Below, in pieces: positions 1 through 64,000 of a stretch of DNA of 64,000 nucleotides. Under the pieces are notes generated by a model. It was given only the letters and a program-made list of their open reading frames with translations. It searched no databases and had not been told where the DNA came from. Origin of the DNA: Desulfatitalea tepidiphila. GTDB taxonomy: Bacteria; Desulfobacterota; Desulfobacteria; Desulfobacterales; Desulfosarcinaceae. The DNA lies in NCBI RefSeq assembly GCF_001293685.1, contig NZ_BCAG01000003.1, positions 1,302,001-1,366,000 of the forward strand. The letters run 5' to 3'. Position numbers and translations under genes: made by a program. Within the stretch, counting starts at the first letter, position 1, and each line of letters opens with the position of its first letter.

Positions 1-1324
1 CGATGATGCTATTGCGTACCTTACGGTCGTGCCGGTCGATCCAGGCAGGGGATTGCTCGCAACGTACCAGGTAATCGATGCGTTCGCGAATACTGAAATG
101 GTGCCAGTTGGGCTTTTCCGCCGGCTGGCCGCTGGCATCCACGATTTTATTAAAGGTTGCAATCAAGGCATGGGCATCAGGAAAGAGGCGATAGACAAAG
201 AGGTCGGCCTGGCGCTCGAAATTTCGGATAAAAAAACCGAAGATGAAACGGAAGTAGAGAACAATCCCTAAAACGAGAAAGAGCGCGTACAGACTGTAAA
301 TAAAATTCACCGGGTTGATCTTCAAGGAGAGAATAACACCCAGAATCGTTTTGGAAAAAATCGTGGTGGCGACGCTCAGCGGATAGGCCGCGTAGGAAAT
401 CAGCATGAACCCGACAAAAAGCAGCAGGTAAAGGGGCAGGTGTCGGCGTTTGACATGGCCGATTTCGTGGGCGATGACCTGATCGATCTCCTGGGGGCTC
501 AAGAGTTGCAGCAGCGCATCGGTGACCAGGATATATCGAAAGCGACCGACGAGCCCCATCACGCCGGCCGTTATCATTCGGCCCCCGAATATGGGCCAGT
601 AGACTATGTCGGCGTAACGGACGCCGGTCCTTTGGCAAAGGGCTTCGATACGGTTCCGGAAAAACCCTTTTTCCAAAGGGCGACAACGCCAAAAACGTTG
701 GATCAGCAGGGGGGCGAAAATGGCTGCCACCACCAGAAAAATCAGAAAATAGAGCGTTTGCCCGACGGAACTGTCGAGGATGCGTTTGGGAAGTTCAGAT
801 GGGAGCAGGTGGATCACATCCGACAGCCCGAACAACACCAGCCAGGGAAGCAGGACCGGAACGCTCAGGGCGACATTGGAATAGACATAGTCTTTGCGTG
901 AGAGGTCGCTCTGGTAAATCACTCGTTGGGCATCGTAGGCGAAAACCCATACCAGGGTCATGTATCCGACGAAAAGGATGAGAAACATCAGGTCCGCCAA
1001 CGTGGGCATCATCTGGAAGAGTGTTACCTGCGCGAGGTGGGAGGGTAATTCGAGTGCCCAGATAGCTATTCCAAAGGCGATCAATGCAAGAATCAGGTGG
1101 CGTGTCACCAGAAGACCGAACCGATGGTCCAGCCGCAGGCGATTCTCCGATCCGACCCGCTGAGCCAGACGATGAAAGCGATTTCGCGTATAGACAATGA
1201 AAAGGATAGATAAACAGATCAGGCCCAAAAAGGATTCGTAGGGACCGAGCGCCGGTGTTGAGGATGGCTGATAAAGGGTCAGCGTGATCAGTGCAATGAT
1301 AAAGTAGATGAAATGTGCGAACAT
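1..1324 (-). CDS. M48-family (Ste24-like) membrane zinc metalloprotease, 3' end cut by window edge
   Basis: The minus-strand frame is open from the ATG at 1324 to the window edge, giving at least 441 residues without a stop. The N-terminal 280 residues contain several hydrophobic membrane segments. The zinc site HEIGH lies at residues 286-290, followed by another hydrophobic pair, and a Glu in FERQAD near residue 370 is the likely third zinc ligand, as in Ste24/HtpX peptidases. The family cleaves membrane or misfolded proteins at the inner membrane. The gene starts 16 bp downstream of queH, so it is probably the last gene of the maf-yggS-queH operon. The C-terminus is not visible. Identity as an M48 protease is secure; the substrate is unknown. 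Confidence 0.88.
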   Translation of the reverse strand, partial: MFAHFIYFIIALITLTLYQPSSTPALGPYESFLGLICLSILFIVYTRNRFHRLAQRVGSENRLRLDHRFGLLVTRHLILALIAFGIAIWALELPSHLAQVTLFQMMPTLADLMFLILFVGYMTLVWVFAYDAQRVIYQSDLSRKDYVYSNVALSVPVLLPWLVLFGLSDVIHLLPSELPKRILDSSVGQTLYFLIFLVVAAIFAPLLIQRFWRCRPLEKGFFRNRIEALCQRTGVRYADIVYWPIFGGRMITAGVMGLVGRFRYILVTDALLQLLSPQEIDQVIAHEIGHVKRRHLPLYLLLFVGFMLISYAAYPLSVATTIFSKTILGVILSLKINPVNFIYSLYALFLVLGIVLYFRFIFGFFIRNFERQADLFVYRLFPDAHALIATFNKIVDASGQPAEKPNWHHFSIRERIDYLVRCEQSPAWIDRHDRKVRNSII

Positions 1325-1340
1325 CGTCGGTCACCGTATA

Positions 1341-1907
1341 TCATTGCGTTGGAGCGTCGATGGCGTGAGCTCGTTTCGTTCCGGGGAAATAGCGCTCTTT
1401 CTCGCTGTAGATGCAACCGCAATATGCTTGGCGATACATACCCATTTGTTTGGAGGCCTCTATGCCTTCTTCCCATCCCAAGCGAAAATCCTGATAGTGG
1501 AAGGGAATTCCAGTCTCCTTGCCGACCGCTTCGCCAATCGATCGGATGGCATCGTGTTTTTGGAATTTGCTGTAAAGCAAAGTGGTCGAGAAACAGTCGA
1601 ATCTGCCCCGCTTGGCGATCAGCGCCGTAGATCTGAGGCGATCATGATAGCAAAGGGCGCAGCGGTTCGATTCGCGGAAAACCACGTTTCGAAGAAAGCC
1701 TTCGAGGTCGTATTCGGGTGCGATGATCAGCTTCAGATCGGCCGACCGGCCGTAAGATTCAAGTGTCTCCTGACGCTTCAGGCATTCAGTGAAGGGATGA
1801 ATGTTGCTGCGATAGAAATAGCCCATTACGTCGAAACGATCTTCGCGTAATATCCTGAGGGGATAGATGCTGCAGGGAGCGCAGCAGATATGCAACAAGA
1901 GTTTCAT
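1341..1907 (-). CDS. queH: QueH-type epoxyqueuosine reductase
   Basis: A 188-residue protein of the QueH (former DUF208) family, which reduces epoxyqueuosine to queuosine in the anticodon of GUN tRNAs as a non-orthologous replacement for QueG. The N-terminus has HICCAPCS, and further cysteine pairs occur in CALCYHD (middle) and YCGCIYS (near the C-terminus), matching the family's iron-sulfur and metal ligands. Length is normal for the family. Its ATG overlaps the stop of yggS by 4 bp (ATGA), indicating translational coupling. No other queuosine gene is in the window. Confidence 0.93.
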   Translation of the reverse strand: MKLLLHICCAPCSIYPLRILREDRFDVMGYFYRSNIHPFTECLKRQETLESYGRSADLKLIIAPEYDLEGFLRNVVFRESNRCALCYHDRLRSTALIAKRGRFDCFSTTLLYSKFQKHDAIRSIGEAVGKETGIPFHYQDFRLGWEEGIEASKQMGMYRQAYCGCIYSEKERYFPGTKRAHAIDAPTQ

Positions 1908-2611
1908 GACCGCTCACCAAAAATACAGGTGCCGAGTCGAACCAGTGTGGCTCCCTCTTCGATGGCGGATTCGAAATCGCCGGTCATTCCCATGGAGAGT
2001 TCTTTCATGTCGACTCCTTCGATGCTCAAGGCGTGGAGCCGATCTTTCAACTGTTTCAGTGCAGCAAAAAATGGACGAGCGCCTTCGGAATCGTCGAAAA
2101 AGGGCGGTATGGTCATCAACCCTTTGACGCGGATGCTTTTGAATCCGGAAATCGACCGAATCAATTTTTCGGTCTCGGCCTCGGCTGCGCCCGATTTGGA
2201 TGCCTCGCCACTGATATTCACCTGAACAAGGATATCCTGGACTTTACCGACTTTGCGTGCCTGCTTGTCCAACTCCGCAGCCAGTTTGATCGAATCCACC
2301 GTGTGGATCAGATCGAACAGCCGGACGGCATATTTGGCCTTGTTGCTTTGCAGGTGGCCGATGAAATGCCACTGTACCGGTGTGTGGACGAGGGCATCGA
2401 ATTTTTCTCTCGCTTCTTGAATGTAATTTTCGCCGATAATGGCGGCACCGGCATCGATGGCGGCCTGTATGGCTTCGACAGAATGGGTTTTGCCCACGGC
2501 GACCAGCCGAATCTGTTCAGGGGACCGGCCGCTACGTTGCGCCGCAGCAGCGATGCGTTCCATGGCCCGCGACAGGTTGGCCCGGATGGTTTCTTTCAGT
2601 TCAGAAGTCAT
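1904..2611 (-). CDS. yggS: YggS/PLPBP family pyridoxal-phosphate homeostasis protein
   Basis: A 235-residue single-domain PLP-binding protein with the alanine-racemase-like TIM-barrel fold. Diagnostic segments are LVAVGKTHSVEAI near the N-terminus (the Lys carries PLP), GENYIQEA, WHFIGHLQSNKAK and the C-terminal SMGMTGDFESAIEEG followed by VRLGTCIFGER. The family has no known catalytic activity and buffers PLP and amino- or keto-acid pools. The gene overlaps maf upstream by 11 bp and queH downstream by 4 bp, consistent with one transcript. Confidence 0.95.
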   Translation of the reverse strand: MTSELKETIRANLSRAMERIAAAAQRSGRSPEQIRLVAVGKTHSVEAIQAAIDAGAAIIGENYIQEAREKFDALVHTPVQWHFIGHLQSNKAKYAVRLFDLIHTVDSIKLAAELDKQARKVGKVQDILVQVNISGEASKSGAAEAETEKLIRSISGFKSIRVKGLMTIPPFFDDSEGARPFFAALKQLKDRLHALSIEGVDMKELSMGMTGDFESAIEEGATLVRLGTCIFGERS

Positions 2612-3251
2612 TGTTCATCACCGGGTTGTGCATCTTCTGTCCTTGATATCCCGAAGGGGTGATGCGCACCACCCTTTCACGGATCAGGTGTTCGATCACT
2701 TCGCATACCGGCAGGCCGACCACATTGGTATACGATCCGTTTATTCGCTTGACCAAAAATGTCCCCAATCCCTGGATGGCATAGGCGCCGGCCTTGTCAA
2801 AGGGTTCACCGGTGCTGATATACCATTCGATCTCTTCGTCTGAAAGCTGTTTGAAGATTACATCGGTGCAGACGCTGTCGGTGATTTCCTTTTTTTCCGT
2901 ATCACAACAAATCGTATACCCGGTATAAACTTGGTGCGTCTGTCCACTCAAGCGGTACAACATATCACGGGCTTGCTCAAGGTCATCAGGTTTTCCCAAT
3001 ATCTCATCTTCAATCACGACGATGGTATCGGCGGCAATCACCCAGCTGTCTGGATGCAGTGCGGAGATCTCTTGTGCCTTTAAACGTGACAGGGTGCAGG
3101 TATATGGAGCGGGTCGATCCATTGCCAGTGCATTTTCATCGATATGACTGGGCAACACATCGAACTCGAGGCCGGCCTGGGTTAGCAGGTATTTGCGTCT
3201 TGGCGATTGGGAGGCCAGGATGATTCGTCCATTTTGCGTTTTTTTCACCAT
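2601..3251 (-). CDS. maf: Maf-family nucleotide pyrophosphatase
   Basis: Maf/YhdE-like protein that hydrolyses non-canonical or pyrimidine nucleoside triphosphates to monophosphates. The signature LASQSPRRKYLL follows about ten residues after the chosen start, the proper place for the family's substrate loop, and the catalytic Asp lies in the later SWVIAADTIV segment. An in-frame ATG at 3320 would add 23 unconserved-looking residues; I prefer the ATG at 3251, giving 216 residues. No strong Shine-Dalgarno sequence is visible at either start. It heads the maf-yggS-queH-M48 group. Confidence 0.9.
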   Translation of the reverse strand: MVKKTQNGRIILASQSPRRKYLLTQAGLEFDVLPSHIDENALAMDRPAPYTCTLSRLKAQEISALHPDSWVIAADTIVVIEDEILGKPDDLEQARDMLYRLSGQTHQVYTGYTICCDTEKKEITDSVCTDVIFKQLSDEEIEWYISTGEPFDKAGAYAIQGLGTFLVKRINGSYTNVVGLPVCEVIEHLIRERVVRITPSGYQGQKMHNPVMNNDF

Positions 3252-3324
3252 GCGGTGGGTTCTATCAAATGGACCTAAGCTTGGCAAGATCGCGGCCGAC
3301 CTCAAAGAAAACTTGATCAAAATA

Positions 3325-3366
3325 GAAAAAACGCCCGGTCATGCCGACAAAGCAAGGGACCGGGCG
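3325..3366 (-). terminator. Rho-independent terminator after the MCP gene
   Basis: On the minus strand a perfect 9-bp stem (CGCCCGGTC pairing with GACCGGGCG, 3358-3366 and 3332-3340) with a 17-nt loop is followed directly by TTTTTT and a T-rich tail. It lies 22 bp after the MCP stop codon and before maf, so it separates the chemoreceptor transcript from the maf operon. Confidence 0.85.
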
Positions 3367-3387
3367 CATGAATCAAGATGATTTGGG

Positions 3388-5358
3388 TTAGAATTTGAAT
3401 TTGCCGACCGTGGTATCCAATTGCGAAGCCAGTTTGGAAAGCTGTTCGGCATTCATATTGACCTGGGCGCTGCTGTTGGACATATTGCCGGCCGCCTGGG
3501 TGACCTCGGAGATCTCTCTGGCGATATCGGCGGCCACCGTGTTGCTTTGACCCACGTTGAGATTGATGTCGCCGATCCCTTGGGATGCCTGGGCCACGTT
3601 TCCTGCGATCTCCTTGGTGGTCGTTGACTGCTCTTCGACCGCCGCCGCAATCTTGGACACGATATCGTTGACCTCGTTGACCACCTCGGTAATGTTGCTG
3701 ATCTGGACCACGGTCACCTGGGTCGATGATTGAATGGCCGATACCTGACGCTTGATCTCGCCGGTGGCCTTGGCCGTCTGCTGGGCGAGTTCCTTGATTT
3801 CATTGGCAACGACGGCAAAACCCTTGCCGGCTTCACCGGCACGGGCCGCTTCAATGGTGGCATTCAAGGCCAATAAGTTGACCTGCTCGGAGATATCGGT
3901 GATGGTTTCGACCACTTTGCCGATCTCCTGGGCCGCACGCCCCAATTCATCTACCTGTCCCGAGGCCCCTTCCGCATGGGAGACGGCGTTGTGCGTCACG
4001 CTGCGCGCTTTTTCGGTGCTCTGTGCTATTTCGCTGATCGTGACGCTCATCTCCTCGGTGGCCGAAGCGACCATGTTGACATTGGTGGCCGCTTCGTCCA
4101 TGGTGCCGGCCACGGTGCTCATGTTGGCACTCATTTCTTCGGAGGCTGAAGCCACCGATTGCGCGCGTTGGGTGGTCTGGTCGGCGCCTTCGGAAAGGGC
4201 TGCCGATATCTCATACAATTCGCTGCCGGATTGCTTGAGTCTGGCCGCGTTGTCCGCCACCTCCCTGATGATCGCCTGCATCTTCTCGTTGAACAGATTG
4301 AACCATTTGGCCAGGTCACCCACCTCGTCCTGGCTGCTCACGGTGATCCGTTTGGTCAGGTCACCTTCGCCTTCGGCGGCGTCTTTGAGACCGGCCACCA
4401 CATTATTGATGGGTTTGGCGATGGAGTTGCTGATCACAAAGATCATCAATGCGGCCAGCAGTACGCAGGCGATCGTGACCACGAGGCTCACCTGACCCAA
4501 TCTTTTGGCCGGCGCCAGGACTTCGTCCATATGGATGGTGATCGCTACCTTCCATGGCATGGTCGAGAGCTGTTTGAAGGCCGCCCACTTGGATACGCCG
4601 TCCAATTCATAGGTATACATGCCTTCGGTTTTGCCTTTCATTTCATCGAAACCGGTTTGCTTGCTCATATCGAAATTGAGCTGCATCTCCCGCTTGGGAT
4701 GGGCAATGATGCGACCTGCGGATTCGTACAGATAGGCATGGCCCGTTTGACCGATCTTGATGCGATCGATGAAAAGTTCATTGATTTTCGAAATGTCGAT
4801 GATCCCCAGCAGCGCACCGGTGGATTGATCCGCCTCTGAGATGCGGGCCGCCAGAATCATTTCGGGGGCACCGGTATCCGGGTTTTTTTGTAAATGAATG
4901 GCAAAAGGCGCCCCTTCCATGATGTTTTTGAAGTAGGATTGATCCTGAATGGTAAGTTTCCCTATGACCTCCGTGTCGGCAGCGGCTGTAATTTGCCCCT
5001 TGGCGTTGGCCAGGCAGACATTCCTGTAATACCCATAGACCTCTTTGAGATTGGCGAGCTGGCCGTTGGCAGATGACGCCGCTGCCCTGCCCATGAACGA
5101 GCCCTGCACGGCGGTCATATAGATTTTTTGCTGGGACCAGTTTTGGACATCCAGGGTGCGGTCGCTCAACCACCGGTCCAGCATCTGGGAGGCCAGGTCG
5201 ATCGTTTTTCCCAGATCCTTGGAGAGCATGTCGCTCAGGGTGTCTTTAGAAGAGACATAGGAGATCGTCGAAGAGATTCCCATGCCCAGCAGGATCAGAA
5301 GGATCGTGGGAATAAGGAACTTGTTGCGCAATTTGAGTTTTGTCCATAGGCTGCTCAT
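3388..5358 (-). CDS. Methyl-accepting chemotaxis protein with periplasmic dCache-type sensor
   Basis: A 656-residue chemoreceptor. A transmembrane helix at about residues 14-33 precedes a periplasmic region of about 250 residues whose motifs ([43 protein letters not shown]) are typical of double Cache domains. A second transmembrane helix at about 290-312 leads into a HAMP domain and the long coiled-coil signalling domain. The tip contains [19 protein letters not shown] and [15 protein letters not shown], the CheA/CheW-binding hairpin. The 145-bp gap to the upstream solute-binding protein gene and their shared direction suggest joint sensing of the same ligand. A strong terminator follows. 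Confidence 0.95.
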
Positions 5359-5503
5359 AACATTTTCTCCATTGACCGGCTTGGCCGGGGATGCGTGGTA
5401 CGACGTGATTCCCGATCGGCCTGCCTCTTTGACGCTGCTCGGAGTGACCCCGCGGTGTCGGTAAGATGCGGCCGGATCGGGAACTATAGGGATAGGCGTT
5501 GCC

Positions 5504-6499
5504 TTATTCTTCGTAGATCGCTTCGGCAGTCGAGAGGATCTCGTATGGAATGTCGATCTTGTATTTTTCGGCGGTTTTCACGTTGATGACAAGCTTGCCC
5601 TTGGTGCTGGCGACGTAGGGGATGTCCTTAGGCGCTGTACCCTCAAGGACTTTAAGGGCCACTTCGGCGGCCTTCATGCCCATGGCCTTTTCCGATGTGA
5701 CGATGGAGAAGAGGGCGCCGGCCTTGACATCCACCTCGGATGCGGCAATGACCGGTACCTTGGCATTGTCTACGGTCCAGCGGGTGGTTTCGGTGCGGCT
5801 CAGCTCCCTATCGCCTTTGACGACCCGGCTAGTGTCTGCCAGGTAGATGAAATCTTCTGAGAAATTTTTAACCGTGTTTTCCCACTCCTCGAAGGTGTCC
5901 ACCAGATACATCTCCTTGAAACGCACGCCCGAGGCAGCTTCGAGTTTGTCGGCGCCTGCGAACAGGTATTGGCGTACCCCGGCCATGGCGAGGCTCTGTT
6001 TGCTGATCAGGGACACGGTTTTTGCACCGGTCAGTTTATGGGTCATGGACCAGATGTCGGCGGCATAGGATCCGCGGGTCACGCCGGTGATATTCTCCTT
6101 GGGCAGCCCCAAAGTTTTAGGGTCCCCAAAAACATAGGTAAAAACGATCGGTATATCGTCAATTTTCATACCCACGTTCTTGACGCAGTCATCGGAAAGG
6201 GTGATGATCAAGTCTGGTTTCGCTTGTCTGGCCTTTTCAACCGCCCTGGCGCCGACAGCCGCTTTTTGTTCCTCGCTTTCGGCCATATCCAGCTCGACCC
6301 ACTGATATATCGGGGTAATGCCGGCGGTCTGCAATCCCTCATTGATGCCATCGTATACAAGCGTATAACCCGCGGCGGCGGCCTTTTGTTCCGATACGGC
6401 CGAAATGACCACCACTTTTTTGGCGGCCAGGGCGTTGCCCGTCAGCAGCGCCATCGTCAATACAATTGCCGTGAATACTCCGATTTTAAAACGTATCAT
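5504..6499 (-). CDS. ABC-type substrate-binding protein (ABC_sub_bind/DUF534 family), solo
   Basis: A 331-residue secreted protein with an N-terminal signal peptide (basic MIRFK, then a hydrophobic core ending near GNALA). The mature part reads like the ABC_sub_bind family (TrpX/YtrF-like), with [36 protein letters not shown] and the repeated ITGVTRGSY region. No permease or ATPase gene is adjacent. Instead an MCP with a dCache sensor lies directly downstream, so this protein may present a ligand to the receptor. The start has a good AAGGAGAG ribosome site. The ligand is unknown. Confidence 0.88.
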
Positions 6500-6786
6500 T
6501 ATCGTCTCTCCTTAACTTTGAATTGATTGTAAACAAAATGGGATGAATGGTTAGCGTATCTGGATGAAATTGAAGTGTGTTCTCCTGGTACGAATTCGCT
6601 CGTCGGCGCTGTGGCCGGCGAACGTGCGTTTTTAGTCTCGGACAAGTGCCTTCGATTTCGATCTTTGCTTATTTAATCGGCATGACAGGCGGGAACTTTA
6701 GGGCAGGGGGGCAAATATTGGATTCGGACAGGTCGAACACGTTCAATCGCGTTTTGTCACTCAGAGCTGTCGGTGACAATAATAAA
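6500..6786. other. Intergenic region upstream of the substrate-binding protein gene
   Basis: About 290 bp without a convincing gene. The part next to 6499 carries the AAGGAGAG ribosome site of the minus-strand substrate-binding protein gene and presumably its promoter; I could not pick a clear -35/-10 pair. No riboswitch-like fold was recognised. Confidence 0.5.
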
Positions 6787-6824
6787 GGCCGGAGCCGCCG
6801 ATCCTTCGGATGGCGGCACCGGCC
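6777..6824 (-). terminator. Terminator-like hairpin after the lipoprotein gene
   Basis: On the minus strand GGCCGGTGCCGCC pairs imperfectly with GGCGGCTCCGGCC (6787-6824), giving a long GC-rich stem with one or two mismatches, followed by TTTATTATT. It lies about 20 bp after the stop codon of the minus-strand lipoprotein gene. Confidence 0.7.
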
Positions 6825-6845
6825 GTGGAAAGCAGAGGCTATGAA

Positions 6846-7271
6846 TCAGTAGTCTATTCTATTGGATTTTTTTTGTTCGTCGTTCCAGCGCTGATACTCT
6901 TTCCAGCGTTTCCATTCCAGGAATTCCTGATATTCCTGAGCGCCTTTCTGGGATTGTTTCCATTCCTGGAACGCTTCGTATTCCGCTTGCTCTTGCTTCC
7001 ACTCCTGGAATTGACGGAACGCCTCTCCATCTTCCGTGGCGGGTGCTGGAGCGGAAGGGCTGCTCACCGCCTTTTCCTCTTTCGCAGGCGCCGACGCCTT
7101 TTTGTTTGAATCGTAAATGGTAAATTCGCCTTTTTCCCTGGAGAGCAGCCCCGGCCCTTCTGGGATTTCGTTGCCGGAGTGATACTTGAAAGGCTTGGAA
7201 TTAGCGCAACCTAATATCATAAGGAATCCCGCCATCCAGACGAGGGACAATAAAATCACTCTCTTTTTCAT
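6846..7271 (-). CDS. Small lipoprotein with WK-rich C-terminal repeats
   Basis: A protein of about 141 residues with a lipoprotein signal peptide (MKKR, hydrophobic core, lipobox ILGC) that should be lipidated at the Cys. The middle is low-complexity Ala/Pro/Ser. The C-terminal third repeats short units such as FQEWKQEQ, FQEWKQSQ, FLEWKRW and YQRWNDEQ, predicted as an amphipathic helix rich in Trp, Lys and Glu. I prefer the second ATG at 7271 because an AGGG element lies 8 nt upstream, whereas the first ATG at 7277 almost touches it. The family and function are unknown to me. Possible roles include an envelope spacer or surface-interaction protein, but this is speculation. Confidence 0.75.
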   Translation of the reverse strand: MKKRVILLSLVWMAGFLMILGCANSKPFKYHSGNEIPEGPGLLSREKGEFTIYDSNKKASAPAKEEKAVSSPSAPAPATEDGEAFRQFQEWKQEQAEYEAFQEWKQSQKGAQEYQEFLEWKRWKEYQRWNDEQKKSNRIDY

Positions 7272-7477
7272 GATCATACCCTGTGTGCAGTGAATGGTTG
7301 TGCCGGCCTCACGCTAAAGTGACGTGGCTGCTGTCCGCATGGCCCGACCGGCAGTGATACGGCGGTTCCCGGGGCAGATGTAAAAAGTCGTTTTGCCGGA
7401 CCCAGCCGTTCTATCCAATTACAAATACCAAAAATCAGGCAAAGTGGGAACGTTTTTCTTTGGGAATTCCCCTTGTA

Positions 7478-8521
7478 TCAGGTGTTGCGCAGTTGCCTGC
7501 AGGCGTCGAGAATCAACCCCTCGGTGGTTTCCCAGGATATACAGGCATCTGTGATGGAAACGCCATAGGCCATGGTATTGAGATCACCGGTGTTTTTCTG
7601 TTGCCCTTCATTGAGGTTGCTTTCCAGCATCATGCCGATGATGGCGTCATTTCCGGAAATTCGCTGGTGGAGGACATCGTTCCAGACCACCGCTTGTTCC
7701 TTGTACTGTTTGCGGGAGTTGGAGTGCGAGCAGTCTACCACGATGCCGTTGGTTAATTTCTTTTCGGACAACATGTCCATCACCTCTCGAATTGTGACCG
7801 AATCGTAATTGGGGCGCTTGCCCCCGCGCAGGACCAGGTGAGCGTATGGGTTTCCGGTGGTGGCGACGATGCTGGCCTGTCCGTTGTGATCGATTCCCAA
7901 AAAATGTTGGGGGGAACCTGCGGCGATCATGGCATTGAGGGCCACCTTGAGGTTGCCGTCGGTACCGTTTTTGAATCCTACCGGCATGGAGAGACCGCTG
8001 GCCATTTCGCGATGGGTTTGCGATTCCGTGGTGCGGGCACCAATGGCGGCCCAGCATACCAGGCCGGCGAGGTATTGGGGGATAAATGGATCGAGCAACT
8101 CCGTGGCGGTCGGCAGGCCCATATCGGTAATTTCGTTGAGCATACGCCGGGCTTTTTTAAGTCCCTTTACGATATCGTAGGTGCCGTCAAGGTTGGGATC
8201 ATTGATCAGGCCCTTCCATCCAACGGTGGTGCGGGGTTTCTCGAAATAGACACGCATGACCAGAAAAATTGTATCGTTGACTTTTTCCTGAAGGGCTCGA
8301 AGCCGCTGGGCATACTCGATGGCAGCCGCCTCGTCATGGATCGAGCAAGGTCCCGTAATCACCATAAAACGCTTGTCTTTTCGAGAAATAATGTTCTGGA
8401 TGATCTGTCGTCCCTCCAAAATCGCATCGGTGGAACGTTCACCAATGGGGATGTCGTCCTTGAATGCATCCGGTGAAACGAGGGGGGTGAAATCTTTGAT
8501 ACGGATATCGTAGGTTTTCAT
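7478..8521 (-). CDS. aroF: Class I 3-deoxy-7-phosphoheptulonate (DAHP) synthase
   Basis: A 347-residue AroFGH-type enzyme that condenses phosphoenolpyruvate and erythrose-4-phosphate in the first step of aromatic amino acid biosynthesis. Motifs include MVITGPCSIHD, YFEKPRTTVGWKG, GARTTESQTHREMASGLS and VDCSHSNS, all typical of class I DAHP synthases. The ATG at 8521 has an AAGGAG site 9 nt upstream; a longer reading frame to 8569 would run through that site and is rejected. The transcript begins about 235 nt upstream and contains a Tyr-rich leader peptide and a terminator, so expression is very probably controlled by attenuation. Which of aroF, aroG or aroH is the best name cannot be decided, although the Tyr-rich leader suggests a tyrosine-responsive isozyme. 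Confidence 0.95.
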   Translation of the reverse strand: MKTYDIRIKDFTPLVSPDAFKDDIPIGERSTDAILEGRQIIQNIISRKDKRFMVITGPCSIHDEAAAIEYAQRLRALQEKVNDTIFLVMRVYFEKPRTTVGWKGLINDPNLDGTYDIVKGLKKARRMLNEITDMGLPTATELLDPFIPQYLAGLVCWAAIGARTTESQTHREMASGLSMPVGFKNGTDGNLKVALNAMIAAGSPQHFLGIDHNGQASIVATTGNPYAHLVLRGGKRPNYDSVTIREVMDMLSEKKLTNGIVVDCSHSNSRKQYKEQAVVWNDVLHQRISGNDAIIGMMLESNLNEGQQKNTGDLNTMAYGVSITDACISWETTEGLILDACRQLRNT

Positions 8522-8580
8522 CTTCCATCTCCTTAAAACGTCGGTGTTCGTTCGTATATGTGTTTGCATCTTGTTTCGGC

Positions 8581-8617
8581 AAAAAAAAAAGCCGCAGGCG
8601 GGTTTGCCTGCGGCTTT
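8581..8617 (-). terminator. Attenuator terminator in the DAHP synthase leader
   Basis: On the minus strand GCCGCAGGC pairs perfectly with GCCTGCGGC around a short loop (8591-8614), followed by ten consecutive T (8581-8590). It lies 20 nt after the leader-peptide stop codon and 60 nt before the DAHP synthase ATG. This is where an attenuator terminator belongs, rather than a terminator of an upstream gene. The 5' arm (containing CAGGC) can alternatively pair with GCCTG in the 3' part of the leader-peptide coding sequence, which would form an antiterminator. Confidence 0.88.
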
Positions 8618-8636
8618 GGGCTGAATTTGAATCGCG

Positions 8637-8729
8637 TCAGCGCACCCCAGGCATCCGGGCGTAATAATAAAAGTAATAATAGTTGAAAGAATAAGGGGTG
8701 ATGGCAGGCGCTGGTAATAGACGTTTCAT
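8637..8729 (-). CDS. Tyr/Phe-rich attenuation leader peptide of DAHP synthase
   Basis: A 30-residue open frame starts with ATG at 8729 and stops with TGA at 8637-8639. The centre reads YSFNYYYFYYY: seven Tyr and two Phe in eleven residues, composed of TAT, TAC, TTT and TTC codons. It is preceded by a consensus promoter about 35 nt away and followed by an intrinsic terminator, then the aromatic-pathway enzyme. This is the classic geometry of ribosome-mediated attenuation (as in pheA and trp leaders). Ribosome stalling at the Tyr codons under tyrosine shortage should favour the antiterminator. The ribosome site is weak (AACCAAA before ATG). The attenuation mechanism is inference; the reading frame and its surroundings are directly visible. 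Confidence 0.88.
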   Translation of the reverse strand: MKRLLPAPAITPYSFNYYYFYYYARMPGVR

Positions 8730-8762
8730 TTTGGTTGGCCGACTATAGGTTGATTTTTTGGA

Positions 8763-8791
8763 AAAATAGCGACATCTCAATCAGATGTCAA
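8763..8791 (-). promoter_or_regulatory. Consensus sigma-70 promoter of the DAHP synthase leader
   Basis: On the minus strand TTGACA (8786-8791) and TATTTT (8763-8768) are separated by exactly 17 nt. The predicted start point is near 8756, placing the leader-peptide ATG about 27 nt into the transcript. It is among the best matches to a sigma-70 promoter in the window. Confidence 0.8.
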
Positions 8792-9013
8792 TGAATAATC
8801 CTGCAATGCGGTTTGCCGCCGGATAATCAGTTTTGTGTCCCCAATTCAATGGTGGAGACGACTCGTCATTAACTGGAAGGATTTTCGGTGTTTAACATTA
8901 CGATTCGGTAAGTTTCTAAATTTTTATTTACTTTGGATGATCGGCTGGATAATCTGTGGCCGTAAAAAATGGAATAGGGGTTTTCTATACATTCATTGCA
9001 AGGAGAGATTTCA

Positions 9014-10006
9014 ATGACCTTAAATTACAAAAGATATGCAGCCGTGATCCTGGCTCTGGCGGGTCTGCTGACGATGCCGCTTTCGGCCGTCGCCGAGCAG
9101 AAAGAGAATGCGGGATCTCCTGCCCATGTGGCCATAGTGAATGGTGAAACCATATCCAATCAAGATTACCAAGCCGAATTGGTCCTTTATAAACAGCGGT
9201 TGCAAGCGCAGGGAATGCAGATCCCTGAGGATTTGCAGGATCAGGTGCGGACTGAGGTGCTCAATCAAATGATCGGTCGCGAATTGATCTTTCAGCAAAC
9301 TCAAAAAAGTGGCATCGAGGTCGATTCTGTCCAGGTGGATAGCGAGCTGACGGCCATTAAAGAGCGTTTTGGCGATCCTGAAGCCTTTCAGGCGGCTCTG
9401 AATAAAATGAACATGACCGAGGGCAAGTTGAAAGCCCAGATCGTTGAACGTACGGCCATCAGGTCCTTTATTGAGAAAGAAATCGTTTCCAAGATTCAGG
9501 TTTCGGACGAAGAGGCCAATACTTTTTACAAAGATAATCCCAATTACTTCAAACGGCCCGAAGAGGTGCATGCCCAGCATATCTTGATCAAGTCGAACAA
9601 GGAAGACGACGAAAAGAAAAAAGAGGCGTCTCGTCAGGAGTTGATGAAGATAAAAAAACGCATTGATGCGGGTGAGGACTTCGGCGAACTTGCAAAGGCT
9701 CACTCCCAGTGTCCCAGTGCCCAGAACGGCGGCGACTTAGGCAGTTTTGGCCGAGGTAAAATGGTGCCTGCCTTCGAAGAGGTGGCTTTCGGCTTAAAGG
9801 CCGACGAAGTCAGTGATATCGTGGAGACACAGTTCGGCTATCATCTGATTAAAGTCCTAGAGCATCGCCAGGCGTCTACGGTGGATCTTGAAGAGGCCCG
9901 GCCGCGAATTGTCGCCAACCTTCGCAACCAGAAAATTCAGTCAGAAGTGAATACTTATGTGGAAAAGTTGCGGGGCGAGGCCAAAATCGAGACTTTTCTA
10001 AAGTAA
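9014..10006 (+). CDS. Secreted parvulin-type peptidyl-prolyl isomerase (SurA/PrsA-like)
   Basis: A 330-residue exported chaperone. A signal peptide ends near SAVAEQ, a SurA-like helical N-domain follows (VNGETISNQDYQAEL, then DQVRTEVLNQMIGRELIFQQ), and a PpiC/rotamase domain occupies roughly residues 185-285 with VHAQHILIKS, GEDFGELAKAHSQCPS, GGDLGSFGRGKMVPAFEE and TQFGYHLIKV. It should help fold periplasmic or outer-membrane proteins. The ATG at 9014 follows AAGGAGAG; an in-frame ATG at 8996 precedes that ribosome site and is rejected. The gene is divergent from the DAHP synthase promoter and apparently monocistronic. Confidence 0.93.
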   Translation: MTLNYKRYAAVILALAGLLTMPLSAVAEQKENAGSPAHVAIVNGETISNQDYQAELVLYKQRLQAQGMQIPEDLQDQVRTEVLNQMIGRELIFQQTQKSGIEVDSVQVDSELTAIKERFGDPEAFQAALNKMNMTEGKLKAQIVERTAIRSFIEKEIVSKIQVSDEEANTFYKDNPNYFKRPEEVHAQHILIKSNKEDDEKKKEASRQELMKIKKRIDAGEDFGELAKAHSQCPSAQNGGDLGSFGRGKMVPAFEEVAFGLKADEVSDIVETQFGYHLIKVLEHRQASTVDLEEARPRIVANLRNQKIQSEVNTYVEKLRGEAKIETFLK

Positions 10007-10130
10007 TCGAATTCGCGGATGCGTTAGAACGCCGACGTCGCGAGACTGCCGGTCATAAAAGGATCCTTTGTGGTCGAGAACAGGCCGGCAGATGGTTTGT
10101 GAGACCGGTACGGCCTGCTGGAGGTGTTCC

Positions 10131-10472
10131 ATGACCACATCGATACTGATCAAAAAAACCTCTAATTTCGAAATCGATATTTTCAAGCGTCCCCAGGATG
10201 TGCGCCACCTGAAAATGACCCATGTGGCATTCAGCGGTTCACCGCGCAAACACTGGCACGATTCGTTTAAGGTCATTCTCGTGGCTGATCCTTTTAGCCA
10301 CAACACATTTTACTATGAGTTTCAAATCGAGGATATCGACTACGTTCAGGAGATGCCCAATCTGGTCAGTGTCGATGGCGAGGTGATTCCCATCGTACGC
10401 GTGTGGGTGAAAAAGCGTAGCGTCGCCGTGCGCTGCACGCCTTTCATCGTGGACGATATCGGCATCTTGTGA
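10131..10472 (+). CDS. Conserved small protein of unknown function
   Basis: A 113-residue soluble protein starting at the ATG at 10131, which has GGAGGT 7 nt upstream. It is beta-rich in appearance, with segments MTHVAFSGSPRKH, KVILVADPFSHNTFYYEF and IVRVWVKKRSVAVRCTPF. No signal peptide or membrane segment is present. I have an impression of similar orphan proteins in related sulfate reducers but cannot assign a domain or function. It ends 22 bp before darP and probably shares its transcript. Confidence 0.75.
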   Translation: MTTSILIKKTSNFEIDIFKRPQDVRHLKMTHVAFSGSPRKHWHDSFKVILVADPFSHNTFYYEFQIEDIDYVQEMPNLVSVDGEVIPIVRVWVKKRSVAVRCTPFIVDDIGIL

Positions 10473-10494
10473 TCCGGATGAGGGGTGCTCCCAA

Positions 10495-11007
10495 TTGCCT
10501 TCCGACATTGAAACGCAGGGCCTTGAAACAGCACAGAGGCCAAGCAAAACAAAGCAAAAAAAATCGGCCCACGATGCTCAGCGCGTGGGTGAGGCACTTT
10601 GCGCTCTGAACGATACAAAGCTGAACGCGATCCAGATGCCCGCGGAGTTGCGTGAAGCCGTGGTCGCCGCACGCCATATGCGTCAACATGGTGCGCGGCG
10701 GCGTCAGATGCAATATATCGGCGCTTTGATGCGTCGCGTCGATTTAGCGGCTCTGCAGAAAGAGATCGATTCGGCCAATTTCGAAGGGCATGAAGAAAGA
10801 CGGCGTTTCAAGCAGGTCGAGATTTGGCGGGACGAGCTTGCAGCGGGGGATGAGAGCCGCATGGCATGGCTGGAAGAAGCGTTCCAAAACCTGGAAAAGG
10901 AACATCTTCGCAGCCTGATCGATGCCGTAACCCGTTCAAATGCCGAGGCTGAACGTCGCAAGGCGGGAAAAGCGCTGTTTCGGTACCTTCGACAGCTGGT
11001 CAGTTGA
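10495..11007 (+). CDS. darP: DarP/YjgA (DUF615) ribosome-associated protein
   Basis: A 170-residue, charged, helical protein matching the DUF615/YjgA family, which binds the 50S subunit late in ribosome assembly. Recognisable elements are LCALNDTKLNAIQMP, ELREAVVAAR, RRRQMQYIGALMR and the C-terminal EAERRKAGKALFRYLRQL. The reading frame begins with TTG at 10495, about a dozen bases after an AGGGG element; I see no better in-frame ATG upstream. The 3' end overlaps convergent hemW by 8 bp. The family is best known in gammaproteobacteria, so its presence here is worth noting. Confidence 0.85.
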   Translation: MPSDIETQGLETAQRPSKTKQKKSAHDAQRVGEALCALNDTKLNAIQMPAELREAVVAARHMRQHGARRRQMQYIGALMRRVDLAALQKEIDSANFEGHEERRRFKQVEIWRDELAAGDESRMAWLEEAFQNLEKEHLRSLIDAVTRSNAEAERRKAGKALFRYLRQLVS

Positions 11008-12163
11008 TCATATCCACCAACTCTTCCACGATCCGATCCAGAAAGAGCATGCCCTCAACCGTCAGGCGGCATCGCTGATCGTCTATTTCAATCCAGCCTT
11101 CGGCGGAAAAACGGTCGAGCGCCGTATGGAAATAGAGCTTGAAATCACTGTGAAATCGATTTTGAAAACGGATGAAGTCGATGCCATCGGACTGCCGTAA
11201 CCCCAGGAACAAGGATTCGATCATTTGCTGTTCTTCGGAAAGATGCTCCTGGTCGGATACCGGGAGCTGGCCTTGGGAAAGGGCTTTTAAATAGTCGTCC
11301 AGGAATCGATGGTTCCATCGACGTTCGGGCGGGTTGAAACTGTGGGCCGATGGCCCCAATCCGATATAGGGCACGAAGTTCCAATATTTTTGGTTATGCT
11401 TGGAACGCCAGCGGCTATTTTGGGCGTAATTGGATACTTCATAATGTTCGTACCCGGCGACCCCCAGAAAATCGTGCGTCATGCGAAACAGATCGGCGGT
11501 TCGCAATTCCGACAGCGGGACGACGCGGCCGCTCTGCATGTCCTGGTGCAATGGCGTATGAGGTTCATAGGACAACATGTAACAGGCCAGGTGTTTGGGA
11601 GCCAAACGAATGGCCTGCAACAGATCATTTTTCCAGGTGCTGGTCGATTGATCCGGCAAGCCAAAGATGAGATCCAGGCCGATATTGGTGAAACCTGCCT
11701 CCACACCCGCCCGCACGGCTGCCAAGGCCTGGTCCGCGCTGTGCCTACGGCCTAAAAACGCCAGGTTCTGGTCGTTGAAGGACTGAACGCCGATATTCAA
11801 ACGGTTGAAACCGAAGGCGGCATAATCCTGCAGATCTCGTTTGGTAGCAGTGGCCGGATTGATTTCCAGCGTCATTTCCGCGGTAGGGTCGAGATTGAAA
11901 CAGGCCGCCGCCCAATCGACAATAAGTCCCATCTGTTTGGGTGTCAGAAGCGACGGTGTCCCCCCTCCGATATACAGAGTGTCTGCCCGCGTACCCGTTG
12001 TTGCAGCCAATTTCATTTCGACTTTCAGAGCCTTGAGAAATTCAGGGATGCGGCTCGTATCGATGATCGAGTAGAAATCACAATAGGGGCACTTGCTCTG
12101 GCAAAAGGGGATATGCACATAGATGCCGCTGTCCGCCTTCGTATCGTTTTCCTGCTGACGCAT
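11000..12163 (-). CDS. hemW: HemW-type radical SAM heme chaperone
   Basis: A 387-residue radical SAM protein. The [4Fe-4S] motif CQSKCPYC lies at residues 21-28 and is followed by DF rather than the extra Cys of true HemN, marking it as HemW. LYIGGGTPSLL, the SFNDQNLAFLGRRH segment and the HNQKYW motif are also typical. HemW inserts heme into acceptor proteins and is not a coproporphyrinogen oxidase, though often annotated as such. It ends convergently on darP with an 8-bp overlap and lies 40 bp downstream of the internally duplicated 144-residue gene. Confidence 0.93.
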   Translation of the reverse strand: MRQQENDTKADSGIYVHIPFCQSKCPYCDFYSIIDTSRIPEFLKALKVEMKLAATTGTRADTLYIGGGTPSLLTPKQMGLIVDWAAACFNLDPTAEMTLEINPATATKRDLQDYAAFGFNRLNIGVQSFNDQNLAFLGRRHSADQALAAVRAGVEAGFTNIGLDLIFGLPDQSTSTWKNDLLQAIRLAPKHLACYMLSYEPHTPLHQDMQSGRVVPLSELRTADLFRMTHDFLGVAGYEHYEVSNYAQNSRWRSKHNQKYWNFVPYIGLGPSAHSFNPPERRWNHRFLDDYLKALSQGQLPVSDQEHLSEEQQMIESLFLGLRQSDGIDFIRFQNRFHSDFKLYFHTALDRFSAEGWIEIDDQRCRLTVEGMLFLDRIVEELVDMIN

Positions 12164-12203
12164 GGGTTCTTTTTCCTGAAATGGGGAGATTGCCGCGAAA
12201 CCG

Positions 12204-12638
12204 TCAGAATGCGCCTATCTGGCATTTGGATATCTTCACCTTCATGGCATTGCAGAACTTGGCGATTCGGGCTCTCGGAATGCCCCGCGCATCTGCGATC
12301 CGCCAAGCATCGGCGCACCCCAAGCGTCCATCGATGACCGCCGCTTCGATGTCGGCCCGAAATTCAGGCGGTACGGTATCTGACGATGCTGCATCCTCAT
12401 GCGGTTGTCCGTGACCGAAGAGACCCAGCTGACATTGGGATATGCGAGCCTCCAGCAGATCGATACCAACCCCCACCTCCTGGGGTTCGACGCCAAGGGC
12501 CGCGGCGATGTCGTGGGCCGCGCGGCAGGTGATTTTGTTGTCCGTCATTTTGTCTCGGATCGCTTGTTCTATGGATGGTGACACGCGAGTTCCAGGGGGG
12601 TGTTTGGCGGCATAGTGGCCTGCATTCTGTTTGGACAT
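12204..12638 (-). CDS. Uncharacterised protein with two tandem HTH-like repeats
   Basis: A 144-residue protein with a good CAGGAG ribosome site. It is built from two copies of one module. The first contains ITCRAAHDIAAALGV...ARISQCQLGLFG (about residues 36-76); the second contains LGCADAWRIADARGI...VKISKCQIGAF (about residues 105-144). Each has a Cys in the first helix, an A-x-x-IA-x-x-x-G turn as in helix-turn-helix folds, and a C-terminal KIS-x-CQ-x-G-x-F tail. A DNA-binding or small-molecule-binding role is possible, and the invariant Cys pairs could bind a metal or a cluster. I cannot name the family. It lies just upstream of hemW in the same direction. Confidence 0.8.
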   Translation of the reverse strand: MSKQNAGHYAAKHPPGTRVSPSIEQAIRDKMTDNKITCRAAHDIAAALGVEPQEVGVGIDLLEARISQCQLGLFGHGQPHEDAASSDTVPPEFRADIEAAVIDGRLGCADAWRIADARGIPRARIAKFCNAMKVKISKCQIGAF

Positions 12639-12683
12639 TGGCGTTCTCCTGTGAGATCATATTGAGGATTCACTTCCCATTGG

Positions 12684-12728
12684 GTGCCCATCCGTAGCTG
12701 ATCCATATGGCTCTTCGTGGGCGGACAC
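12684..12728. repeat. Possible vestige of the 141-bp palindromic element
   Basis: A 45-bp stretch starts GTGCCCATCC and ends GGGCGGACAC, the same ends as the element family described at 24485, 38130, 42075 and 53600, but almost all the interior is missing. It lies upstream of the minus-strand 144-residue gene. The match may be an internal deletion derivative or coincidence. Confidence 0.35.
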
Positions 12729-12911
12729 CAGATAATTGGCCGTATGTCGTCAGGTTCCGTTCGACACTGCGCCAATCCCGAAACAACGAACATTAACATA
12801 GTGGTCATTGGGGTGCAAATCCGCTATGATAAAAATTAATTTTTCATGAAGATCCATCCAGGACCGCAGCCTGGCACGTGTCAGACATGAACGTCATCAT
12901 TTAAAAAAATT

Positions 12912-14195
12912 ATGGATATTACCGGCATCTTCAAGGCGATCCTCTCGCCCGATCAAGAACAGATTTCAGGGCCTTTTGAAGGTTTGCGTCCGGGCGAGAG
13001 TTTGACGGGCAAGGTGCTGCGGGTGGAAGCCGACGGCAGACTGCTGATCGATTTGGGCAGGTTCCGGGCCCTGGCTCAGGCCAACATTCCTGCCCAGCCC
13101 GGCCAACGGCTGAATCTGATTGTCGAGACGGTTGGTGATCCGATTCACTTGCGGTTGCAACAGCAAGCAGATGCGTCTGCGGCCCGGCCTGTGCCGGAAA
13201 TGGCGCCGACGTTTATGTTCAAACCCGCCGAACTGCAACTCATCGCCAAAACCATTGCCAGGCTCGTCGGCCGGGTGCCCATGCCGGCCCAAACCCAGAC
13301 CCTGGCTGACAGCGGAAAGCCGGTTGCCGTCGAGCCGCTTCCCGAAGGTTTCAACTCGAGGGGGAATCTCCCGGCTCTCGGCGTGGTAAAGGGCGCAGTG
13401 CAGGCGAACAGTGCGGTGCGGCCTATCGAACAGTCCCTGCTGCAGTTGGGCGTTTTCCTGGCAAAGCCAAGCATTGATGCGCCGGTTCAACAATGGGTGG
13501 AGGTGCTGCGCTCGCACGTCGAGGACAACGGTCACCTATTTGAAACGCGGTTGGCCCATGTCCTGGAATCCGCCCACCAGGGTGCCGAAAAGGGCGCTGA
13601 ACCCGCATTGCAGGGCGTCCTGAGGCATGATTTGAAACCCCAATTGCTGACCCTCAAAAGCTTTCTATCGGCATCGGACGATCAGGTCGTCGCCGCATTG
13701 GCCCAACGCGCCGACGCCCAGGAAGTCGCCATGCTGCGCCAAGCCGTGGATCGGCTCCTGGGCCATGTCGAACAGCAGCAACAAAGGGGGATTCAGCGTT
13801 CGGGAGACGGCGATACCTTTCAGGTGTTCGCCCACCTGTTGCCGGTTAAAGAGGATGCCGAGCCGGTGCGAATCAAGATCTACTATCCTCGAAAGCGTGC
13901 CGGCGGCCAGGAGCGGGAGCCGCACCGGATCGCGCTGCTGCTGACCATGGATCGCCTGGGGTCGGTGCGCGCCGACATCGCCATGGTCGGGCGGCTGTTG
14001 AGTGTCCGTTTCTTTGTCGAGGATCGATCGGTTTGCGACATCTTCGATCACCATCTGCACCTGATAGACGAACTGTTGGCAGGATATTTCGATCAAGTCG
14101 ATGTCGCCGCCTTTGTATCCAAAGAGAAGATCGACCAGTTCGAAGGCGAGGACTTGACCGGCGTGCCGGCCGGCAAGGTGGATGTGACGATTTAA
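12912..14195 (+). CDS. FliK-like flagellar hook-length-control-type protein
   Basis: A 427-residue protein whose C-terminal part (about residues 295-425) resembles the FliK C-terminal domain: an amphipathic beta-rich stretch PVRIKIYYPRKR, HRIALLLTMDRLGSVRADI and a final DVTI. The N-terminal region has an OB-like start (GESLTGKVLRVEADGRLLID) and a long Ala/Gln/Pro-rich middle, as in FliK ruler regions. The FlhB C-terminal-like gene follows 44 bp downstream, a pairing also seen for ylqG-ylqH in Bacillus. No other flagellar gene is in the window, so it may work outside the main flagellar cluster. The family assignment is moderately secure. Confidence 0.75.
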   Translation: MDITGIFKAILSPDQEQISGPFEGLRPGESLTGKVLRVEADGRLLIDLGRFRALAQANIPAQPGQRLNLIVETVGDPIHLRLQQQADASAARPVPEMAPTFMFKPAELQLIAKTIARLVGRVPMPAQTQTLADSGKPVAVEPLPEGFNSRGNLPALGVVKGAVQANSAVRPIEQSLLQLGVFLAKPSIDAPVQQWVEVLRSHVEDNGHLFETRLAHVLESAHQGAEKGAEPALQGVLRHDLKPQLLTLKSFLSASDDQVVAALAQRADAQEVAMLRQAVDRLLGHVEQQQQRGIQRSGDGDTFQVFAHLLPVKEDAEPVRIKIYYPRKRAGGQEREPHRIALLLTMDRLGSVRADIAMVGRLLSVRFFVEDRSVCDIFDHHLHLIDELLAGYFDQVDVAAFVSKEKIDQFEGEDLTGVPAGKVDVTI

Positions 14196-14239
14196 GAGCT
14201 TGACATCCTGACAACCAGAAGGGGGTTGGATACCTTACG

Positions 14240-14506
14240 ATGTCTGATCAGCAACCCAAGAAAGCGGCAGCCCTGCGCTATGATCAGATTCAGGATCGAG
14301 CGCCGAAGGTCGTGGCCAAGGGGCGTGGCAAAATGGCGGCGCGGATAGTGGCGGCGGCTCAAGAGCATGGTGTCCCGCTTGTCGAGGACCCCAATCTGGT
14401 GCAGATGCTCGAGACGCTCGATATCGACACCGAGATTCCGTCCGAGCTTTACCAGGCCGTCGCAGAGGTATTGGTTTTTGTCTATCGCCTGAATCGAAGC
14501 AGATGA
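14240..14506 (+). CDS. FlhB C-terminal-domain-like protein (YlqH/FhlB type)
   Basis: An 88-residue protein equivalent to the cytoplasmic part of FlhB/YscU that follows the NPTH autocleavage site. AALRYDQI, APKVVAKGRGKMAARI, HGVPLVEDPNLV and IPSELYQAVAEVLVFVYRL are clearly FlhB-like, but there is no membrane domain and no NPTH. Such stand-alone proteins can substitute for the cleaved FlhB C-terminal fragment in some bacteria. It sits between the FliK-like gene and recB, and its stop codon overlaps the recB ATG by 4 bp. Confidence 0.9.
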   Translation: MSDQQPKKAAALRYDQIQDRAPKVVAKGRGKMAARIVAAAQEHGVPLVEDPNLVQMLETLDIDTEIPSELYQAVAEVLVFVYRLNRSR

Positions 14507-17500
14507 AATCATTTGAATTGATGCAATCGCCCCTGGCGGGCGTCCAACTCATAGAGGCAGGTGCCGGTACCGGTAAAACCTACAACATTGCCGCTCTTTT
14601 TCTGCGTTTGATTGTGGAGAGGGGGTTGGGGATCCATGAAATCTTGGTGGTCACCTATACCAAGGCGGCCACCGAAGAGTTGAAGAGTCGTATAAGGCAC
14701 AGATTGGTGAGTGCCAAAACATGCCTGATATATGGGAGTTTAGATAAATTAGTTGATGCGATAGTTGAGCGTTGCGGGGATCGGGATATCGCTCTCCAGC
14801 GTATCGTCGACGCGCTCACGGATTTCGATCGGGCCGCTATTTTCACCATTCATGGTTTCTGCCAGCGTCTGTTGAACCATTTTTGCCTTTGAGACCGGCT
14901 ACCTGTTCGACGCTCGACTCGTTCAGGACGATCAACCCGTGGTGCTGGAAATGGCCGAGGATTTTTGGCGGCGTTACCTCTCTCCAGCCCCCGCTGAGTT
15001 GGTCGCTTTTGCCATCAACCATCTCAAGGGACCCGAGGAACTGGCCGCCTTGTTTCACCAATGCCGCGCCCCTCAAGCGGACGTCCTGCCGCCGGCCATA
15101 GAACCACCCCTGACGGCTATCGAGGATTGGCGAAACGCGGCCCGTCAGGTTGCTCAGGCGTGGCCTACCTCAAGGCAGGCGGTCCTGGGACTGCTTGCCT
15201 CAGAGGGGTTGAATGCCAAATACTACGGTAAATGTGCGCCCGACCCGAAGTCATCAGCCAAAACCACCCCGCGACAAGCACTGTTGGCCCTGCTGGCCAG
15301 TCAAATGGATGGCTGGGACGGACGCTATCCATGTGTCGACCTGCTGGAGCGTTTGGCACCTTCCTTTTTGGTCAAGGCCACCAAAAAAAAATTCATCACA
15401 CCACAGCACTCTTTTTTTGAACTCTGCGAGCATGCCCTCGCCTGCCAGGTGGAGATGGAAACCCAGATGGCCTCCTATTTGCGTTATCTCAAGGCGCGAC
15501 TGCTCAACGAGGCCAGAGAGCGATTGGACGAAAAAAAGCGTCGGCAGAACATGCTGTTTTTCGATGACCTGCTGATTCAGGTGCATCGTGCCCTTCAAAG
15601 CCAAAATGCGCCAGGACTCGTCCAGGCAATCCGCGGTCAATACCGAGCCGCCCTCGTGGACGAATTTCAAGATACCGACGCGCTTCAATATGAAATTTTC
15701 ACCCGTCTTTTCTCCGATGAAAGTGCATTGCTTTTTATGATAGGCGACCCCAAGCAGGCCATTTACAGCTTTCGCGGGGCGGATCTGTTCTCCTATTTAA
15801 GGGCCAAGGCAGAGGCCCCACATCAATACACGCTGGCCCAGAACTGGCGCGCCACCCCCCAGTTGGTCCGGGCCATCAATGCCTTGTTCGTCGGCCATCC
15901 GGCACCGTTCGGATACCCGCAAATCGGCTATCCGCCGGCTGTGGCCGCGCGACCGGATACGCTACCCGGAATGACGCCTTTTCACCTTTGGTATGTAACC
16001 AGAGGGGAAACGCAGGAGCCGACACGACCCATTGCCCAGGAGGCGGCCACCGACCTGATCGTCGCCGCCGTGGCCGAGGAGATCGTGGCGCTTCTCAGCC
16101 GAAAAGAGGCCCAAATTTCTTTCGAACCCCAGCAAATTGCGGTGCTGACCCGCACTCACAGGCAGGCCCAGAAGGTCAAAAGCGCCCTTTCCGAGCGCCG
16201 GGTGCCGGCCGTACTGCACAGCGCGGGAAGCGTGTTCGAAACGCGTGAGGCCGACGCCTTGGGCTTCCTATTGGAAGCAGTGGCCGCCCCGTCGGATCCC
16301 TTTCGGGTGAGGGCCGCTCTGGCATGCGAGCTGATCGGTGCCCCTGCCAGGGAGCTTTGCGCCTCGGTCGAGGCGCCGACCCCCGAGTGGGAGGCGCGTT
16401 GGGCAAGGTTCGGTGACTATCATCATGTCTGGCAGCAAGAGGGATTCTACCCCATGTTCACCCGGATCATGACGGGCGAGGGGATCAAAGAACGCCTGCT
16501 TTGCCACCCGGATGGCGAGCGCCGCTTGACCAACTTGCTCCATCTGGCAGAACTGCTGCACCAGGCCTCGTCTCTCAATTCCCTGCGACCGGAAATGCTG
16601 CTCGCATGGTTCGAACGCCAACGCCGGGATGGGGGTCAGAGCGAAGATGTTCAAAAGCTTCGCCTGGAAAGCGATGCCAAGGCCGTACGCATCATTACCA
16701 TTCATAAAAGCAAAGGCTTGCAATTCGATGTGGTTTTCTGTCCGTTCGTCTGGGCCGGTGCCCGGACCGACGACAAGAGTATCGCCTTCCACGATCCCGA
16801 CGCCGGTCATCGGCTCACATACGCTATCGGGCCGGACATCGACCCGGGATATTCAGAACTGGCCTTGCAGGAGACGTTGGCAGAGAACATACGATTACTG
16901 TATGTGGCCGTCACCCGAGCCAAGAAGACATGCTACCTGGCATGGGGCTGCATCCGAGGCACCGAAATATCGGCGCCGGCCTATTTGTTTCATGGTCCAT
17001 TCGATGGTGAACTGACGGGTAAAAGCATTGGCGCGCTGAAACTCAAAATGGCGGCGATGACCGATGCTCAGCTCATCTCGGAGTTGGCTCTCCTGGAAAA
17101 GCGGGCCGAGGGAACCATCTGCGTTCAACCTTTGCCGCAATCCACCGGGACTTTCCACAACGCCACTCACGATATTGCGGAGTTGATCGATCCGCGCCGG
17201 TTCCGAAGCCACTTGGATACCCGATGGCGGATTGCCAGCTTTTCGAACTTGACGGCCGGTGCCGCACTCCATGAGGTGGATGCTGCCGACCGGGATGCCG
17301 ATCAGGTTACGGCACCCGCAGGCCAAGGCGAGGCGTCGAGAGTGCCTTCCATCTTCAGCTTTCCGAAGGGTGCCCAGGCCGGCCTGTTTTTTCACGATCT
17401 GCTGGAGCATTGGGACTTTACCAATATGGACGACGCAGAGCAGCGCGCACTGGCGGTCGCCAAGCTGACCCACCATGAATATGACATCGAGTGGCTCGAT

Positions 17501-18085
17501 GCCGTTGTGGGCATGATGTCGCGATTGGGCCGGGTGCGCCTCGGTGCCCATGGGCAGGGGGCCCCCTTTTGCCTTTCGCAGGTGCCGTGGGGGCAACGGA
17601 TCAACGAAATGGAGTTTCATTTTCCACTTAAGCAGATCGATGCTCAAACGCTGGGGCGGATTTTCGATGGCCACGGTCTGTCTCTGACGCCACACCAGTG
17701 GACTCGCCTCCATTTTTCGCCGATCCACGGCTTCATGAAGGGATATGTCGACATGATTTTTGCCCACGACGGCCGCTACTATCTCGTGGACTGGAAGTCC
17801 AATCACCTGGGCAACAGCCTCGATGAGTATCATCCGCAACACCTGTCCAACACCATGGCCGACGCATTTTACCATCTGCAATACCACCTGTACGTCGTCG
17901 CCCTCGACCAGTGGCTGCGCAGACGGGTCGGCGGCTATCGTTACGAGGCGCACTTCGGAGGTGTTTACTATATTTTTCTGCGGGGGATAGGGGAGCCCGA
18001 TGCGGATACCGGCATTTATTACGACCTTCCCGGTGAAGGGTTGGTAGACACCCTGCGAGAGGCGCTATTGGAAGAGTGCCGATGA
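14503..18085 (+). pseudogene. recB: Exodeoxyribonuclease V beta subunit (RecB), interrupted by a +1 frameshift
   Basis: RecB homologue encoded in two overlapping frames. The first frame (14503-14892) gives the N-terminal 129 residues, with Walker A EAGAGTGKT and VVTYTKAATEELKSR, and ends ...IHGFCQRLLNHF then a stop. The second frame, open from about 14885 to 18085, continues with AFETGYLFDARLVQDDQP. It carries the Walker B region LVDEFQDTDALQYEIF, IGDPKQAIYSFRGADL, TIHKSKGLQFDVVF, VAVTRAKK and the nuclease motif YLVDWKSNHLG near the C-terminus. Removing one T from the T5 run at 14880-14884 restores one protein of about 1193 residues. The rest of the gene is intact, so the shift is recent, a sequencing error, or a slippage site. 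It starts by ATGA overlap with the flhB-like gene and ends overlapping recD. Confidence 0.9.
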
Positions 18086-19956
18086 ATCTATCTGATTTGT
18101 ATGAATGCCAGACCATTTCCGCCCTGGACTGGACATTTGGGCGCACGGTGCAACGGTTGGGGCGTTGCGATGATCCCTGGGTCGGGCTGGCGGCGGCCCT
18201 GGTCAGCCGATCGGCCTCACGGGGAGACGTCTGCCTGGACCTGGCCCTTGCCCACGCCAAAGGCGAAGGAGGAATTCATTCTGAAGTGGAGCGGCTCGGA
18301 ACGGCCCGGCCGTTTCCGTTTTCATTGGAGCAGTGGCGCGATCGGTTGATGACATGCGGCGCCGTGGGCGGCCCGGGCGATTTCCGCCCCTTGATTCTCG
18401 ATGGGCAACGTCTCTATCTCCATCGTTACTGGTGCTTCGAACAGGTACTTGCCGGATCGCTCAAAGAAAGATGCGGTTTTCAGGCCACCGCCTTTCGTGC
18501 CGACCTGCTGGACCAGGCCCTGGACCGTTTATTTCCAGATCCCGCCACAATTCGCGATTCAGCCGGGAAAGAAGAGCCATGGGACGATCAACGCCAGGCT
18601 GCCCGGATGGCCGCTACGCGCATGTTCACGGTCATATCCGGTGGGCCGGGAACCGGGAAAACCTACACGGTCGCCAAAATCATCATGCTTCTGCAGATGC
18701 TCCATCCCGAGTGCCCCATGAAGATCCACCTGGCCGCACCCACCGGCAAGGCGGCGGCACGTCTCCAGGAAGCCATCGAAGCGGCCCTTAAGGCTTCAGG
18801 ACCGGAGGTGCCTGCGTCCCCGTCGCTTCCTGCGGCCCAGACTCTGCACCGGCTATTGGGATACGTGCCGGCACAGTCGCGGTTTCGTTACGGGGCGGAA
18901 CGGCAGCTGTCCACCGACGCGGTCATCGTGGATGAAGCTTCGATGATCGATCTCTCGATGATGCACCAACTGGTGCAGGCGGTACCCCGCGAAGCGCGGC
19001 TCATACTGGTGGGAGACAAAGACCAGCTCGCATCGGTCGAGGCAGGGGCGGTCCTGGGCGATATCTGCCATGGGATCTCCACGGTCGGTGAACCCAAGCC
19101 TCCGCCTGCCAATAAAAAGCCTGCCGGCCGCCCCAAACCGGAGCGCACCTGTGCGCTGGATCAACACATCCAAGTGCTGACGCGAAGCTACCGTTTCGAT
19201 GCACGCAGTGGCTTGGGGCCTCTCAGCCGGGCGATAAACGAGGGAGATGCACAAGGGGTCGTCCAACTGCTCTCCGGGAAGGGATCGACGGCGCTTTGCA
19301 TGGTGCCGCTTTCGGATTCACGCGCATTGGCGTCGGCCGTGGCGAAAGAGATCGCCGACAATCTGTCCGGCTATTTTGCCACCGAGGATCCGGAGGAGGC
19401 CTTTGTTCAGATGAACCGTTTCAGGATTTTGACCGTCTTGCGGCAAGGTTTATGGGGGGCGGAAGGACTCAACCAAATGGTCGAGGGCGTCCTGCGCCAT
19501 CGCGGATGGATCGCCAAGGGTTTCGGACCCGGCTCGACCTGGTATCGGGGCCGGCCTGTCATGGTGACGCGCAACGATTATCATCAGGGGTTGTTCAACG
19601 GCGATATCGGCATCGTCTTTGGACCGCCGAACGGCGGTTACGATGACATGCGCGTGGTGTTTCCCGCAGCTTATGGCGGCTTTCGCAAACTGGCGCCCCA
19701 CCAGTTGCCGGCGCATCAAACCGTCTATGCCATGACCATCCACAAGAGTCAGGGGTCTGAATTCGACCGCGTCATGGTGGTTCTTCCGGACCAGGATACC
19801 CCCTTGCTCACGCGCGAGTTGATCTATACCGCCGTGACCCGTGCGCGGCGCTCGGTCGTGATTCATGCCGAGCCCGAGCTCCTGCGCGCGGCCGTGTCGC
19901 GCCGGATTCAGCGCAGTTCCGGCCTGCGGGAGGCATTGTGGGGCGACGCTAATTGA
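18082..19956 (+). CDS. recD: Exodeoxyribonuclease V alpha subunit (RecD)
   Basis: A 624-residue superfamily 1B helicase. A helical N-terminal domain precedes Walker A GGPGTGKT at residues 187-194. AAPTGKAAARLQE, TLHRLLGY, VIVDEASMIDLSMM (Walker B), LVGDKDQLASVEAGAVL and the final TIHKSQGSEFDRVMVV and LIYTAVTRARRSVVI are standard RecD helicase motifs. A Pro/Lys-rich insertion near residues 340-355 is not typical. I chose the ATG at 18082, which forms an ATGA overlap with the recB stop; a GTG at 18076 is also possible. RecD is the fast 5'-3' motor of RecBCD. recC, usually beside recB, is not in the window. Confidence 0.95.
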   Translation: MNLSDLYECQTISALDWTFGRTVQRLGRCDDPWVGLAAALVSRSASRGDVCLDLALAHAKGEGGIHSEVERLGTARPFPFSLEQWRDRLMTCGAVGGPGDFRPLILDGQRLYLHRYWCFEQVLAGSLKERCGFQATAFRADLLDQALDRLFPDPATIRDSAGKEEPWDDQRQAARMAATRMFTVISGGPGTGKTYTVAKIIMLLQMLHPECPMKIHLAAPTGKAAARLQEAIEAALKASGPEVPASPSLPAAQTLHRLLGYVPAQSRFRYGAERQLSTDAVIVDEASMIDLSMMHQLVQAVPREARLILVGDKDQLASVEAGAVLGDICHGISTVGEPKPPPANKKPAGRPKPERTCALDQHIQVLTRSYRFDARSGLGPLSRAINEGDAQGVVQLLSGKGSTALCMVPLSDSRALASAVAKEIADNLSGYFATEDPEEAFVQMNRFRILTVLRQGLWGAEGLNQMVEGVLRHRGWIAKGFGPGSTWYRGRPVMVTRNDYHQGLFNGDIGIVFGPPNGGYDDMRVVFPAAYGGFRKLAPHQLPAHQTVYAMTIHKSQGSEFDRVMVVLPDQDTPLLTRELIYTAVTRARRSVVIHAEPELLRAAVSRRIQRSSGLREALWGDAN

Positions 19957-21286
19957 CGCAGCGGCCGATGGAAACGCCCTGTTTCATCTGGACGGCCAAT
20001 AACTCATATTTAGCGCTGATCAGGTTGAAACCTCTTTTTGCCGTAAGCTCTTTCAGATACAAATCGGAAAGATACCAACGTCGAGTGTATCTGCCGACCT
20101 GCCTGAAGATGTCGCAGTTCCGGGCGACCATGAGATCGAACGCTTTCTTCCGCATGCCCAAGGTCTTGGGTGCCTTTTCAAAAAGGGTAAATCCGTAAAC
20201 CTCTTTTTCGTATTCCGTCTTACGGTGAGACGGCGTCAGGATCTGTTGTTCGACCACAACGCCATCGGGCCGGGACAAGATATCGGCCGCCCGTTCGATC
20301 AGGAGCTTGAATAGACCGGCAAGTTGGTGCTGCCTTAATCTTCGCGGAAGTATTTGGAGGGGGACCCCTGGATTGAGATCCAGGAAACGGCGGCACTCCC
20401 TTTGGATTGTTGCGGCCCGCCAGCCGGCGATTCTCTTGACCTTACCCTGTTCATAGGGCGCGGCCGTCCTTCCCAGATATCTCTTTGGTCCTTTCCCGGC
20501 CACACTTTTCAGGAAATGCAATTCTTCCGCAACCTCCGCGTAAAGCGTATACCCGGCCTTGGGGCCGTACACGCGTTCCCGCAACCGTTGGATTTTTATC
20601 TCCCGTCCCGAGTTGAGTGCTTTTTCGGCGGCTCTTCTCATCGCCTCGACTCTTTGGAAAACATGGCGAGGGACGCTCTTCAATCGACCCGATTCGTATC
20701 GATTGAATTGCTGATGCAGGATCGCGCTGGGATGGATGCCGATCTGCTCCTGGAGGAACAACAGGTGTGGCCGGATCCGCCGATACGGTACACGCTCACG
20801 CTTGGGAATCTGCTTGAACGTTTCAATCCAATGAAGCATGGTTTTGCGATCGATGCCGTTATCCAGAAATTTTTGTTCCATCCGATGTTCCACTTCAGGG
20901 GGAACGGTCTTTATGTATCCGGTGAATACCCGGTAATCCGGTCTTTCAACATCTCTGCCGGCAAACAGATCTCGGTACAGATCCAGCTTGGTCGTGTCAT
21001 CGTTCAGATACAGCCACAGCTCTACCATGTCCCTGAAATAGTCACTGGTAACCCGCAGGATCTGCGCCTCGGGTGGGGCTTCACCGAAAAGCAGACGGTA
21101 GTGCCGCTCGGTGATGGACGACACCCTGCCGTTGATGATGTTGTATGCGAGAAGATAGGGAAGTCCGAATCGCTTGGCGACAGCAGGGGCCGGTTGGCTG
21201 AAAACCGATGATGCAAATCGGCGACGAAGGTCTTCGGTCAATGCCACGCGCTGTTGGCGGTAGTGTCGCTTTTTGCTTGGATCCAT
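19949..21286 (-). CDS. Large basic protein of unknown function with HTH-like segments
   Basis: A 445-residue, strongly basic, soluble protein. The N-terminal part has a Cro-like helix-turn-helix pattern (PAPAVAKRFGLPYLLAYNII, then GRVSSITERHYRLLFGE). A second similar unit starts near IGIHPSAILHQQFNRYESG with a following SVPRHVFQRV. The C-terminal region is Arg/Lys/Tyr-rich. I do not recognise the family; binding of DNA or RNA is plausible from charge and HTH-like turns only. The ATG at 21286 (Met-Asp-Pro-Ser-Lys-Lys) is chosen because a longer frame would overlap a separate small Cys-rich gene. The ribosome site is poor and a 10-bp hairpin sits just upstream. The 3' end overlaps convergent recD by 8 bp. 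Confidence 0.7.
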   Translation of the reverse strand: MDPSKKRHYRQQRVALTEDLRRRFASSVFSQPAPAVAKRFGLPYLLAYNIINGRVSSITERHYRLLFGEAPPEAQILRVTSDYFRDMVELWLYLNDDTTKLDLYRDLFAGRDVERPDYRVFTGYIKTVPPEVEHRMEQKFLDNGIDRKTMLHWIETFKQIPKRERVPYRRIRPHLLFLQEQIGIHPSAILHQQFNRYESGRLKSVPRHVFQRVEAMRRAAEKALNSGREIKIQRLRERVYGPKAGYTLYAEVAEELHFLKSVAGKGPKRYLGRTAAPYEQGKVKRIAGWRAATIQRECRRFLDLNPGVPLQILPRRLRQHQLAGLFKLLIERAADILSRPDGVVVEQQILTPSHRKTEYEKEVYGFTLFEKAPKTLGMRKKAFDLMVARNCDIFRQVGRYTRRWYLSDLYLKELTAKRGFNLISAKYELLAVQMKQGVSIGRCVN

Positions 21287-21299
21287 GGTCGATCTCGAA

Positions 21300-21327
21300 C
21301 GAAGCCCGACATGGTGATCGGGCTTCG
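21300..21327 (-). promoter_or_regulatory. Perfect 10-bp hairpin just upstream of the 445-residue gene
   Basis: CGAAGCCCGA (21300-21309) pairs perfectly with TCGGGCTTCG (21318-21327) around an 8-nt loop. On the minus strand it ends 13 nt before the ATG of the 445-residue gene and follows the small Cys-rich gene by 32 nt. No T-run follows on that strand, so it is not a standard terminator there. It could be an RNA-processing or translation-control element; on the plus strand a T-rich stretch follows after about 8 nt. Confidence 0.5.
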
Positions 21328-21359
21328 TCACAACTATTTTGATTTTTTCTGCCCTGTGA

Positions 21360-21542
21360 CTATGATGCCGAGGTCGCGCACGAACGGGATCTTTCCCCGC
21401 TGACGCGGGCCGCTTCGACATAGCACTTCTGGAACTCATCATAACTGGTGGAACAGTAATCGCATGCACGCAGTTCCTGCACCAATCGGTGACGCTCTTC
21501 CGTGCAGCAGTGACGGGCTTTTTTAGTAGCGGTTTTTGACAT
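21360..21542 (-). CDS. Small Cys-containing protein of unknown function
   Basis: A 60-residue protein with a strong GAGGAGG ribosome site 7 nt before the ATG at 21542. It contains CCTEERHRL, RACDYCSTSYDEFQKCY and a final Cys, six cysteines in total including a C-x-x-C, so it may bind a metal ion or an iron-sulfur cluster. The N-terminus is Lys-rich and no export signal is visible. It is the second of three closely spaced small Cys-bearing genes around aconitase, all with strong ribosome sites. The family is not recognised. Confidence 0.7.
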   Translation of the reverse strand: MSKTATKKARHCCTEERHRLVQELRACDYCSTSYDEFQKCYVEAARVSGERSRSCATSAS

Positions 21543-21599
21543 GGCACACCTCCTCTGGTTCACTTTGCAGTTATACCGGAAACGGTTTCGCCCAGACGG

Positions 21600-21755
21600 T
21601 TACATGCAACAGCAGCAATCGTCCTGCGGTTCAACAGCCGGCTCTTCGCGATCGTCCTTCTCGTCGACAACATAGCAGCAGCATAGATTGGTTCTTCCCC
21701 GGCTGTCGGTCACCCCCATGCTGCATGCCTCGTCCTGTTTTAGCTGCTCGTTCAT
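21600..21755 (-). CDS. 51-residue Cys-cluster protein
   Basis: A short gene with a near-perfect AAAGGAG ribosome site 7 nt before ATG 21755 and stop TAA at 21600-21602. The product has 51 residues: an acidic body, a CCC triplet at residues 25-27 and a terminal CCCC-Met at 47-51, plus one more Cys at 11 (eight Cys in total). This pattern suggests metal binding or thiol storage, but no known metallothionein consensus is evident. It lies 18 bp downstream of the aconitase stop, in the same direction, so it is probably cotranscribed with that iron-sulfur enzyme. Confidence 0.72.
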   Translation of the reverse strand: MNEQLKQDEACSMGVTDSRGRTNLCCCYVVDEKDDREEPAVEPQDDCCCCM

Positions 21756-21773
21756 CGATATCTCCTTTCTATG

Positions 21774-23732
21774 TTACGGAGCGGTGTTGCCCGCGGTTTG
21801 TCGGATATGGCGGATATGGTTGATCAGGCCGCCGGCTAAAAGTACTTCAAGTTGTCGTTGGCTCAACGCGAAACCGACCCTGAAGGCCCAGTTTCGCGTC
21901 AGGTTTTCGATGTCAAATGGCTCTCCCGCCTTCAAGCGGGCCACCAGTCCTGTCATACGCAGTTGATCGCCCTGTTCGACCCTCCGCCAATCGTCCCCAT
22001 TTTCGAAAGTCAGGGGCACGATGCCGAAATTGATGAGATTCTGGGCATGAATGCGGGCAAAACTTTTGGCGATAACGGCACGCAAACCCAGATAGCGGGG
22101 CGCAAGGGCGGCATGTTCGCGGCTCGATCCCTGGCCGTAGTTGTCACCACCGATCACAAACGAACCGGTTTTCTGATACCGTATCGTCCGATCATAGTAA
22201 TCGAGGTCGATCCGGCTGAAGGCAAAACGGCTGATTTCGGGGATATTGCTGCGAAATGGCAGCACCGATGCACCGGCCGGCATGATTTCGTCCGTGGAGA
22301 TATTGTCCCCCATTTTGAGCAGGACAGGGCCTTCGATCCGATCGGGCAGCGCATCGAACTCAGGCAATGGTTTGATGTTGGGACCTTTTTCCAATTCCAC
22401 ACCCTCGCTGTTCTCCAATGGGCCGAGCAACAAGGTGGTGTTTACCGAAAGCCGCTCGGGTTCCTTGAACCGGGGGTAGGGCATGCTCAGCGTTCGGGGG
22501 TCTGTGATGACGCCGTTGAGCGCCGAAGCCGTAGCCGTTTCCGGACTGCACAGGTAGACCTGGTCTTCTATGGTGCCGGACCGGCCGGGAAAATTGCGCG
22601 GCACGGTACGAAGGCTGATCTTTCCGGTGGCCGGCGCCTGGCCCATGCCGATGCAACCATTGCAGCCGGCCTGGTGAAAGCGCGCGCCGCAATTGATCAG
22701 GTGGGCCATCAAGCCCAGTTCGATCATATTTTCGATGAGTTGGCGAGAGGTCGGATTCACGTCAAAGGAGATGTGATCCGGAATCCGGCGGCCGGCCACC
22801 ATGAGGGCCGGCACGGCAAAATCGCGCAATCCCGGATTGGCCGAGGAACCGATGTACGCTTGATAGATCGGTCGGCCGATGACCTCACGAACAGGGACGA
22901 CATTGCCCGGACTGCTGGGCAACGCGATCAGCGGCTCCAATGTTCCCAAATCGATGTGATCGGTCTGGTCATAGCCGGCGTCGGCATCGGCCTTGACTTC
23001 GCGCCACACCTCACCGCGTTGCTGGGTGTCGAGAAACCTGCGCACGGCGTCGTCCGAAGGAAACACCGTGGTGGTGGCGCCCAACTCGGTTCCCATGTTG
23101 GCAATGACATGACGATCCATCGCCGACAGATCGTCCAATCCCGGTCCAAAGTATTCGATGATCTTGCCTCGTCCTCCGTCCACGCCATACCGGCGCAGCA
23201 TCTCCAGAATGACATCCTTGGCACTGACCCAATCAGGCAGCCGGCCTGTCAATCTGATTCCCAGCACCTCGGGCATACGTACATACATGGGTTCGCCGGC
23301 CATGACCGTCGCCACTTCAAGCCCCCCGGCGCCGAATGCCAGCATGCCCAGGGCGCCTGCCGCCGGCGTATGACTGTCTGATCCGATGAGGGTCTTGCCG
23401 GGAATACCGAAGCGCTGCATATGGACCGGATGGCTCACCCCATTGCCCGGGCGGCTGTACCATATCCCGAATTTCTGGCATGCACTGCGAAGAAACAGAT
23501 GGTCGTCCGCGTTGCGGTAATCGGTCTGCAGCAGGTTGTGATCCACATATTGGGCCGACAACTCGGTTTTGACGCGCCCCACCTGCATGGCCTCGAATTC
23601 AAGCATGACCATGGTTCCCGTGGCATCCTGGGTGAGGGTCTGGTCGATGCGCAGACCGATCTCTTCTCCGGGACGCATTCGGCCGTTTACCAGATGCGAT
23701 ACGATCAATTTTTGGGTGACATTCATAGCCAT
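21774..23732 (-). CDS. Aconitate hydratase, short (Aquifex-like) type
   Basis: A 652-residue aconitase that interconverts citrate and isocitrate through aconitate. Recognisable elements are LIGSDSHTPAAGALGMLAFGAGG, GRPIYQAYIGSSANPG, FHQAGCNGCIGMGQAPATG, DNISTDEIMPAG and NYGQGSSREHAAL (swivel-domain active site). Two cluster ligands are visible in CNGC. The position that is GSCTN in canonical aconitases is GSSAN here, so the usual first cluster Cys is absent; a nearby Cys in LINCGARF may replace it. The overall pattern fits the putative Aquifex-type subgroup, as far as I can judge by eye. The start has GGGGAACTCC context on the opposite strand, that is a GGAG ribosome site. Confidence 0.93.
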   Translation of the reverse strand: MAMNVTQKLIVSHLVNGRMRPGEEIGLRIDQTLTQDATGTMVMLEFEAMQVGRVKTELSAQYVDHNLLQTDYRNADDHLFLRSACQKFGIWYSRPGNGVSHPVHMQRFGIPGKTLIGSDSHTPAAGALGMLAFGAGGLEVATVMAGEPMYVRMPEVLGIRLTGRLPDWVSAKDVILEMLRRYGVDGGRGKIIEYFGPGLDDLSAMDRHVIANMGTELGATTTVFPSDDAVRRFLDTQQRGEVWREVKADADAGYDQTDHIDLGTLEPLIALPSSPGNVVPVREVIGRPIYQAYIGSSANPGLRDFAVPALMVAGRRIPDHISFDVNPTSRQLIENMIELGLMAHLINCGARFHQAGCNGCIGMGQAPATGKISLRTVPRNFPGRSGTIEDQVYLCSPETATASALNGVITDPRTLSMPYPRFKEPERLSVNTTLLLGPLENSEGVELEKGPNIKPLPEFDALPDRIEGPVLLKMGDNISTDEIMPAGASVLPFRSNIPEISRFAFSRIDLDYYDRTIRYQKTGSFVIGGDNYGQGSSREHAALAPRYLGLRAVIAKSFARIHAQNLINFGIVPLTFENGDDWRRVEQGDQLRMTGLVARLKAGEPFDIENLTRNWAFRVGFALSQRQLEVLLAGGLINHIRHIRQTAGNTAP

Positions 23733-24243
23733 GGGGAACTCCTCATTGATGTGAAGACCGTCAAGCGCAAAGCCCTGCCCAACGCAGCTCGTTTTTCAAT
23801 GTGTTTTATATCGAAGGTGGTGAAGATGGACGTCCTTGTTTGGGAATATCTTCGGGGAGAAAATGGCACGCAGGCAGACACGGGGGGCTGGGCAGTTTTT
23901 TAATGGTGATCAGCTCATCACAGGCTCCGTCTTGTCCTGCCTGGCGCAAGACAATCAATCTGTTTTTCACAGCCCGCTTTTCTATATACCTCTTTTAAAT
24001 ATTCATCCAGCATCTTCATTATTTCAAAATTCGGCATCCTTGCTGCACATGTCAAGGGTTGGTGGTGTCAGGGGCTCAAGCTTCATGACGTCTGGTTCTG
24101 CTGTAATCACTCTTCGTCCAGAACGAGTTGCCAATTTCCGGATAGGCACTAGATTAATCAAATTGGATTGAGTTGATCAACATGTTCTGTTTCAAAAACA
24201 GTGTAAAGAATTGATGGATTGAAATTGAAGAAAGGAGGCGCAC
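23733..24243. other. 510-bp intergenic region between divergent aconitase and small gene
   Basis: No convincing gene or repeat is present. The left part should hold the aconitase promoter (minus strand) and the right part the promoter of the small gene at 24244, which has a strong GAAAGGAGG ribosome site. The sequence becomes AT-richer towards 24240. I could not identify a clear promoter pair. Confidence 0.5.
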
Positions 24244-24480
24244 ATGCGAATCGGTGATCGAGGTCCCATGAAGACCATTATTGATCGTGAAAAGCTGATG
24301 CGACTGAAAACCTGTTCGGCCTGCAACCGTCCGTTTAATCTTGGCGATCCGGTGGTGTTGGCCTGCGGCGCCTGGGAAGGCACGGCACGCTTGATTCATG
24401 AACATGAGGCCGTTTTCGATGCGTCAACCGGCGGTTACGTCGAAAGAAAGTGCTACGCCGCCCGATCAGGCCAAATATAA
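24244..24480 (+). CDS. Small conserved CxxC protein of unknown function
   Basis: A 78-residue protein with a strong AAAGGAGG site 6 nt upstream of ATG. Central features are LKTCSACNRPFNLGDPVVLACGAWEG and a later ERKCYAARSG, giving a C-x-x-C plus two further cysteines that could form a zinc site. It is soluble with no signal peptide. The stop codon TAA (24478-24480) is followed after 4 bp by a copy of the 141-bp palindromic element. I do not know the family. Confidence 0.72.
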   Translation: MRIGDRGPMKTIIDREKLMRLKTCSACNRPFNLGDPVVLACGAWEGTARLIHEHEAVFDASTGGYVERKCYAARSGQI

Positions 24481-24484
24481 GTTG

Positions 24485-24625
24485 GTGCCCATCCACAAAT
24501 GACCAATTGGCCCGATATAGGCGTTGCGCGAAAAATTTAATCCTCGGAATATCGACTATATGCCTGCGGTTAAATTTTTCGCGCGCCTTGATCTCGACCC
24601 AATCTGCCTATTTGTGGACGGACAC
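24485..24625. repeat. Palindromic 141-bp element, copy A
   Basis: Ends are GTGCCCATCCACAAAT and its near-inverse ATTTGTGGACGGACAC. An inner perfect 14-bp arm pair GCGCGAAAAATTTA / TAAATTTTTCGCGC encloses a loop of about 30 nt, so the transcript would form a long two-part hairpin. The flanking 7-mers are AAGTTGG (24479-24485) and AAGTCAG (24626-24632), a degenerate target duplication that overlaps the TAA stop codon of the upstream gene. See also 38130, 42075 and 53600. Confidence 0.85.
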
Positions 24626-24692
24626 AAGTCAGCGCGACATTCCCGTCAGAAGCGTCTGAATCGGCCGATGAAACGGCAAATAAGGAAATGCC

Positions 24693-25922
24693 ATGATTTC
24701 GCTGGAGACCATCACCCAAGCCGCCCAACTGATTCGACACTTCACGGTCAAAACACCGCTTGTCTATTCCGCGACGCTCAGCCGCCGCTTCGATGCCCAG
24801 ATCTACCTGAAGCTCGAAAACCTGCAAAAAACCGGATCCTTCAAGGTGCGGGGGGCTGGATATAAACTTATCCTGGGGCGACGAGAAGGTTTCATTTCCT
24901 CCAAGGGGGTAGTGGCCGCGTCCGCCGGTAACCACGCCCAGGGCGTTGCGCTGGCCGCGCGGGAGGCCGGACTGCCGGCCGCCATTGTGATGCCCAAATG
25001 GGCGTCGATCAGCAAGCAGGAGGCAACGCGCAACTACGGCGGTCGGGTTATCGTGCACGGCGCCACCATGGAAGAGAGCCTCAGGCATGCCGAGGGAATG
25101 GTTGCGAGCGGGATGACCTTGATCCATCCCTTCGATGACCCGGATATTATCGCCGGCCAAGGTACTGTTGCGCTCGAGATCATGGCCGATCTGCCTGAAG
25201 TCGATACCATTCTCGTGCCGGTGGGGGGTGGGGGGCTGATCGCAGGTATCGCCAGCGCCGCGAAATCGATACGACCCGGCGTGAGGATCATCGGCGTGGA
25301 ATCGGCCGCATGCCCTTGTGCCCAGGTCTCGATGCGCACCGGCAAGCGGGTGCTTTTGCAGGCCAAGTCCTCCATTGCAGACGGGATCAGCGTGAACCAG
25401 CTCGGCGAGGCGCCTTTCGCGATCATTCAAGATCGGGTGGACGACGTAATGACGGTCGAGGAGGGCTATATCGCCGCGGCCATCCAGATGCTACTCGAAC
25501 GAAAAAAAATATTGGCTGAAGGTGCCGGTGCGGTTCCCCTGGCCGCCTTGCTGAACAAAACGGTACGGCCGCACCAGGGCGAAAAGATGGTGCTCGTCAT
25601 ATCGGGCGGAAACGTGGATACCCCGTTGCTCGGTCGCATCATCCAGCAGGGGTTATTGAAGAACGCCAGGATCATGCGGGTTCGCCTGACATTGAGCGAC
25701 AAACCGGGCACATTGGCCCAATTGCTTCAGAAGATCGCCGAACTCGAAGCCAACATTCTGCACATCCACCATGATCGCAGTGTCGCGCATCGTTCCATAG
25801 ACGAAACCAGCGTCGAATTGGAACTCGAAACGCGCAACGCCGAACATATTCGTGCGATTACCGCCGCACTCGACCAGGCCGGATACCGGATAGAGCCGGT
25901 TGCCGGTCAACTCTCCACATAG
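24693..25922 (+). CDS. Threonine ammonia-lyase with C-terminal ACT domain
   Basis: A 409-residue fold-type II PLP enzyme that converts threonine to 2-oxobutanoate and ammonia. The PLP lysine is in KTGSFKVRGA, the glycine loop in LVPVGGGGLIAGI, and ASAGNHAQGVALA is the typical substrate segment. Residues from about 330 form an ACT domain (RVRLTLSDKPGTLAQLLQKIAE). The length with a single ACT domain corresponds to the TdcB/IlvA-type threonine ammonia-lyases common in anaerobes. An AAGGAAA site lies before the ATG. No branched-chain biosynthetic genes are adjacent, so a catabolic or an isoleucine-biosynthetic role cannot be separated. Confidence 0.93.
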   Translation: MISLETITQAAQLIRHFTVKTPLVYSATLSRRFDAQIYLKLENLQKTGSFKVRGAGYKLILGRREGFISSKGVVAASAGNHAQGVALAAREAGLPAAIVMPKWASISKQEATRNYGGRVIVHGATMEESLRHAEGMVASGMTLIHPFDDPDIIAGQGTVALEIMADLPEVDTILVPVGGGGLIAGIASAAKSIRPGVRIIGVESAACPCAQVSMRTGKRVLLQAKSSIADGISVNQLGEAPFAIIQDRVDDVMTVEEGYIAAAIQMLLERKKILAEGAGAVPLAALLNKTVRPHQGEKMVLVISGGNVDTPLLGRIIQQGLLKNARIMRVRLTLSDKPGTLAQLLQKIAELEANILHIHHDRSVAHRSIDETSVELELETRNAEHIRAITAALDQAGYRIEPVAGQLST

Positions 25923-26003
25923 TCGGTGACCGTTTCACCTGCAGATTCCATCGATGACCTCATCAAAGCGAGTCGCTGCAGGGACACGTTTTCAGCGGCG
26001 TCG

Positions 26004-27167
26004 TCAAGATTCGGCTTCGCATTTCCGACACCAGCGCTCGTGGTACCAGTTGGCCAACGTCGGTGCCTTCTGAAACAAGTAAACCCCCATGAAGGCCGTG
26101 ACCAGGATGTAGATGCCGCTCAACAACTTGAGTTGAGGCGCGGCCAGGCTGGCGATAATGGCGGAAAACTCCCCCCGATGAATCAGTGAAAAGGAGGCCC
26201 GGATGGACACCTTCGGGCTGAGGCCATACAGGCGGCCGCCGGCGTACCCTGTGATTATTTTGCCGATGGCCGCCCAGACGATCAGCGCCACCAGAAGCGG
26301 CATCAGGGGGATACCTTCGCCCAGGCTGATAGTGGTGCCAAACCAAAAAAAGAAAAAGGGCAGGGTGATATCCCGAATAGGAAGCACGAGGTGCTCGAGT
26401 TCTGTCGAACGGCCGGTTTCGGAGAGCATCATCCCGGCCAGAAACGCCCCCAGTATCTCGGAAAGGCCCAACGCGATGGCAAGCCCGGCGTAAGACAGGG
26501 CGACGCCTGCCGTCATGAGGGTCATGAAATCCTTTTGCAGGTGCCGGATCACGAAATCGTTGAGCCGCTTGAAACCGAAATGTCCCAGGAAGATGGCGCC
26601 GGCTGCCAGGAGGACGATTTTGAAGAGAAGAAGGGCACCGAAATGCGGGGAAAGCGTCTCTCCCTGTCCCATGGCGGCGATGAAGGAAACGAGGATGGGC
26701 GCGACCAGATCCTCGAAAATCAGTATGGCCAGGATGAATTCCGCTTCCGGGTTGGCCAGTCGCTTTTGTTCCTGAAGCATTTTGGCCGAGATGGAAGAGC
26801 TGGTGGCATAAGCGACCGAGCCGATGACCAATGCGGCCGGGAACGCCAATCCAAATAGCCATGCCAGGGCGGTGGCGCCGCCGAGGTTCAGCACGACATC
26901 CATCAAGCCCGAAGGCCAAATTTTTTTGGAGATCGCGACCATCCGGCCCAACGGGAATTCCATTCCCAGAATAAAGAAGAGAATGACGATGCCAATTTCG
27001 GCCACAGTATGAATGGCGCTGCTATCTACGAAACGCGACGAAACCCCGACGCCCAGGATGATATAGACCAGCACCGAAGGCAGGCGTAGTTTTTGCGACG
27101 CGAAGCTGACCGCGAAAAAGACGCACAGGATCAATCCGGCCAATAATAGAAAGGGGACATTGTCCAC
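26004..27167 (-). CDS. khtU: KhtU-like cation:proton antiporter (CPA2/KefB family)
   Basis: A 387-residue integral membrane protein with about 11-12 hydrophobic segments. PSVLVYIILGV, VILFFILGMEF, GSVAYATSSSISAKML, FEDLVAPILV and GEFSAIIASLA match the Na+/H+ exchanger family 2 core, in which the Asp in the FED segment is the likely ion-binding residue. No C-terminal TrkA-N domain is fused. Instead the regulator KhtT is encoded just upstream with a 12-bp gap, the arrangement of khtTU in Bacillus. The likely function is K+ (or Na+)/H+ efflux. Confidence 0.88.
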   Translation of the reverse strand: MDNVPFLLLAGLILCVFFAVSFASQKLRLPSVLVYIILGVGVSSRFVDSSAIHTVAEIGIVILFFILGMEFPLGRMVAISKKIWPSGLMDVVLNLGGATALAWLFGLAFPAALVIGSVAYATSSSISAKMLQEQKRLANPEAEFILAILIFEDLVAPILVSFIAAMGQGETLSPHFGALLLFKIVLLAAGAIFLGHFGFKRLNDFVIRHLQKDFMTLMTAGVALSYAGLAIALGLSEILGAFLAGMMLSETGRSTELEHLVLPIRDITLPFFFFWFGTTISLGEGIPLMPLLVALIVWAAIGKIITGYAGGRLYGLSPKVSIRASFSLIHRGEFSAIIASLAAPQLKLLSGIYILVTAFMGVYLFQKAPTLANWYHERWCRKCEAES

Positions 27168-27179
27168 TTGACCGCTCCT

Positions 27180-27662
27180 TTACCCCTGACAGAGATCTTG
27201 CAGTGATTTGACCTGTTCGCGTTTGCCAATGGCCATGAGGGTGTCCCCCGGGCGGATCACCTCGCTCACGTCCGGGCTGCCCATGATTTGCCCTTCGCGC
27301 TGGATACCAATAATGGTGCATCCGGTCAGGGAGCGAATGCGCGCTTCGTCGATGCGTTTGTTGGCGATGGTGCACTGCGGCTTCACTTTGATCCACTCCA
27401 GGCGCACATTGCGAAGGAAAAGTTCCATGCGGTCGTCGGCGATCGGCTGGTAATCCACGCCGAGCATGATTGCTCCGATCTGACGTGCCTCCTCGTCATT
27501 GAGTTGAAAGTTGTATTCGGCCTCATCGTCGTCCGGATGCTTGAAGTGGAAAAATTCACGCATCCCCTGTTGATGGATGATCAGAACAAAATGGCCGCTG
27601 TGAGATGTGTCAAAGGCATACTTTTTACCGATCCCTGGCAGATCGCTGACTTTGATTTCCAT
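27180..27662 (-). CDS. khtT: KhtT-like regulatory subunit with TrkA-C domain
   Basis: A 160-residue soluble protein. The N-terminal half (MEIKVSDLPGIGKKYAF, then FFHFKHPDDDEAEYNFQLNDEEARQIG) matches the KhtT N-domain. The C-terminal half (ARIRSLTGCTIIGIQREG, then VIRPGDTLMAIGKREQV) is a TrkA-C/RCK-C domain that senses nucleotides such as c-di-AMP in Bacillus KhtT. The start at 27662 follows AAGGAG by 7 nt; a longer frame to 27689 reads through this site. The partner antiporter follows directly. Confidence 0.9.
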   Translation of the reverse strand: MEIKVSDLPGIGKKYAFDTSHSGHFVLIIHQQGMREFFHFKHPDDDEAEYNFQLNDEEARQIGAIMLGVDYQPIADDRMELFLRNVRLEWIKVKPQCTIANKRIDEARIRSLTGCTIIGIQREGQIMGSPDVSEVIRPGDTLMAIGKREQVKSLQDLCQG

Positions 27663-27998
27663 TTTTGCGCTCCTTGATGTCGATGACATTGGATTTTTTG
27701 AGAGGTATATATCGCAGGTTCGTCTGTCTGGTGCAACCCGATTTTAATGCATTTTGTATGGTTTATGGGCTGTTTTCCTGTGGGGAGAGAAACTCCTCTT
27801 CTTCCTTCTTTAAAATGAGCAGTATGTCAACTCACATGGCCAAAGAAATGCCGCCATTTTTTCCAAAAATGTTAGTCTGCCATCGTTGTTTTGAAACTGG
27901 TCAGGGTTTTAAAATTTTCAGATTATCCGAGCTTTTTAGAAATTTGTGCTTATGTTAAAAACTATGGGCTGTCTCTAAAGATCACAAGGAGAAATTTT
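27663..27998. other. Divergent intergenic region upstream of khtT and the 27999 gene
   Basis: 336 bp, AT-rich, between a minus-strand and a plus-strand gene. It should hold both promoters. No conserved fold or repeat is recognised. Base composition drops here and stays lower through about 29.6 kb, unlike the flanking core genes. Confidence 0.5.
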
Positions 27999-28340
27999 AT
28001 GAAACAAAGATACACCATATCTAAAGAGGGTTTGGACAATGATCTGATAATAAGGGAATATGCCGTCATCGGCAAAGCCCCCAATCAAACATACGGGTCT
28101 ACACCATTGCAGGATGAATATGCCTTGCTCTATCAGGAGAATTACAAAGGCAAGGAGATCGAACCTTGGACTTCAAAAGGAATCAATGAGCTTATCACAG
28201 CGTTGCGCACTGATAATTTGTTTCCCATTGGAGTTTTGGCCAATAAAATCGCGGAATCGGTAATGGGCCTCTACCGCTCTTCCGAGGACGGTTCGACGGA
28301 ATTGCTTTTTGACGATATAGAGATGTTCGACTGCAATTGA
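27999..28340 (+). CDS. Orphan protein of unknown function (113 aa)
   Basis: A 113-residue soluble protein starting at ATG 27999 with AAGGAG 8 nt upstream; a longer frame to 27891 lacks a ribosome site. It begins MKQRYTISKEGL and contains LIIREYAVIGKAP and YALLYQENYKGKEIE, with an acidic end. No domain is recognised. It opens a low-GC accessory-looking stretch with a second orphan gene at 28447 and a transposase remnant further on. Confidence 0.7.
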   Translation: MKQRYTISKEGLDNDLIIREYAVIGKAPNQTYGSTPLQDEYALLYQENYKGKEIEPWTSKGINELITALRTDNLFPIGVLANKIAESVMGLYRSSEDGSTELLFDDIEMFDCN

Positions 28341-28446
28341 TACAGGAATTTGATGTTGGCCAATTCGTATAAGAATAGAAAGGCGGCATCGCGCCTTTGC
28401 CGATATATGTCTGCATCGGCTCACCTCAACCAGGAAGGGAAGAAAA

Positions 28447-28665
28447 ATGGGAGATGATTTTAAATTCGAAGTTGGTTCGACTTATAAGAATATGAAAGGC
28501 GCCTACGAGGTCGTTTCCATACATAAGGATACGATGGTCATTCGTTGGGATGACGATCAACGAATCACCACGAGCGTGGACCTGCAAAAACGAATCCTTG
28601 AAAGAATGCGTTACGACAATGATTTGCAGCAACGAAAGAATGAAGGAAAGAAGCATAAGAAATAG
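28447..28665 (+). CDS. Orphan small basic protein
   Basis: A 72-residue protein with a purine-rich GGAAGGGAAG ribosome site. The first half (FEVGSTYKNMKGAYEVVSI, HKDTMVIRWDD) looks like a small SH3-like beta-barrel. The second half is a charged helix ending in Lys-rich KKHKK. It may bind nucleic acid, but this is inference from composition. It lies 107 bp after the orphan gene at 27999 in the same direction. Its family is unknown. Confidence 0.68.
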   Translation: MGDDFKFEVGSTYKNMKGAYEVVSIHKDTMVIRWDDDQRITTSVDLQKRILERMRYDNDLQQRKNEGKKHKK

Positions 28666-29082
28666 ATGGGACCCACGTTGATGTTGCTATCCTCCGCTAC
28701 CTAATCCTGCCTTTAACACACAAGCCTGGATGTTCGGCAATGGTGAACAAAACCGATGGTCTTGTTCGGTAATACGAAAGGCGGGACATTACAATTTTAT
28801 TCTTTTAAACTCCTTGACAGTATGCCTGGGCTAAGCTGTCAAAATAAAAAGATCTTATCCTCACGGGGCACTCTTTGCCGCCATTACAATTAGATCCATT
28901 CATTCCGCGCATTTTATAATGGCGACAATACGGTAAGCTATCACTATAGGAAGAATAAAAAGACGGCGGGGGATTCTGCTGTAAGCAATTTCCGAATACG
29001 TTACGCTGAGGCAGTCTTTCTTTTTTCTCAACCTTTATTGTACTGGTATCCCTTTTTTCTTCGGTAGAGGATCTCCTCGGGC
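28666..29082. other. Low-GC non-coding stretch
   Basis: About 417 bp without a supported gene. A short inverted repeat, TTGACA...TGTCAA separated by 17 nt near 28813-28841, could be an operator. Several T-rich tracts occur near 29018-29060. The stretch leads into a transposase fragment and looks like decayed mobile DNA. Confidence 0.4.
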
Positions 29083-29394
29083 ATGCTTCTCTGCGAGTGC
29101 TATCTGCGGACCGATCCCTCTACCCATGAGAAAGGAGTAGATCTCATGTGGGAGTCGGTTTTCTTTATCCTTACCAAGACCATCGCGGCACTGGAAGCGC
29201 ACGACAACCAGATCCCGTGCATCCTGGGCGCGCGGATCCGCAAGGTCGAGGTGATCAGAGATCGTGTCCTTTCACATCCGGGTAGCCATGCCGCCGACGA
29301 TACAGCAGGTGTGAACAGGCGTCAAAAAACCTTAAAGGGTAGTGCCAACAGCTTTTTTGTGCCTTGTAGCTATTTGAAATCAAAACTAATTTAA
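29083..29394 (+). pseudogene. Remnant of an IS4/IS1634-like transposase
   Basis: The frame contains a segment (about 29146-29283) reading FFILTKTIAALEAHD, QIPCILGARIRKVEVIRD and VLSHPG. It resembles the region of IS1634/IS1380-type DDE transposases that reads like '...YILGARMRKVKEVRDEVLSR-G'. Only this piece is left; start, DDE residues and inverted repeats are not found, so it is a decayed fragment rather than a gene. It suggests that the 28-30 kb region has been a target for mobile elements. Confidence 0.5.
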
Positions 29395-29477
29395 AATTGC
29401 ACGGTTGAACTTCAGTCAAAAATAATAGGAAAGAAGGACTTTGAGTGGAAAAGAGACATCTCACCAAAGAAGCGTGC

Positions 29478-29506
29478 TTGACAGCAATTAGTATGTAAGC
29501 TATTTA
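29478..29506 (+). promoter_or_regulatory. Consensus sigma-70-like promoter upstream of the propeller-KAP gene
   Basis: TTGACA (29478-29483), a 17-nt spacer and TATTTA (29501-29506), within an AT-rich stretch. Transcription would start near 29513 and give a 5' leader of about 300 nt that contains the miniature palindrome at 29670-29793. It is the only strong promoter candidate before the gene at 29814. Confidence 0.6.
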
Positions 29507-29669
29507 AAAATATACAATATTTCCAACTGTAGACGCGTTCGGTAGCTGAATTGCGAACCTCTCCCGTTGCGAGTCTCTCCTATACTCCATTTGCACCCGG
29601 TATTTCCAGGCGATTTGGGTGGACACGATATTCCTTAATTGATGGCACCGTAAAAAGTCGCTGTCGGAC

Positions 29670-29793
29670 GGCGCCGTAAAAAGTTCAAGATCAAGGCGTG
29701 CGAAATTCCGTGTCCTGAGGCGTACTTGTCGTACGCCGCAAGGACGACGGGATGAGCACAATGCAGATATTGGGCTTTTTACGGTGGCGTCTT
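29670..29793. repeat. Miniature palindromic element (GCCGTAAAAAG family)
   Basis: Arms GACGGCGCCGTAAAAAG (29670-29686) and, inverted, CTTTTTACGGTGGCGTC (29777-29793) match at 15 of 17 positions. A central small hairpin GGCGTAC-TTGTC-GTACGCC is also present. A second partial arm, GGCACCGTAAAAAGTCG, lies just to the left at about 29644. No coding capacity. Similar elements are, from memory, abundant in some Desulfobacterota genomes. It lies in the presumed leader of the propeller-KAP gene and ends 20 bp before its ATG. Confidence 0.75.
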
Positions 29794-29813
29794 TATCGAA
29801 AAGGGTGGCATCT

Positions 29814-32800
29814 ATGAGTGCACCCACGGTCACCGATGCTCCGGCCCCTGGCGGACGGCGCATCCATATCACTGGATGGCTCATCGGCATGTGCCTGGCA
29901 CTGTTCGTCAACGCCACATACCTCGCCCTCGGCCAATCCCCCCGCAATGATCCGCTTAAACCGGCGACGCTCAAAACTAAAATAATGTTGCCCTATGAAG
30001 AGAACGCATTCATGCGCTTGCCGGCAATATCCGGCAATCTGAACGATCTTCTCGTCACACCGAAAAATGGACACATCTGGGGGGTCGGCAGCGGCGGTTT
30101 GATCATCGTCAGCCGCGACAACGGACAATCGTGGGAGCGGAAAACCTCACCGATTTCCGTTCAAAGGCGAGTTCCAAGCGTCCCCAGTGCCCCTAGCCTC
30201 ACCGCGCCAAGCTCCATGAAGCTATCTGGATCGTTGCGAAATCGGGTCGAGTTGGGCATCCGAAGCGCCAATGCGGCCAGCCAGGAGCAATTTACACGAG
30301 ACACCCCGAACCAGTCCAAGGACATACGCCAGCAGGCACCGGCGGAAAAAGTGCCCGAAAGAAAGATAGACCCACGACTACAGAAGGTTGCTCCGGAAGA
30401 AATCCCAATCGCGCTTGTCGAATCACCGCCTGATTTTTCATCCGTGTTCTTCGTCGATGACTCTTTCGGGTGGATTGTCGGATCGGGCGGCTTGATTATG
30501 TGGACCGGCGACGGCGGAAATAGTTGGCGGGTACAACCCAGCGGCAGCGACCGTGATCTTTCGGCCATTTATTTTATAGACCGCAACCGGGGTTGGGCCT
30601 GCGGTTCGAACGGCACGATCCTGTCGACCGAAGATGGCGGGGCGAATTGGAAAGGGCAGCGTAGTACCACCTCTGTCTTCCTGGGCTCGGTATCTTTTGC
30701 GGACCGTGAACGGGGCTGGGCGTGCGGGAATGATGGCCTCATATTGTCGACCATCGACGGCGGTGTATATTGGAAGCCGCAACGCAGTCCCACGACGAGC
30801 AATTTGGCGGCCATCCATTTTGCCGATCCCAAAAATGGTTGGGCGTGTGGAGCTGGGGGCACGTTACTGTCGACAACCGATGGCGGCGCGACCTGGCGAG
30901 CCCAGAATAGCGGTACATCCTTTGATCTGAACGCCGTTCATTTCGCAGATCGCAATCTCGGTTGGATTTGCGGCACCGGCGGTACGATATTGATGACCCC
31001 CGATGGCGGCAGGAACTGGCAACCTCAGACCAACGGGACATCTCCTGCCCTGAGAGGTATCCATTTTACAGGCAGCAAAAGCGGTTGGGCGTGTGGAGCC
31101 GGTGGCACGATTCTGTCGACGACCGACGGCGGTGCGACCTGGCAGGCGCGGAGCAGAAGTCAGCATCTCATTCTGACATCCATACATTTCGCAGACCTCG
31201 ATCATGGCTGGGCCGGCGGCACCTTTGGTAATGTCGTGTCGACAACCGATGGCGGTGCAAGCTGGCAGGTGCAGTCGAGCGGGACGCGGGACTTTCTATT
31301 CTCGATCCGTTTTTCGGACCGACGGCATGGCTGGGCCTACGGGTACGATGGTACCCTTTTGTCGACGACCGACGGTGGTGCAAACTGGCGGACGCAAGTT
31401 AATACCTTGCCTAATGGTTTGGTTTCGATCCATTTTCCAAATCGGCAGGAAGGCTGGGCGTGTGGGAGGAACGGCACGATTCTGTCGACGACTGATAGTG
31501 GTGCGAGCTGGCAGACGCAGGTCAGCGGGACATCCGTCGACCTGACATCGATCCATTTCATTGATCGCGAGTACGGCTGGGCGTGTGGGGCAAACGGAAC
31601 GATTCTGTCTACGCGCGATGGTGGTGCGAGCTGGGAAGCACAGGTGAGCGGGCAATCTTTCGGCCTTTCATCCATCCATTTTGTTGACCGCGAGTACGGC
31701 TGGGCGTGTGGATCAGGCAGTCCGATCCTGTCGACGCGCAACGGTGGTACCAGCTGGCAGACGCAGTTCAGCAGAGAATCTCTCGACCTTTCATCGATCC
31801 ATTTTATAGACCGCGACCGTGGGTGGAGTTGTGGATCAAAAGGTACGATCCTGTCGACGGTCGACGGAGGAGTGAATTGGCGGATTCAGGATGGCGGCAC
31901 ATCCGCCGGCCTGTACCGCATATACTTTAAAGATCGCGACCGCGGATGGGCCTGCGGCACAGGCGGTACGATACTGTCCACCACGGACGGCGGGCAGACC
32001 TGGCGGCTGCCCAACTATCGGCGCCTGCCCGCGCCTTGGTATTGGAGTCTCTGTTTGGCTTTGATCCTGGTATCCCTGTTTGTGGTGCAGCGGAGGGGTC
32101 AGCCGGAACAGGGGAGCGAGACGGTGGCGGACCTGCTCGCCTCCGATCGGCCTCTGGTGGCCGGGGATCCCGATCCGTTGAATCTGAAAAATATCTCATC
32201 GGGACTGGCGCGTTTCATCGCCAACCGCAACACAGACCCCCCTCTGACCATTGCGGTGACCGGCGAATGGGGCACGGGTAAATCCTCTCTGATGAACCTT
32301 CTTTATCATGACTTGAAGCAGCGCCACTTCCAGCCGGTCTGGTTCAATGCCTGGCATCACCAGAAGGGAGAGCAATTGTTGGCCTCTCTGTATGCCCACA
32401 TTCGCAATCAGGCGGTGCCGCCCCTGTGGCATCCCAGCGGTGTCATTTTCCGGCTGCGTCTTCTGTTCCGACGGGGACGGCGCAACCGTCTCGCCTTCGG
32501 CGCTCTGGCTTTTTTACTGTTTGCAGCATATCCGTTTCTGCAAGATGTGGTACTGGCGATCGTCGGCGGTATAGGCGCACTGGTGAGTGCCCTGGTGGCA
32601 GAGGACTCGGCGCGAATCCGGCAGCTTTTTTCGATCGGTGAATGGGTGTCGGTGATTCCAGACAACTGGATCGGTGCGCTGCTCGCTTCGCCGGCGGTCG
32701 CCGCAGTGTTGAAGGGTATACGCGCCTTCGGTCTTTCTCCTCAGCGCCTGATCGCCTTCGATTCGTCCGAGAGCGGTAAAAAGAGCGGTCTGGATCCAGG

Positions 32801-34283
32801 GGCGCGGTCACGTTTTGCCCAGGAGTTTCAGGATGTGGCGGCCAGTCTGGACCTGGGGGCCATGGTGATCTTTATCGATGATCTGGACCGATGCAGCAAG
32901 GAAAACGTGGTCGAGATACTGGAGACCATCAATTTTCTGGCAGTCTCCGGACGGTGTTTCATTATTTTGGGCATGGCTCGCCAGTGGGTGGAGACCTGCG
33001 TGGCCCTTCAATTCAAGGAGTTGGCTGAAGAGACGGGAAACGAACAGGGTGGCAGCGGGGACGGCTTCGTCCACCGCAGGCAGTTTGCCCGACAGTACCT
33101 GGAAAAACTGATCAACATCGAAGTGCCTGTGCCGCTTCCCCCACCGGATGCCACCCGGGCTCTACTGACACCTCCAATTAAAGCTCTGGGTTCACCGATG
33201 GCCCGCTTTTTGTCCACCCTCGGCAAGGGATCGAAAAAATACGCGCCGGTGATCTGCCTGGCGGTGTTGGCCCTGTTGGCGGTGGGGCTTCAGGATCTGC
33301 TCGTTCCTATGACGCCCTCTGAAAAACCCCCGACGCAAGAGGAGCTGCTGGTACTACCGGCGCATACGCAACAGGGAGAGCTGGTTCTGGAAGAGGGGCG
33401 CATTCGAATTCCCCTGAATGAGAACACAGACATGCCGGGTGTGCCCGATGGCCGGCCACTGGAGCTCGTGCTCAAGGGAACGCCCCGGGTGCTTGAAGAA
33501 GGCCTTGCCATCGGCAAAATCGGCAAGGACGATCGCACCGCCGAACTGGTGTTGCGGTATCGACCTCAAGATGTTCCCAAAACAACCCTCTCCCCAGCCA
33601 GGGGCGAACAACCGTTGGGTCAGCCGCCGAAAGAGAGAAAAATAGATGCCGCGGATTTCATGCCGGGAGCCGAGGACAACAGTCAGACCGGTCAATGGAT
33701 GGCCTTGTTGGCCGGTATCGGGTTGCTGGCCATCGGTACGCTCTACATGGTGCAGCGGCCCCAGCGCTTCACCGCAGACTCAAAGAACTTCCGCGATGCC
33801 CTGGCGATCTGGCATCCCTGGATTGTTCTGGTTCGACGCACGCCGCGCACCATTAAACGCTTTCTCAACCGGTTGCGCTATGTGGCCATGCGGTTGAAAT
33901 TCGAACCGAAGCGGCTCAGCTTGTGGGATAGCATGAAATCCAAGGTTCTCAGGAAGAGACCAACCCAACTCGGGCCGGTTTCTGTCGAGGGAGTTCCGGA
34001 ACCGGTACTGGTGGCACTTGGCGCCATCTACCATGTCCAACCCGCCTGGTTGAGGGATGCCGATATTCTTCGGGAAATTTTTTCATCGGATCGCGAGAAG
34101 TTGATCCGTCGATTGAAAACCACCTTCCCGGAGCTGACGGACCGATCCGGCGAGCTGCACGGAACCATCGACGCATTGTCCGCGGCCATCAACGAATTTC
34201 AAGATACCTTCGGGCAGGATGTGGAGATCCTGATTCAGTATCGGGATTCGTTTCTGTCGGTGTTGGCCGAAACAGGGATGTGA
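29814..34283 (+). CDS. YCF48-type beta-propeller / KAP P-loop NTPase membrane fusion protein
   Basis: A 1489-residue protein. An N-terminal membrane segment (residues 19-39) precedes one YCF48-like repeat near 72-110 and a linker. Thirteen contiguous 41-residue repeats fill 208-740, each of the form L-x-x-I-H-F-x-D-x-x-x-GWACG-x-x-GTILST-x-DGG-x-x-W. A transmembrane helix at 742-760 follows. The KAP NTPase begins near 795, with Walker A GEWGTGKSS at 817-825, a hydrophobic membrane pair at about 893-931, and Walker B MVIFIDDLDR at 1017-1026. Two more membrane segments lie at about 1143-1163 and 1295-1314. Membrane helices inserted between Walker A and B are a known KAP trait. The layout suggests a periplasmic propeller sensor joined to a cytoplasmic NTPase. 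ATG 29814 (AGGGTGG upstream) is preferred over GTG 29784, which lies inside the palindromic element. It has no operon partner. Function is unknown. Confidence 0.92.
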   Translation: MSAPTVTDAPAPGGRRIHITGWLIGMCLALFVNATYLALGQSPRNDPLKPATLKTKIMLPYEENAFMRLPAISGNLNDLLVTPKNGHIWGVGSGGLIIVSRDNGQSWERKTSPISVQRRVPSVPSAPSLTAPSSMKLSGSLRNRVELGIRSANAASQEQFTRDTPNQSKDIRQQAPAEKVPERKIDPRLQKVAPEEIPIALVESPPDFSSVFFVDDSFGWIVGSGGLIMWTGDGGNSWRVQPSGSDRDLSAIYFIDRNRGWACGSNGTILSTEDGGANWKGQRSTTSVFLGSVSFADRERGWACGNDGLILSTIDGGVYWKPQRSPTTSNLAAIHFADPKNGWACGAGGTLLSTTDGGATWRAQNSGTSFDLNAVHFADRNLGWICGTGGTILMTPDGGRNWQPQTNGTSPALRGIHFTGSKSGWACGAGGTILSTTDGGATWQARSRSQHLILTSIHFADLDHGWAGGTFGNVVSTTDGGASWQVQSSGTRDFLFSIRFSDRRHGWAYGYDGTLLSTTDGGANWRTQVNTLPNGLVSIHFPNRQEGWACGRNGTILSTTDSGASWQTQVSGTSVDLTSIHFIDREYGWACGANGTILSTRDGGASWEAQVSGQSFGLSSIHFVDREYGWACGSGSPILSTRNGGTSWQTQFSRESLDLSSIHFIDRDRGWSCGSKGTILSTVDGGVNWRIQDGGTSAGLYRIYFKDRDRGWACGTGGTILSTTDGGQTWRLPNYRRLPAPWYWSLCLALILVSLFVVQRRGQPEQGSETVADLLASDRPLVAGDPDPLNLKNISSGLARFIANRNTDPPLTIAVTGEWGTGKSSLMNLLYHDLKQRHFQPVWFNAWHHQKGEQLLASLYAHIRNQAVPPLWHPSGVIFRLRLLFRRGRRNRLAFGALAFLLFAAYPFLQDVVLAIVGGIGALVSALVAEDSARIRQLFSIGEWVSVIPDNWIGALLASPAVAAVLKGIRAFGLSPQRLIAFDSSESGKKSGLDPGARSRFAQEFQDVAASLDLGAMVIFIDDLDRCSKENVVEILETINFLAVSGRCFIILGMARQWVETCVALQFKELAEETGNEQGGSGDGFVHRRQFARQYLEKLINIEVPVPLPPPDATRALLTPPIKALGSPMARFLSTLGKGSKKYAPVICLAVLALLAVGLQDLLVPMTPSEKPPTQEELLVLPAHTQQGELVLEEGRIRIPLNENTDMPGVPDGRPLELVLKGTPRVLEEGLAIGKIGKDDRTAELVLRYRPQDVPKTTLSPARGEQPLGQPPKERKIDAADFMPGAEDNSQTGQWMALLAGIGLLAIGTLYMVQRPQRFTADSKNFRDALAIWHPWIVLVRRTPRTIKRFLNRLRYVAMRLKFEPKRLSLWDSMKSKVLRKRPTQLGPVSVEGVPEPVLVALGAIYHVQPAWLRDADILREIFSSDREKLIRRLKTTFPELTDRSGELHGTIDALSAAINEFQDTFGQDVEILIQYRDSFLSVLAETGM
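30435..32033 (+). repeat. Thirteen tandem 123-bp coding repeats (YCF48-like blades)
   Basis: The DNA repeats with a period of 123 bp (41 codons), thirteen units in register without spacer. Strongly conserved words include GGCTGGGCGTGTGG and ATTCTGTCGACGAC. Together with the isolated unit near residues 72-110 there are fourteen blades, which would fit two seven-bladed propellers. The close nucleotide similarity between units suggests recent duplication or gene conversion, so the number may vary between strains. Confidence 0.9.
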
Positions 34284-34336
34284 GAAGATTGCCGAATCTA
34301 TGAGGTTCGACGGCTGTATGGATTCGTTTAGCAGAC

Positions 34337-34366
34337 CAGGCCGGCGGCGGTTAAGCCGCAGGCCTG
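34337..34366. terminator. GC-rich hairpin between convergent genes, possible bidirectional terminator
   Basis: CAGGCC (34337-34342) pairs with GGCCTG (34361-34366), with an inner GCGGC...GCCGC pairing. It lies between the propeller-KAP gene and convergent asd. No T-run follows on either strand, so termination would be weak or Rho-assisted. Confidence 0.4.
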
Positions 34367-34383
34367 TTCGCGTTATGGATGCC

Positions 34384-35502
34384 TTATGAAAGATGCTCTT
34401 TGAGAATGCCCAGCATGCGGCGCAGAGGCTCGGCGGCTCCCCAGAGCAACTGGTCTCCTACGGTGAAGGCGGTCAGGTATTGGGGGCCTATATTCAATTT
34501 CCGGATGCGGCCCACCGGTACCTCCAGTCTGCCCGAGACTCTGGCCGGCGTCAGTTCGCGCAGGGTGATCTCTTTTTGGTTCGGAACCACCCGCACCCAG
34601 GCGTTGTGTTCGGCCAGCATCGCCTCGATTTCATCCAGAGGGACATCCCTGGTCAGCTTGATCGTGAGGGCTTGGCTGTGACAGCGCATGGCGCCGATCC
34701 TGACACAGAGGCCGTCGATGGGAACAGGGGTGTTTTCACGGCCCAGAATCTTATTCGTCTCGGCCATGCCCTTCCACTCTTCACGCGTCTGCCCGTTTTC
34801 CATGGGGCGGTCGATCCAGGGAATCAGGCAGCCGGCCAGCGGCGCGCCGAAATTTTCAGTGGGGAAATCTTCTCGGCGCAGCGTTTCCGACACATTCCGA
34901 TCGATTTCGAGGATGGCGGATGCCGGGTCTGAGATTAAATCGCAGGCATGTTGACCGATCACCTGCATCTGGCAAACCAGTTCGCGCATGTTCTGGGCGC
35001 CCGCACCCGAGGCCGCCTGGTAGGTCATCGAGGTCATCCATTCGACCAGGTTGTTGGCAAATAGACCGCCGAGCCCCATCAGCATCAGGGAGACGGTACA
35101 ATTGCCGCCGATGAAGTCTTTGACCCCGGCGGCGAGTGCCTCCTTGATGACGTGGAGGTTGACGGGGTCGAGGATGATCACGCTGTTTTTTTCCATCCGC
35201 AAGGTCGAGGCCGCGTCGATCCAGTATCCATTCCATCCACTCTGGCGCAATTTGGGATAGGATGCCTGGGTATAATTCCCGCCCTGGCACGACACGATGA
35301 TATCCATCTGCTTGAGGCGTTCAATATCGTTTGCATCTTCCACGGGACCGGTTTCATGACCGATCCAAGGGCCCGGTTGTCCGGCCTGTGAAGTGGAAAA
35401 GAAAACAAAGTTAAAATTTGCAAAATCATTTTCGCTTCGCATGCGCTCCATGAGCACCGAACCGACCATTCCGCGCCAGCCGACAAATCCGACCGTTAGC
35501 AT
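34384..35502 (-). CDS. asd: Aspartate-semialdehyde dehydrogenase
   Basis: A 372-residue enzyme reducing aspartyl phosphate to aspartate semialdehyde, a branch point for lysine/diaminopimelate, threonine and methionine. [18 protein letters not shown] is the NADP-binding start, and the catalytic Cys lies in [30 protein letters not shown] and the later [16 protein letters not shown] (His-containing) are typical of the gram-negative long form. An AAAGGAG ribosome site precedes the ATG. It is convergent with the propeller-KAP gene and not in an operon with other lysine genes here. Confidence 0.96.
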
Positions 35503-35711
35503 GGTGTTTCTCCTTTTTTAGAGCGATTCATTGTAAACCCACTTCATTAGGGTGACTCCTTAAAATTGTCAAGATGATTGTCGGCCAAAAGCGCATGAAT
35601 TTCTTGGTATTCCCGCCAGTTCTTGTCGGAAAGGGTGACCCTGTGCTATGTCGATGCCATCATCGCCGAAGAGACGCGATGCTTTTTTCGGCGACATGGG
35701 AGATAGGAGAG

Positions 35712-36179
35712 ATGGAAACGCCAACTGAGCTGAAAGAGGTCGTCATACCGCCCGAGCGCGCCGTGTTCTGGATGGATCGATTCGGTCGATGGTGCAATGA
35801 AAGTGGCCGGTTCAGACATAAAAAGTTGATCGACTACTTCAATTCCTCGATCCGCAGGGATGGACACGGATACTTCGTCGAGCAAATCAGGGAAACGGTT
35901 CGCGAGAAGGTCTATTTTCTCTATGAGGACACCCCCCTGTTTGTCGTCGATGTGAGTCTGGGACCGCCGATTGATTTCTTGCTCAATACGGGAGAGCGGT
36001 TGCCGTTGATTCCGGATCGGCTCTTTGTCCACGGTGACGATCTGTACATGGAGAGGGAGGCAGAGCGGATCAAATTTACCGATCGGGTTCTGCTCAAAAT
36101 TGCGGGTCTCATCGATTTCGATGGCCGGCACTATGCCATTTCCGTCGATGGGCGCTGGCATACCCTGGCTGAAAGATAA
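35712..36179 (+). CDS. Conserved protein of unknown function, DUF1285-like
   Basis: A 155-residue soluble protein starting at ATG 35712, 5 nt after AGGAG; earlier in-frame starts lack a ribosome site. The pattern FWMDRFGRWCNESGRFRHKK, YFLYEDTPLFVVDV and IDFDGRHYAISVDGRW resembles DUF1285-type proteins in layout (a two-lobed beta-rich fold), but the match is by eye and distant. It is convergent with the cyclase-FHA gene, with an 18-bp gap. Confidence 0.75.
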   Translation: METPTELKEVVIPPERAVFWMDRFGRWCNESGRFRHKKLIDYFNSSIRRDGHGYFVEQIRETVREKVYFLYEDTPLFVVDVSLGPPIDFLLNTGERLPLIPDRLFVHGDDLYMEREAERIKFTDRVLLKIAGLIDFDGRHYAISVDGRWHTLAER

Positions 36180-36197
36180 CCGCTTATTCTTGACATT

Positions 36198-37112
36198 CTA
36201 TCCGGGGACGGTCTGGAACCGGATCGCCAGCGGTGAGTCTTTCGGTATCTGCTGTCCCAGCGCAATCACGCCCATTTCCGGAAGGGGCATCTCATCTCGC
36301 CGGACGGTCGCTGTCTGACCGTCCGATTTCAGCACATAGGTCCCGTTGGTGCTCTCATCGATCAGGATGAAGTTCTCTTTGCGCAATTCGACTCTCGCAT
36401 GCAGTCTGGATACACTGGGATCGTTAATCACGATCGTATTGATCTTGTCTCGTCCGAGGGTAACTACCGGGCAAGATGAGTCGACGCAGACCCGCTGGCC
36501 TTCGCTGGTCAACACCAACCTGGCACGTTGAACCGTTTGACATGCCTGTGGTTGACCACCGACGGTGGTGATCATGGTCAGTTCTTCGGGACGACCCCAT
36601 GACAACTCGTAAATATCGACAGGCCGCCATTTGCCTTTAATCCGGGCTTGATCCACGAGCCTTGCACAGGATAGATGAACCCCTGTAAAAAGCTTTATGG
36701 TGTAACCCGAGGTGATGATTTGACCTGCCTTGGCCTGATCCACCATGCGCGCGGCCATGTTGACGGCATCGCCGAATACGTCGTCCGATTGGCGGACGAT
36801 CGGGCCGTGATGCATGCCGATGCGCAGTTGAATGTGTTCGGCCGACATTTGCGGATCGGCGGATATCTGCTCCTGCATGTGCGTGGCGGCCGAAGCCGCT
36901 TGATCCGGCGTGTCAAAGGTGCACATCACCTCATCGCCGATAGTTTTGATCACCGTACCTTTTTTTTCTCTTGTGAGGGCGGCCAGTTTGTCCATGCAGG
37001 TGGTCACCAATAGGCGTGCACGCTCGTCTCCAAGCTTTTCATACAGGCGTGTGCTTCCGGCGATATCTGCGAACAGGATGGTTTGATAGATTTTTTCAGA
37101 GGATAGCAGCAT
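36198..37112 (-). CDS. Class III adenylate cyclase domain fused to a C-terminal FHA domain
   Basis: A 304-residue soluble signalling protein. The cyclase domain (residues 8-165) has both metal-binding Asp residues (FADIAGSTRLY and TIGDEVMCTF), Lys in VIKTIGDE and Asp in FGDAVNMAARM. This Lys/Asp pair is the ATP-specific combination, so cAMP should be the product. Residues 215-295 form an FHA domain (VTLGRDKINTIVINDPSVSRLHARVEL, then STNGTYV) that binds phosphothreonine. It may therefore couple Ser/Thr phosphorylation to cAMP. The ATG at 37112 lacks a clear ribosome site. No kinase is adjacent. Confidence 0.92.
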   Translation of the reverse strand: MLLSSEKIYQTILFADIAGSTRLYEKLGDERARLLVTTCMDKLAALTREKKGTVIKTIGDEVMCTFDTPDQAASAATHMQEQISADPQMSAEHIQLRIGMHHGPIVRQSDDVFGDAVNMAARMVDQAKAGQIITSGYTIKLFTGVHLSCARLVDQARIKGKWRPVDIYELSWGRPEELTMITTVGGQPQACQTVQRARLVLTSEGQRVCVDSSCPVVTLGRDKINTIVINDPSVSRLHARVELRKENFILIDESTNGTYVLKSDGQTATVRRDEMPLPEMGVIALGQQIPKDSPLAIRFQTVPG

Positions 37113-37308
37113 GTGATGTCATGATTTCGATTGAATTGATGGCTCATCGGCTTCGCTACAAAATAGTGGTTGATAGATCGCATGCAGAGCGGAATGATGT
37201 CAAGTTGAAGCGAACCGATCGACGACGGGGAAATCGTTTTTACCTTGCCAGAGGGGCAAATGGCGGTTTATCAGATCCTTTTTAGAATGCTTTTAAGGGG
37301 GGCAAGGC

Positions 37309-38130
37309 GTGATTCGAAAAATTGTATCGGCCGGTCAGACCGGCGTTGAGCTGGCGGCTTTGGATATTGCTATCAAGCTGGGTATTGCGCATGGTGGTTG
37401 GACATCGAGGGGTCGACACAACGAGGATGGACGGCTTCCTGAAATGTACCGGCTCGAAGAGACATCGATCCTGGGATTTCAGGAGGCTTTGCGGAAAAAT
37501 GTGTCTGAATCGGACGGCACGTTAGTGATTTCCAGGGGAAAGAGTACCCCCCATACGAAAGAGGCCGTGCGGACGACACTCGAACTTGAACGGCAGCTGC
37601 TTCATGTCGATCTATCCCAGCATCCTCTGTTCGAGGCCGCTTCGCTTGTCAGTTCATGGATGGCCCAAAAGCACATCAAAATCGTCCATGTGACCGGTCT
37701 GCTGTCGAGCGAAGATCCCGCCATTTATGATCAAACCCGAAAGATATTAGAAACAGCGTTTTATCTTGGATTTATTAAATCAGATGTTCAACAAACTATG
37801 CGCGGTCCCGATGTGAGTTCCGCCCCTGGTGTGGAAAGCTTGCCGCATACTGTATCTGACGCCGTCAAAGCTCTTAAGACGACCCTTACCCTGAAAGACC
37901 GAACCCTTTTGGCGAACATGCAATTGGATGAATTGGATCACCTTCGTTCGGGCTTGGGAGAATATATCAAGCAGCACTTTGGCTTGTATGCCGGAAACCA
38001 GTCGCTTTTGGAATCATGCGCGCAGCATGCCGGCCTGATTCGACCGCTGCCAGACGAGGCATGCGCGGTGATCCTGCGGGCATTATGGGAGGATCTCGGT
38101 CGGAGTCACAAGCTCAGAGTCGTTAAGTAG
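37309..38130 (+). CDS. Putative molybdenum-carrier-like protein with C-terminal DUF6794-like module
   Basis: A 273-residue protein with a GTG start after AAGGGGGG. The N-terminal 160 residues match the 'putative molybdenum carrier' (MoCo carrier, Rossmann-like) family: IVSAGQTGVELAALDIAI, HGGWTSRGRHNEDGRLP, GTLVISRGKSTPHTKEA. The C-terminal part from about residue 178 (SLPHTVSDAVKAL, LDHLRSGLGEYIKQHFGLYAGNQSLLESC, then a D-x-A-x-x-I segment) is a separate helical module. It is clearly similar to the protein encoded at 42281-42589, and I compare both to DUF6794. The TAG stop lies inside the 7-bp duplication flanking a palindromic element. Confidence 0.85.
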   Translation: MIRKIVSAGQTGVELAALDIAIKLGIAHGGWTSRGRHNEDGRLPEMYRLEETSILGFQEALRKNVSESDGTLVISRGKSTPHTKEAVRTTLELERQLLHVDLSQHPLFEAASLVSSWMAQKHIKIVHVTGLLSSEDPAIYDQTRKILETAFYLGFIKSDVQQTMRGPDVSSAPGVESLPHTVSDAVKALKTTLTLKDRTLLANMQLDELDHLRSGLGEYIKQHFGLYAGNQSLLESCAQHAGLIRPLPDEACAVILRALWEDLGRSHKLRVVK

Positions 38131-38270
38131 CGCCCATCCACAAATGGCCAATTGGCCCGATATCGGCGTTGCGCAAAAAATTTAATCCTCGGAATATCAA
38201 CCATATGCCTGCGGTTAAATTTTTCGCGCGCCTTGATCTCGACCCAATTTGCCTTTTTGTGGACGGACGC
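38130..38270. repeat. Palindromic 141-bp element, copy B, with 7-bp target duplication
   Basis: Ends are GCGCCCATCCACAAAT and ATTTGCCTTTTTGTGGACGGACGC, closely similar along its length to copies A, C and E. Direct repeats TAAGTAG flank it (38124-38130 and 38271-38277). The left repeat includes the TAG stop codon of the molybdenum-carrier-like gene, so the insertion left the protein intact. Confidence 0.9.
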
Positions 38271-38396
38271 TAAGTAGTGCCATTCGCCTCCTCGAAGGAC
38301 ACTGAGTAGAATGGCTCAGAGTAGAATGCCAGAATTGACTTGCATCGGAATTGCTGCTATTGGCCACAAGGTTTTTGCTGCCCAAAGGAGAGATCA

Positions 38397-39719
38397 ATGG
38401 CTGAAGTGGTTCCGTTCCAAGGTGTCCGGTACAATCCTGAGTTGATTCATGAAATGGCAGATGTGGTCGCGCCTCCCTACGATGTGATTTCACCGCAAGA
38501 GCAAGATGGGTTTCATCAGCGTCACCCCAACAATGTCATCCGCCTCATTCTGGGACAAAAGTTCCCCTCGGACAGCGTACACGAGAATGTCCACCTTCGG
38601 GCAGGCCGTTTTTTCGAAGCGTGGCGGTCCGAAAATATCTTGATTCAAGATTCCACATCGGCCTTTTACCTGACGACGGTGTCGTTTTCTTGGCAGGGCG
38701 AACAGTACAGACGTTCGGCGATCGTCGCCCGTGTGAAACTGGAACCGTTTGACAAAGGAATCATACTGCCGCATGAGCGGACGTTTTCCAAGGTCAAGTC
38801 CGAAAGGCTGCAACTGATGAAGTGTTGCCACGCCAATTTCAGTCCGATCTTCAGTCTTTTTTCAGATGGGGAGGATGACCTGTCGGCACTGTACAGGCTT
38901 GCCGATACGACCGTTCCTGAAGTGGACCTGGTCGACGATAAAGGCCACCGCCACTGTCTCTGGCCCATTTCAGACCCGCACATGATCCATCGGATCACCA
39001 GTTTTTTTCAGCACAAGATCATCTACATCGCCGATGGCCACCATCGATATGAAACGGCACTGAATTACCGCGATTGGGTGAAGGAAACCGATCCGTCCTA
39101 CTCCCCTGATCATCCGGCCAATTTTGTCATGATGAGTTTGAGCAGCATTGAAGATCCAGGGATGATCATACTGCCTGCGCATCGGCTTCTCAAACAGGTT
39201 TCGGACCAGGAATTCGCCAGGCTGATGAACGGGATAACGGACTATTTCGATATTTTGTCATTTGACACGAGTGGCGGCATGGAGGCCGCACTTTCTGAAT
39301 TCAGCGCTTCGCTGGCCGCACATTCGGATCGAAAGGCGATCGGATTCTTTTCCAGGGACAAGTCGCTCCTGCAGGTCATGACCCTGAAAGAGGGCGTGAT
39401 GGCCAGGTTGTTAGGCGAAAAGATACCTGCCGCCCTGAGGGATTTGGATGTGACCGTATTGACGCAGCTGATCATGGTGCATGTGATGGGGTTTGACCAG
39501 GCCCGGCTCGACGATGAAACCAAGATCTCCTATCGCACCACGATATCGGATGCGGTGGCGGCCGCCATGGAAGGGGAGGCGGACCTGGCATTCATTTTGA
39601 ATCCCACCAAAATCGATCAGGTGCGCCGGGTCGCCGAAAACGGACTGATCATGCCGAGAAAATCGACCTATTTTTTTCCGAAAGTGATTAGTGGGTTGGT
39701 GTTCAACCTGCTCCGGTAG
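38397..39719 (+). CDS. DUF1015 family protein
   Basis: A 440-residue soluble protein starting at ATG 38397, 7 nt after AAAGGAGAG. It shows the DUF1015 hallmarks MADVVAPPYDVIS near the N-terminus, the HERTFSKVKSERLQLM segment, YIADGHHRYETAL in the middle and the closing NGLIMPRKSTYFFPK. The family is widespread in anaerobes and sometimes linked to serine or phosphoserine metabolism; its activity is not settled. The TAG stop codon ends exactly where a related palindromic element begins (39719). Confidence 0.93.
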   Translation: MAEVVPFQGVRYNPELIHEMADVVAPPYDVISPQEQDGFHQRHPNNVIRLILGQKFPSDSVHENVHLRAGRFFEAWRSENILIQDSTSAFYLTTVSFSWQGEQYRRSAIVARVKLEPFDKGIILPHERTFSKVKSERLQLMKCCHANFSPIFSLFSDGEDDLSALYRLADTTVPEVDLVDDKGHRHCLWPISDPHMIHRITSFFQHKIIYIADGHHRYETALNYRDWVKETDPSYSPDHPANFVMMSLSSIEDPGMIILPAHRLLKQVSDQEFARLMNGITDYFDILSFDTSGGMEAALSEFSASLAAHSDRKAIGFFSRDKSLLQVMTLKEGVMARLLGEKIPAALRDLDVTVLTQLIMVHVMGFDQARLDDETKISYRTTISDAVAAAMEGEADLAFILNPTKIDQVRRVAENGLIMPRKSTYFFPKVISGLVFNLLR

Positions 39720-39861
39720 TGTCCATTCACAGACGGCATCTTGCGCTCCATCTCTGCGTTCTCCCATTTTTGAGATCCTCGACGTAGAATGACTACGGCT
39801 GCGGTTTCAAAAATGGTGCGGCCTTGATCTGAACCCCAATCTACCATCTGTGAATGGACAC
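39719..39861. repeat. Palindromic element F, second subfamily
   Basis: A 143-bp element with perfect 15-bp ends GTGTCCATTCACAGA and TCTGTGAATGGACAC. It starts on the final G of the TAG stop codon of the DUF1015 gene. The interior differs from copies A-E but contains the common word GCCTTGATCT and a central GACGTAG...CTACGGC pairing. No clear target duplication is visible. Confidence 0.85.
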
Positions 39862-39878
39862 CTGGCTTTTCCATTTTT

Positions 39879-40313
39879 TTATTTTCTGTTTGGGGTGCGG
39901 GCGGCCATGGCTCGATTTTCGGCCGCGAGTTCGGTCAGCAACGCCCCAAGGGTCCATCCCTCCGAGGTGGGGGTCAAGGTGGCCCACAAGGATTTTTGCA
40001 TGCCGGCCTGGCGGCAACCCGACATCAACCGGTGGAGTTCATTTTCCGCCACACCTGCTAAAATTATGGCTCGCGGCAATTCCGACGGGATGCCTTCGCC
40101 GCTGCCGTCCGATCTCTGCATGAGCTCGGCCAATCTCGTTTCGCTGTCCTGTTCTCCTGTCCATACCAGGGGTATGCTTTTCAGTCCCAGCATATCCAAC
40201 AACATTTTAAACTTGGATTGTGCGTCGATCGGGAATCCACACAGCAACAGCTTGCGTGGTCCGTACAGGCATTTGTCGGATCGTCCGATTTTCTCGAAAC
40301 TTGCGTCGGTCAT
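39879..40313 (-). CDS. DUF3783 family protein
   Basis: A 144-residue soluble protein. KLLLCGFPIDAQSKFKMLLDMLGL, PRAIILAGVAENELHRLMSGCRQAG, LWATLTPTSEGWTL and LLTELAAE match the DUF3783 pattern, a small alpha/beta protein of unknown function. It follows the O-methyltransferase gene by 15 bp in the same direction and is likely cotranscribed. Activity unknown. Confidence 0.82.
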   Translation of the reverse strand: MTDASFEKIGRSDKCLYGPRKLLLCGFPIDAQSKFKMLLDMLGLKSIPLVWTGEQDSETRLAELMQRSDGSGEGIPSELPRAIILAGVAENELHRLMSGCRQAGMQKSLWATLTPTSEGWTLGALLTELAAENRAMAARTPNRK

Positions 40314-40328
40314 GAGGCTTTCCCCTTT

Positions 40329-40982
40329 TCACTGATTTACGGCTGTCTCAATCTTTGACCATTGCGATCGGTTTTTAATGGCAATGCATATGCCATCATG
40401 CTCAGGTGAATGGGTTGGTAAAAATGCCCACAGATTCACCGATTGAAAGCGCGGATCTTTGTGCATGACCCGGTTGAATGGATCCGCATCCTTGAAACCG
40501 GTATTGTCCACCACGAGAAGACCACCGGGTGCCAGCAGGCGATGGCATTCGGGAAGTGTCCGCACATAGTCTGCCTTTTCGATGTCCATAAAAATCATAT
40601 CCACCGGTCCCTCCAGCGCAGGCAAAGTCTCAAGTACATTGGCGCAGATTACGTCAACGACATGATCCAACCCGGCGTTTTGAATGTTGTTGCGGGCACG
40701 TTGGGCCAACGCTTCGTTCATTTCCAGCGACAGGACCCGGCCATTTTGGGTATGGCACGCCTCTGCCAAAAATAGCGTCGAATAGCCGGTGGCCGTGCCC
40801 AATTCGAGGATGTTTCTGGCGTTCTTCAAGCGAGCCAGCAAATAGAGCAGGCGGCCGACTACAGGCCCGACGATGGGGATTTGCTCCTCTTGGGCTTCGG
40901 TTTCCAGATGAAGGAATATGTCGGGCCGTCGCGGTATCCATTGTCTGAAGTAATCGAGAGGGGACGCTATCATGGTGTTCAT
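40329..40982 (-). CDS. SAM-dependent O-methyltransferase (type 3 family)
   Basis: A 217-residue Rossmann-fold methyltransferase. The SAM site ILELGTATGYSTLFLA, RVLSLEMNEALAQRA, VDMIFMDIEKADYV and LLAPGGLLVVDNTGF follow the catechol/caffeoyl-CoA O-methyltransferase-like family order. The start is preceded by an AGTCGTGACAAATGA context with a poor ribosome site; a second ATG at residue 4 is possible. The natural acceptor is unknown; the family includes tRNA-modifying TrmR-like enzymes as well as catechol methyltransferases. Confidence 0.88.
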   Translation of the reverse strand: MNTMIASPLDYFRQWIPRRPDIFLHLETEAQEEQIPIVGPVVGRLLYLLARLKNARNILELGTATGYSTLFLAEACHTQNGRVLSLEMNEALAQRARNNIQNAGLDHVVDVICANVLETLPALEGPVDMIFMDIEKADYVRTLPECHRLLAPGGLLVVDNTGFKDADPFNRVMHKDPRFQSVNLWAFLPTHSPEHDGICIAIKNRSQWSKIETAVNQ

Positions 40983-41243
40983 TTGTCACGACTCCTTGGC
41001 TTCAGGCGGTCGTTTGCGTGAACGGCTGCTATGTTTTTGCCATTGTTAAGAAATGTGGTTTTATCTTAGGACATGAAAAGGGGAATGGCAATATCCCTTA
41101 CGGTCCCTGGCGCAGGCGCTCTCAAGTGATGTCAAAAAAAGATCCCGCCACCGCCTCGACAATCCCCGTTTGCTGATGCTATTTTCCCATTTTCGAGTTG
41201 GTTGTCATTCTCGTAATAGAGCGATTCATCCCAAGGGGGTCCA

Positions 41244-42071
41244 GTGCCTGAATTACCTGAAGTCCAGACCATCGTAAACGATTTGATCGGAGCGGGGATT
41301 GTTGGACAGAAGATCATCGATGTCAGCGTGTTTTGGCCGGCTACGATCGCGATGCCGTCCCAGTCGGATTTCGTAAGGCAACTACGCGGGCAACCGATCA
41401 ATGCCGTTTATCGCCGCGGAAAATTCATTGTTTTTCAACTGACAGGTCCTCGGATACTTGCCGTTCATCTGAGAATGACCGGTCGATTTTTCCTGGCCGA
41501 GGGGCGGGCCCTTCGACTCCCGCATGTGCACGTGGTCATGACACTTTGTGGTGGCCGAATCCTCTGTTTCCATGACACCAGAAAATTCGGTCGTTTTTAT
41601 TTGATCGATGACCCGGAACAGTTCTTGGGTGCGCTGGGCTCTGAACCGTTATCGCGTGGATTTACCGCTCAAAAACTGGCCGATGCTCTTGCCGGTCGCA
41701 AGCGGCAGATCAAACCGTTGCTCCTGGATCAAACCTTCATTGCGGGGCTGGGGAATATTTATGTCGACGAGGCCTTGTGGGCGGCCGGGATTCACCCCCT
41801 GCGCAGGTCGGACGCATTGACGATGCCGGAGGTTCGCGACCTGCACGCAGCCATTCGCCGGGTATTGCGGCAGGGACTGAAAAACAGGGGGACGACACTG
41901 GGGAGCGGACAGGGTAATTTTGCTTCCTTGGGCACGGCTCGGGGTGCCAACGCAAGGCTGCTTAAGGTGTTTCGCAGGACAGGACAACCCTGCCACCGAT
42001 GCGGGCAGGCGGTGGAGCGCATCATCGTGGGGCAACGCAGTACGCATCTGTGTAAGGGATGTCAGATATAG
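41244..42071 (+). CDS. mutM: Formamidopyrimidine-DNA glycosylase
   Basis: A 275-residue base-excision repair enzyme removing oxidised purines (8-oxoG, FapyG) and nicking the DNA. It starts with GTG and reads PELPEVQT, with the catalytic Pro and Glu directly after the initiator. HLRMTGRFFL, HDTRKFGRF, GNIYVDEALW and the C-terminal zinc finger CHRCG...CKGC are all present. An AAGGGGG site lies upstream. The stop TAG is part of the 7-bp duplication flanking palindromic element C. A SMUG1-type uracil glycosylase lies 630 bp downstream in the same direction. Confidence 0.96.
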   Translation: MPELPEVQTIVNDLIGAGIVGQKIIDVSVFWPATIAMPSQSDFVRQLRGQPINAVYRRGKFIVFQLTGPRILAVHLRMTGRFFLAEGRALRLPHVHVVMTLCGGRILCFHDTRKFGRFYLIDDPEQFLGALGSEPLSRGFTAQKLADALAGRKRQIKPLLLDQTFIAGLGNIYVDEALWAAGIHPLRRSDALTMPEVRDLHAAIRRVLRQGLKNRGTTLGSGQGNFASLGTARGANARLLKVFRRTGQPCHRCGQAVERIIVGQRSTHLCKGCQI

Positions 42072-42074
42072 GTA

Positions 42075-42215
42075 GTGCCCATCCAGAAATGGCCAATTGG
42101 CCCGATATCGGCGTTACGCTCAAAATTTTATCCTCGGAATATTCACCATATGCCTGCGGTAAAATTTTTCGCAGGCCTTGATCTCGGCCCAATTTGCCTA
42201 TTTCTGGACGGGCAC
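42075..42215. repeat. Palindromic 141-bp element, copy C, with 7-bp target duplication
   Basis: Ends are GTGCCCATCCAGAAAT and ATTTCTGGACGGGCAC, with inner arms as in copies A, B and E. Direct repeats TAGGTAG flank it (42069-42075 and 42216-42222); the left one begins with the mutM stop codon. C-to-G changes in one end are matched by changes in the other (CCAGAAAT against ATTTCTGG), a compensatory change that suggests the paired structure matters. Confidence 0.9.
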
Positions 42216-42223
42216 TAGGTAGT

Positions 42224-42266
42224 AGCCCTCAACAAATGGCCAATTGGCCCGATATTGGCATCGGCG
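42224..42266. repeat. Truncated left half of the palindromic element (copy D)
   Basis: About 43 bp starting AGCCCTCAACAAATGGCC and ending near GGCATCGGCG match the left end of copies A-E, immediately after copy C. The right half is missing. A similar left-half remnant follows copy E at 53748. Confidence 0.75.
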
Positions 42267-42280
42267 CTTTACTTAAAACT

Positions 42281-42589
42281 TTAGGTAATAACCAGATACC
42301 CGCTAAAATTATTGAGTAAAGAGCGAACACGATTCAATATGATCCGCGCCGGGTCCTCGTGTTCTCCGTCGACGGATTGGTAACAGGACGCCAACAGTTC
42401 GTTATTGCCCTGCCATATCTGGAACTCATCGATCAAGAAAGGGGTGACATGGTCGCACAATCGATTGAATTCCTGCTCGGTCATTTTTGATAAGGCATTC
42501 AGGTGCTGGAGTAACAGGTCGGACAGGAGCATTTCGGCGGCTTCGTTTACGGTTTTGGGCTTTCGACATGTTTCTTTATGTGTCAACAT
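42281..42589 (-). CDS. DUF6794-like helical protein
   Basis: A 102-residue protein, taking ATG 42589 (MLTHKETCRK) as start; an ATG at 42640 is possible but its extension looks unconserved. KPKTVNEAAEMLLSDLL, NRLCDHVTPFLIDEF and GNNELLASC are closely similar to the C-terminal module of the molybdenum-carrier-like protein at 37309-38130. The module therefore exists both fused and free in this genome. Its role is unknown; conserved aromatic and Asn residues after an alpha-helix suggest an interaction surface. It lies between the palindromic elements and SMUG1, on the opposite strand. Confidence 0.75.
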   Translation of the reverse strand: MLTHKETCRKPKTVNEAAEMLLSDLLLQHLNALSKMTEQEFNRLCDHVTPFLIDEFQIWQGNNELLASCYQSVDGEHEDPARIILNRVRSLLNNFSGYLVIT

Positions 42590-42703
42590 CGTTATTTCCC
42601 GTGAAATGATTTGTCGCCATTTAAAACTCATTGGCTGCATTGCTGTTCTGTTTTATTATCGACAGCCTCGCTGTAAGGTTTAGGTGAAAAAGGAGATGCG
42701 GGC

Positions 42704-43429
42704 ATGTCAACTCCCCCATCGCGTATCGATGCCATTTTTGACAACCTGATGCGACACGTCGACGGGCTCAAGTTCGGACCACCGGTTGCATTTGTTTACA
42801 ATCCGCTCCTATATGCAAAAAGCAGCCACCTCGAATATTGGCACCGTTATGGGGCCGGGCCGAAGGAGATCATGCTTCTCGGTATGAATCCGGGACCATG
42901 GGGCATGGTGCAAACCGGGGTCCCTTTTGGCGATGTCGAGATGGTCACGGGCTGGTTGGGCATGCGTGGACCGGTCGACCCGCCACCGCGGCAGCATCCC
43001 AAGCGTCCCATCAGCGGTTTTGACTGCCGGCGGTCTGAAGTCAGCGGCAAGCGCCTATGGGGATGGGCTCGCGAGCGATTCGTAACGCCGCAACGCTTCT
43101 TCGAACGGTTCTGGGTCGCAAACTATTGCCCATTGGCCTTTCTGGAGGCAACCGGTCGCAACCGCACACCAGACAAGTTGCCGGCCAGAGAAAAAGTGCC
43201 CCTTTTGGCCGCCTGTGACGAGGCATTGATTCAAATCGTGGCTGAGCTGCGTCCCTCGATCGTGGTGGGTGTCGGCGGATTCGCTGCGGCCCAGGCCATG
43301 CGCGCACTGCACGATGTGAACGTGCGGGTGGGACAAATCACACACCCCAGTCCGGCCAATCCCAAGGCCAATGCAGGTTGGCGTGAGCGGATCGAAAGTG
43401 AGTTCCAACTGATGGGAATTGTTGTTTAA
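42704..43429 (+). CDS. SMUG1-type uracil-DNA glycosylase
   Basis: A 241-residue member of the uracil-DNA glycosylase superfamily, SMUG1 branch. The first catalytic motif is GMNPGPWGMVQTGVPFG and the second HPSPANPKAN; the WVANYCPLAFLEATGRN and VGVGGFAAAQA segments also match. It removes uracil and oxidised pyrimidines from DNA. SMUG1 is mostly an animal enzyme with scattered bacterial homologues, so transfer is possible. An AAAAGGAG site precedes the ATG. It is near mutM, forming a small base-excision repair neighbourhood, and overlaps the convergent reductase gene by 4 bp. Confidence 0.93.
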   Translation: MSTPPSRIDAIFDNLMRHVDGLKFGPPVAFVYNPLLYAKSSHLEYWHRYGAGPKEIMLLGMNPGPWGMVQTGVPFGDVEMVTGWLGMRGPVDPPPRQHPKRPISGFDCRRSEVSGKRLWGWARERFVTPQRFFERFWVANYCPLAFLEATGRNRTPDKLPAREKVPLLAACDEALIQIVAELRPSIVVGVGGFAAAQAMRALHDVNVRVGQITHPSPANPKANAGWRERIESEFQLMGIVV

Positions 43430-44610
43430 AATGGAGACAAACGACCCGATGACCTTTGCGCGCACCAAAGGCGTCTGAAGGAACGCGTGCCTTGCACCGC
43501 CGCTTCAAAGGGTTTGGGGAACAGCTGAAGACACAACTTCAGACCCCGGTAACGGCGATGATGCCCGCCTAAAAAGAGGGCGTTTCGAAAAGCCCTGATC
43601 CACCGTAACTCCTTCAAGATTTTTTCATTCAACTGTTTGGCATATGAACCGGCTGCTTTGTGCCAGTCAGGCGCACAATCGGTGATCGCCTGGGCGGCCA
43701 GGGCGGCACTGAGATGGGCATAATAGATTCCTTCGCCGAGCAGCGGGTCGGCGAGGCCGCACGCATCCCCGATCAGAAGCGCCCTTTTTGTCGCGGGGCA
43801 CTGGAGATAGTTGCCATAGGGCAGGGGATGGCTGTGTATGACTTGGTAAATTGCGTCCCGACCGATGCCGTTCAATGCCAGAAATGATTTGAAGGCGCGC
43901 TTGATTGAGCGCTTATGGTGGCGTGGCAGAAAGCACATGCCAATGGTCTGATGGGTGGCGCCGGGAAACGACCAGCCATATCCCCATGGCACATGGCCAA
44001 AATGAAGGGCTGCGAAAGATGGACGCAGTCTTTGGTCATTATAAGGCAAACGGGTCTCCACGGTGCCGGCCAGGTTCAACGTCCATCTCTTCCACGCGGC
44101 AGGGGTCTGTTGAAGCGCACTGCGCACCTTGCTCCAGACCCCATCGGCGCCAATGATGATTTGGGCCTTGATCCGCTGCCCGTCCGATAGGTCGAGCAGG
44201 CCCTCTTCATGATCGACGCGGACGACTTTCGCGGGTGTTTGTATATTTGCTCCGGCGGCCCTGGCCCGCGTCACCCAATAGGTGTCATAGGTGCGGCGAT
44301 CGGTAAAGTGAAAAGGGGTGTCGAGATGCCCCCGGGCGATCTCGGATTCGCGGTAAAAGATACGGTATTTCCCGCAGGAATGGTCGATGACCCGATCGTT
44401 ATTCAATTGGTCGATATTCGTATGGAACAGCTCTTCGAGGAGCCGGGTGGTTTTGCAGGTCAACAAGCCGGCGCATACCTTGGCGCGTGGGAAAACCTGC
44501 TTGTCGATCAGGCCAACCTGGAAGCCTTGGCGAGCTAACAACCAGGCGGCCGTGGCACCGGCCGGTCCCGCGCCAACCACTGCGATGTCGAAGACGAGGG
44601 GCCGGCTCAC
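43426..44610 (-). CDS. Geranylgeranyl-reductase-family FAD-dependent oxidoreductase
   Basis: A 394-residue flavoprotein. The FAD-binding fold starts at VVGAGPAGATAAWLLARQG. KVCAGLLTCKTTRLLE is the family's Cys-containing segment, QIIIGADGVWSKVR the middle motif and LLIGDACGLADPLLGEGIYYA the second FAD motif. Relatives reduce isoprenoid double bonds or hydroxylate aromatics. The gene overlaps the RluA gene upstream by 4 bp, so it is translationally coupled, although a functional link with RNA modification is not apparent. The substrate is unknown. Confidence 0.88.
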   Translation of the reverse strand: MSRPLVFDIAVVGAGPAGATAAWLLARQGFQVGLIDKQVFPRAKVCAGLLTCKTTRLLEELFHTNIDQLNNDRVIDHSCGKYRIFYRESEIARGHLDTPFHFTDRRTYDTYWVTRARAAGANIQTPAKVVRVDHEEGLLDLSDGQRIKAQIIIGADGVWSKVRSALQQTPAAWKRWTLNLAGTVETRLPYNDQRLRPSFAALHFGHVPWGYGWSFPGATHQTIGMCFLPRHHKRSIKRAFKSFLALNGIGRDAIYQVIHSHPLPYGNYLQCPATKRALLIGDACGLADPLLGEGIYYAHLSAALAAQAITDCAPDWHKAAGSYAKQLNEKILKELRWIRAFRNALFLGGHHRRYRGLKLCLQLFPKPFEAAVQGTRSFRRLWCAQRSSGRLSPF

Positions 44611-45512
44611 GTTTCAAACCCCTTGAGGTTGATTTTCGCTTCAATGTGTCCGTTGCCAAAAGGGCAATCAAGGGCGATTCGGAAGGCGACGAGTTGCAAC
44701 CCCTCGGGGCAGTGGTTGCCTCGTCCATAACGCGGATCGCCCATGACCGGAAAGCCGATGTGCGAGAAATGGCGACGAATCTGATGCAGGCGCCCGGTAT
44801 GGATCTGAGCATGGACCAAGGTCCGGTCCTTTTCTGGATCATAGCGGATGAAACGGAACCGGGTGAGTGCCGTTTTCCCGTCCAGATCGAGGTCGATGCG
44901 GCCATTGGAGGGGCTTTGGGTCAAATCTCCCCGCACCCACACCGCATACTCTTTTTCAATACGGTTTTTTTGTAAGAGGCCCGAAATTTTGGCTGCGGCC
45001 GGCTGGTTGTGAGCCAAGATGACCAGCCCGGACGCCTCCCGATCGATTCGGTGAACCAGAAAGACGTTCCGTTTCATTTTGAAATACTGCTCGACCTGGC
45101 GGGCCAGTGAACAGTGATCGCCATAGCGCGTTCCCTGGGTCAGGAGACCGGCGGGTTTGAACCAGATTGTATAGTGCCCCAGATCTCGGACACAATCCGC
45201 AATCGGCGGAGAGACGGCCAGGATCGCCGGGTCATAATATAGCTGTAACGTGTCGCCGGCTTTAAGAATCGTGGTGGCCTTTCGTAGTCGTCGTGGCTTG
45301 GATTTGGACCGGCACAACCACACGGCGCCTTTGATCATGGCTTGTTTGATGGACGATTTGGATAAGCCGGTTCGCGCTGCCAAGGCATCGCAAGCCGTAT
45401 CGGGGCAACCTGGGCCGAAGGTCACTTCATGTAGGGTGGCGGTCATTGGATCGATGCTGGCCTGGCGGGAAATTTGCACGCCCCTGTTATCGTTTCTGTC
45501 ACTGCGAATCAT
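44607..45512 (-). CDS. RluA-family pseudouridine synthase
   Basis: A 301-residue (or 279-residue, if starting at the ATG at 45446) pseudouridine synthase. An S4-like N-domain (LSKSSIKQAMIKGAVWLC) precedes the catalytic domain, with the active-site Asp in HRIDREASGLVILA and the closing HTGRLHQIRRHF and GDPRYG motifs. It isomerises uridine in rRNA or tRNA; the exact target site is not predictable. The 45512 start overlaps the upstream histidine kinase gene by 14 bp. Neither start has a strong ribosome site. Confidence 0.92.
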   Translation of the reverse strand: MIRSDRNDNRGVQISRQASIDPMTATLHEVTFGPGCPDTACDALAARTGLSKSSIKQAMIKGAVWLCRSKSKPRRLRKATTILKAGDTLQLYYDPAILAVSPPIADCVRDLGHYTIWFKPAGLLTQGTRYGDHCSLARQVEQYFKMKRNVFLVHRIDREASGLVILAHNQPAAAKISGLLQKNRIEKEYAVWVRGDLTQSPSNGRIDLDLDGKTALTRFRFIRYDPEKDRTLVHAQIHTGRLHQIRRHFSHIGFPVMGDPRYGRGNHCPEGLQLVAFRIALDCPFGNGHIEAKINLKGFET

Positions 45513-47238
45513 CTGGGTCGCTCGACGCAGGGTCGCCGACTGGGGCGGTCTTTCGGGGAAACGACATGATGAAGGTGGCGCCGGCGTCGGGGGCGGATTG
45601 CAGGGTTAGAGAACCCCCCATCTTCTCCACAAATTTTTTGACCATTGGAAGCCCGAGTCCACTGCCGCCAGAGCCTTTGGTGGTAAAAAACAGGTCGAAT
45701 ATTTTTTCCTGGCGGTCTGCGGCGATACCGCATCCGTTATCTGAAATGGTGACCTTCAACCGATCGTCGTTGTCCAATTGGGTGGCAATCGTAATTTTGG
45801 CGTTGGGTTTGCCCTTGACCGCATCGATGGCATTGACCAACAGGTTCAGCAAAATTCTCTGAAATTGATTGGTGTCCATCATCCAGGGAGGAATGTCCGG
45901 GTTGAGGTCCAACGCCAGTTCGATTCCTTTGCTTTCCAGGCTCTGCTCGATGGCATCCCGGTTGGAGAGGATGACTTTGTTGATCGATACCGGCCGCAGT
46001 ACGATATCCTGCTCTTTGGCAAAGGCCAGCATATTGACCGTCAGGTTGTGAATCCGGGTGAAACTCTGCTGGATGTAACTCCAGCTCTTGTTGATTTTTT
46101 CGTTTTGCAGCTCTTTGAGCTGAAGTTTCAGCAGATCCACCGCATTCTGGTTCAGGGCCAGAAGGTTTTTCATGTTGTGCGCCAGGTTGGACATGGTCAG
46201 TCCGATGGCCGCCATTCGTTCATTTTGGATCAACTCTTGCTGCAAGCGGACATTTTCGATGCACAGGGAGAGCTCGTTGGCGACGGCCGCGGAAAATGCG
46301 ACATCTTGCTGGTCAAACGCATCCAAAATTGTACGGCCGTCGATATACAGCATGCCGATGACCTTGTCTTTCTTGATCAGCGGCACCACGAGGATCGAAT
46401 TCAGATTGTGGATGCGGATGGATTCGGAGTCTTGAAATCGGCAATCCTCCGACAGGTCCTGGCTGACGAGGACCATTTTTTCCGTCAATACCCAGTCCAC
46501 GATGGTCCTGCTGATGGGAAACGAATCGGCCTCTTTGCGGGTGTCGCGATACTTGACGGCACCAATGCGAAGCTCTTGCCGGGGATTGGATATCAATACG
46601 ATCATGGCGCGTTCGGCGGCACCGATGGCCTTCAAGATCAGTTCCAGGCCCTTGTCGAGAATTTCATCCAATTCGTTGGTCGAGCGCAGCTTTTCGCTCA
46701 GCTGGTAAAGCAGGGACAACCGTTGATGCGCCAGCAAACTTTTATCCGGAGGTTGTGCCGCAGCACTCTCCGAATCCAAAAAAAGCGACAGTGCGGCATC
46801 TTCCGCTCTTTGGGCCAAAAGTTCTGAGGGGTCGACATCTTCCTCGCTAATGGTGATATCCGTATGGCTTGACGGCAGGATCGATTTGTACCCGCTTTTG
46901 TATTCTGGATGGGATTTGGTCAAAAAAATAAAAGTGCGGTCGCCGAAAGAAATTTTATCATGATGCTGGAGAGCGGCTGTTTTCACTCTCCTCCCATTGA
47001 GCAGCGTACCGCTTTCGGAATCGAGGTCTGTGATCAGATATTGTCCGTCTTTGAATGAAATCCGGGAGTGATTCCCGGACACCGAATCATGGGCGATCTG
47101 AACGACATTGCCCGGATCCCGGCCGATGGTCGTGTCACCCAATTTTATGGGCACCGGTTTGGAGAAGGACTCCGCGGGAAATGGAATAAGATAAGCTTCA
47201 AGGCCCTTGAGCGTTTTCTTAGCCCGTGGCGTTGTCAT
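45499..47238 (-). CDS. FHA-GAF sensor histidine kinase
   Basis: A 579-residue soluble kinase without membrane segments. An FHA domain (residues about 30-110: TTIGRDPGNVVQI, SVSGNHSRISF, ESGTLLNGRRV) is followed by a linker, a GAF domain (about 190-340: LDEILDKGLELILKAIGAAERAMIVL, LNSILVVPLIKKDKVIGMLYID), and the kinase core. The phosphoacceptor His is in MSNLAHNMKNLL. ATP-binding motifs are NLLVNAIDAV (N box), DNGCGI (G1), and GSGLGLPMVKKF (G2). FHA plus GAF suggests integration of Ser/Thr phosphorylation with a small-molecule signal. No response regulator is adjacent. It heads the three-gene minus-strand operon. Confidence 0.94.
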   Translation of the reverse strand: MTTPRAKKTLKGLEAYLIPFPAESFSKPVPIKLGDTTIGRDPGNVVQIAHDSVSGNHSRISFKDGQYLITDLDSESGTLLNGRRVKTAALQHHDKISFGDRTFIFLTKSHPEYKSGYKSILPSSHTDITISEEDVDPSELLAQRAEDAALSLFLDSESAAAQPPDKSLLAHQRLSLLYQLSEKLRSTNELDEILDKGLELILKAIGAAERAMIVLISNPRQELRIGAVKYRDTRKEADSFPISRTIVDWVLTEKMVLVSQDLSEDCRFQDSESIRIHNLNSILVVPLIKKDKVIGMLYIDGRTILDAFDQQDVAFSAAVANELSLCIENVRLQQELIQNERMAAIGLTMSNLAHNMKNLLALNQNAVDLLKLQLKELQNEKINKSWSYIQQSFTRIHNLTVNMLAFAKEQDIVLRPVSINKVILSNRDAIEQSLESKGIELALDLNPDIPPWMMDTNQFQRILLNLLVNAIDAVKGKPNAKITIATQLDNDDRLKVTISDNGCGIAADRQEKIFDLFFTTKGSGGSGLGLPMVKKFVEKMGGSLTLQSAPDAGATFIMSFPRKTAPVGDPASSDPDDSQ

Positions 47239-47404
47239 TTTGTGTGCTCTAGTCGAATTTTTCGAAAATGCCCTGGAGGAACGACACCGGATCCCATCTC
47301 ACGTCCAACGTTGATCCGGTATTTTCTAATTCAAAGAAACCTATTATGATATTAGAACTTTGTCAATACGTTGATCTGGATGTCAGGGATTCCAACTGAA
47401 TGGT

Positions 47405-47462
47405 ATTCATGAAACCCGGCGTGGGTGGAACAGGTGGCCGATGCCACACGCCAAGCGGTCAA
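47405..47462. repeat. Short dispersed repeat, copy 1
   Basis: About 58 bp (ATTCAT...AAACCCG...GTGGCCGATGCCAC...CCAAGCGGTCAA) recur at 52989-53045 with only a few differences. It contains a small GTGGC-CGAT-GCCAC hairpin. Both copies lie 35-55 bp upstream of a plus-strand gene with a strong ribosome site (47500 and 53100), so a regulatory role or an insertion habit is possible. Confidence 0.75.
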
Positions 47463-47499
47463 TGGCTTGTATTACCCCCTATCCCAAAGGAGATGGCGC

Positions 47500-47985
47500 A
47501 TGTTTACGTTGGCCGATATTTGTACGATTGCCATACAGATCGAGCGCAACGGCGAAGCAGCCTACCGAAAGGCCGCTGAAGCTACCAAAGTGCCTGAAGT
47601 GGCCCGTGTGCTCGAGATGCTTGCCGATGATGAAGCAAACCATCTGAGCTGGTTCGAAAAAATGGATGTCGCGCAAACGGTCGAGATCAAGGATGAGCAG
47701 ATTGCCCGCATCGGGCGAGATTTGCTCCAGGATATGATGGCGGCTCAGACGTTCTCTTTAGATCCAAAGGAATTGGCGGGCACGGACAGCCCTAAAAGCA
47801 TGTTGGATCAATCCATTGAGTTCGAAGAAGATACGATTTTGTTTTACGAAATGCTGTCCGGTTTTTTGGATGATGAGGAAACCAAGCAGCAACTCGACAA
47901 GATCATAGCGGAAGAACGGACGCACATCGCTAAACTCAAAGCGGTTCTGGCACTTTACCAGGAGCTGGAAAATCGGGTTTCATGA
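47500..47985 (+). CDS. Ferritin-like diiron protein (rubrerythrin-type)
   Basis: A 161-residue four-helix-bundle protein starting at ATG 47500, 7 nt after AAAGGAG. Diiron ligands fit: Glu in IAIQIERNGEAAYRKAAE, Glu/His in DDEANHLSWFEK, Glu in QSIEFEEDTILFYE and the pair in EERTHIAKL. There is no rubredoxin-like CxxC tail, so it is a rubrerythrin-related ferritin-like protein rather than a complete rubrerythrin. The likely role is peroxide or iron handling in an anaerobe. A copy of the short repeat lies upstream and a strong hairpin 23 bp downstream. Confidence 0.88.
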   Translation: MFTLADICTIAIQIERNGEAAYRKAAEATKVPEVARVLEMLADDEANHLSWFEKMDVAQTVEIKDEQIARIGRDLLQDMMAAQTFSLDPKELAGTDSPKSMLDQSIEFEEDTILFYEMLSGFLDDEETKQQLDKIIAEERTHIAKLKAVLALYQELENRVS

Positions 47986-48007
47986 CTGATTGTATTTGGA
48001 GGAGGTG

Positions 48008-48034
48008 GCAGGGTGGCATTAAATGCCACCCTGC
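48008..48034 (+). terminator. Perfect 12-bp hairpin after the ferritin-like gene
   Basis: GCAGGGTGGCAT pairs perfectly with ATGCCACCCTGC around a 3-nt loop, 23 bp after the stop codon. Only TTGC follows, not a T-run, so it may protect the 3' end or act as a weak terminator. Confidence 0.55.
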
Positions 48035-48384
48035 TTGCAAGAGAGGAAGATGATGAAAAAGTTAGGCTTCGTTATGAGTTAATGCAGAATTGATGCCAGA
48101 ACCAAAACAAAATCGAGAAAATAAAAAATAACATAAAATACAATAACATAAAATATTTTCAGTATGTCTTGTCAGCTGAATCGTCCGTCCTTTTTATGCT
48201 ATTTGCAAATACAAGTTGCAAAATGCAAAATGCTTAGGGGGAACAAAACTGAAACCTACGTCCAGTCGATCGTGCGGTAGTGTGCATTGTCCGGCCAGTG
48301 GATTAAATTTTTTTTCCATAGGGCCGATATTGATTGTGTCGGTCAACTCACGCCAACCCTATCGAACAAGAAAGATTGGTGCAT
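48035..48384. other. AT-rich intergenic region
   Basis: 350 bp with long A-rich tracts (48110-48160, AAAATAACATAAAATAC-like words repeated) and the near-repeat TTGCAAA / TTGCAAAATGCAAAATGC around 48205-48232. It should contain the promoter of the TerB-like gene. No gene of useful length is supported. Confidence 0.45.
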
Positions 48385-48798
48385 ATGGATTTTGATTTTT
48401 TTAATATCGATAGCTCTGAATTCGATATCGAGACTTATATACGGATGCTCATTGCGATTGCCAAGGCCGATAAGGACAACGGCCCGGCCGAGTTCAATTA
48501 TGTTCGAAAAAAGGCGCTTGCGCTCGGCGTCGATTACGATCTTTTCTTAGAAACTACCGACAAGGATTATCAGTTGACCAAAAAGAGGGTGTCGCGCTTG
48601 ACTGCCTTTATGATCCTCACGGATGCGATCGTTTTAGCCTCGATGGATCGCAACTTTTCACTCCCCGAACGTCAACGTGTTTACACCTATGCCCAGGACT
48701 TGGATATACCGCGCAAGGATGTGGACGAATTGGAATCCATCGTCCAGGGATTTCGCCGGTTGAACCGTCAGTGGCAATCATTGGTCAAGGCCGCATAG
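48385..48798 (+). CDS. TerB-like protein
   Basis: A 137-residue soluble, helical, acidic protein. MLIAIAKADKDNGPAEFNYVRKKALALG and the second DRNFSLPERQRVYTYAQDL unit have the spacing of acidic residues seen in TerB/DjlA-N-like metal-binding helical domains. I take ATG 48385 as the start; no strong ribosome site is visible and a GTG at 48334 is an alternative. The gene lies 17 bp upstream of the CaCA exchanger gene and is probably cotranscribed, so a Ca2+- or metal-related link is possible. Family assignment is moderate. Confidence 0.72.
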   Translation: MDFDFFNIDSSEFDIETYIRMLIAIAKADKDNGPAEFNYVRKKALALGVDYDLFLETTDKDYQLTKKRVSRLTAFMILTDAIVLASMDRNFSLPERQRVYTYAQDLDIPRKDVDELESIVQGFRRLNRQWQSLVKAA

Positions 48799-48815
48799 CC
48801 GCAGGTGGGAGGCCG

Positions 48816-49865
48816 ATGGCTTTTTCGATTTCCAGTGACAGTTTATCGGCAATACACGGGCAAATCTACCCGCGTTGGAAAACGCTGGTCGAGGTTCTTT
48901 CCGAAATGGAACCCTGGTTTTCCCTTTTTGTGTTTGTCGGGGCCTCCTTTCTCATGATTTGGCGACTCGGCGTGCTCGAGCGTAAAGGCTTGGAGGGAAC
49001 GGTTCTGGGAACGGTCATCATGCCTTACGCCTCTGGTTTTTCGAATCTGGCGTTTGCATTCGTCATGGGTCGTTCAGGTGGGAGTGGGACCTTGGTCCTT
49101 GAGAACTGCCTCGTGAACAACGTCACCAACCTTACGCTGTTGATCGGCTTGCCGGCACTGCTGTGCCCTCTATCCATTTTTCCAGCCAAAGGCAAGGCCG
49201 GTGCCAAGAGGCTTGCCTTCAAAACCCATCGGCTCAACTACCTTTCGTTGATGTTGACTCTACTGGCCGTCTTTTTTTTCACCGGTGTCCTGTGGGCACT
49301 GGCGCGCGATGGGGCTTTGGATTTCAGTGACGGGCTGGTTCTGGTCGGCGTGTTTTTGTTCTGGCAGATTTTTCATGTTTTTGATGTGCTCAAGCACAAC
49401 ATCTATCGCGGTCACTCTCTGAAATGGTCCATCGCCTGGGACGTCTGTCTGGTCGTTGGCGGTGGATTTTGCGTGTATCATGCCATAGAGGGGTTGGTGG
49501 CCTGGATCCCCCATACCGGGCCAGGAATTTTGGTGCTCGACAACCTGGGATGGCTCAGTGGTTTGCTGATGGTTTTGCCCAACGGCCTGTTAGCGATCTA
49601 TTACGCCCATATCAAACGAGCCGACATCGTATACAGCTCACAAATCGGGGATGGCCATATCTGTATCCCCATGTGTATCGGTCTTTTCGCACTTTTCAAC
49701 CCGATCAGTATTCCCAGTTACTTTCATCTGGGAATCATCCTCATCGGTGCGGCGGGGTTGGTGCATTTGTTTTTTATTGCTTTTTTGGGACGGCTGCCGC
49801 GCTTGATGGGTTTGGTGTTTGCGGCGGCATATGGTCTGTTCTTATATCGGGGAATATTGATGTAA
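48816..49865 (+). CDS. CaCA-superfamily cation exchanger-like membrane protein
   Basis: A 349-residue protein with about 9-10 membrane segments. The first alpha-repeat is clear: MPYASGFSNLAFAFVMGR followed by ENCLVNNVTNLTLLIGLPAL, like the GNxxxE/NxxGSNxxN motif of Na+/Ca2+ exchangers but with SN and NN/TN variants. The second repeat is LPNGLLAIYYAH. A cytosolic loop with basic residues lies between the halves. The ATG at 48816 follows GTGGGAGG. A TerB-like gene precedes it. The acidic residue normally in the first repeat (E in GNxxxE) is not obvious, so ion specificity is uncertain. Confidence 0.8.
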   Translation: MAFSISSDSLSAIHGQIYPRWKTLVEVLSEMEPWFSLFVFVGASFLMIWRLGVLERKGLEGTVLGTVIMPYASGFSNLAFAFVMGRSGGSGTLVLENCLVNNVTNLTLLIGLPALLCPLSIFPAKGKAGAKRLAFKTHRLNYLSLMLTLLAVFFFTGVLWALARDGALDFSDGLVLVGVFLFWQIFHVFDVLKHNIYRGHSLKWSIAWDVCLVVGGGFCVYHAIEGLVAWIPHTGPGILVLDNLGWLSGLLMVLPNGLLAIYYAHIKRADIVYSSQIGDGHICIPMCIGLFALFNPISIPSYFHLGIILIGAAGLVHLFFIAFLGRLPRLMGLVFAAAYGLFLYRGILM

Positions 49866-49992
49866 GTCCCCATTTTTGGACACAAATCCATACCCCCAAC
49901 TGGTTGAAGCTCCCATGGGGCAAGATTCACCGATCGCACCCTAATGATCTGAATGCAACCTGATGGGTTCGTCCCGGAACCCTGTGGAAATC

Positions 49993-50406
49993 CTATCTCA
50001 CGAGGTGTTTGATATCGCGTCTCTCCAAATTGGATGCGTCGACGACCCATTTGCCGGAAGTGTCCCGCGCGCCCTTGAGGCGGCCATCCTTCAGATAGCG
50101 TTCCACGCCATAAGGCGTCAGGTAGGTGATTTGGCTGAATCGCTCCAGGGAGTATCCATTTTGCGGGTTGGCAGCCGCCGGTTTTTGGGCAGCCGCTGTT
50201 TTGCTTTCAGCGGCAGGTGCTGCGATTGTCGATTCTTTTTCAGGCGAGGTCTGTGCGGGCAGCTGATCGGCGGAAATCATCCATTTCCCACCCTTTTTGA
50301 TGCCCTTTATTTTACCATCGCGCAACCATTTGGAAACCGTTGACGGGGAAACGGAGGCGCGTTCGGCGAATTGCTGGGTCGTGAACATATGGGTTGAAGT
50401 GGTCAT
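49993..50406 (-). CDS. Protein with two excisionase-type helix-turn-helix domains
   Basis: A 137-residue protein. The N-terminal domain (FTTQQFAERASVSPSTVSKWLRDGKIKGIKKGGKWMI) is an HTH_17/MerR-like winged helix. An Ala/Pro/Lys linker follows, then a second related domain (TYLTPYGVERYLKDGRLKGARDTSGKWVVD). ATG 50406 has AAAGGAG 8 nt upstream. It may bind two half sites with one chain. No phage or integrase gene is adjacent, so it is probably a regulator rather than a true excisionase. Confidence 0.82.
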   Translation of the reverse strand: MTTSTHMFTTQQFAERASVSPSTVSKWLRDGKIKGIKKGGKWMISADQLPAQTSPEKESTIAAPAAESKTAAAQKPAAANPQNGYSLERFSQITYLTPYGVERYLKDGRLKGARDTSGKWVVDASNLERRDIKHLVR

Positions 50407-50678
50407 CTGCAAACTCCTTTCAGTTGACACTTGGTCGATGAATCAAAAATCAACATATGAAGCCTTCAGATCATCTCAAAATCTGATGCAATAAGCAAGA
50501 GCGGGTACCTTGACCGCCCCCGTGCAATCGGGTCGCCGGTTTGCGACCCTCTGCCTGTTACAATTTCATCAAGATCCTTTTGGATAGCGGGGTTGCGACG
50601 GCTCAAAGATGGCGGTCGCTTTTTCCTCGAGGCGTCAAAAGGAGCGCTTTGCGCATCGTGAAATGTTCTTATGCCTGG
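50407..50678. other. Intergenic region between two minus-strand genes
   Basis: 272 bp holding the ribosome site (AAAGGAG) and presumably the promoter of the double-HTH gene. No repeat or RNA fold was recognised. Confidence 0.4.
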
Positions 50679-51725
50679 TCAGCTCAGTGTCGCCGTGATT
50701 TCCTCTACGGACGAGGCCACCTGGGCTGCCAGCTCTTCCAGGGTAGCGGTTTTCAGGACCATGAATTCAAGGCTGGCGGGTGATACGGGCAGGTCCGTAA
50801 AGCCGGGACCGCCCCCAAACCCGGCCAGGCAGGCGACATAATTTGCCAGGTGGACGATATGGGCCAACTGGTTGTCCTCGGATTTCTCCGGACAGTGGTG
50901 AAAGCGCATGGCCGCTGCCTGGCTATCCGGGAGTTTCCATTTTTGACAAAGATCTTGAGCGATTTCCGTGTGGTCAAACCCAAGAATGTGATGTTCGGCA
51001 GACAAAAATGAGGGCGATACATCTTTAAGATATCGATCGATCGCCTTGCGATGCTTGGCAATGTAGGGATCCAGGGCCAGTTTGCCGGCATCGTGAATGA
51101 GGCCGACCGAAAATGCATCGTTTTCCATGCTCGGCGCGCGTTTGAGCGCGATCAGGCGGGACGCCAGGGCTGTTGCCAGGCTGTGCTTCCACAAGCCGCC
51201 CGCATTCAGGCAATACCCTTTCAGCTGTTGGCCCAGCATCGAGGCGGAGGAGACCATGGTGATCACCTGTTCCAGGGTCTGGTATCCTAGTACGACCGAA
51301 GCCTGGTGGATGGAGCTCACCATGCCGCTGAGGCCGTAATAGGCCGAGTTGGCGACTTTCAGGATTTTGGCGGCAATGGCCTGGTCCGTTTCGATGATTT
51401 TTGAAATATCTTTGAAGCTTGAATTTGGATCGGATAATACCTGGCGCGCCTTGAACAATACCTTTGGCATCGGTGGCAGGTCGTTGATGCGCTTGATTAT
51501 TTTTTTCTTCATGTCATCGCTGGTCAGCTGCGATTCGGATTCTTCGTTCAACGGCTTAAACACCAGGCGATCACCGTCTGATGCGTCCTCTTTGGCGGGT
51601 TCGCGAAGATCCAAGGTGATCTTGGATTTGCATGCGGGACATGGAAAGGAGACCACTTTTCCATGGGGGAGACGATCATCCGGAAGGGTATATGTTTTGC
51701 CGCACTCTTTACAAGCAATCTGCAT
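50679..51725 (-). CDS. HDOD-domain signalling protein with N-terminal zinc ribbon
   Basis: A 348-residue soluble protein. The first 40 residues form a Zn-ribbon of the MJ0042/zinc_ribbon_5 type (IACKECGKTYTLPDDRLPHGKVVSFPCPACKSKI). From about residue 75 an HDOD domain follows: INDLPPMPKVLFKARQVL, ISKIIETDQAIAAKILKVANSAYYGL, SIHQASVVLGYQTL, LWKHSLATA, GLIHDAGKLALD and FHHCPEKS. HDOD proteins act as non-enzymatic signalling hubs. The start at 51725 has GAGGA 8 nt upstream; a longer frame to 51785 is less likely. Confidence 0.93.
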   Translation of the reverse strand: MQIACKECGKTYTLPDDRLPHGKVVSFPCPACKSKITLDLREPAKEDASDGDRLVFKPLNEESESQLTSDDMKKKIIKRINDLPPMPKVLFKARQVLSDPNSSFKDISKIIETDQAIAAKILKVANSAYYGLSGMVSSIHQASVVLGYQTLEQVITMVSSASMLGQQLKGYCLNAGGLWKHSLATALASRLIALKRAPSMENDAFSVGLIHDAGKLALDPYIAKHRKAIDRYLKDVSPSFLSAEHHILGFDHTEIAQDLCQKWKLPDSQAAAMRFHHCPEKSEDNQLAHIVHLANYVACLAGFGGGPGFTDLPVSPASLEFMVLKTATLEELAAQVASSVEEITATLS

Positions 51726-51964
51726 AGATGTCCTCACTGGTTCTATTGGACCTTTCGTCGCCCAACCGGGCAAAATTGCCGGCACGCGTATCAGACCGCG
51801 TAAATCCCGACAAAATATTCACCTTTTGCCTTTTCTGGGTCACGGTCAGTCTTATTATCGGTTTTATGGGTTGGAAAGTTGAGGATGTTTTTAACGTGAA
51901 CAGAGGGTTGATCTCCCATCCATGCGATCATCAGTCTATTCACTCATTCAGAAGGAGGTGTCCC

Positions 51965-52942
51965 ATGGGAATCGCCATTCGCATCCATGAAACAGGAGCT
52001 CCCGAGGTGCTGCGGGTGGAACAGCATGATCCCGGCCAACCTGGAACCGGAGAGGTGCTGATAAGGCACGAAGCCATCGGATTGAATTATATTGATGTGT
52101 ACCACCGTAGCGGTCTTTACCCGCTGTCGGAACTCCCGGCCGTCATCGGCATGGAAGGCGCCGGGGTGGTGGAATCGATCGGCAGCGGGGTGACGGATTT
52201 GAATTTGGGGGATCGGGTTGCCTATGCAGGACTGCCTCCCGGCGCCTATGCCGAACGTCGGTGCATTCCGGCGCATCGCGTGGTTAAGCTGCCCAAGGGT
52301 ATCAGCACCGCCCAAGCGGCCGCGATCATGCTCAAAGGCATGACGGCTAGATATCTCCTTTTCGGTTGCTATCCGGTGAAAATCGGGGATACGATCTTGA
52401 TCCATGCCGCTGCCGGAGGAGTTGGCAGCCTGGTGTGCCAATGGGCCCATCATTTGGGCGCCACCGTGATCGGCACGGTGGGCAGCGAGGCGAAGGCCGC
52501 CTATGTCTCGGAGCGGGGATGCGATCATCCGGTTCTCTATCAGAAAGAGGATTTCGTAGAGAAAGTCATGGCGCTGACATCCGGGAAGGGGGTGGATGTG
52601 GTGTATGACTCTGTGGGCCAGGCGACTTTCGAGCGATCGTTAAGGTGTTTGCGACCTCTGGGCACGATGGTTTCTTTTGGTCAGTCCTCGGGTCCGGTGG
52701 CTCCGTTGGACTTGGGAAAGCTGGCTGCCTATGGCTCCTTGTTTTTGACGAGGCCGACCCTGATGACCTATACGGCTCGACGTGAAGATTTGCTGGTCCA
52801 TGCCGAGGACTTGTTCGACGTGGTGATCAAGGGTGCAGTCCGTGTTGAAATTAACCAGGAGTTTGCGCTCAAGGATGCGGTTCGAGCCCACCAGGTGCTG
52901 GAAAGCAGAGGCACGATGGGGTCGTCCTTGCTGCTGCCCTGA
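51965..52942 (+). CDS. NADPH:quinone oxidoreductase (zeta-crystallin type)
   Basis: A 325-residue zinc-free medium-chain dehydrogenase/reductase. GLNYIDVYHRSGLYP, PAVIGMEGAGVVESIG, the nucleotide-binding segment IHAAAGGVGSLVCQWA and DVVYDSVGQATFERSL are typical of quinone oxidoreductase (qor). It reduces quinones with NADPH. The start is fixed by GAAGGAGG 8 nt before ATG 51965; upstream in-frame codons overlap the divergent HDOD promoter region. Confidence 0.93.
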   Translation: MGIAIRIHETGAPEVLRVEQHDPGQPGTGEVLIRHEAIGLNYIDVYHRSGLYPLSELPAVIGMEGAGVVESIGSGVTDLNLGDRVAYAGLPPGAYAERRCIPAHRVVKLPKGISTAQAAAIMLKGMTARYLLFGCYPVKIGDTILIHAAAGGVGSLVCQWAHHLGATVIGTVGSEAKAAYVSERGCDHPVLYQKEDFVEKVMALTSGKGVDVVYDSVGQATFERSLRCLRPLGTMVSFGQSSGPVAPLDLGKLAAYGSLFLTRPTLMTYTARREDLLVHAEDLFDVVIKGAVRVEINQEFALKDAVRAHQVLESRGTMGSSLLLP

Positions 52943-52988
52943 ACACCGCTCTACGGACTGCGGTCTGTAGGGGGAGTAGCCGAATGAC

Positions 52989-53045
52989 ATTCATTAAAAC
53001 CCGATCGGGTGGGGCAGGTGGCCGATGCCACACACCAAGCGGTCA
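52989..53045. repeat. Short dispersed repeat, copy 2
   Basis: Second copy of the roughly 57-bp repeat at 47405-47462, sharing CAGGTGGCCGATGCCACAC and CCAAGCGGTCAA. It lies 55 bp upstream of the dihydrofolate-reductase-like gene. Confidence 0.75.
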
Positions 53046-53099
53046 AGTGCCAGTAAAACGCGCATAGCGCGCCTTGACGGAAAAGGAGGGATGGGGAAG

Positions 53100-53600
53100 A
53101 TGAAGGTGACGTTAATCATGGCCATGACGGTCGATGGCAAAATCGCACGCCACAACACCCACTATCCCGATTGGACCGGCAAGGCGGACAAGCGCATGTT
53201 CAAGGAACTCACCACCGAAAGTGGCGTGGTCATCATGGGCTCGCGCACCTATAGTACCATCGGCAAGCCGCTTCCCAATCGATTGAATGTGGTCATGACC
53301 CGCCATCCGGAGCGTTTTTCCAGTGGCAGCAACCTGATGTTCACCTCCTTCTCGCCCAAAGAATTACTCGCCCATCTCTCATCCATGGGATACACGAAGG
53401 CATCCTTGACTGGAGGGGCGACCATTAATGCCCTCTTTGCGCGGGACCGATTGATCGACGAGATGGTATTGACGGTTCTGCCTGCGGTATTTGGAGAGGG
53501 GGTGTCCCTGTTTGCCGAACCGATGGATGCAATCCTTGAGCTCATCGCCTATCGGGAGCTTGAACCGGGGGTAATGGTGATGCACTACAGATTTACCTAG
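53100..53600 (+). CDS. RibD-C/dihydrofolate-reductase-like protein
   Basis: A 166-residue single-domain NADPH-binding reductase. VTLIMAMTVDGKIARH, GVVIMGSRTYSTIGKPLP, NVVMTRHP, ASLTGGATINALFARDRLIDEMVLTVLPAVFG and SLFAEP match the RibD C-terminal/DHFR-like fold. It could reduce a pterin or flavin precursor; a stand-alone copy is not enough to tell. The ATG at 53100 has AAGGAGGG 9 nt upstream; an ATG at 53091 is too close to that site. The TAG stop (53598-53600) is embedded in the flanking repeat of palindromic element E. Confidence 0.88.
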   Translation: MKVTLIMAMTVDGKIARHNTHYPDWTGKADKRMFKELTTESGVVIMGSRTYSTIGKPLPNRLNVVMTRHPERFSSGSNLMFTSFSPKELLAHLSSMGYTKASLTGGATINALFARDRLIDEMVLTVLPAVFGEGVSLFAEPMDAILELIAYRELEPGVMVMHYRFT

Positions 53601-53740
53601 TGCCCATCCACAAATGACCAATTGTCCCGATATCGGCGTTGCGCGAAAAATTTAATCCTCGTAATATCGACCATATGCCTGCGGCTAAATTTTTCGCGCG
53701 CCTTGATCTCGACCCAATTTGCCTATTTGTGGTTGGACAC
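53600..53740. repeat. Palindromic 141-bp element, copy E, with 7-bp target duplication
   Basis: Ends are GTGCCCATCCACAAAT and ATTTGTGGTTGGACAC, with inner arms GCGCGAAAAATTTA / TAAATTTTTCGCGC as in copy A. The flanks TACCTAG (53594-53600) and TACCTAT (53741-53747) differ at the last base. The left one contains the TAG stop codon of the reductase gene. Confidence 0.9.
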
Positions 53741-53747
53741 TACCTAT

Positions 53748-53815
53748 AGCACGTCCACAAATGGCTGATTGGCCCGATATCGGTGTTGCGACAACAATTT
53801 CATCCTCGGCATATC
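53748..53815. repeat. Truncated left half of the palindromic element after copy E
   Basis: About 68 bp beginning AGCACGTCCACAAATGGC and continuing through CCCGATATCGGTGTTGCG, AATTTCATCCTCGGCATATC. It corresponds to the left half and loop of copies A-E; the right half is missing. The arrangement mirrors copies C and D. Confidence 0.75.
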
Positions 53816-53826
53816 CGCCGGGCTTG

Positions 53827-54099
53827 CTATGGATTGCCAAGGTGGAGAGTCATCAGCTTTTTCCATAAATCCGCATCCACGATGCACACGTCCCCCTTTT
53901 CGTCGCGGGTTGCAACGATTTGGCCGAAAGTTTCAGGGGGCAGGCCTTTCACCGCTTCGCCCGTCCACTTGGAAAATTCCGGATGAACCGATATAAAATC
54001 GTTCAAAACCTTTTGGTCGACGCGGACCAGCCGTTGTATTTCGGGTAAAACCACCACATCCTGATTCTTGTTCCGATCGTGTACGAGAAATGCGCGCAT
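53827..54099 (-). CDS. Small conserved protein of unknown function
   Basis: A 90-residue soluble protein with a strong AAGGAGG ribosome site before ATG 54099. It starts MRAFLVHDRNKNQDVVVLPE and contains LNDFISVHPEFSKWTGEAV and GQIVATRDEKGDVCIVD. No recognised domain, signal peptide or membrane segment. It is divergent from cysS and flanked by element remnants on its 3' side. Confidence 0.72.
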   Translation of the reverse strand: MRAFLVHDRNKNQDVVVLPEIQRLVRVDQKVLNDFISVHPEFSKWTGEAVKGLPPETFGQIVATRDEKGDVCIVDADLWKKLMTLHLGNP

Positions 54100-54334
54100 G
54101 AGGCCTCCTTGAATTTGAGTTGGCCAATAATAATTCCCAATCTACGGTTCGTCCACCTCGTTGATGATTTGAATCGAGGAACCATCCGTCGTAGGGATCA
54201 GCTTTTCGACCGGGTGCGCTGACAACTTGTTTTAAATGGTAATATTTGACAAAAACCCGGACGTTGAGGCATAAATTGAACGCTGAGTGAAATGGTTTCA
54301 GGATTATTTTTATAACCACAACATGCGAGAACAC

Positions 54335-55723
54335 ATGGAACTTCAGCTGTACAACACGATGACCCGCCAAAAAGAGGTTTTTACGCCCATCAAGCCACCC
54401 CATGTCGGTCTCTACACCTGTGGTCCCACGGTTTACAACTTCGCCCACATCGGGAACCTGAGGACATATGTCTTTTCCGACATCCTGAAGCGGGTGTTGA
54501 CCTACAATGGCTTCAAGGTCAAACACGTCATGAATATCACCGATGTCGGTCATCTCACCGGCGATCGGGATATGGGTGAAGACAAGCTGGAGAGCGGTGC
54601 TCGTCGTGAAGGCAAAAGCGCGTGGGAAATCGCGGAATACTACACCCAGGCCTTTAAAAAGGATTTGAAGAAACTCAATATCATAGAACCCACCATCTGG
54701 TGTAAGGCGACCGATACGATCGATGATCAGATCGCCTTGATCCGGACGCTGGAAGAAAAGGGCTACACCTATCGCACCAGTGACGGGATCTATTTCGACA
54801 CTGCCAAGTTCCCCGATTACACCAAGTTGTCGCACCAGGATCTGGACGCATTGAAAGAGGGCGCGCGGGTGGAACGCAATCCCGAAAAGCGCAATGCTAC
54901 CGATTTCGCATTGTGGAAATTTTCTCCTCCGGAGGCGCACCGTCAGATGGAGTGGGATTCCCCTTGGGGGGTCGGCTTTCCCGGCTGGCATATCGAGTGC
55001 TCGGCCATGAGCATGAAGTATTTAGGAGACATGCTCGACATTCATTGCGGTGGAACCGATCATATCGATGTCCACCACACCAATGAAATTGCGCAGTCCG
55101 AGGCGGCCACCGGAAAGACGTTCTTCCGATTCTGGATGCACGGTGCTTTCCTGATCATCGCCGGAGGGAAGAAAATGGCCAAGAGCGAAGGTAATTTTCT
55201 CACCCTTTCAAAGTCCATTGAGGAGAACAGGATCGATCCTCTCGCTTACCGGTTCGCGACATTCCAAACCCATTACCGAAAACCCATGGAATTCAGCCCG
55301 GACGCTATCGCGGCAGCTCAGAACGGCTGGCAACATCTTCGCAACCAGGTGCGGACCTTGATGGATGCGACCGAACCCGGGAGGGCGGATGTCGATTATC
55401 AGACCAAGTTCCAGCAGGCGACCAACAATGATTTGAACATGCCCCAGGCGCTGGCTGTCGTGCAGGAGCTGCTCAAATCCGACCTTTCTCCGGATGTCAA
55501 ATTGGCGACCGTTTTTGATTTCGACCAGGTATTGGGACTTGACCTCAAACAGACATCAACCGGCCAAGCCTTGCCTGACGATATCGCCTCGCTCGTAGAG
55601 GCGCGTCAGAACGCCCGTGAAACCAAACAGTGGGCCCTTTCGGACAGCCTTCGCGACGAGATTCAGTCCAAAGGATTCGTCGTTCAGGACACACCCCAGG
55701 GAATGAAAGTGTACAAACCGTAA
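54335..55723 (+). CDS. cysS: Cysteinyl-tRNA synthetase
   Basis: A 462-residue class I aminoacyl-tRNA synthetase. The zinc Cys is in [18 protein letters not shown], which also contains the HIGH-like [22 protein letters not shown] and [22 protein letters not shown] provide the other zinc ligands, and KKMAKSEGN is the KMSKS loop. I chose the ATG at 54335 ([12 protein letters not shown]) as the family's typical N-terminus; ATGs at 54323 and 54287 are possible. Start-site evidence is weak because no strong ribosome site is visible. Confidence 0.96.
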
Positions 55724-55725
55724 CC

Positions 55726-56607
55726 ATGGAAGACAATGACCGATCGACACTTCTCGAGAATCCCCCGACCCTGATGCAATTTGTGCATGAGCAACTGGGG
55801 GATCTTTCGCCCGATGAGCTATCCGGCATGGATTCGGATAAGCTCAAGAGGGGATCGGTGGTGCTGTTTATCATCAGCCCTCGTGAGGGGCCCGAGGGGC
55901 AATTGGAACCGTGCCTGATACTGAATAAGAGATCGGCCAGGGTGCGTCAGGCAGGTGACCTGTGCTGTCCGGGGGGAGGAGTATCCCTGCCGCTGGATCG
56001 CAGGTTGGCCCATTTGGTCAAGATACCCGGCGCACCTCTGCATCGCTGGACACCATGGCCGCACTGGCAGAAAAACCATGCCGAAAGCAGTCGCACACTT
56101 GCCCTCTTGCTGGCGGCCGGTTTGCGTGAGGCGTGGGAGGAGATGCGCTTCAACCCGTTCCGGTTCACTTTTCTAGGCATGCTGCCCACACAACGGCTGG
56201 TGATGTTTGACCGGGAGATCTACCCTATGGTGGGTTGGGCGCCACACCAGTCGCTGAAACCCAACTGGGAGGTCGAGCGCATCATCTCCATTCCCTTGCG
56301 TAAATTACTCGATCCCAGCCAGTACGGGCGTTTTCGGCCGATGGTGGCCACAGGCGACAACGGCGATGTGCAACAGCTGCATCACAATGATTTTCCTGGA
56401 TTTATTCATGAAGACGATGAGGGCCGGGAGATGCTCTGGGGCGCCACCTACCGCATCACCCAGGAATTTCTGGCCAGGGTGTTTGATTTTTCCCCGCCCG
56501 AGGAAGATGCGTTGCCCCTGGTCCACCGGCATCTGGATGAGAGTTATTTGAATGGCTCGAGCTGGCGACACGGTCAGCGGCAGCGCCATAGCCGGTCGGA
56601 TTGGTAA
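55726..56607 (+). CDS. Nudix hydrolase (CoA-pyrophosphatase-like, long form)
   Basis: A 293-residue protein. The Nudix core comprises VVLFIISP...CLILNKRSARVRQAGDLCCPGGG and, after an unusual insertion of about 40 residues (Trp/Pro/His-rich), AAGLREAWEEMRFNPFRFTFLG, containing the REAWEE metal-binding part of the box. The insertion separates the GGG from the box more than is usual. The layout resembles CoA-type Nudix enzymes (NUDT7/YeaB-like). It begins 2 bp after the cysS stop codon, so it is probably translated by coupling with cysS. Confidence 0.83.
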   Translation: MEDNDRSTLLENPPTLMQFVHEQLGDLSPDELSGMDSDKLKRGSVVLFIISPREGPEGQLEPCLILNKRSARVRQAGDLCCPGGGVSLPLDRRLAHLVKIPGAPLHRWTPWPHWQKNHAESSRTLALLLAAGLREAWEEMRFNPFRFTFLGMLPTQRLVMFDREIYPMVGWAPHQSLKPNWEVERIISIPLRKLLDPSQYGRFRPMVATGDNGDVQQLHHNDFPGFIHEDDEGREMLWGATYRITQEFLARVFDFSPPEEDALPLVHRHLDESYLNGSSWRHGQRQRHSRSDW

Positions 56608-56696
56608 ATCTCATCCCCCGCACCCTATCGCGTGTGATGCAGTGATTGATTCTACCACCGGACGCGCTCTTGTGGAAAAGACAATCCTTTGAGAGG

Positions 56697-57614
56697 TTAT
56701 CCCAGTCCGGCGAGCTTGAGCATGATGGCGTTTTGCATGTGCATGCGGTTTTCGGCCTGTGGGAAAACGATGGATGCCGGTGATTCGATCACCTCATCCA
56801 CGACTTCAAGGCCCCTCTGGGCGGGCAGACAATGCATGAACAACGCATCCGGTTTGGCTGCCGCCATGATTTCAGGGGTTACCGTGAAGCCCATGAAGTG
56901 GCGTTTGCGCTCGGCGAGTTCGTGTTTTTTCCCCATGGAAGCCCATACATCCGTGTAGATGACGTCTGCATCCTTGGCTGCTGCCAAGGGATCGTGGCTG
57001 ATGTCCACCTTGCTGAGCCCCCCTTGTCGCGCCAACTCCAGGGTGCTGCGGTCAGGCGGGTAGTTCAACGGGCAGGCACAGACAAAATGCAGGGGTAGAC
57101 GGGTCGCCAGACGCAGCCAGCTGTGCACAATGTTGTTGCCGTCTCCCACATATGTGATTTTGATCTGATCCAGATGCCTTCGATGCTCCTTGATGGTCAG
57201 CAGGTCGGCCATGATCTGACAGGGATGATTGTAGTCGGTCAGACCGTTGATAACGGGCACCGTGGCAAACTGTGCCAACTCCAGCAGATGGGCATGGTCG
57301 AACAATCGCGCCATGATCATGTCATTGTATCCACTCAGGACGCGTGCCACGTCCTTTGCCGGTTCCCGGTTGCCGACATCCACCTCTGAAGGCCCAAGGT
57401 AAACGGCATGGCCTCCCATGCGCGAAAAGCCGGTTTCAAAAGAGACGCGGGTGCGTGCCGAAGGTTTCGCAAAGACCATGGCCAGAGTCCTGTCCTTGAA
57501 CGGTGCGAACGGTTCGCGGCTTTTGAGTTTGGTCTTCACCGCTGTCGCCAAATCCAGGACGCCGAGGATCTCATCCGTCGACCAATCATCGATATGCAAA
57601 AAATCTTTCTTCAC
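56697..57614 (-). CDS. argF: Ornithine carbamoyltransferase
   Basis: A 305-residue transcarbamoylase making citrulline from ornithine and carbamoyl phosphate. The carbamoyl-phosphate site is KPSARTRVSFE (SARTR replacing the common STRTR), followed by GYNDMIMAR, INGLTDYNHPCQ (HPxQ), DVWASMGKK and HCLPAQRG (catalytic Cys). An AGGAGCC site precedes the ATG. No other arginine gene is adjacent. Confidence 0.96.
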   Translation of the reverse strand: MKKDFLHIDDWSTDEILGVLDLATAVKTKLKSREPFAPFKDRTLAMVFAKPSARTRVSFETGFSRMGGHAVYLGPSEVDVGNREPAKDVARVLSGYNDMIMARLFDHAHLLELAQFATVPVINGLTDYNHPCQIMADLLTIKEHRRHLDQIKITYVGDGNNIVHSWLRLATRLPLHFVCACPLNYPPDRSTLELARQGGLSKVDISHDPLAAAKDADVIYTDVWASMGKKHELAERKRHFMGFTVTPEIMAAAKPDALFMHCLPAQRGLEVVDEVIESPASIVFPQAENRMHMQNAIMLKLAGLG

Positions 57615-57889
57615 AATAGGCTCCTTTGTTGCGCCACAACAGCCTCACCGGCAGCAATATTTAGAAACAAAAACAAAATCTAAAGCAAAGAATGTCCTGC
57701 ACGTCAAGATTTCTCTGCTGAAATGATCGTCATCGAGCATTGGCCAAGGCCGTCCTCTCTGGTGATGGTTGAATTTGAATTACCTGCATGACTTGAATTT
57801 TCAAATCATTGCGACTATAGGTCATATTCGGAAAACAAAAGAGACGTGAAGCACGGGCGCCTGGACGTCCGTTATAAAAGGAGGCTTCA

Positions 57890-58402
57890 ATGGAACTGGT
57901 TGATCTTAGCCCTCTGGAAACTTGGGCAGCTCTGGAAGATGAAATTTATGAGAGATCTGGTGTGAATCCAGCTGTATTTGATGTCGCGGGCGTGCGCATC
58001 AATCCGCGTCCTCGCTGGCCCAACCGGTTGTGCCCGGAGATCAAGGCAAATCCGAAAGGGCAGAGTTTTATCTGTGCCACCGCCCATATGAATATGGCCA
58101 ATCAGGCCAGGCAGAGTGGACAACCGGTGATTGACGAATGTGACGCCGGTATGATCAAACTGGTCGTTCCCATATCTGTCGACGGCACCTTCCTCGGGTC
58201 CGCCGGCGGATGTGGTTTACTGCTCGAGGGTAACGAGATTGATACCTTTTTGATCAACAAGATCGTGGGGTTGGAAGAAGACAGGATCGAAGCCTTGTCT
58301 GAAGGCATACCCGCACTGAGCATGCAGCAAGCAGAGGAGTTGGCCGCTTTTATCCAAGGTCGTATCGAACAGATCGTATCTGATTTCAAGGCGCGTCGAT
58401 AG
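57890..58402 (+). CDS. Stand-alone PocR sensory-domain protein
   Basis: A 170-residue protein consisting almost only of a PocR domain: LETWAALEDEIYERSGVNPAVFD, CPEIKANPKGQSFICATAHMNMA, DECDAGMIKLVVPISVDGTFLGSAGGCGLL. Conserved cysteines (C...C in the CP-x-I and FIC segments, then DEC and GGC) fit a small-molecule or metal site. PocR domains sense small hydrocarbons and are usually fused to output domains; here none is fused. AAAGGAGG lies 7 nt before ATG. It may be cotranscribed with the lipoprotein gene 50 bp downstream. Confidence 0.88.
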   Translation: MELVDLSPLETWAALEDEIYERSGVNPAVFDVAGVRINPRPRWPNRLCPEIKANPKGQSFICATAHMNMANQARQSGQPVIDECDAGMIKLVVPISVDGTFLGSAGGCGLLLEGNEIDTFLINKIVGLEEDRIEALSEGIPALSMQQAEELAAFIQGRIEQIVSDFKARR

Positions 58403-58451
58403 CCCACCGGCATCGGACGACGCCAAGGGGATAAGATCCAAAGGAGGGGGT

Positions 58452-58895
58452 ATGCGCTTTTGGGTGGGGTTTGTAATTACCCTATTGGTTTCAGTGCTTG
58501 CAGTAGGATGTGCATCCAAGGACCAGCAAGCGGGCTATGCCGCAGTGTTTGAAGATGCACCCAATCTCTATGATGACGGTGTTTATGACTCAGGCCATCG
58601 CGTCGGCAACATTCTCGCCCAAGAGACGGCGGCGACGGGTGAAACGCGATTGATGATTACCCTGTCGCCTGAATTTTTGAGTGACACAGGCAATAATTTT
58701 GTTTTATACGCACATGCCGGACGTCTCGAGGTCGACAAGCTCCATGCTTTTGGTGAGCCGCTGTCCCCAGACGCGCTCATTTGTGGTTTTACAAGCAAAT
58801 CTAAACTGACCTGGTTCAAATTAAAAACCCTGCTCAACGATCGCGTTCGTGCCGCCCAGAAGCGAGCCAAAGCTCTGCAGGCAAGGATCGGATAG
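58452..58895 (+). CDS. Lipoprotein of unknown function
   Basis: A 147-residue protein with a lipoprotein signal peptide (MRFW, hydrophobic stretch, lipobox AVGC at about residues 17-20) and AAAGGAGG ribosome site. The mature part has a duplicated-looking beta pattern (GETRLMITLSPEFLSDTGNN, FVLYAHAGRLEVDKL) resembling periplasmic MlaD-like or fasciclin-like beta domains only vaguely. The C-terminus is a basic helix (RVRAAQKRAKALQARIG). Its family is unknown. It is followed 11 bp later by the dus gene. Confidence 0.75.
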   Translation: MRFWVGFVITLLVSVLAVGCASKDQQAGYAAVFEDAPNLYDDGVYDSGHRVGNILAQETAATGETRLMITLSPEFLSDTGNNFVLYAHAGRLEVDKLHAFGEPLSPDALICGFTSKSKLTWFKLKTLLNDRVRAAQKRAKALQARIG

Positions 58896-58905
58896 CGCCC
58901 CGGCA

Positions 58906-59880
58906 ATGGATGTGCTTCGGATTCAGTTGTGTATGGCGCCCCTGCGCGGTTTGACAGGGGCTCTTTTTCGAAACACCTACAGCGAATTTTTCCACGGCAT
59001 AGATTGGGCCGTCACCCCTTTTCTAACGACCACACAGGGATCGCGCATCAAGCCGAGCCAGCTCCAGGATGTATTGCCCGAAAACAATACCCGCATACCC
59101 ATCGTTCCCCAGGTCATTGGAAATCGTCCGGATAAATTCATCACTCTGTCGAAGGCACTTTTCGATCTCGGTTACGAAACCGTGAATTGGAATCTCGGGT
59201 GCCCCTTTCCGAGGGTAGCCAAAAAACAGCGTGGGTCAGGTCTGCTCCCCTATCCGGATATCGTCGATGCATTTCTCGAGGCGGTGATACCCAAAATCCC
59301 CAATCGTATCAGTATCAAATTGCGATTGGGGCGTCATGAACCCGAAGAGATTTTCGCCTTGCTGCCGGTGTTGAACGGTTACCCGGTTCAGGAACTGATT
59401 CTGCATCCGCGCACCGGCGTCCAGATGTATACCGGGACGGTGGATTTGAATGGCTTTGAAGCATGCCTGGCCCTGAGTCGCTGCCCGGTTATCTACAACG
59501 GCGACATCGTCAGTCGGGCTAAGTTTGAATCCTTGAGAGACCGGTTCCCCAGTGTCGGGACTTGGATGATTGGAAGAGGCTTGCTTCAAAATCCATTTTT
59601 ACCGGCGGAAATCAAAGGGCTTGTGACCGATCCCATTGAGCGTGTGAACCATTTTCGAGATTTTCATGATACCCTGTTCGATCGTCTTTCGGTGGTTCGC
59701 CAAGGCCCGGCCCACCTGGTCGATGCCATGAAAGGCTACTGGGGTTACTTTCACCATTTTTTCGAAGACGGCGGAAATGTCTTAAAGGCGATCCGCAAGA
59801 TCCAGCGGCCGGAACACTATCGGGATTTTCTCAAAAGGTTTTTCGATCACCAGGCCAAATGGCGTGGAGACTCCGCTTGA
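58906..59880 (+). CDS. tRNA-dihydrouridine synthase family protein
   Basis: A 324-residue FMN enzyme with a TIM barrel. The start at ATG 58906 gives LCMAPLRGLTGALFRN, the phosphate-binding opening of Dus proteins. NWNLGCPFP contains the catalytic Cys (residue 99) and is followed by GSGLL, IKLRLG, LILHPRTGVQMYTG and VIYNGDIVS, all in proper order; a MIGRGLLQNPFL end is typical of FMN binding. It reduces uridines in the tRNA D-loop. The gene begins 11 bp after the lipoprotein gene; no strong ribosome site is visible. Confidence 0.93.
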   Translation: MDVLRIQLCMAPLRGLTGALFRNTYSEFFHGIDWAVTPFLTTTQGSRIKPSQLQDVLPENNTRIPIVPQVIGNRPDKFITLSKALFDLGYETVNWNLGCPFPRVAKKQRGSGLLPYPDIVDAFLEAVIPKIPNRISIKLRLGRHEPEEIFALLPVLNGYPVQELILHPRTGVQMYTGTVDLNGFEACLALSRCPVIYNGDIVSRAKFESLRDRFPSVGTWMIGRGLLQNPFLPAEIKGLVTDPIERVNHFRDFHDTLFDRLSVVRQGPAHLVDAMKGYWGYFHHFFEDGGNVLKAIRKIQRPEHYRDFLKRFFDHQAKWRGDSA

Positions 59881-59940
59881 TTGACTTTCAACACGACAGG
59901 GGCTGCATCTCGTCACCGAAAAATGCCAAAGGAGTGTGTG

Positions 59941-60372
59941 TTGGATCCGATCTATTGGGCAGCGCTATTCAGCTTCATCGCAGGTGCCAGCGGTTATGTC
60001 ATGGTTCGCTTCTGGATGATTCCCATTTTGCGATACCGGCGCATCAAGGGTCGTCTCTTAAGGGCCCTCGGGGATCTGTCACGGGACCTGCCCGAAGGAA
60101 ATGATCAACGACCAAAAGACCGTCTGGGCAAAAAGCGGATGCAGGATATGCGTCGTCTGGCGATGCAATTGGTGGAATTGAACGATCACGATTTACCCTA
60201 CTGGTACAGATTGATACTTCTCACGCGCAAAGAGTCGGCTCCGAATGCTTCCGAAGCGATCATGCGAATGGAGAGTTTGCCCACCAACGAGCAGGTCCAC
60301 GAATGCTTGCGGGAAGCTGCATTGAAATTAACGACCCCGCGAGGGCTCATCAGCATTGGCTTGCGTGGCTGA
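59941..60372 (+). CDS. Small membrane-anchored protein of unknown function
   Basis: About 143 residues. The strongest initiation signal is AAAGGAG at 59928-59934 with TTG at 59941 (GTG at 59938 is too close), giving an N-terminus LDPIYWAALFSFIAGASGYVMVRFW: one N-terminal membrane helix. The remainder is basic and helical (RYRRIKGRLLRALGDLSRDL, RRLAMQLVELNDHDL) and faces the cytoplasm or periplasm. No family is recognised. It overlaps no other gene and lies between dus and the lytic transglycosylase. Confidence 0.68.
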   Translation: MDPIYWAALFSFIAGASGYVMVRFWMIPILRYRRIKGRLLRALGDLSRDLPEGNDQRPKDRLGKKRMQDMRRLAMQLVELNDHDLPYWYRLILLTRKESAPNASEAIMRMESLPTNEQVHECLREAALKLTTPRGLISIGLRG

Positions 60373-60434
60373 TATGTGGCAACCATGGTGTTAACGAAAG
60401 CAAAAGCATGTTGGCAGGAAAATGGGAGCGTGAA

Positions 60435-61523
60435 ATGAAAAAATGGATGCGATGGGCTCTCTTTTTGGCCGGCATTCTGGCAGCCGCATCGGCCCATGCA
60501 GATCGGATCATAACGGCCGAGGATGTGAGGCCGCCCGAAGGGCTCACGTTGTGCGGCGAGCCTGTACCGTTCGAGTTGAACCACGTGCGCGAGCGATTTG
60601 AAAAAGAGATGCTGCTCTCTTTGTGGGACCGGCCTCAGGTGCTGTTGTGGCTCAAGCGATCCACCCGCTATATGCCCTTTATTTCCAAAGCGCTCGAGCA
60701 AGCCGGTATGCCCGACGATATCAAGTACCTGGCCATTGTGGAAAGTGCGCTCAGGCCGCATGCCGGGTCCCCCAAGGGCGCCATGGGGTTCTGGCAGCTG
60801 ATGCCGGCGACCGCACGAAAATTTGGACTGACTGTGGATGAATTCGTCGATGAACGCCGCGACTTGTACTTATCGACCCCGGTGGCGCTGGCATATTTAA
60901 AAACGTTGTATGCAAAGTTCTCTTCGTGGACGCTTGCCCTGGCCGCTTACAACATGGGAGAAGAGGGGGTGGATGCAGAGGTTATCGAACAGAGGACCCA
61001 TGATTACTACCGGCTCTATCTGCCATTGGAAACCCAACGGTTTGTCTTCAGGATGCTCTCTGTAAAACTCATCGTCAATGACCCGGTGGCTTACGGATAC
61101 CAGCTTTCCCCCGAAGATTATTATGCACCCATCGGTTTTGACACCATATCTGTCGATTGTTTTCAGGAGGCACCCCTTCGGCTGGTGGCACAAGCCGCAG
61201 ATGCCGATTTCAAGGAGATAAAGGACCTCAATCCTCATCTGCGGGGCCATTATCTTCAAGCGGGGCATCATCAATTGCGGGTCCCGGAAGGCAGGTCTTT
61301 CGGATTTTCTGCCAAATTCGAAGCATTGCTCGAAGCCCATAGCCAGGAGCTCGGTCAACGCATCTACGTGGTTCAAAACGGAGATTCACTCTCTTCCATC
61401 GCCAAAAAATTCGCTGTCCCGTTGCAATCCTTGCTCATTTGGAATCGTATCGATTTAGGAAAAACGCTCCATCCCGGCGATCGATTGGTTATTTATCCCC
61501 GAGAGGCCGTCGCCGGACACTGA
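60435..61523 (+). CDS. mltD: MltD-like lytic transglycosylase with LysM
   Basis: A 362-residue secreted peptidoglycan hydrolase. A signal peptide (MKKWMRWALFLAGILAAASAHA) is followed by a family 1 transglycosylase domain with catalytic Glu103 in LAIVESALRPHA, and GAMGFWQLMPATARKFGL and ALAAYNMGEEGV. The C-terminus carries one LysM domain (IYVVQNGDSLSSIAKKFAV, LHPGDRLVIYP) for murein binding. E. coli MltD has several LysM repeats; only one is clear here, while the PLRLVAQAADADFKEIKDLNPHL segment resembles a degenerate one. A GGGAG ribosome site precedes ATG 60435. Confidence 0.93.
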   Translation: MKKWMRWALFLAGILAAASAHADRIITAEDVRPPEGLTLCGEPVPFELNHVRERFEKEMLLSLWDRPQVLLWLKRSTRYMPFISKALEQAGMPDDIKYLAIVESALRPHAGSPKGAMGFWQLMPATARKFGLTVDEFVDERRDLYLSTPVALAYLKTLYAKFSSWTLALAAYNMGEEGVDAEVIEQRTHDYYRLYLPLETQRFVFRMLSVKLIVNDPVAYGYQLSPEDYYAPIGFDTISVDCFQEAPLRLVAQAADADFKEIKDLNPHLRGHYLQAGHHQLRVPEGRSFGFSAKFEALLEAHSQELGQRIYVVQNGDSLSSIAKKFAVPLQSLLIWNRIDLGKTLHPGDRLVIYPREAVAGH

Positions 61524-61584
61524 TCGGCCAACGATATCGCAGCTGTTCGGATGGGAAGGTCACAGCAACATATGGAAACTGAAA

Positions 61585-62523
61585 ATGAATAAGATCAAAC
61601 GTTACGGCAACACCCTCAAAGAGCAGTTGCTGGCCAGTACCCGGGATCGCATCTACAACTTCATGATGGCCGATGACCGAATTCGTGGTGTCGTGGTCAA
61701 TGGCACCCGAATGGTCAATGAGATGCGCTGGAACCATGAACTGGGGATTTTAGAGAGCCTGGTGCTGGGCCATGCTTATCTGGCGGCAGCCTTGATGGGC
61801 GCAGGCCTGAAAGGAAACGACCGGTTGTCGATCTCTGTGGAATGCTCGGGGCCTATAAAGGGATTCCATGTCGAATCCAATGCGTTCGGGGAGGTTCGGG
61901 GCTACCTGAAACAGGTGCCGATTCCCATCGATACGCCGCCCGTGGACTTTAATCTGTCTCCCTTCTTTGGCGCAGGCTTTTTATCGGTCACAAAATATCT
62001 GGAGGGAGCCAAGCACCCTTTCACGGGGAAAGTCATGATGGAACATGGGACCCTGGCCAAGGACCTGGCACTGTATTATCTGCGATCCGAGCAAATTCCG
62101 TCATCGTTTTCACTCAGCATCGCTTTTGATCAACAGGGGGAAATCACCGGGGCCGGCGGGCTTTTTCTGCAAGCGCTGCCAGGAGCATCGGAAGAGATGC
62201 TGAAAGAGGCGGAACAAGTGGTCACCAACCTCCCGTCCATAGGACATGAGGTGCACGGCGAGGGGTTTCCGCAGGCATGGATCGACCAGAATTTCAAAGG
62301 CATGTCCCCCAGGTATCTCGATTCGCGGGGAGTGGAGTTCATGTGCCACTGCAATCGAGAACAGATCAGAAGCATGATAATGCTCCTCGAAATCGCCGAT
62401 ATCCAGGATCTCGCCGAAAACGGTCCATTTCCCGTTCAGATTCGATGCCACAATTGCAATACCCGGTATGATTATGATCAGGCTGAACTCAAGGCCATTT
62501 ATTCAGCCCGCGTTTCCGGATGA
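61585..62523 (+). CDS. hslO: Hsp33 redox-activated chaperonin
   Basis: A 312-residue holdase chaperone activated by oxidative unfolding. The N-terminal domain (GNTLKEQLLASTRDRIYNFM, GHAYLAAALMGAGLKGNDRLSI) matches Hsp33. The C-terminal zinc centre is present as CHC (FMCHCNREQI) and CHNC (RCHNCNTRYDY), the expected CxC-x(n)-CxxC. These four Cys release zinc on oxidation and switch on the chaperone. The gene is convergent with the Nudix gene by 7 bp. Confidence 0.96.
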   Translation: MNKIKRYGNTLKEQLLASTRDRIYNFMMADDRIRGVVVNGTRMVNEMRWNHELGILESLVLGHAYLAAALMGAGLKGNDRLSISVECSGPIKGFHVESNAFGEVRGYLKQVPIPIDTPPVDFNLSPFFGAGFLSVTKYLEGAKHPFTGKVMMEHGTLAKDLALYYLRSEQIPSSFSLSIAFDQQGEITGAGGLFLQALPGASEEMLKEAEQVVTNLPSIGHEVHGEGFPQAWIDQNFKGMSPRYLDSRGVEFMCHCNREQIRSMIMLLEIADIQDLAENGPFPVQIRCHNCNTRYDYDQAELKAIYSARVSG

Positions 62524-62530
62524 TATCGAC

Positions 62531-63070
62531 TCAGGGCGCCAAATGGAATTTTTGGGTCAAGGTGAAAAATATTCCGGCAATGGTTTTGCCGTCCTGGATC
62601 TCGCCCGATTTAATCATCTCAACGACTCGAGCAAGGGGCAGGGGGTGGACTTCCAATATTTCATCCTGGTCCAGAGCCTGTCTGGCCGGCGATAGATTCG
62701 AAGCCATGAACAGGTGGATGGTTTCGTCGGAATAGCCGGGTACGGGTATGATGGATCCCAAATGATCCCAATGGTCTGCCGTATAACCCGTCTCTTCGGT
62801 CAGTTCTCGTTGTGCACATATCAATGGATCTTCTTTTCCGTCAAATGTTCCGGCCGGTATTTCCCAGATGAGCCTGCCCACGGCATGGCGATATTGTTTG
62901 AGCATCAACACCCGATCCCCGTCCAACACCGGTACGATGGCCGAAGCGCCTGGATGGCGGATGACCTCCAAATCCAATGTATAGCCGTTGGATAGAGTGA
63001 CATTTTCAACCGTCACGTTGAATACCCGACCTTTGCGCAGGATCTGCTTTTTATGGACAAGAGGTTCCAT
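62531..63070 (-). CDS. ADP-ribose pyrophosphatase-like Nudix hydrolase
   Basis: A 179-residue enzyme with the canonical Nudix box GTFDGKEDPLICAQRELTEETGY preceded by MLKQYRHAVGRLIWEIPAG, the E-x-P-A-G motif of ADP-sugar pyrophosphatases. The N-terminal half is a beta-strand-rich dimerisation domain (FNVTVENVTLSNGYTLDLEVI). It should hydrolyse ADP-ribose or related nucleotide sugars. It starts 3 bp after the TPR gene's stop codon and is clearly cotranscribed. Confidence 0.93.
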   Translation of the reverse strand: MEPLVHKKQILRKGRVFNVTVENVTLSNGYTLDLEVIRHPGASAIVPVLDGDRVLMLKQYRHAVGRLIWEIPAGTFDGKEDPLICAQRELTEETGYTADHWDHLGSIIPVPGYSDETIHLFMASNLSPARQALDQDEILEVHPLPLARVVEMIKSGEIQDGKTIAGIFFTLTQKFHLAP

Positions 63071-63073
63071 TTT

Positions 63074-63697
63074 TTATGATTTGGGCCTTTTCTGTTCGGT
63101 TGAAAGGGTTTGCTTTACCTGTTGGATGATTTGATTCAGGGGTTCACCGGTCGGGGTCTTGGCATTCGGGTTGATGGCTACCAGGTTCTCCCAGGCCGAT
63201 AGCGCACCGGCAGGGTCCTGCATATCGTGCATCAACACCACTCCTTTATTATACATTGCAATTTCATGGTTTGGATTCGAAATTAAGGCGCGATCAAAAC
63301 TTTCAATGGCTTTTTGGGGATTGCCGGTGCGGCGGTGCATCACGCCCAGATCGGTCCATACATCCGGACGGTTCCCGTCGATACGCAATGATTTTTCATA
63401 GGATTCGATGGCCAGGTCGGGTTGCCCCGTATCGAAATAGAGATGGCCCAGATGTGTCCACGCATCCACATCCTCCGGGTTTTTTTCGGTTCTCGCGACC
63501 AGATGGGCGATTTGTTCTTTTTGCTGCGGTGTCATCTGGGGGGATTGTGCGTCCCCCGAAAGCATGGCCGATCGGGTGGAACGGTAAACGCTGAAGGTCA
63601 CACCACCGACAAATCCGACGGCCAGGGCGATGGCGATCAGCAAAATGACATTCTCTGTTTTGATGTAACCTTTTAGGGCGGCATTGGTTTTAGACAC
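63074..63697 (-). CDS. Membrane-anchored tetratricopeptide-repeat protein
   Basis: A 207-residue protein with an N-terminal signal anchor (VILLIAIALAVGFVGGVTF) and about three tetratricopeptide repeats: DVDAWTHLGHLYFDTGQPDLAIESYEKSL, NRPDVWTDLGVMHRRTGNPQKAIESFDRAL and NHEIAMYNKGVVLMHDMQDPAGALSAWE. It probably scaffolds an envelope or cytochrome-related complex; the partner is not visible. It precedes the Nudix gene by 3 bp on the minus strand. Confidence 0.88.
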   Translation of the reverse strand: MSKTNAALKGYIKTENVILLIAIALAVGFVGGVTFSVYRSTRSAMLSGDAQSPQMTPQQKEQIAHLVARTEKNPEDVDAWTHLGHLYFDTGQPDLAIESYEKSLRIDGNRPDVWTDLGVMHRRTGNPQKAIESFDRALISNPNHEIAMYNKGVVLMHDMQDPAGALSAWENLVAINPNAKTPTGEPLNQIIQQVKQTLSTEQKRPKS

Positions 63698-63830
63698 GAA
63701 CGCGTACCTTTCTGTTGGCTGTCGTTGGGGTTGAATTCATTCGTGACAATATAGGCGTGGAAATCTCCTCGGGCAAGCCGAAAGCGAGGATTGCTCTTTG
63801 CGAATTCTTCAAACTTGAATTGATAGGGAA

Positions 63831-64000
63831 TCAGCGAATCGGCTCAAAGGTGAATTTCTGTCCACCGATGGCGGCCTCGGCCATGAAACCACCTTTGGCG
63901 TGAACAAAAATGGCCATGCCCTTGGTGTAACCCGGGGCGGACTGAAGACCCGTATCCGGTCCAGTGCTTACCCCCGCACTTGTCCCCCCTGTGCCGGTCT
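63831..64000 (-). CDS. C-terminal part of a YSC84/SYLF-like lipid-binding protein (cut by window edge)
   Basis: The minus-strand frame is open from the window edge to TGA at 63831-63833, giving 55 residues: a Gly/Thr/Ser-rich stretch and then GYTKGMAIFVHAKGGFMAEA and IGGQKFTFEPIR. The G-x-x-x-G...VxAKGG...GGQKF pattern is that of SYLF/YSC84-related proteins, whose N-terminal part would lie outside. The Gly/Thr-rich insertion before it is unusual. The assignment is by eye. Confidence 0.7.
   Translation of the reverse strand, partial: TGTGGTSAGVSTGPDTGLQSAPGYTKGMAIFVHAKGGFMAEAAIGGQKFTFEPIR

What the first reader, a model, noticed from the sequence alone, without database searches (positions are those of the whole stretch)
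29814..34283. Fourteen-blade YCF48-like propeller fused to a KAP P-loop NTPase in one 1489-residue membrane protein
Seen directly: an N-terminal membrane segment, a single and then thirteen contiguous 41-residue W-G-x-C-G...DGG...W repeats, a transmembrane helix at 742-760, and a KAP NTPase with Walker A at 817-825, Walker B at 1017-1026, and membrane segments inserted between them and after. Known: KAP NTPases carry membrane helices inserted in the P-loop domain and occur in poorly understood bacterial, often mobile, systems; YCF48-like propellers are usually secreted or photosynthetic assembly factors. Inference: a propeller outside the membrane signals through the helices to the NTPase. Fourteen blades would fit two seven-bladed propellers. 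The gene stands alone in a low-GC area with a transposase remnant. I know of no described system with this architecture.
Basis: partly seen in the sequence, partly recalled or inferred. Interest (0 to 1): 0.85.

Follow-up and report, generated by a model that had tools for sequence, protein, structure and literature searches.

The report
Membrane NTPase with outside double propeller
A single bacterial gene joins a fourteen-bladed protein propeller, predicted to sit outside the cell membrane, to an energy-using KAP motor domain inside it; the design recurs in many kinds of bacteria and also on a phage and a plasmid, so it looks like an uncharacterised surface-sensing protein.

Summary
Window 29814-34283 is one intact 1489-residue gene: membrane helix, 14 YCF48-type blades, second membrane helix, KAP P-loop NTPase with inserted helices. 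It is no assembly fusion: 68 of 79 related loci carry at least three blades and the KAP P-loop in one frame. AlphaFold2 predicts all 14 blades. Propeller lengths in relatives fall into a shorter and a longer class; among rows with exactly 7 or 14 blades the two states interchange at least six times, which fits one or two seven-bladed rings, though some relatives have fewer or unclear blades. The P-loop motif is present in all 77 loci with a KAP half; the propeller diverges faster than the NTPase in 13 of 14 chosen pairs. No partner gene recurs and no defence-island signal was seen. Yet copies lie in a phage tail module and on an 82.7-kb plasmid near restriction-type genes, and the window copy sits at a synteny breakpoint. 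Best reading: a self-contained transmembrane receptor-NTPase, perhaps for surveillance in phage or competitor conflict. Architecture well supported; function inferred. My searches listed no paper describing it. New variant of the KAP NTPases.

The parts
29814..34283 (+). Coding sequence of the propeller-KAP protein, 1489 aa plus stop
29862..29930 (+). N-terminal membrane helix, residues 17-39, predicted N-in
30039..30143 (+). Blade 1, residues 76-110
30159..30407 (+). Disordered linker between blade 1 and blade 2, residues 116-198 (pLDDT under 50)
30426..32027 (+). Blades 2-14, residues 205-738, 41-residue YCF48-type repeats
32034..32096 (+). Second membrane helix, residues 741-761, overlapping a conserved PAPWYW motif
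32262..32288 (+). Walker A GEWGTGKSS, residues 817-825
32340..32363 (+). Invariant WFNAWHHQ motif of the KAP half, residues 843-850
32487..32720 (+). Helical insertion between Walker A and B, helices 892-928 and 949-969; hydrophobic peak 911-929
32859..32894 (+). Walker B and DDLDRC motif, residues 1016-1027
33249..33305 (+). Membrane segment, residues 1146-1164
33399..33554 (+). Small strand-rich stretch, predicted outside the membrane, residues 1196-1247 (low confidence)
33684..33752 (+). Last membrane segment, residues 1291-1313
33843..33878 (+). Conserved PR..KRF.NR..R motif after the last membrane segment, residues 1344-1355
29639..29791 (.). Dispersed ~155-nt repeat with inverted arms, ending 22 nt before the start codon
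34384..35502 (-). Neighbour, 372 aa, aspartate-semialdehyde dehydrogenase-like (named by recall, no family search); edge of the collinear block in relatives

Best explanation
A self-contained transmembrane receptor-type NTPase. Supported by calls: YCF48-type propeller blades, in many relatives 7 or 14, fused to a KAP NTPase with conserved P-loop motifs. Predicted: the propeller lies outside the inner membrane, anchored by a helix at each end, and the NTPase lies inside, returned there by two later helix pairs. Inferred: the propeller recognises a protein or polymer at the cell surface or in the periplasm; binding shifts the helices, changes NTP binding or oligomeric state of the KAP domain, and this acts on the membrane or on cytoplasmic clients. 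Most likely use: surveillance in conflict (phage exclusion or response to competitors), as one gene without partners. My probabilities: architecture 0.9, receptor-like working 0.6, conflict role about 0.4.
For: Fusion recurs: 68 of 79 loci. AF2 mean pLDDT 82.7 for the propeller part and 79.2 for the KAP part. Foldseek: two-propeller GH74 enzymes first, and YCF48 at TM 0.76 normalised to the YCF48 chain. Propeller-region lengths form two classes and exact 7/14 rows switch at least 6 times. P-loop motif WGxGK[ST]S in 77 of 77 KAP-half loci. Propeller less conserved than the KAP half in 13 of 14 chosen pairs. No recurrent partner. Mobility: phage tail-module copy on two viral contigs, copy on a RepA-bearing 82.7-kb element near resolvase, GmrSD, SNF2/PLD-helicase and DUF1156 genes, synteny breakpoint in the own genome, no shared neighbours among three family members, patchy presence. 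PADLOC models QatA, PifA and PDC-S20 match the KAP half; Tmn, a KAP-family NTPase with two transmembrane domains, is an anti-phage system (passages of PMC11846954).
Against: Of the nearest neighbours (92 of 129 scanned) and further ones (145 of 197 eligible), no defence family recurs and the families listed are mostly housekeeping. No match at E<=1e-10 in 50,697 phage records, and no plasmid record in which one place covers 80% of the protein. Only one phage type was found. The PADLOC hits may reflect only the shared KAP domain, and a qatABCD study reports limited effect of losing QatA and QatD. Faster divergence also fits relaxed constraint or repeat homogenisation. Some relatives have far fewer recognised blades, so a strict seven-blade rule does not hold throughout. 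Topology of the second helix is not supported by charge bias. No ligand, effector step or activity is known.
Confidence: 0.45

Rival explanations
1. An envelope assembly or quality-control factor: the propeller works like YCF48, holding immature or unfolded membrane proteins outside the membrane, and the KAP NTPase powers their assembly or removal.
For: The blades match the YCF48 family and fold; YCF48 is solved bound to a D1 peptide (entry titles); neighbours listed are mostly ordinary chromosomal genes.
Against: Patchy even within a genus: 3 of 40 genomes, its own included, carry the full protein; no recurrent partner; phage and plasmid carriage.
Confidence: 0.27
2. A receptor for environmental or neighbour-cell signals (adhesion, kin or surface recognition), comparable in design to membrane KAP scaffolds such as eukaryotic Kidins220 (recalled).
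For: Large, faster-diverging extracytoplasmic module with a better conserved NTPase.
Against: No recurrent downstream signalling gene: GGDEF, response-regulator and histidine-kinase families reach only 2-3 of 92 nearest neighbours; phage carriage is hard to explain.
Confidence: 0.2
3. A phage- or plasmid-borne superinfection exclusion factor that has settled in chromosomes, with no role outside exclusion.
For: Intact 14-blade copy between tail genes and the tape-measure gene of a tailed phage, on two viral contigs.
Against: Only these 2 near-identical contigs, among 17 viral loci with KAP relatives, match over nearly the whole KAP half; most copies found lie in bacterial genome contigs.
Confidence: 0.07
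4. Artefact: two genes joined by assembly or annotation error.
For: None found.
Against: Same fusion in 68 of 79 loci, spread over ten phylum-level groups, with an uninterrupted frame here.
Confidence: 0.01

Closest known systems
KAP family P-loop NTPases (Pfam PF07693; PifA, QatA, Tmn, Kidins220)
   Same: Walker A and B motifs, helices inserted in the NTPase, KAP Pfam and PADLOC matches
   Different: Carries an N-terminal propeller predicted outside the membrane; no operon partners as in qatABCD; a strand-rich insert predicted outside between the last two helices
YCF48 photosystem II assembly factor
   Same: Blade family and seven-bladed fold match
   Different: Solved YCF48 chains are about 300 residues; here 14 blades, membrane-anchored at both ends and fused to an NTPase
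GH74 xyloglucanases and AIP1 (two seven-bladed propellers)
   Same: Two propellers in one chain; GH74 enzymes are the top Foldseek hits
   Different: 13-15% identity for GH74 and rmsd of about 8 A or more, so ring placement differs or is uncertain; not membrane proteins
RADAR RdrA ATPase
   Same: Best solved-structure match to the KAP model
   Different: Weak: E 6.5e-4, TM about 0.2; soluble ring ATPase

Membership tests
KAP P-loop NTPase family | KAP domain match above the curated cut-off | tested here: met
   PF07693 89.9 bits against cut-off 20
KAP P-loop NTPase family | Intact Walker A and Walker B | tested here: met
   GEWGTGKSS and IDDLDRC; DDLDRC invariant in the 68-row alignment
KAP P-loop NTPase family | Membrane helices inserted within the NTPase domain | tested here: met
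   Hydropathy and AF2 helices between Walker A and B and after; predicted only
Tmn anti-phage system | Member of the Tmn sequence family | tested here: inconclusive
   No Tmn-named PADLOC model reported at E<=1; whether the library holds one was not checked
qatABCD | KAP gene in an operon with QueC-like QatC and TatD-like QatD | tested here: not met
   Pfam on eight window neighbours shows no QueC or TatD type (two nearby short ORFs had no hit and the 34384-35502 gene was not scanned); no recurrent partner in relatives
YCF48 assembly factor | Single propeller protein of about 300 residues | tested here: not met
   14 blades plus NTPase, 1489 residues
YCF48 assembly factor | Binds D1 and acts in photosystem II assembly | not testable with these tools
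   Needs biochemistry
Defence-island gene | Recurrent defence genes nearby | tested here: not met
   Pfam and PADLOC on 92 of 129 nearest neighbours, Pfam on 145 of 197 further ones: no recurrent defence family, only the top 25 families being listed each time; single hits such as a GajB-like helicase occur, and one plasmid is an exception. No random-region baseline was available

The most novel reading that the evidence does not exclude
A widespread, undescribed class of one-gene bacterial surface immune receptors: a changeable one- or two-ring propeller outside the membrane recognises phage or competitor molecules and drives a membrane-embedded KAP NTPase inside, and some phages and plasmids carry it to exclude rivals.
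Probability: 0.25. Interest if true: 0.88.

Novelty: new variant of a known kind. Interest (0 to 1): 0.62.

Why it matters
KAP NTPases are poorly understood: a profile of this KAP half finds no convincing relative among solved structures (one hit, E 0.015), and the mechanism of the KAP-family Tmn system is called unexplored. Here the likely input side is built into the same chain, as an extracytoplasmic module whose size varies between relatives. That makes the question 'what turns a membrane KAP NTPase on' directly testable in one gene, in hosts from named isolates such as Pseudomonas, Variovorax and Plasticicumulans.

Tried and rejected
Assembly chimera: rejected by recurrence. The first count of 80 loci with both halves was too generous, because alignments beginning at residue 696 passed as propeller; I use the blade-HMM count of 68 of 79, which leaves out 9 loci with fewer than three recognised blades and 2 without a KAP ORF. 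Loci were found with short patterns from both halves and the best 80 of 127 kept, so the sample favours full-length relatives. A clean 7/14 split: not borne out by raw counts; 14 (15 loci) and 7 (11) are the largest classes, but 5 (10) and 3 (9) are close, so I added a length test. Operon partner: none; recurrent neighbour clusters were histidine kinase, ABC transporter and GGDEF paralogues. Defence island: not seen. Transposase remnant: not confirmed. Positive-inside test of the second helix: uninformative. A phylum-wide profile search found 1 of 395, but at most three candidates per listed genome were scored, so I do not use it as prevalence. Promoter and terminator scans upstream of the window gene gave nothing beyond chance; upstream of the phage copy there were four terminator-like sites against 0.7 expected, one on the gene's strand, and no promoter-like site. 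PHROGs on nearest neighbours was uninformative. Whether the Rhodovarius copy lies in a prophage was only judged by eye from its neighbour ORFs. One BFVD match to the KAP model, a Megaviridae KAP protein (E 1.7e-6), adds only that it is a KAP fold.

Full report
Observation. Window 29814-34283 encodes one uninterrupted 1489-residue protein, present once in its genome. Pfam assigns YCF48-type repeats (1.3e-71, 8 stretches) and a KAP NTPase (2.3e-25) to the same chain. A blade HMM and regular spacing give one blade at 76-110, a linker, and 13 contiguous 41-residue blades. The DNA copies of the repeat are 60-76% like the reference copy, so this is not a recent amplification (families D1 and D2). 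The gene is not low-GC; the stretch upstream is. The transposase label is unconfirmed.

Structure. AlphaFold2 on residues 1-775 with 20 sequences gives mean pLDDT 82.7, strands of 14 blades, a disordered linker 116-198, and helices 17-39 and 741-761. Foldseek finds two-propeller GH74 enzymes first and YCF48 at TM 0.76 over the YCF48 chain with rmsd 3.3. The rmsd of about 8 A to most GH74 chains means the placement of the rings is not settled. Residues 736-1489 with 68 sequences give pLDDT 79.2 and pTM 0.75, with long helices at 892-928, 949-969, 1128-1163 and 1291-1313 and a low-confidence strand-rich stretch at 1196-1247 (model numbers plus 735). The closest solved fold is weak (RdrA, E 6.5e-4, TM about 0.2), and a profile search of solved sequences gave one hit at E 0.015.

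Family. One scan of genome contigs gave 79 loci. 77 have a KAP-half ORF, all 77 with the WGxGK[ST]S motif; 68 of 79 also have at least three recognised blades in that frame. Recognised blades in the 77: 14 in 15 loci, 7 in 11, but also 5 in 10 and 3 in 9, with the rest spread from 0 to 13; truncated contigs and missed degenerate blades contribute, and one strain is counted twice (L038/L039). A length test independent of the blade HMM is clearer: in 65 proteins with an N-terminal helix, the stretch between that helix and the NTPase is under 500 residues in 34, 500-540 in 3, and 577 or more in 28; three of the short ones (L056, L058, L065) have room for only about five blades, so seven is not a strict rule. 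A KAP-half tree of 68 rows spans ten NCBI phylum-level groups, 9 rows being unassigned. On it, the 24 rows that I labelled as exactly 7 or 14 blades need at least 6 changes of state, 7 if four 13-blade rows count as 14; the other rows were left out. Two Gallionella copies have 87% identical KAP halves but 14 and 7 blades, with 45% propeller identity. In 13 of 14 pairs that I chose, the propeller is less conserved than the KAP half; the exception is L035/L050.

Topology. Of 75 proteins, 66 have an N-terminal helix, with more positive charge on the N side in 55, ties in 6 and the reverse in 5. For the helix before the NTPase (69 of 75), 28 favour the inside, 25 the reverse and 16 tie. So outside placement of the propeller rests on the first helix, on the need for the NTPase to be inside, and on an even number of later predicted helices.

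Genome setting. I fetched four of the twelve relatives with a match to the 34384-35502 gene. In G005, G006 and G009 the block from that gene rightward is largely collinear with the window; G002 keeps one further gene of it. On the other side, where the propeller-KAP gene sits here, none of the four has any gene from the window's left side; G002 has one match there, to a distant window gene at 61.6 kb. In G005 and G006 a ketoacyl-synthase III-like gene lies on that side. So the gene lies at a synteny breakpoint. It shares no flanking gene with its two closest relatives over the stretches compared. Full-length relatives are patchy: G006 and G023 besides the own genome among 40, and the KAP half in 4 of 291 genomes of the class, own included.

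Neighbours and mobility. Across 80 sets of flanks no partner gene recurs beyond broad paralogue families in at most 13 (families named). Nearest neighbours are same-strand in 26 of 60 upstream and 30 of 70 downstream. I scanned 92 of 129 nearest neighbours: no Pfam family exceeds 3, and PADLOC matches are scattered single or double hits, some of them ordinary enzyme relatives. Of 197 further neighbours, 145 were scanned and no Pfam family exceeds 3. Only the top 25 families are listed by each of these calls, and I had no random-locus baseline. Against this, an intact 14-blade copy lies in the tail region of two viral contigs that differ at 27 of 11,707 positions; the tail protein (phrog_290) and the tape-measure protein (phrog_12506) are each one unassigned ORF away. 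A Siccirubricoccus contig is a concatemer of an 82.68-kb element with RepA matches, where a resolvase, a SNF2/PLD helicase, a GmrSD-type gene and a DUF1156 gene lie to one side of the copy. In the annotated collections no phage record matched, and four plasmid records matched only over the propeller.

Mechanism. Supported: fusion, conserved NTPase motifs, two propeller size classes, faster propeller divergence. Predicted: membrane topology and ring units of seven. Inferred: ligand binding outside, coupling through helices, NTP-driven change inside, and a conflict role. The conflict role leans on KAP relatives in defence (PADLOC; Tmn in PMC11846954 passages; QatA in PMC12424860 passages, which also reports that losing QatA and QatD has limited effect) and on mobility; the ordinary neighbourhood argues for caution.

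Literature. Full-text searches with KAP, propeller, YCF48 and defence terms listed no paper on this architecture as far as titles and abstract starts show. PMC10907252 (passages) mentions KAP NTPases only among targets of diversity-generating retroelements; PMC13194489 (passages) lists a Geobacter KAP NTPase in a mutation-hotspot table, with no architecture given. The founding KAP paper (Aravind 2004) was not held, so an earlier mention there cannot be excluded.

Noticed in passing
window 29639-29791: A ~155-nt dispersed repeat with inverted arms ends 22 nt before the gene's start; 40 matches in the genome, itself included, the others at 86-97% identity, with only 40 of 139 candidates scored. 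It looks like a miniature mobile or REP-type element and may supply the gene's 5' leader.
   Followed up: partly
L106:2991-6917 / L135:6985-10908 / L134:5935-9858: A tailed phage carries an intact 1308-aa propeller-KAP gene in its tail region; its KAP half is closest to Roseomonadaceae copies.
   Followed up: yes
Siccirubricoccus contig, L035, L075, L137-L142: The 183-kb contig is a roughly 2.2-fold concatemer of an 82.68-kb element with RepA, phage-sheath and baseplate-type matches and a restriction-like cluster.
   Followed up: partly
G003 (same genus), for example L083, L094: This genome returned 19 matches to the repeats, in ORFs of about 340-416 aa on 14 contigs, with no KAP half among them: many single-propeller-sized genes.
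   Followed up: no
L078, ORF within 7481-9764: A 761-aa protein of the same KAP subfamily without recognised blades, with two hydrophobic segments near its N-terminus.
   Followed up: no
window 36201-37112: Guanylate-cyclase domain fused to an FHA domain, next to a circularly permuted YpsA/SLOG gene at 37309-38127; both are kept near the same neighbour in G005 and G006.
   Followed up: no
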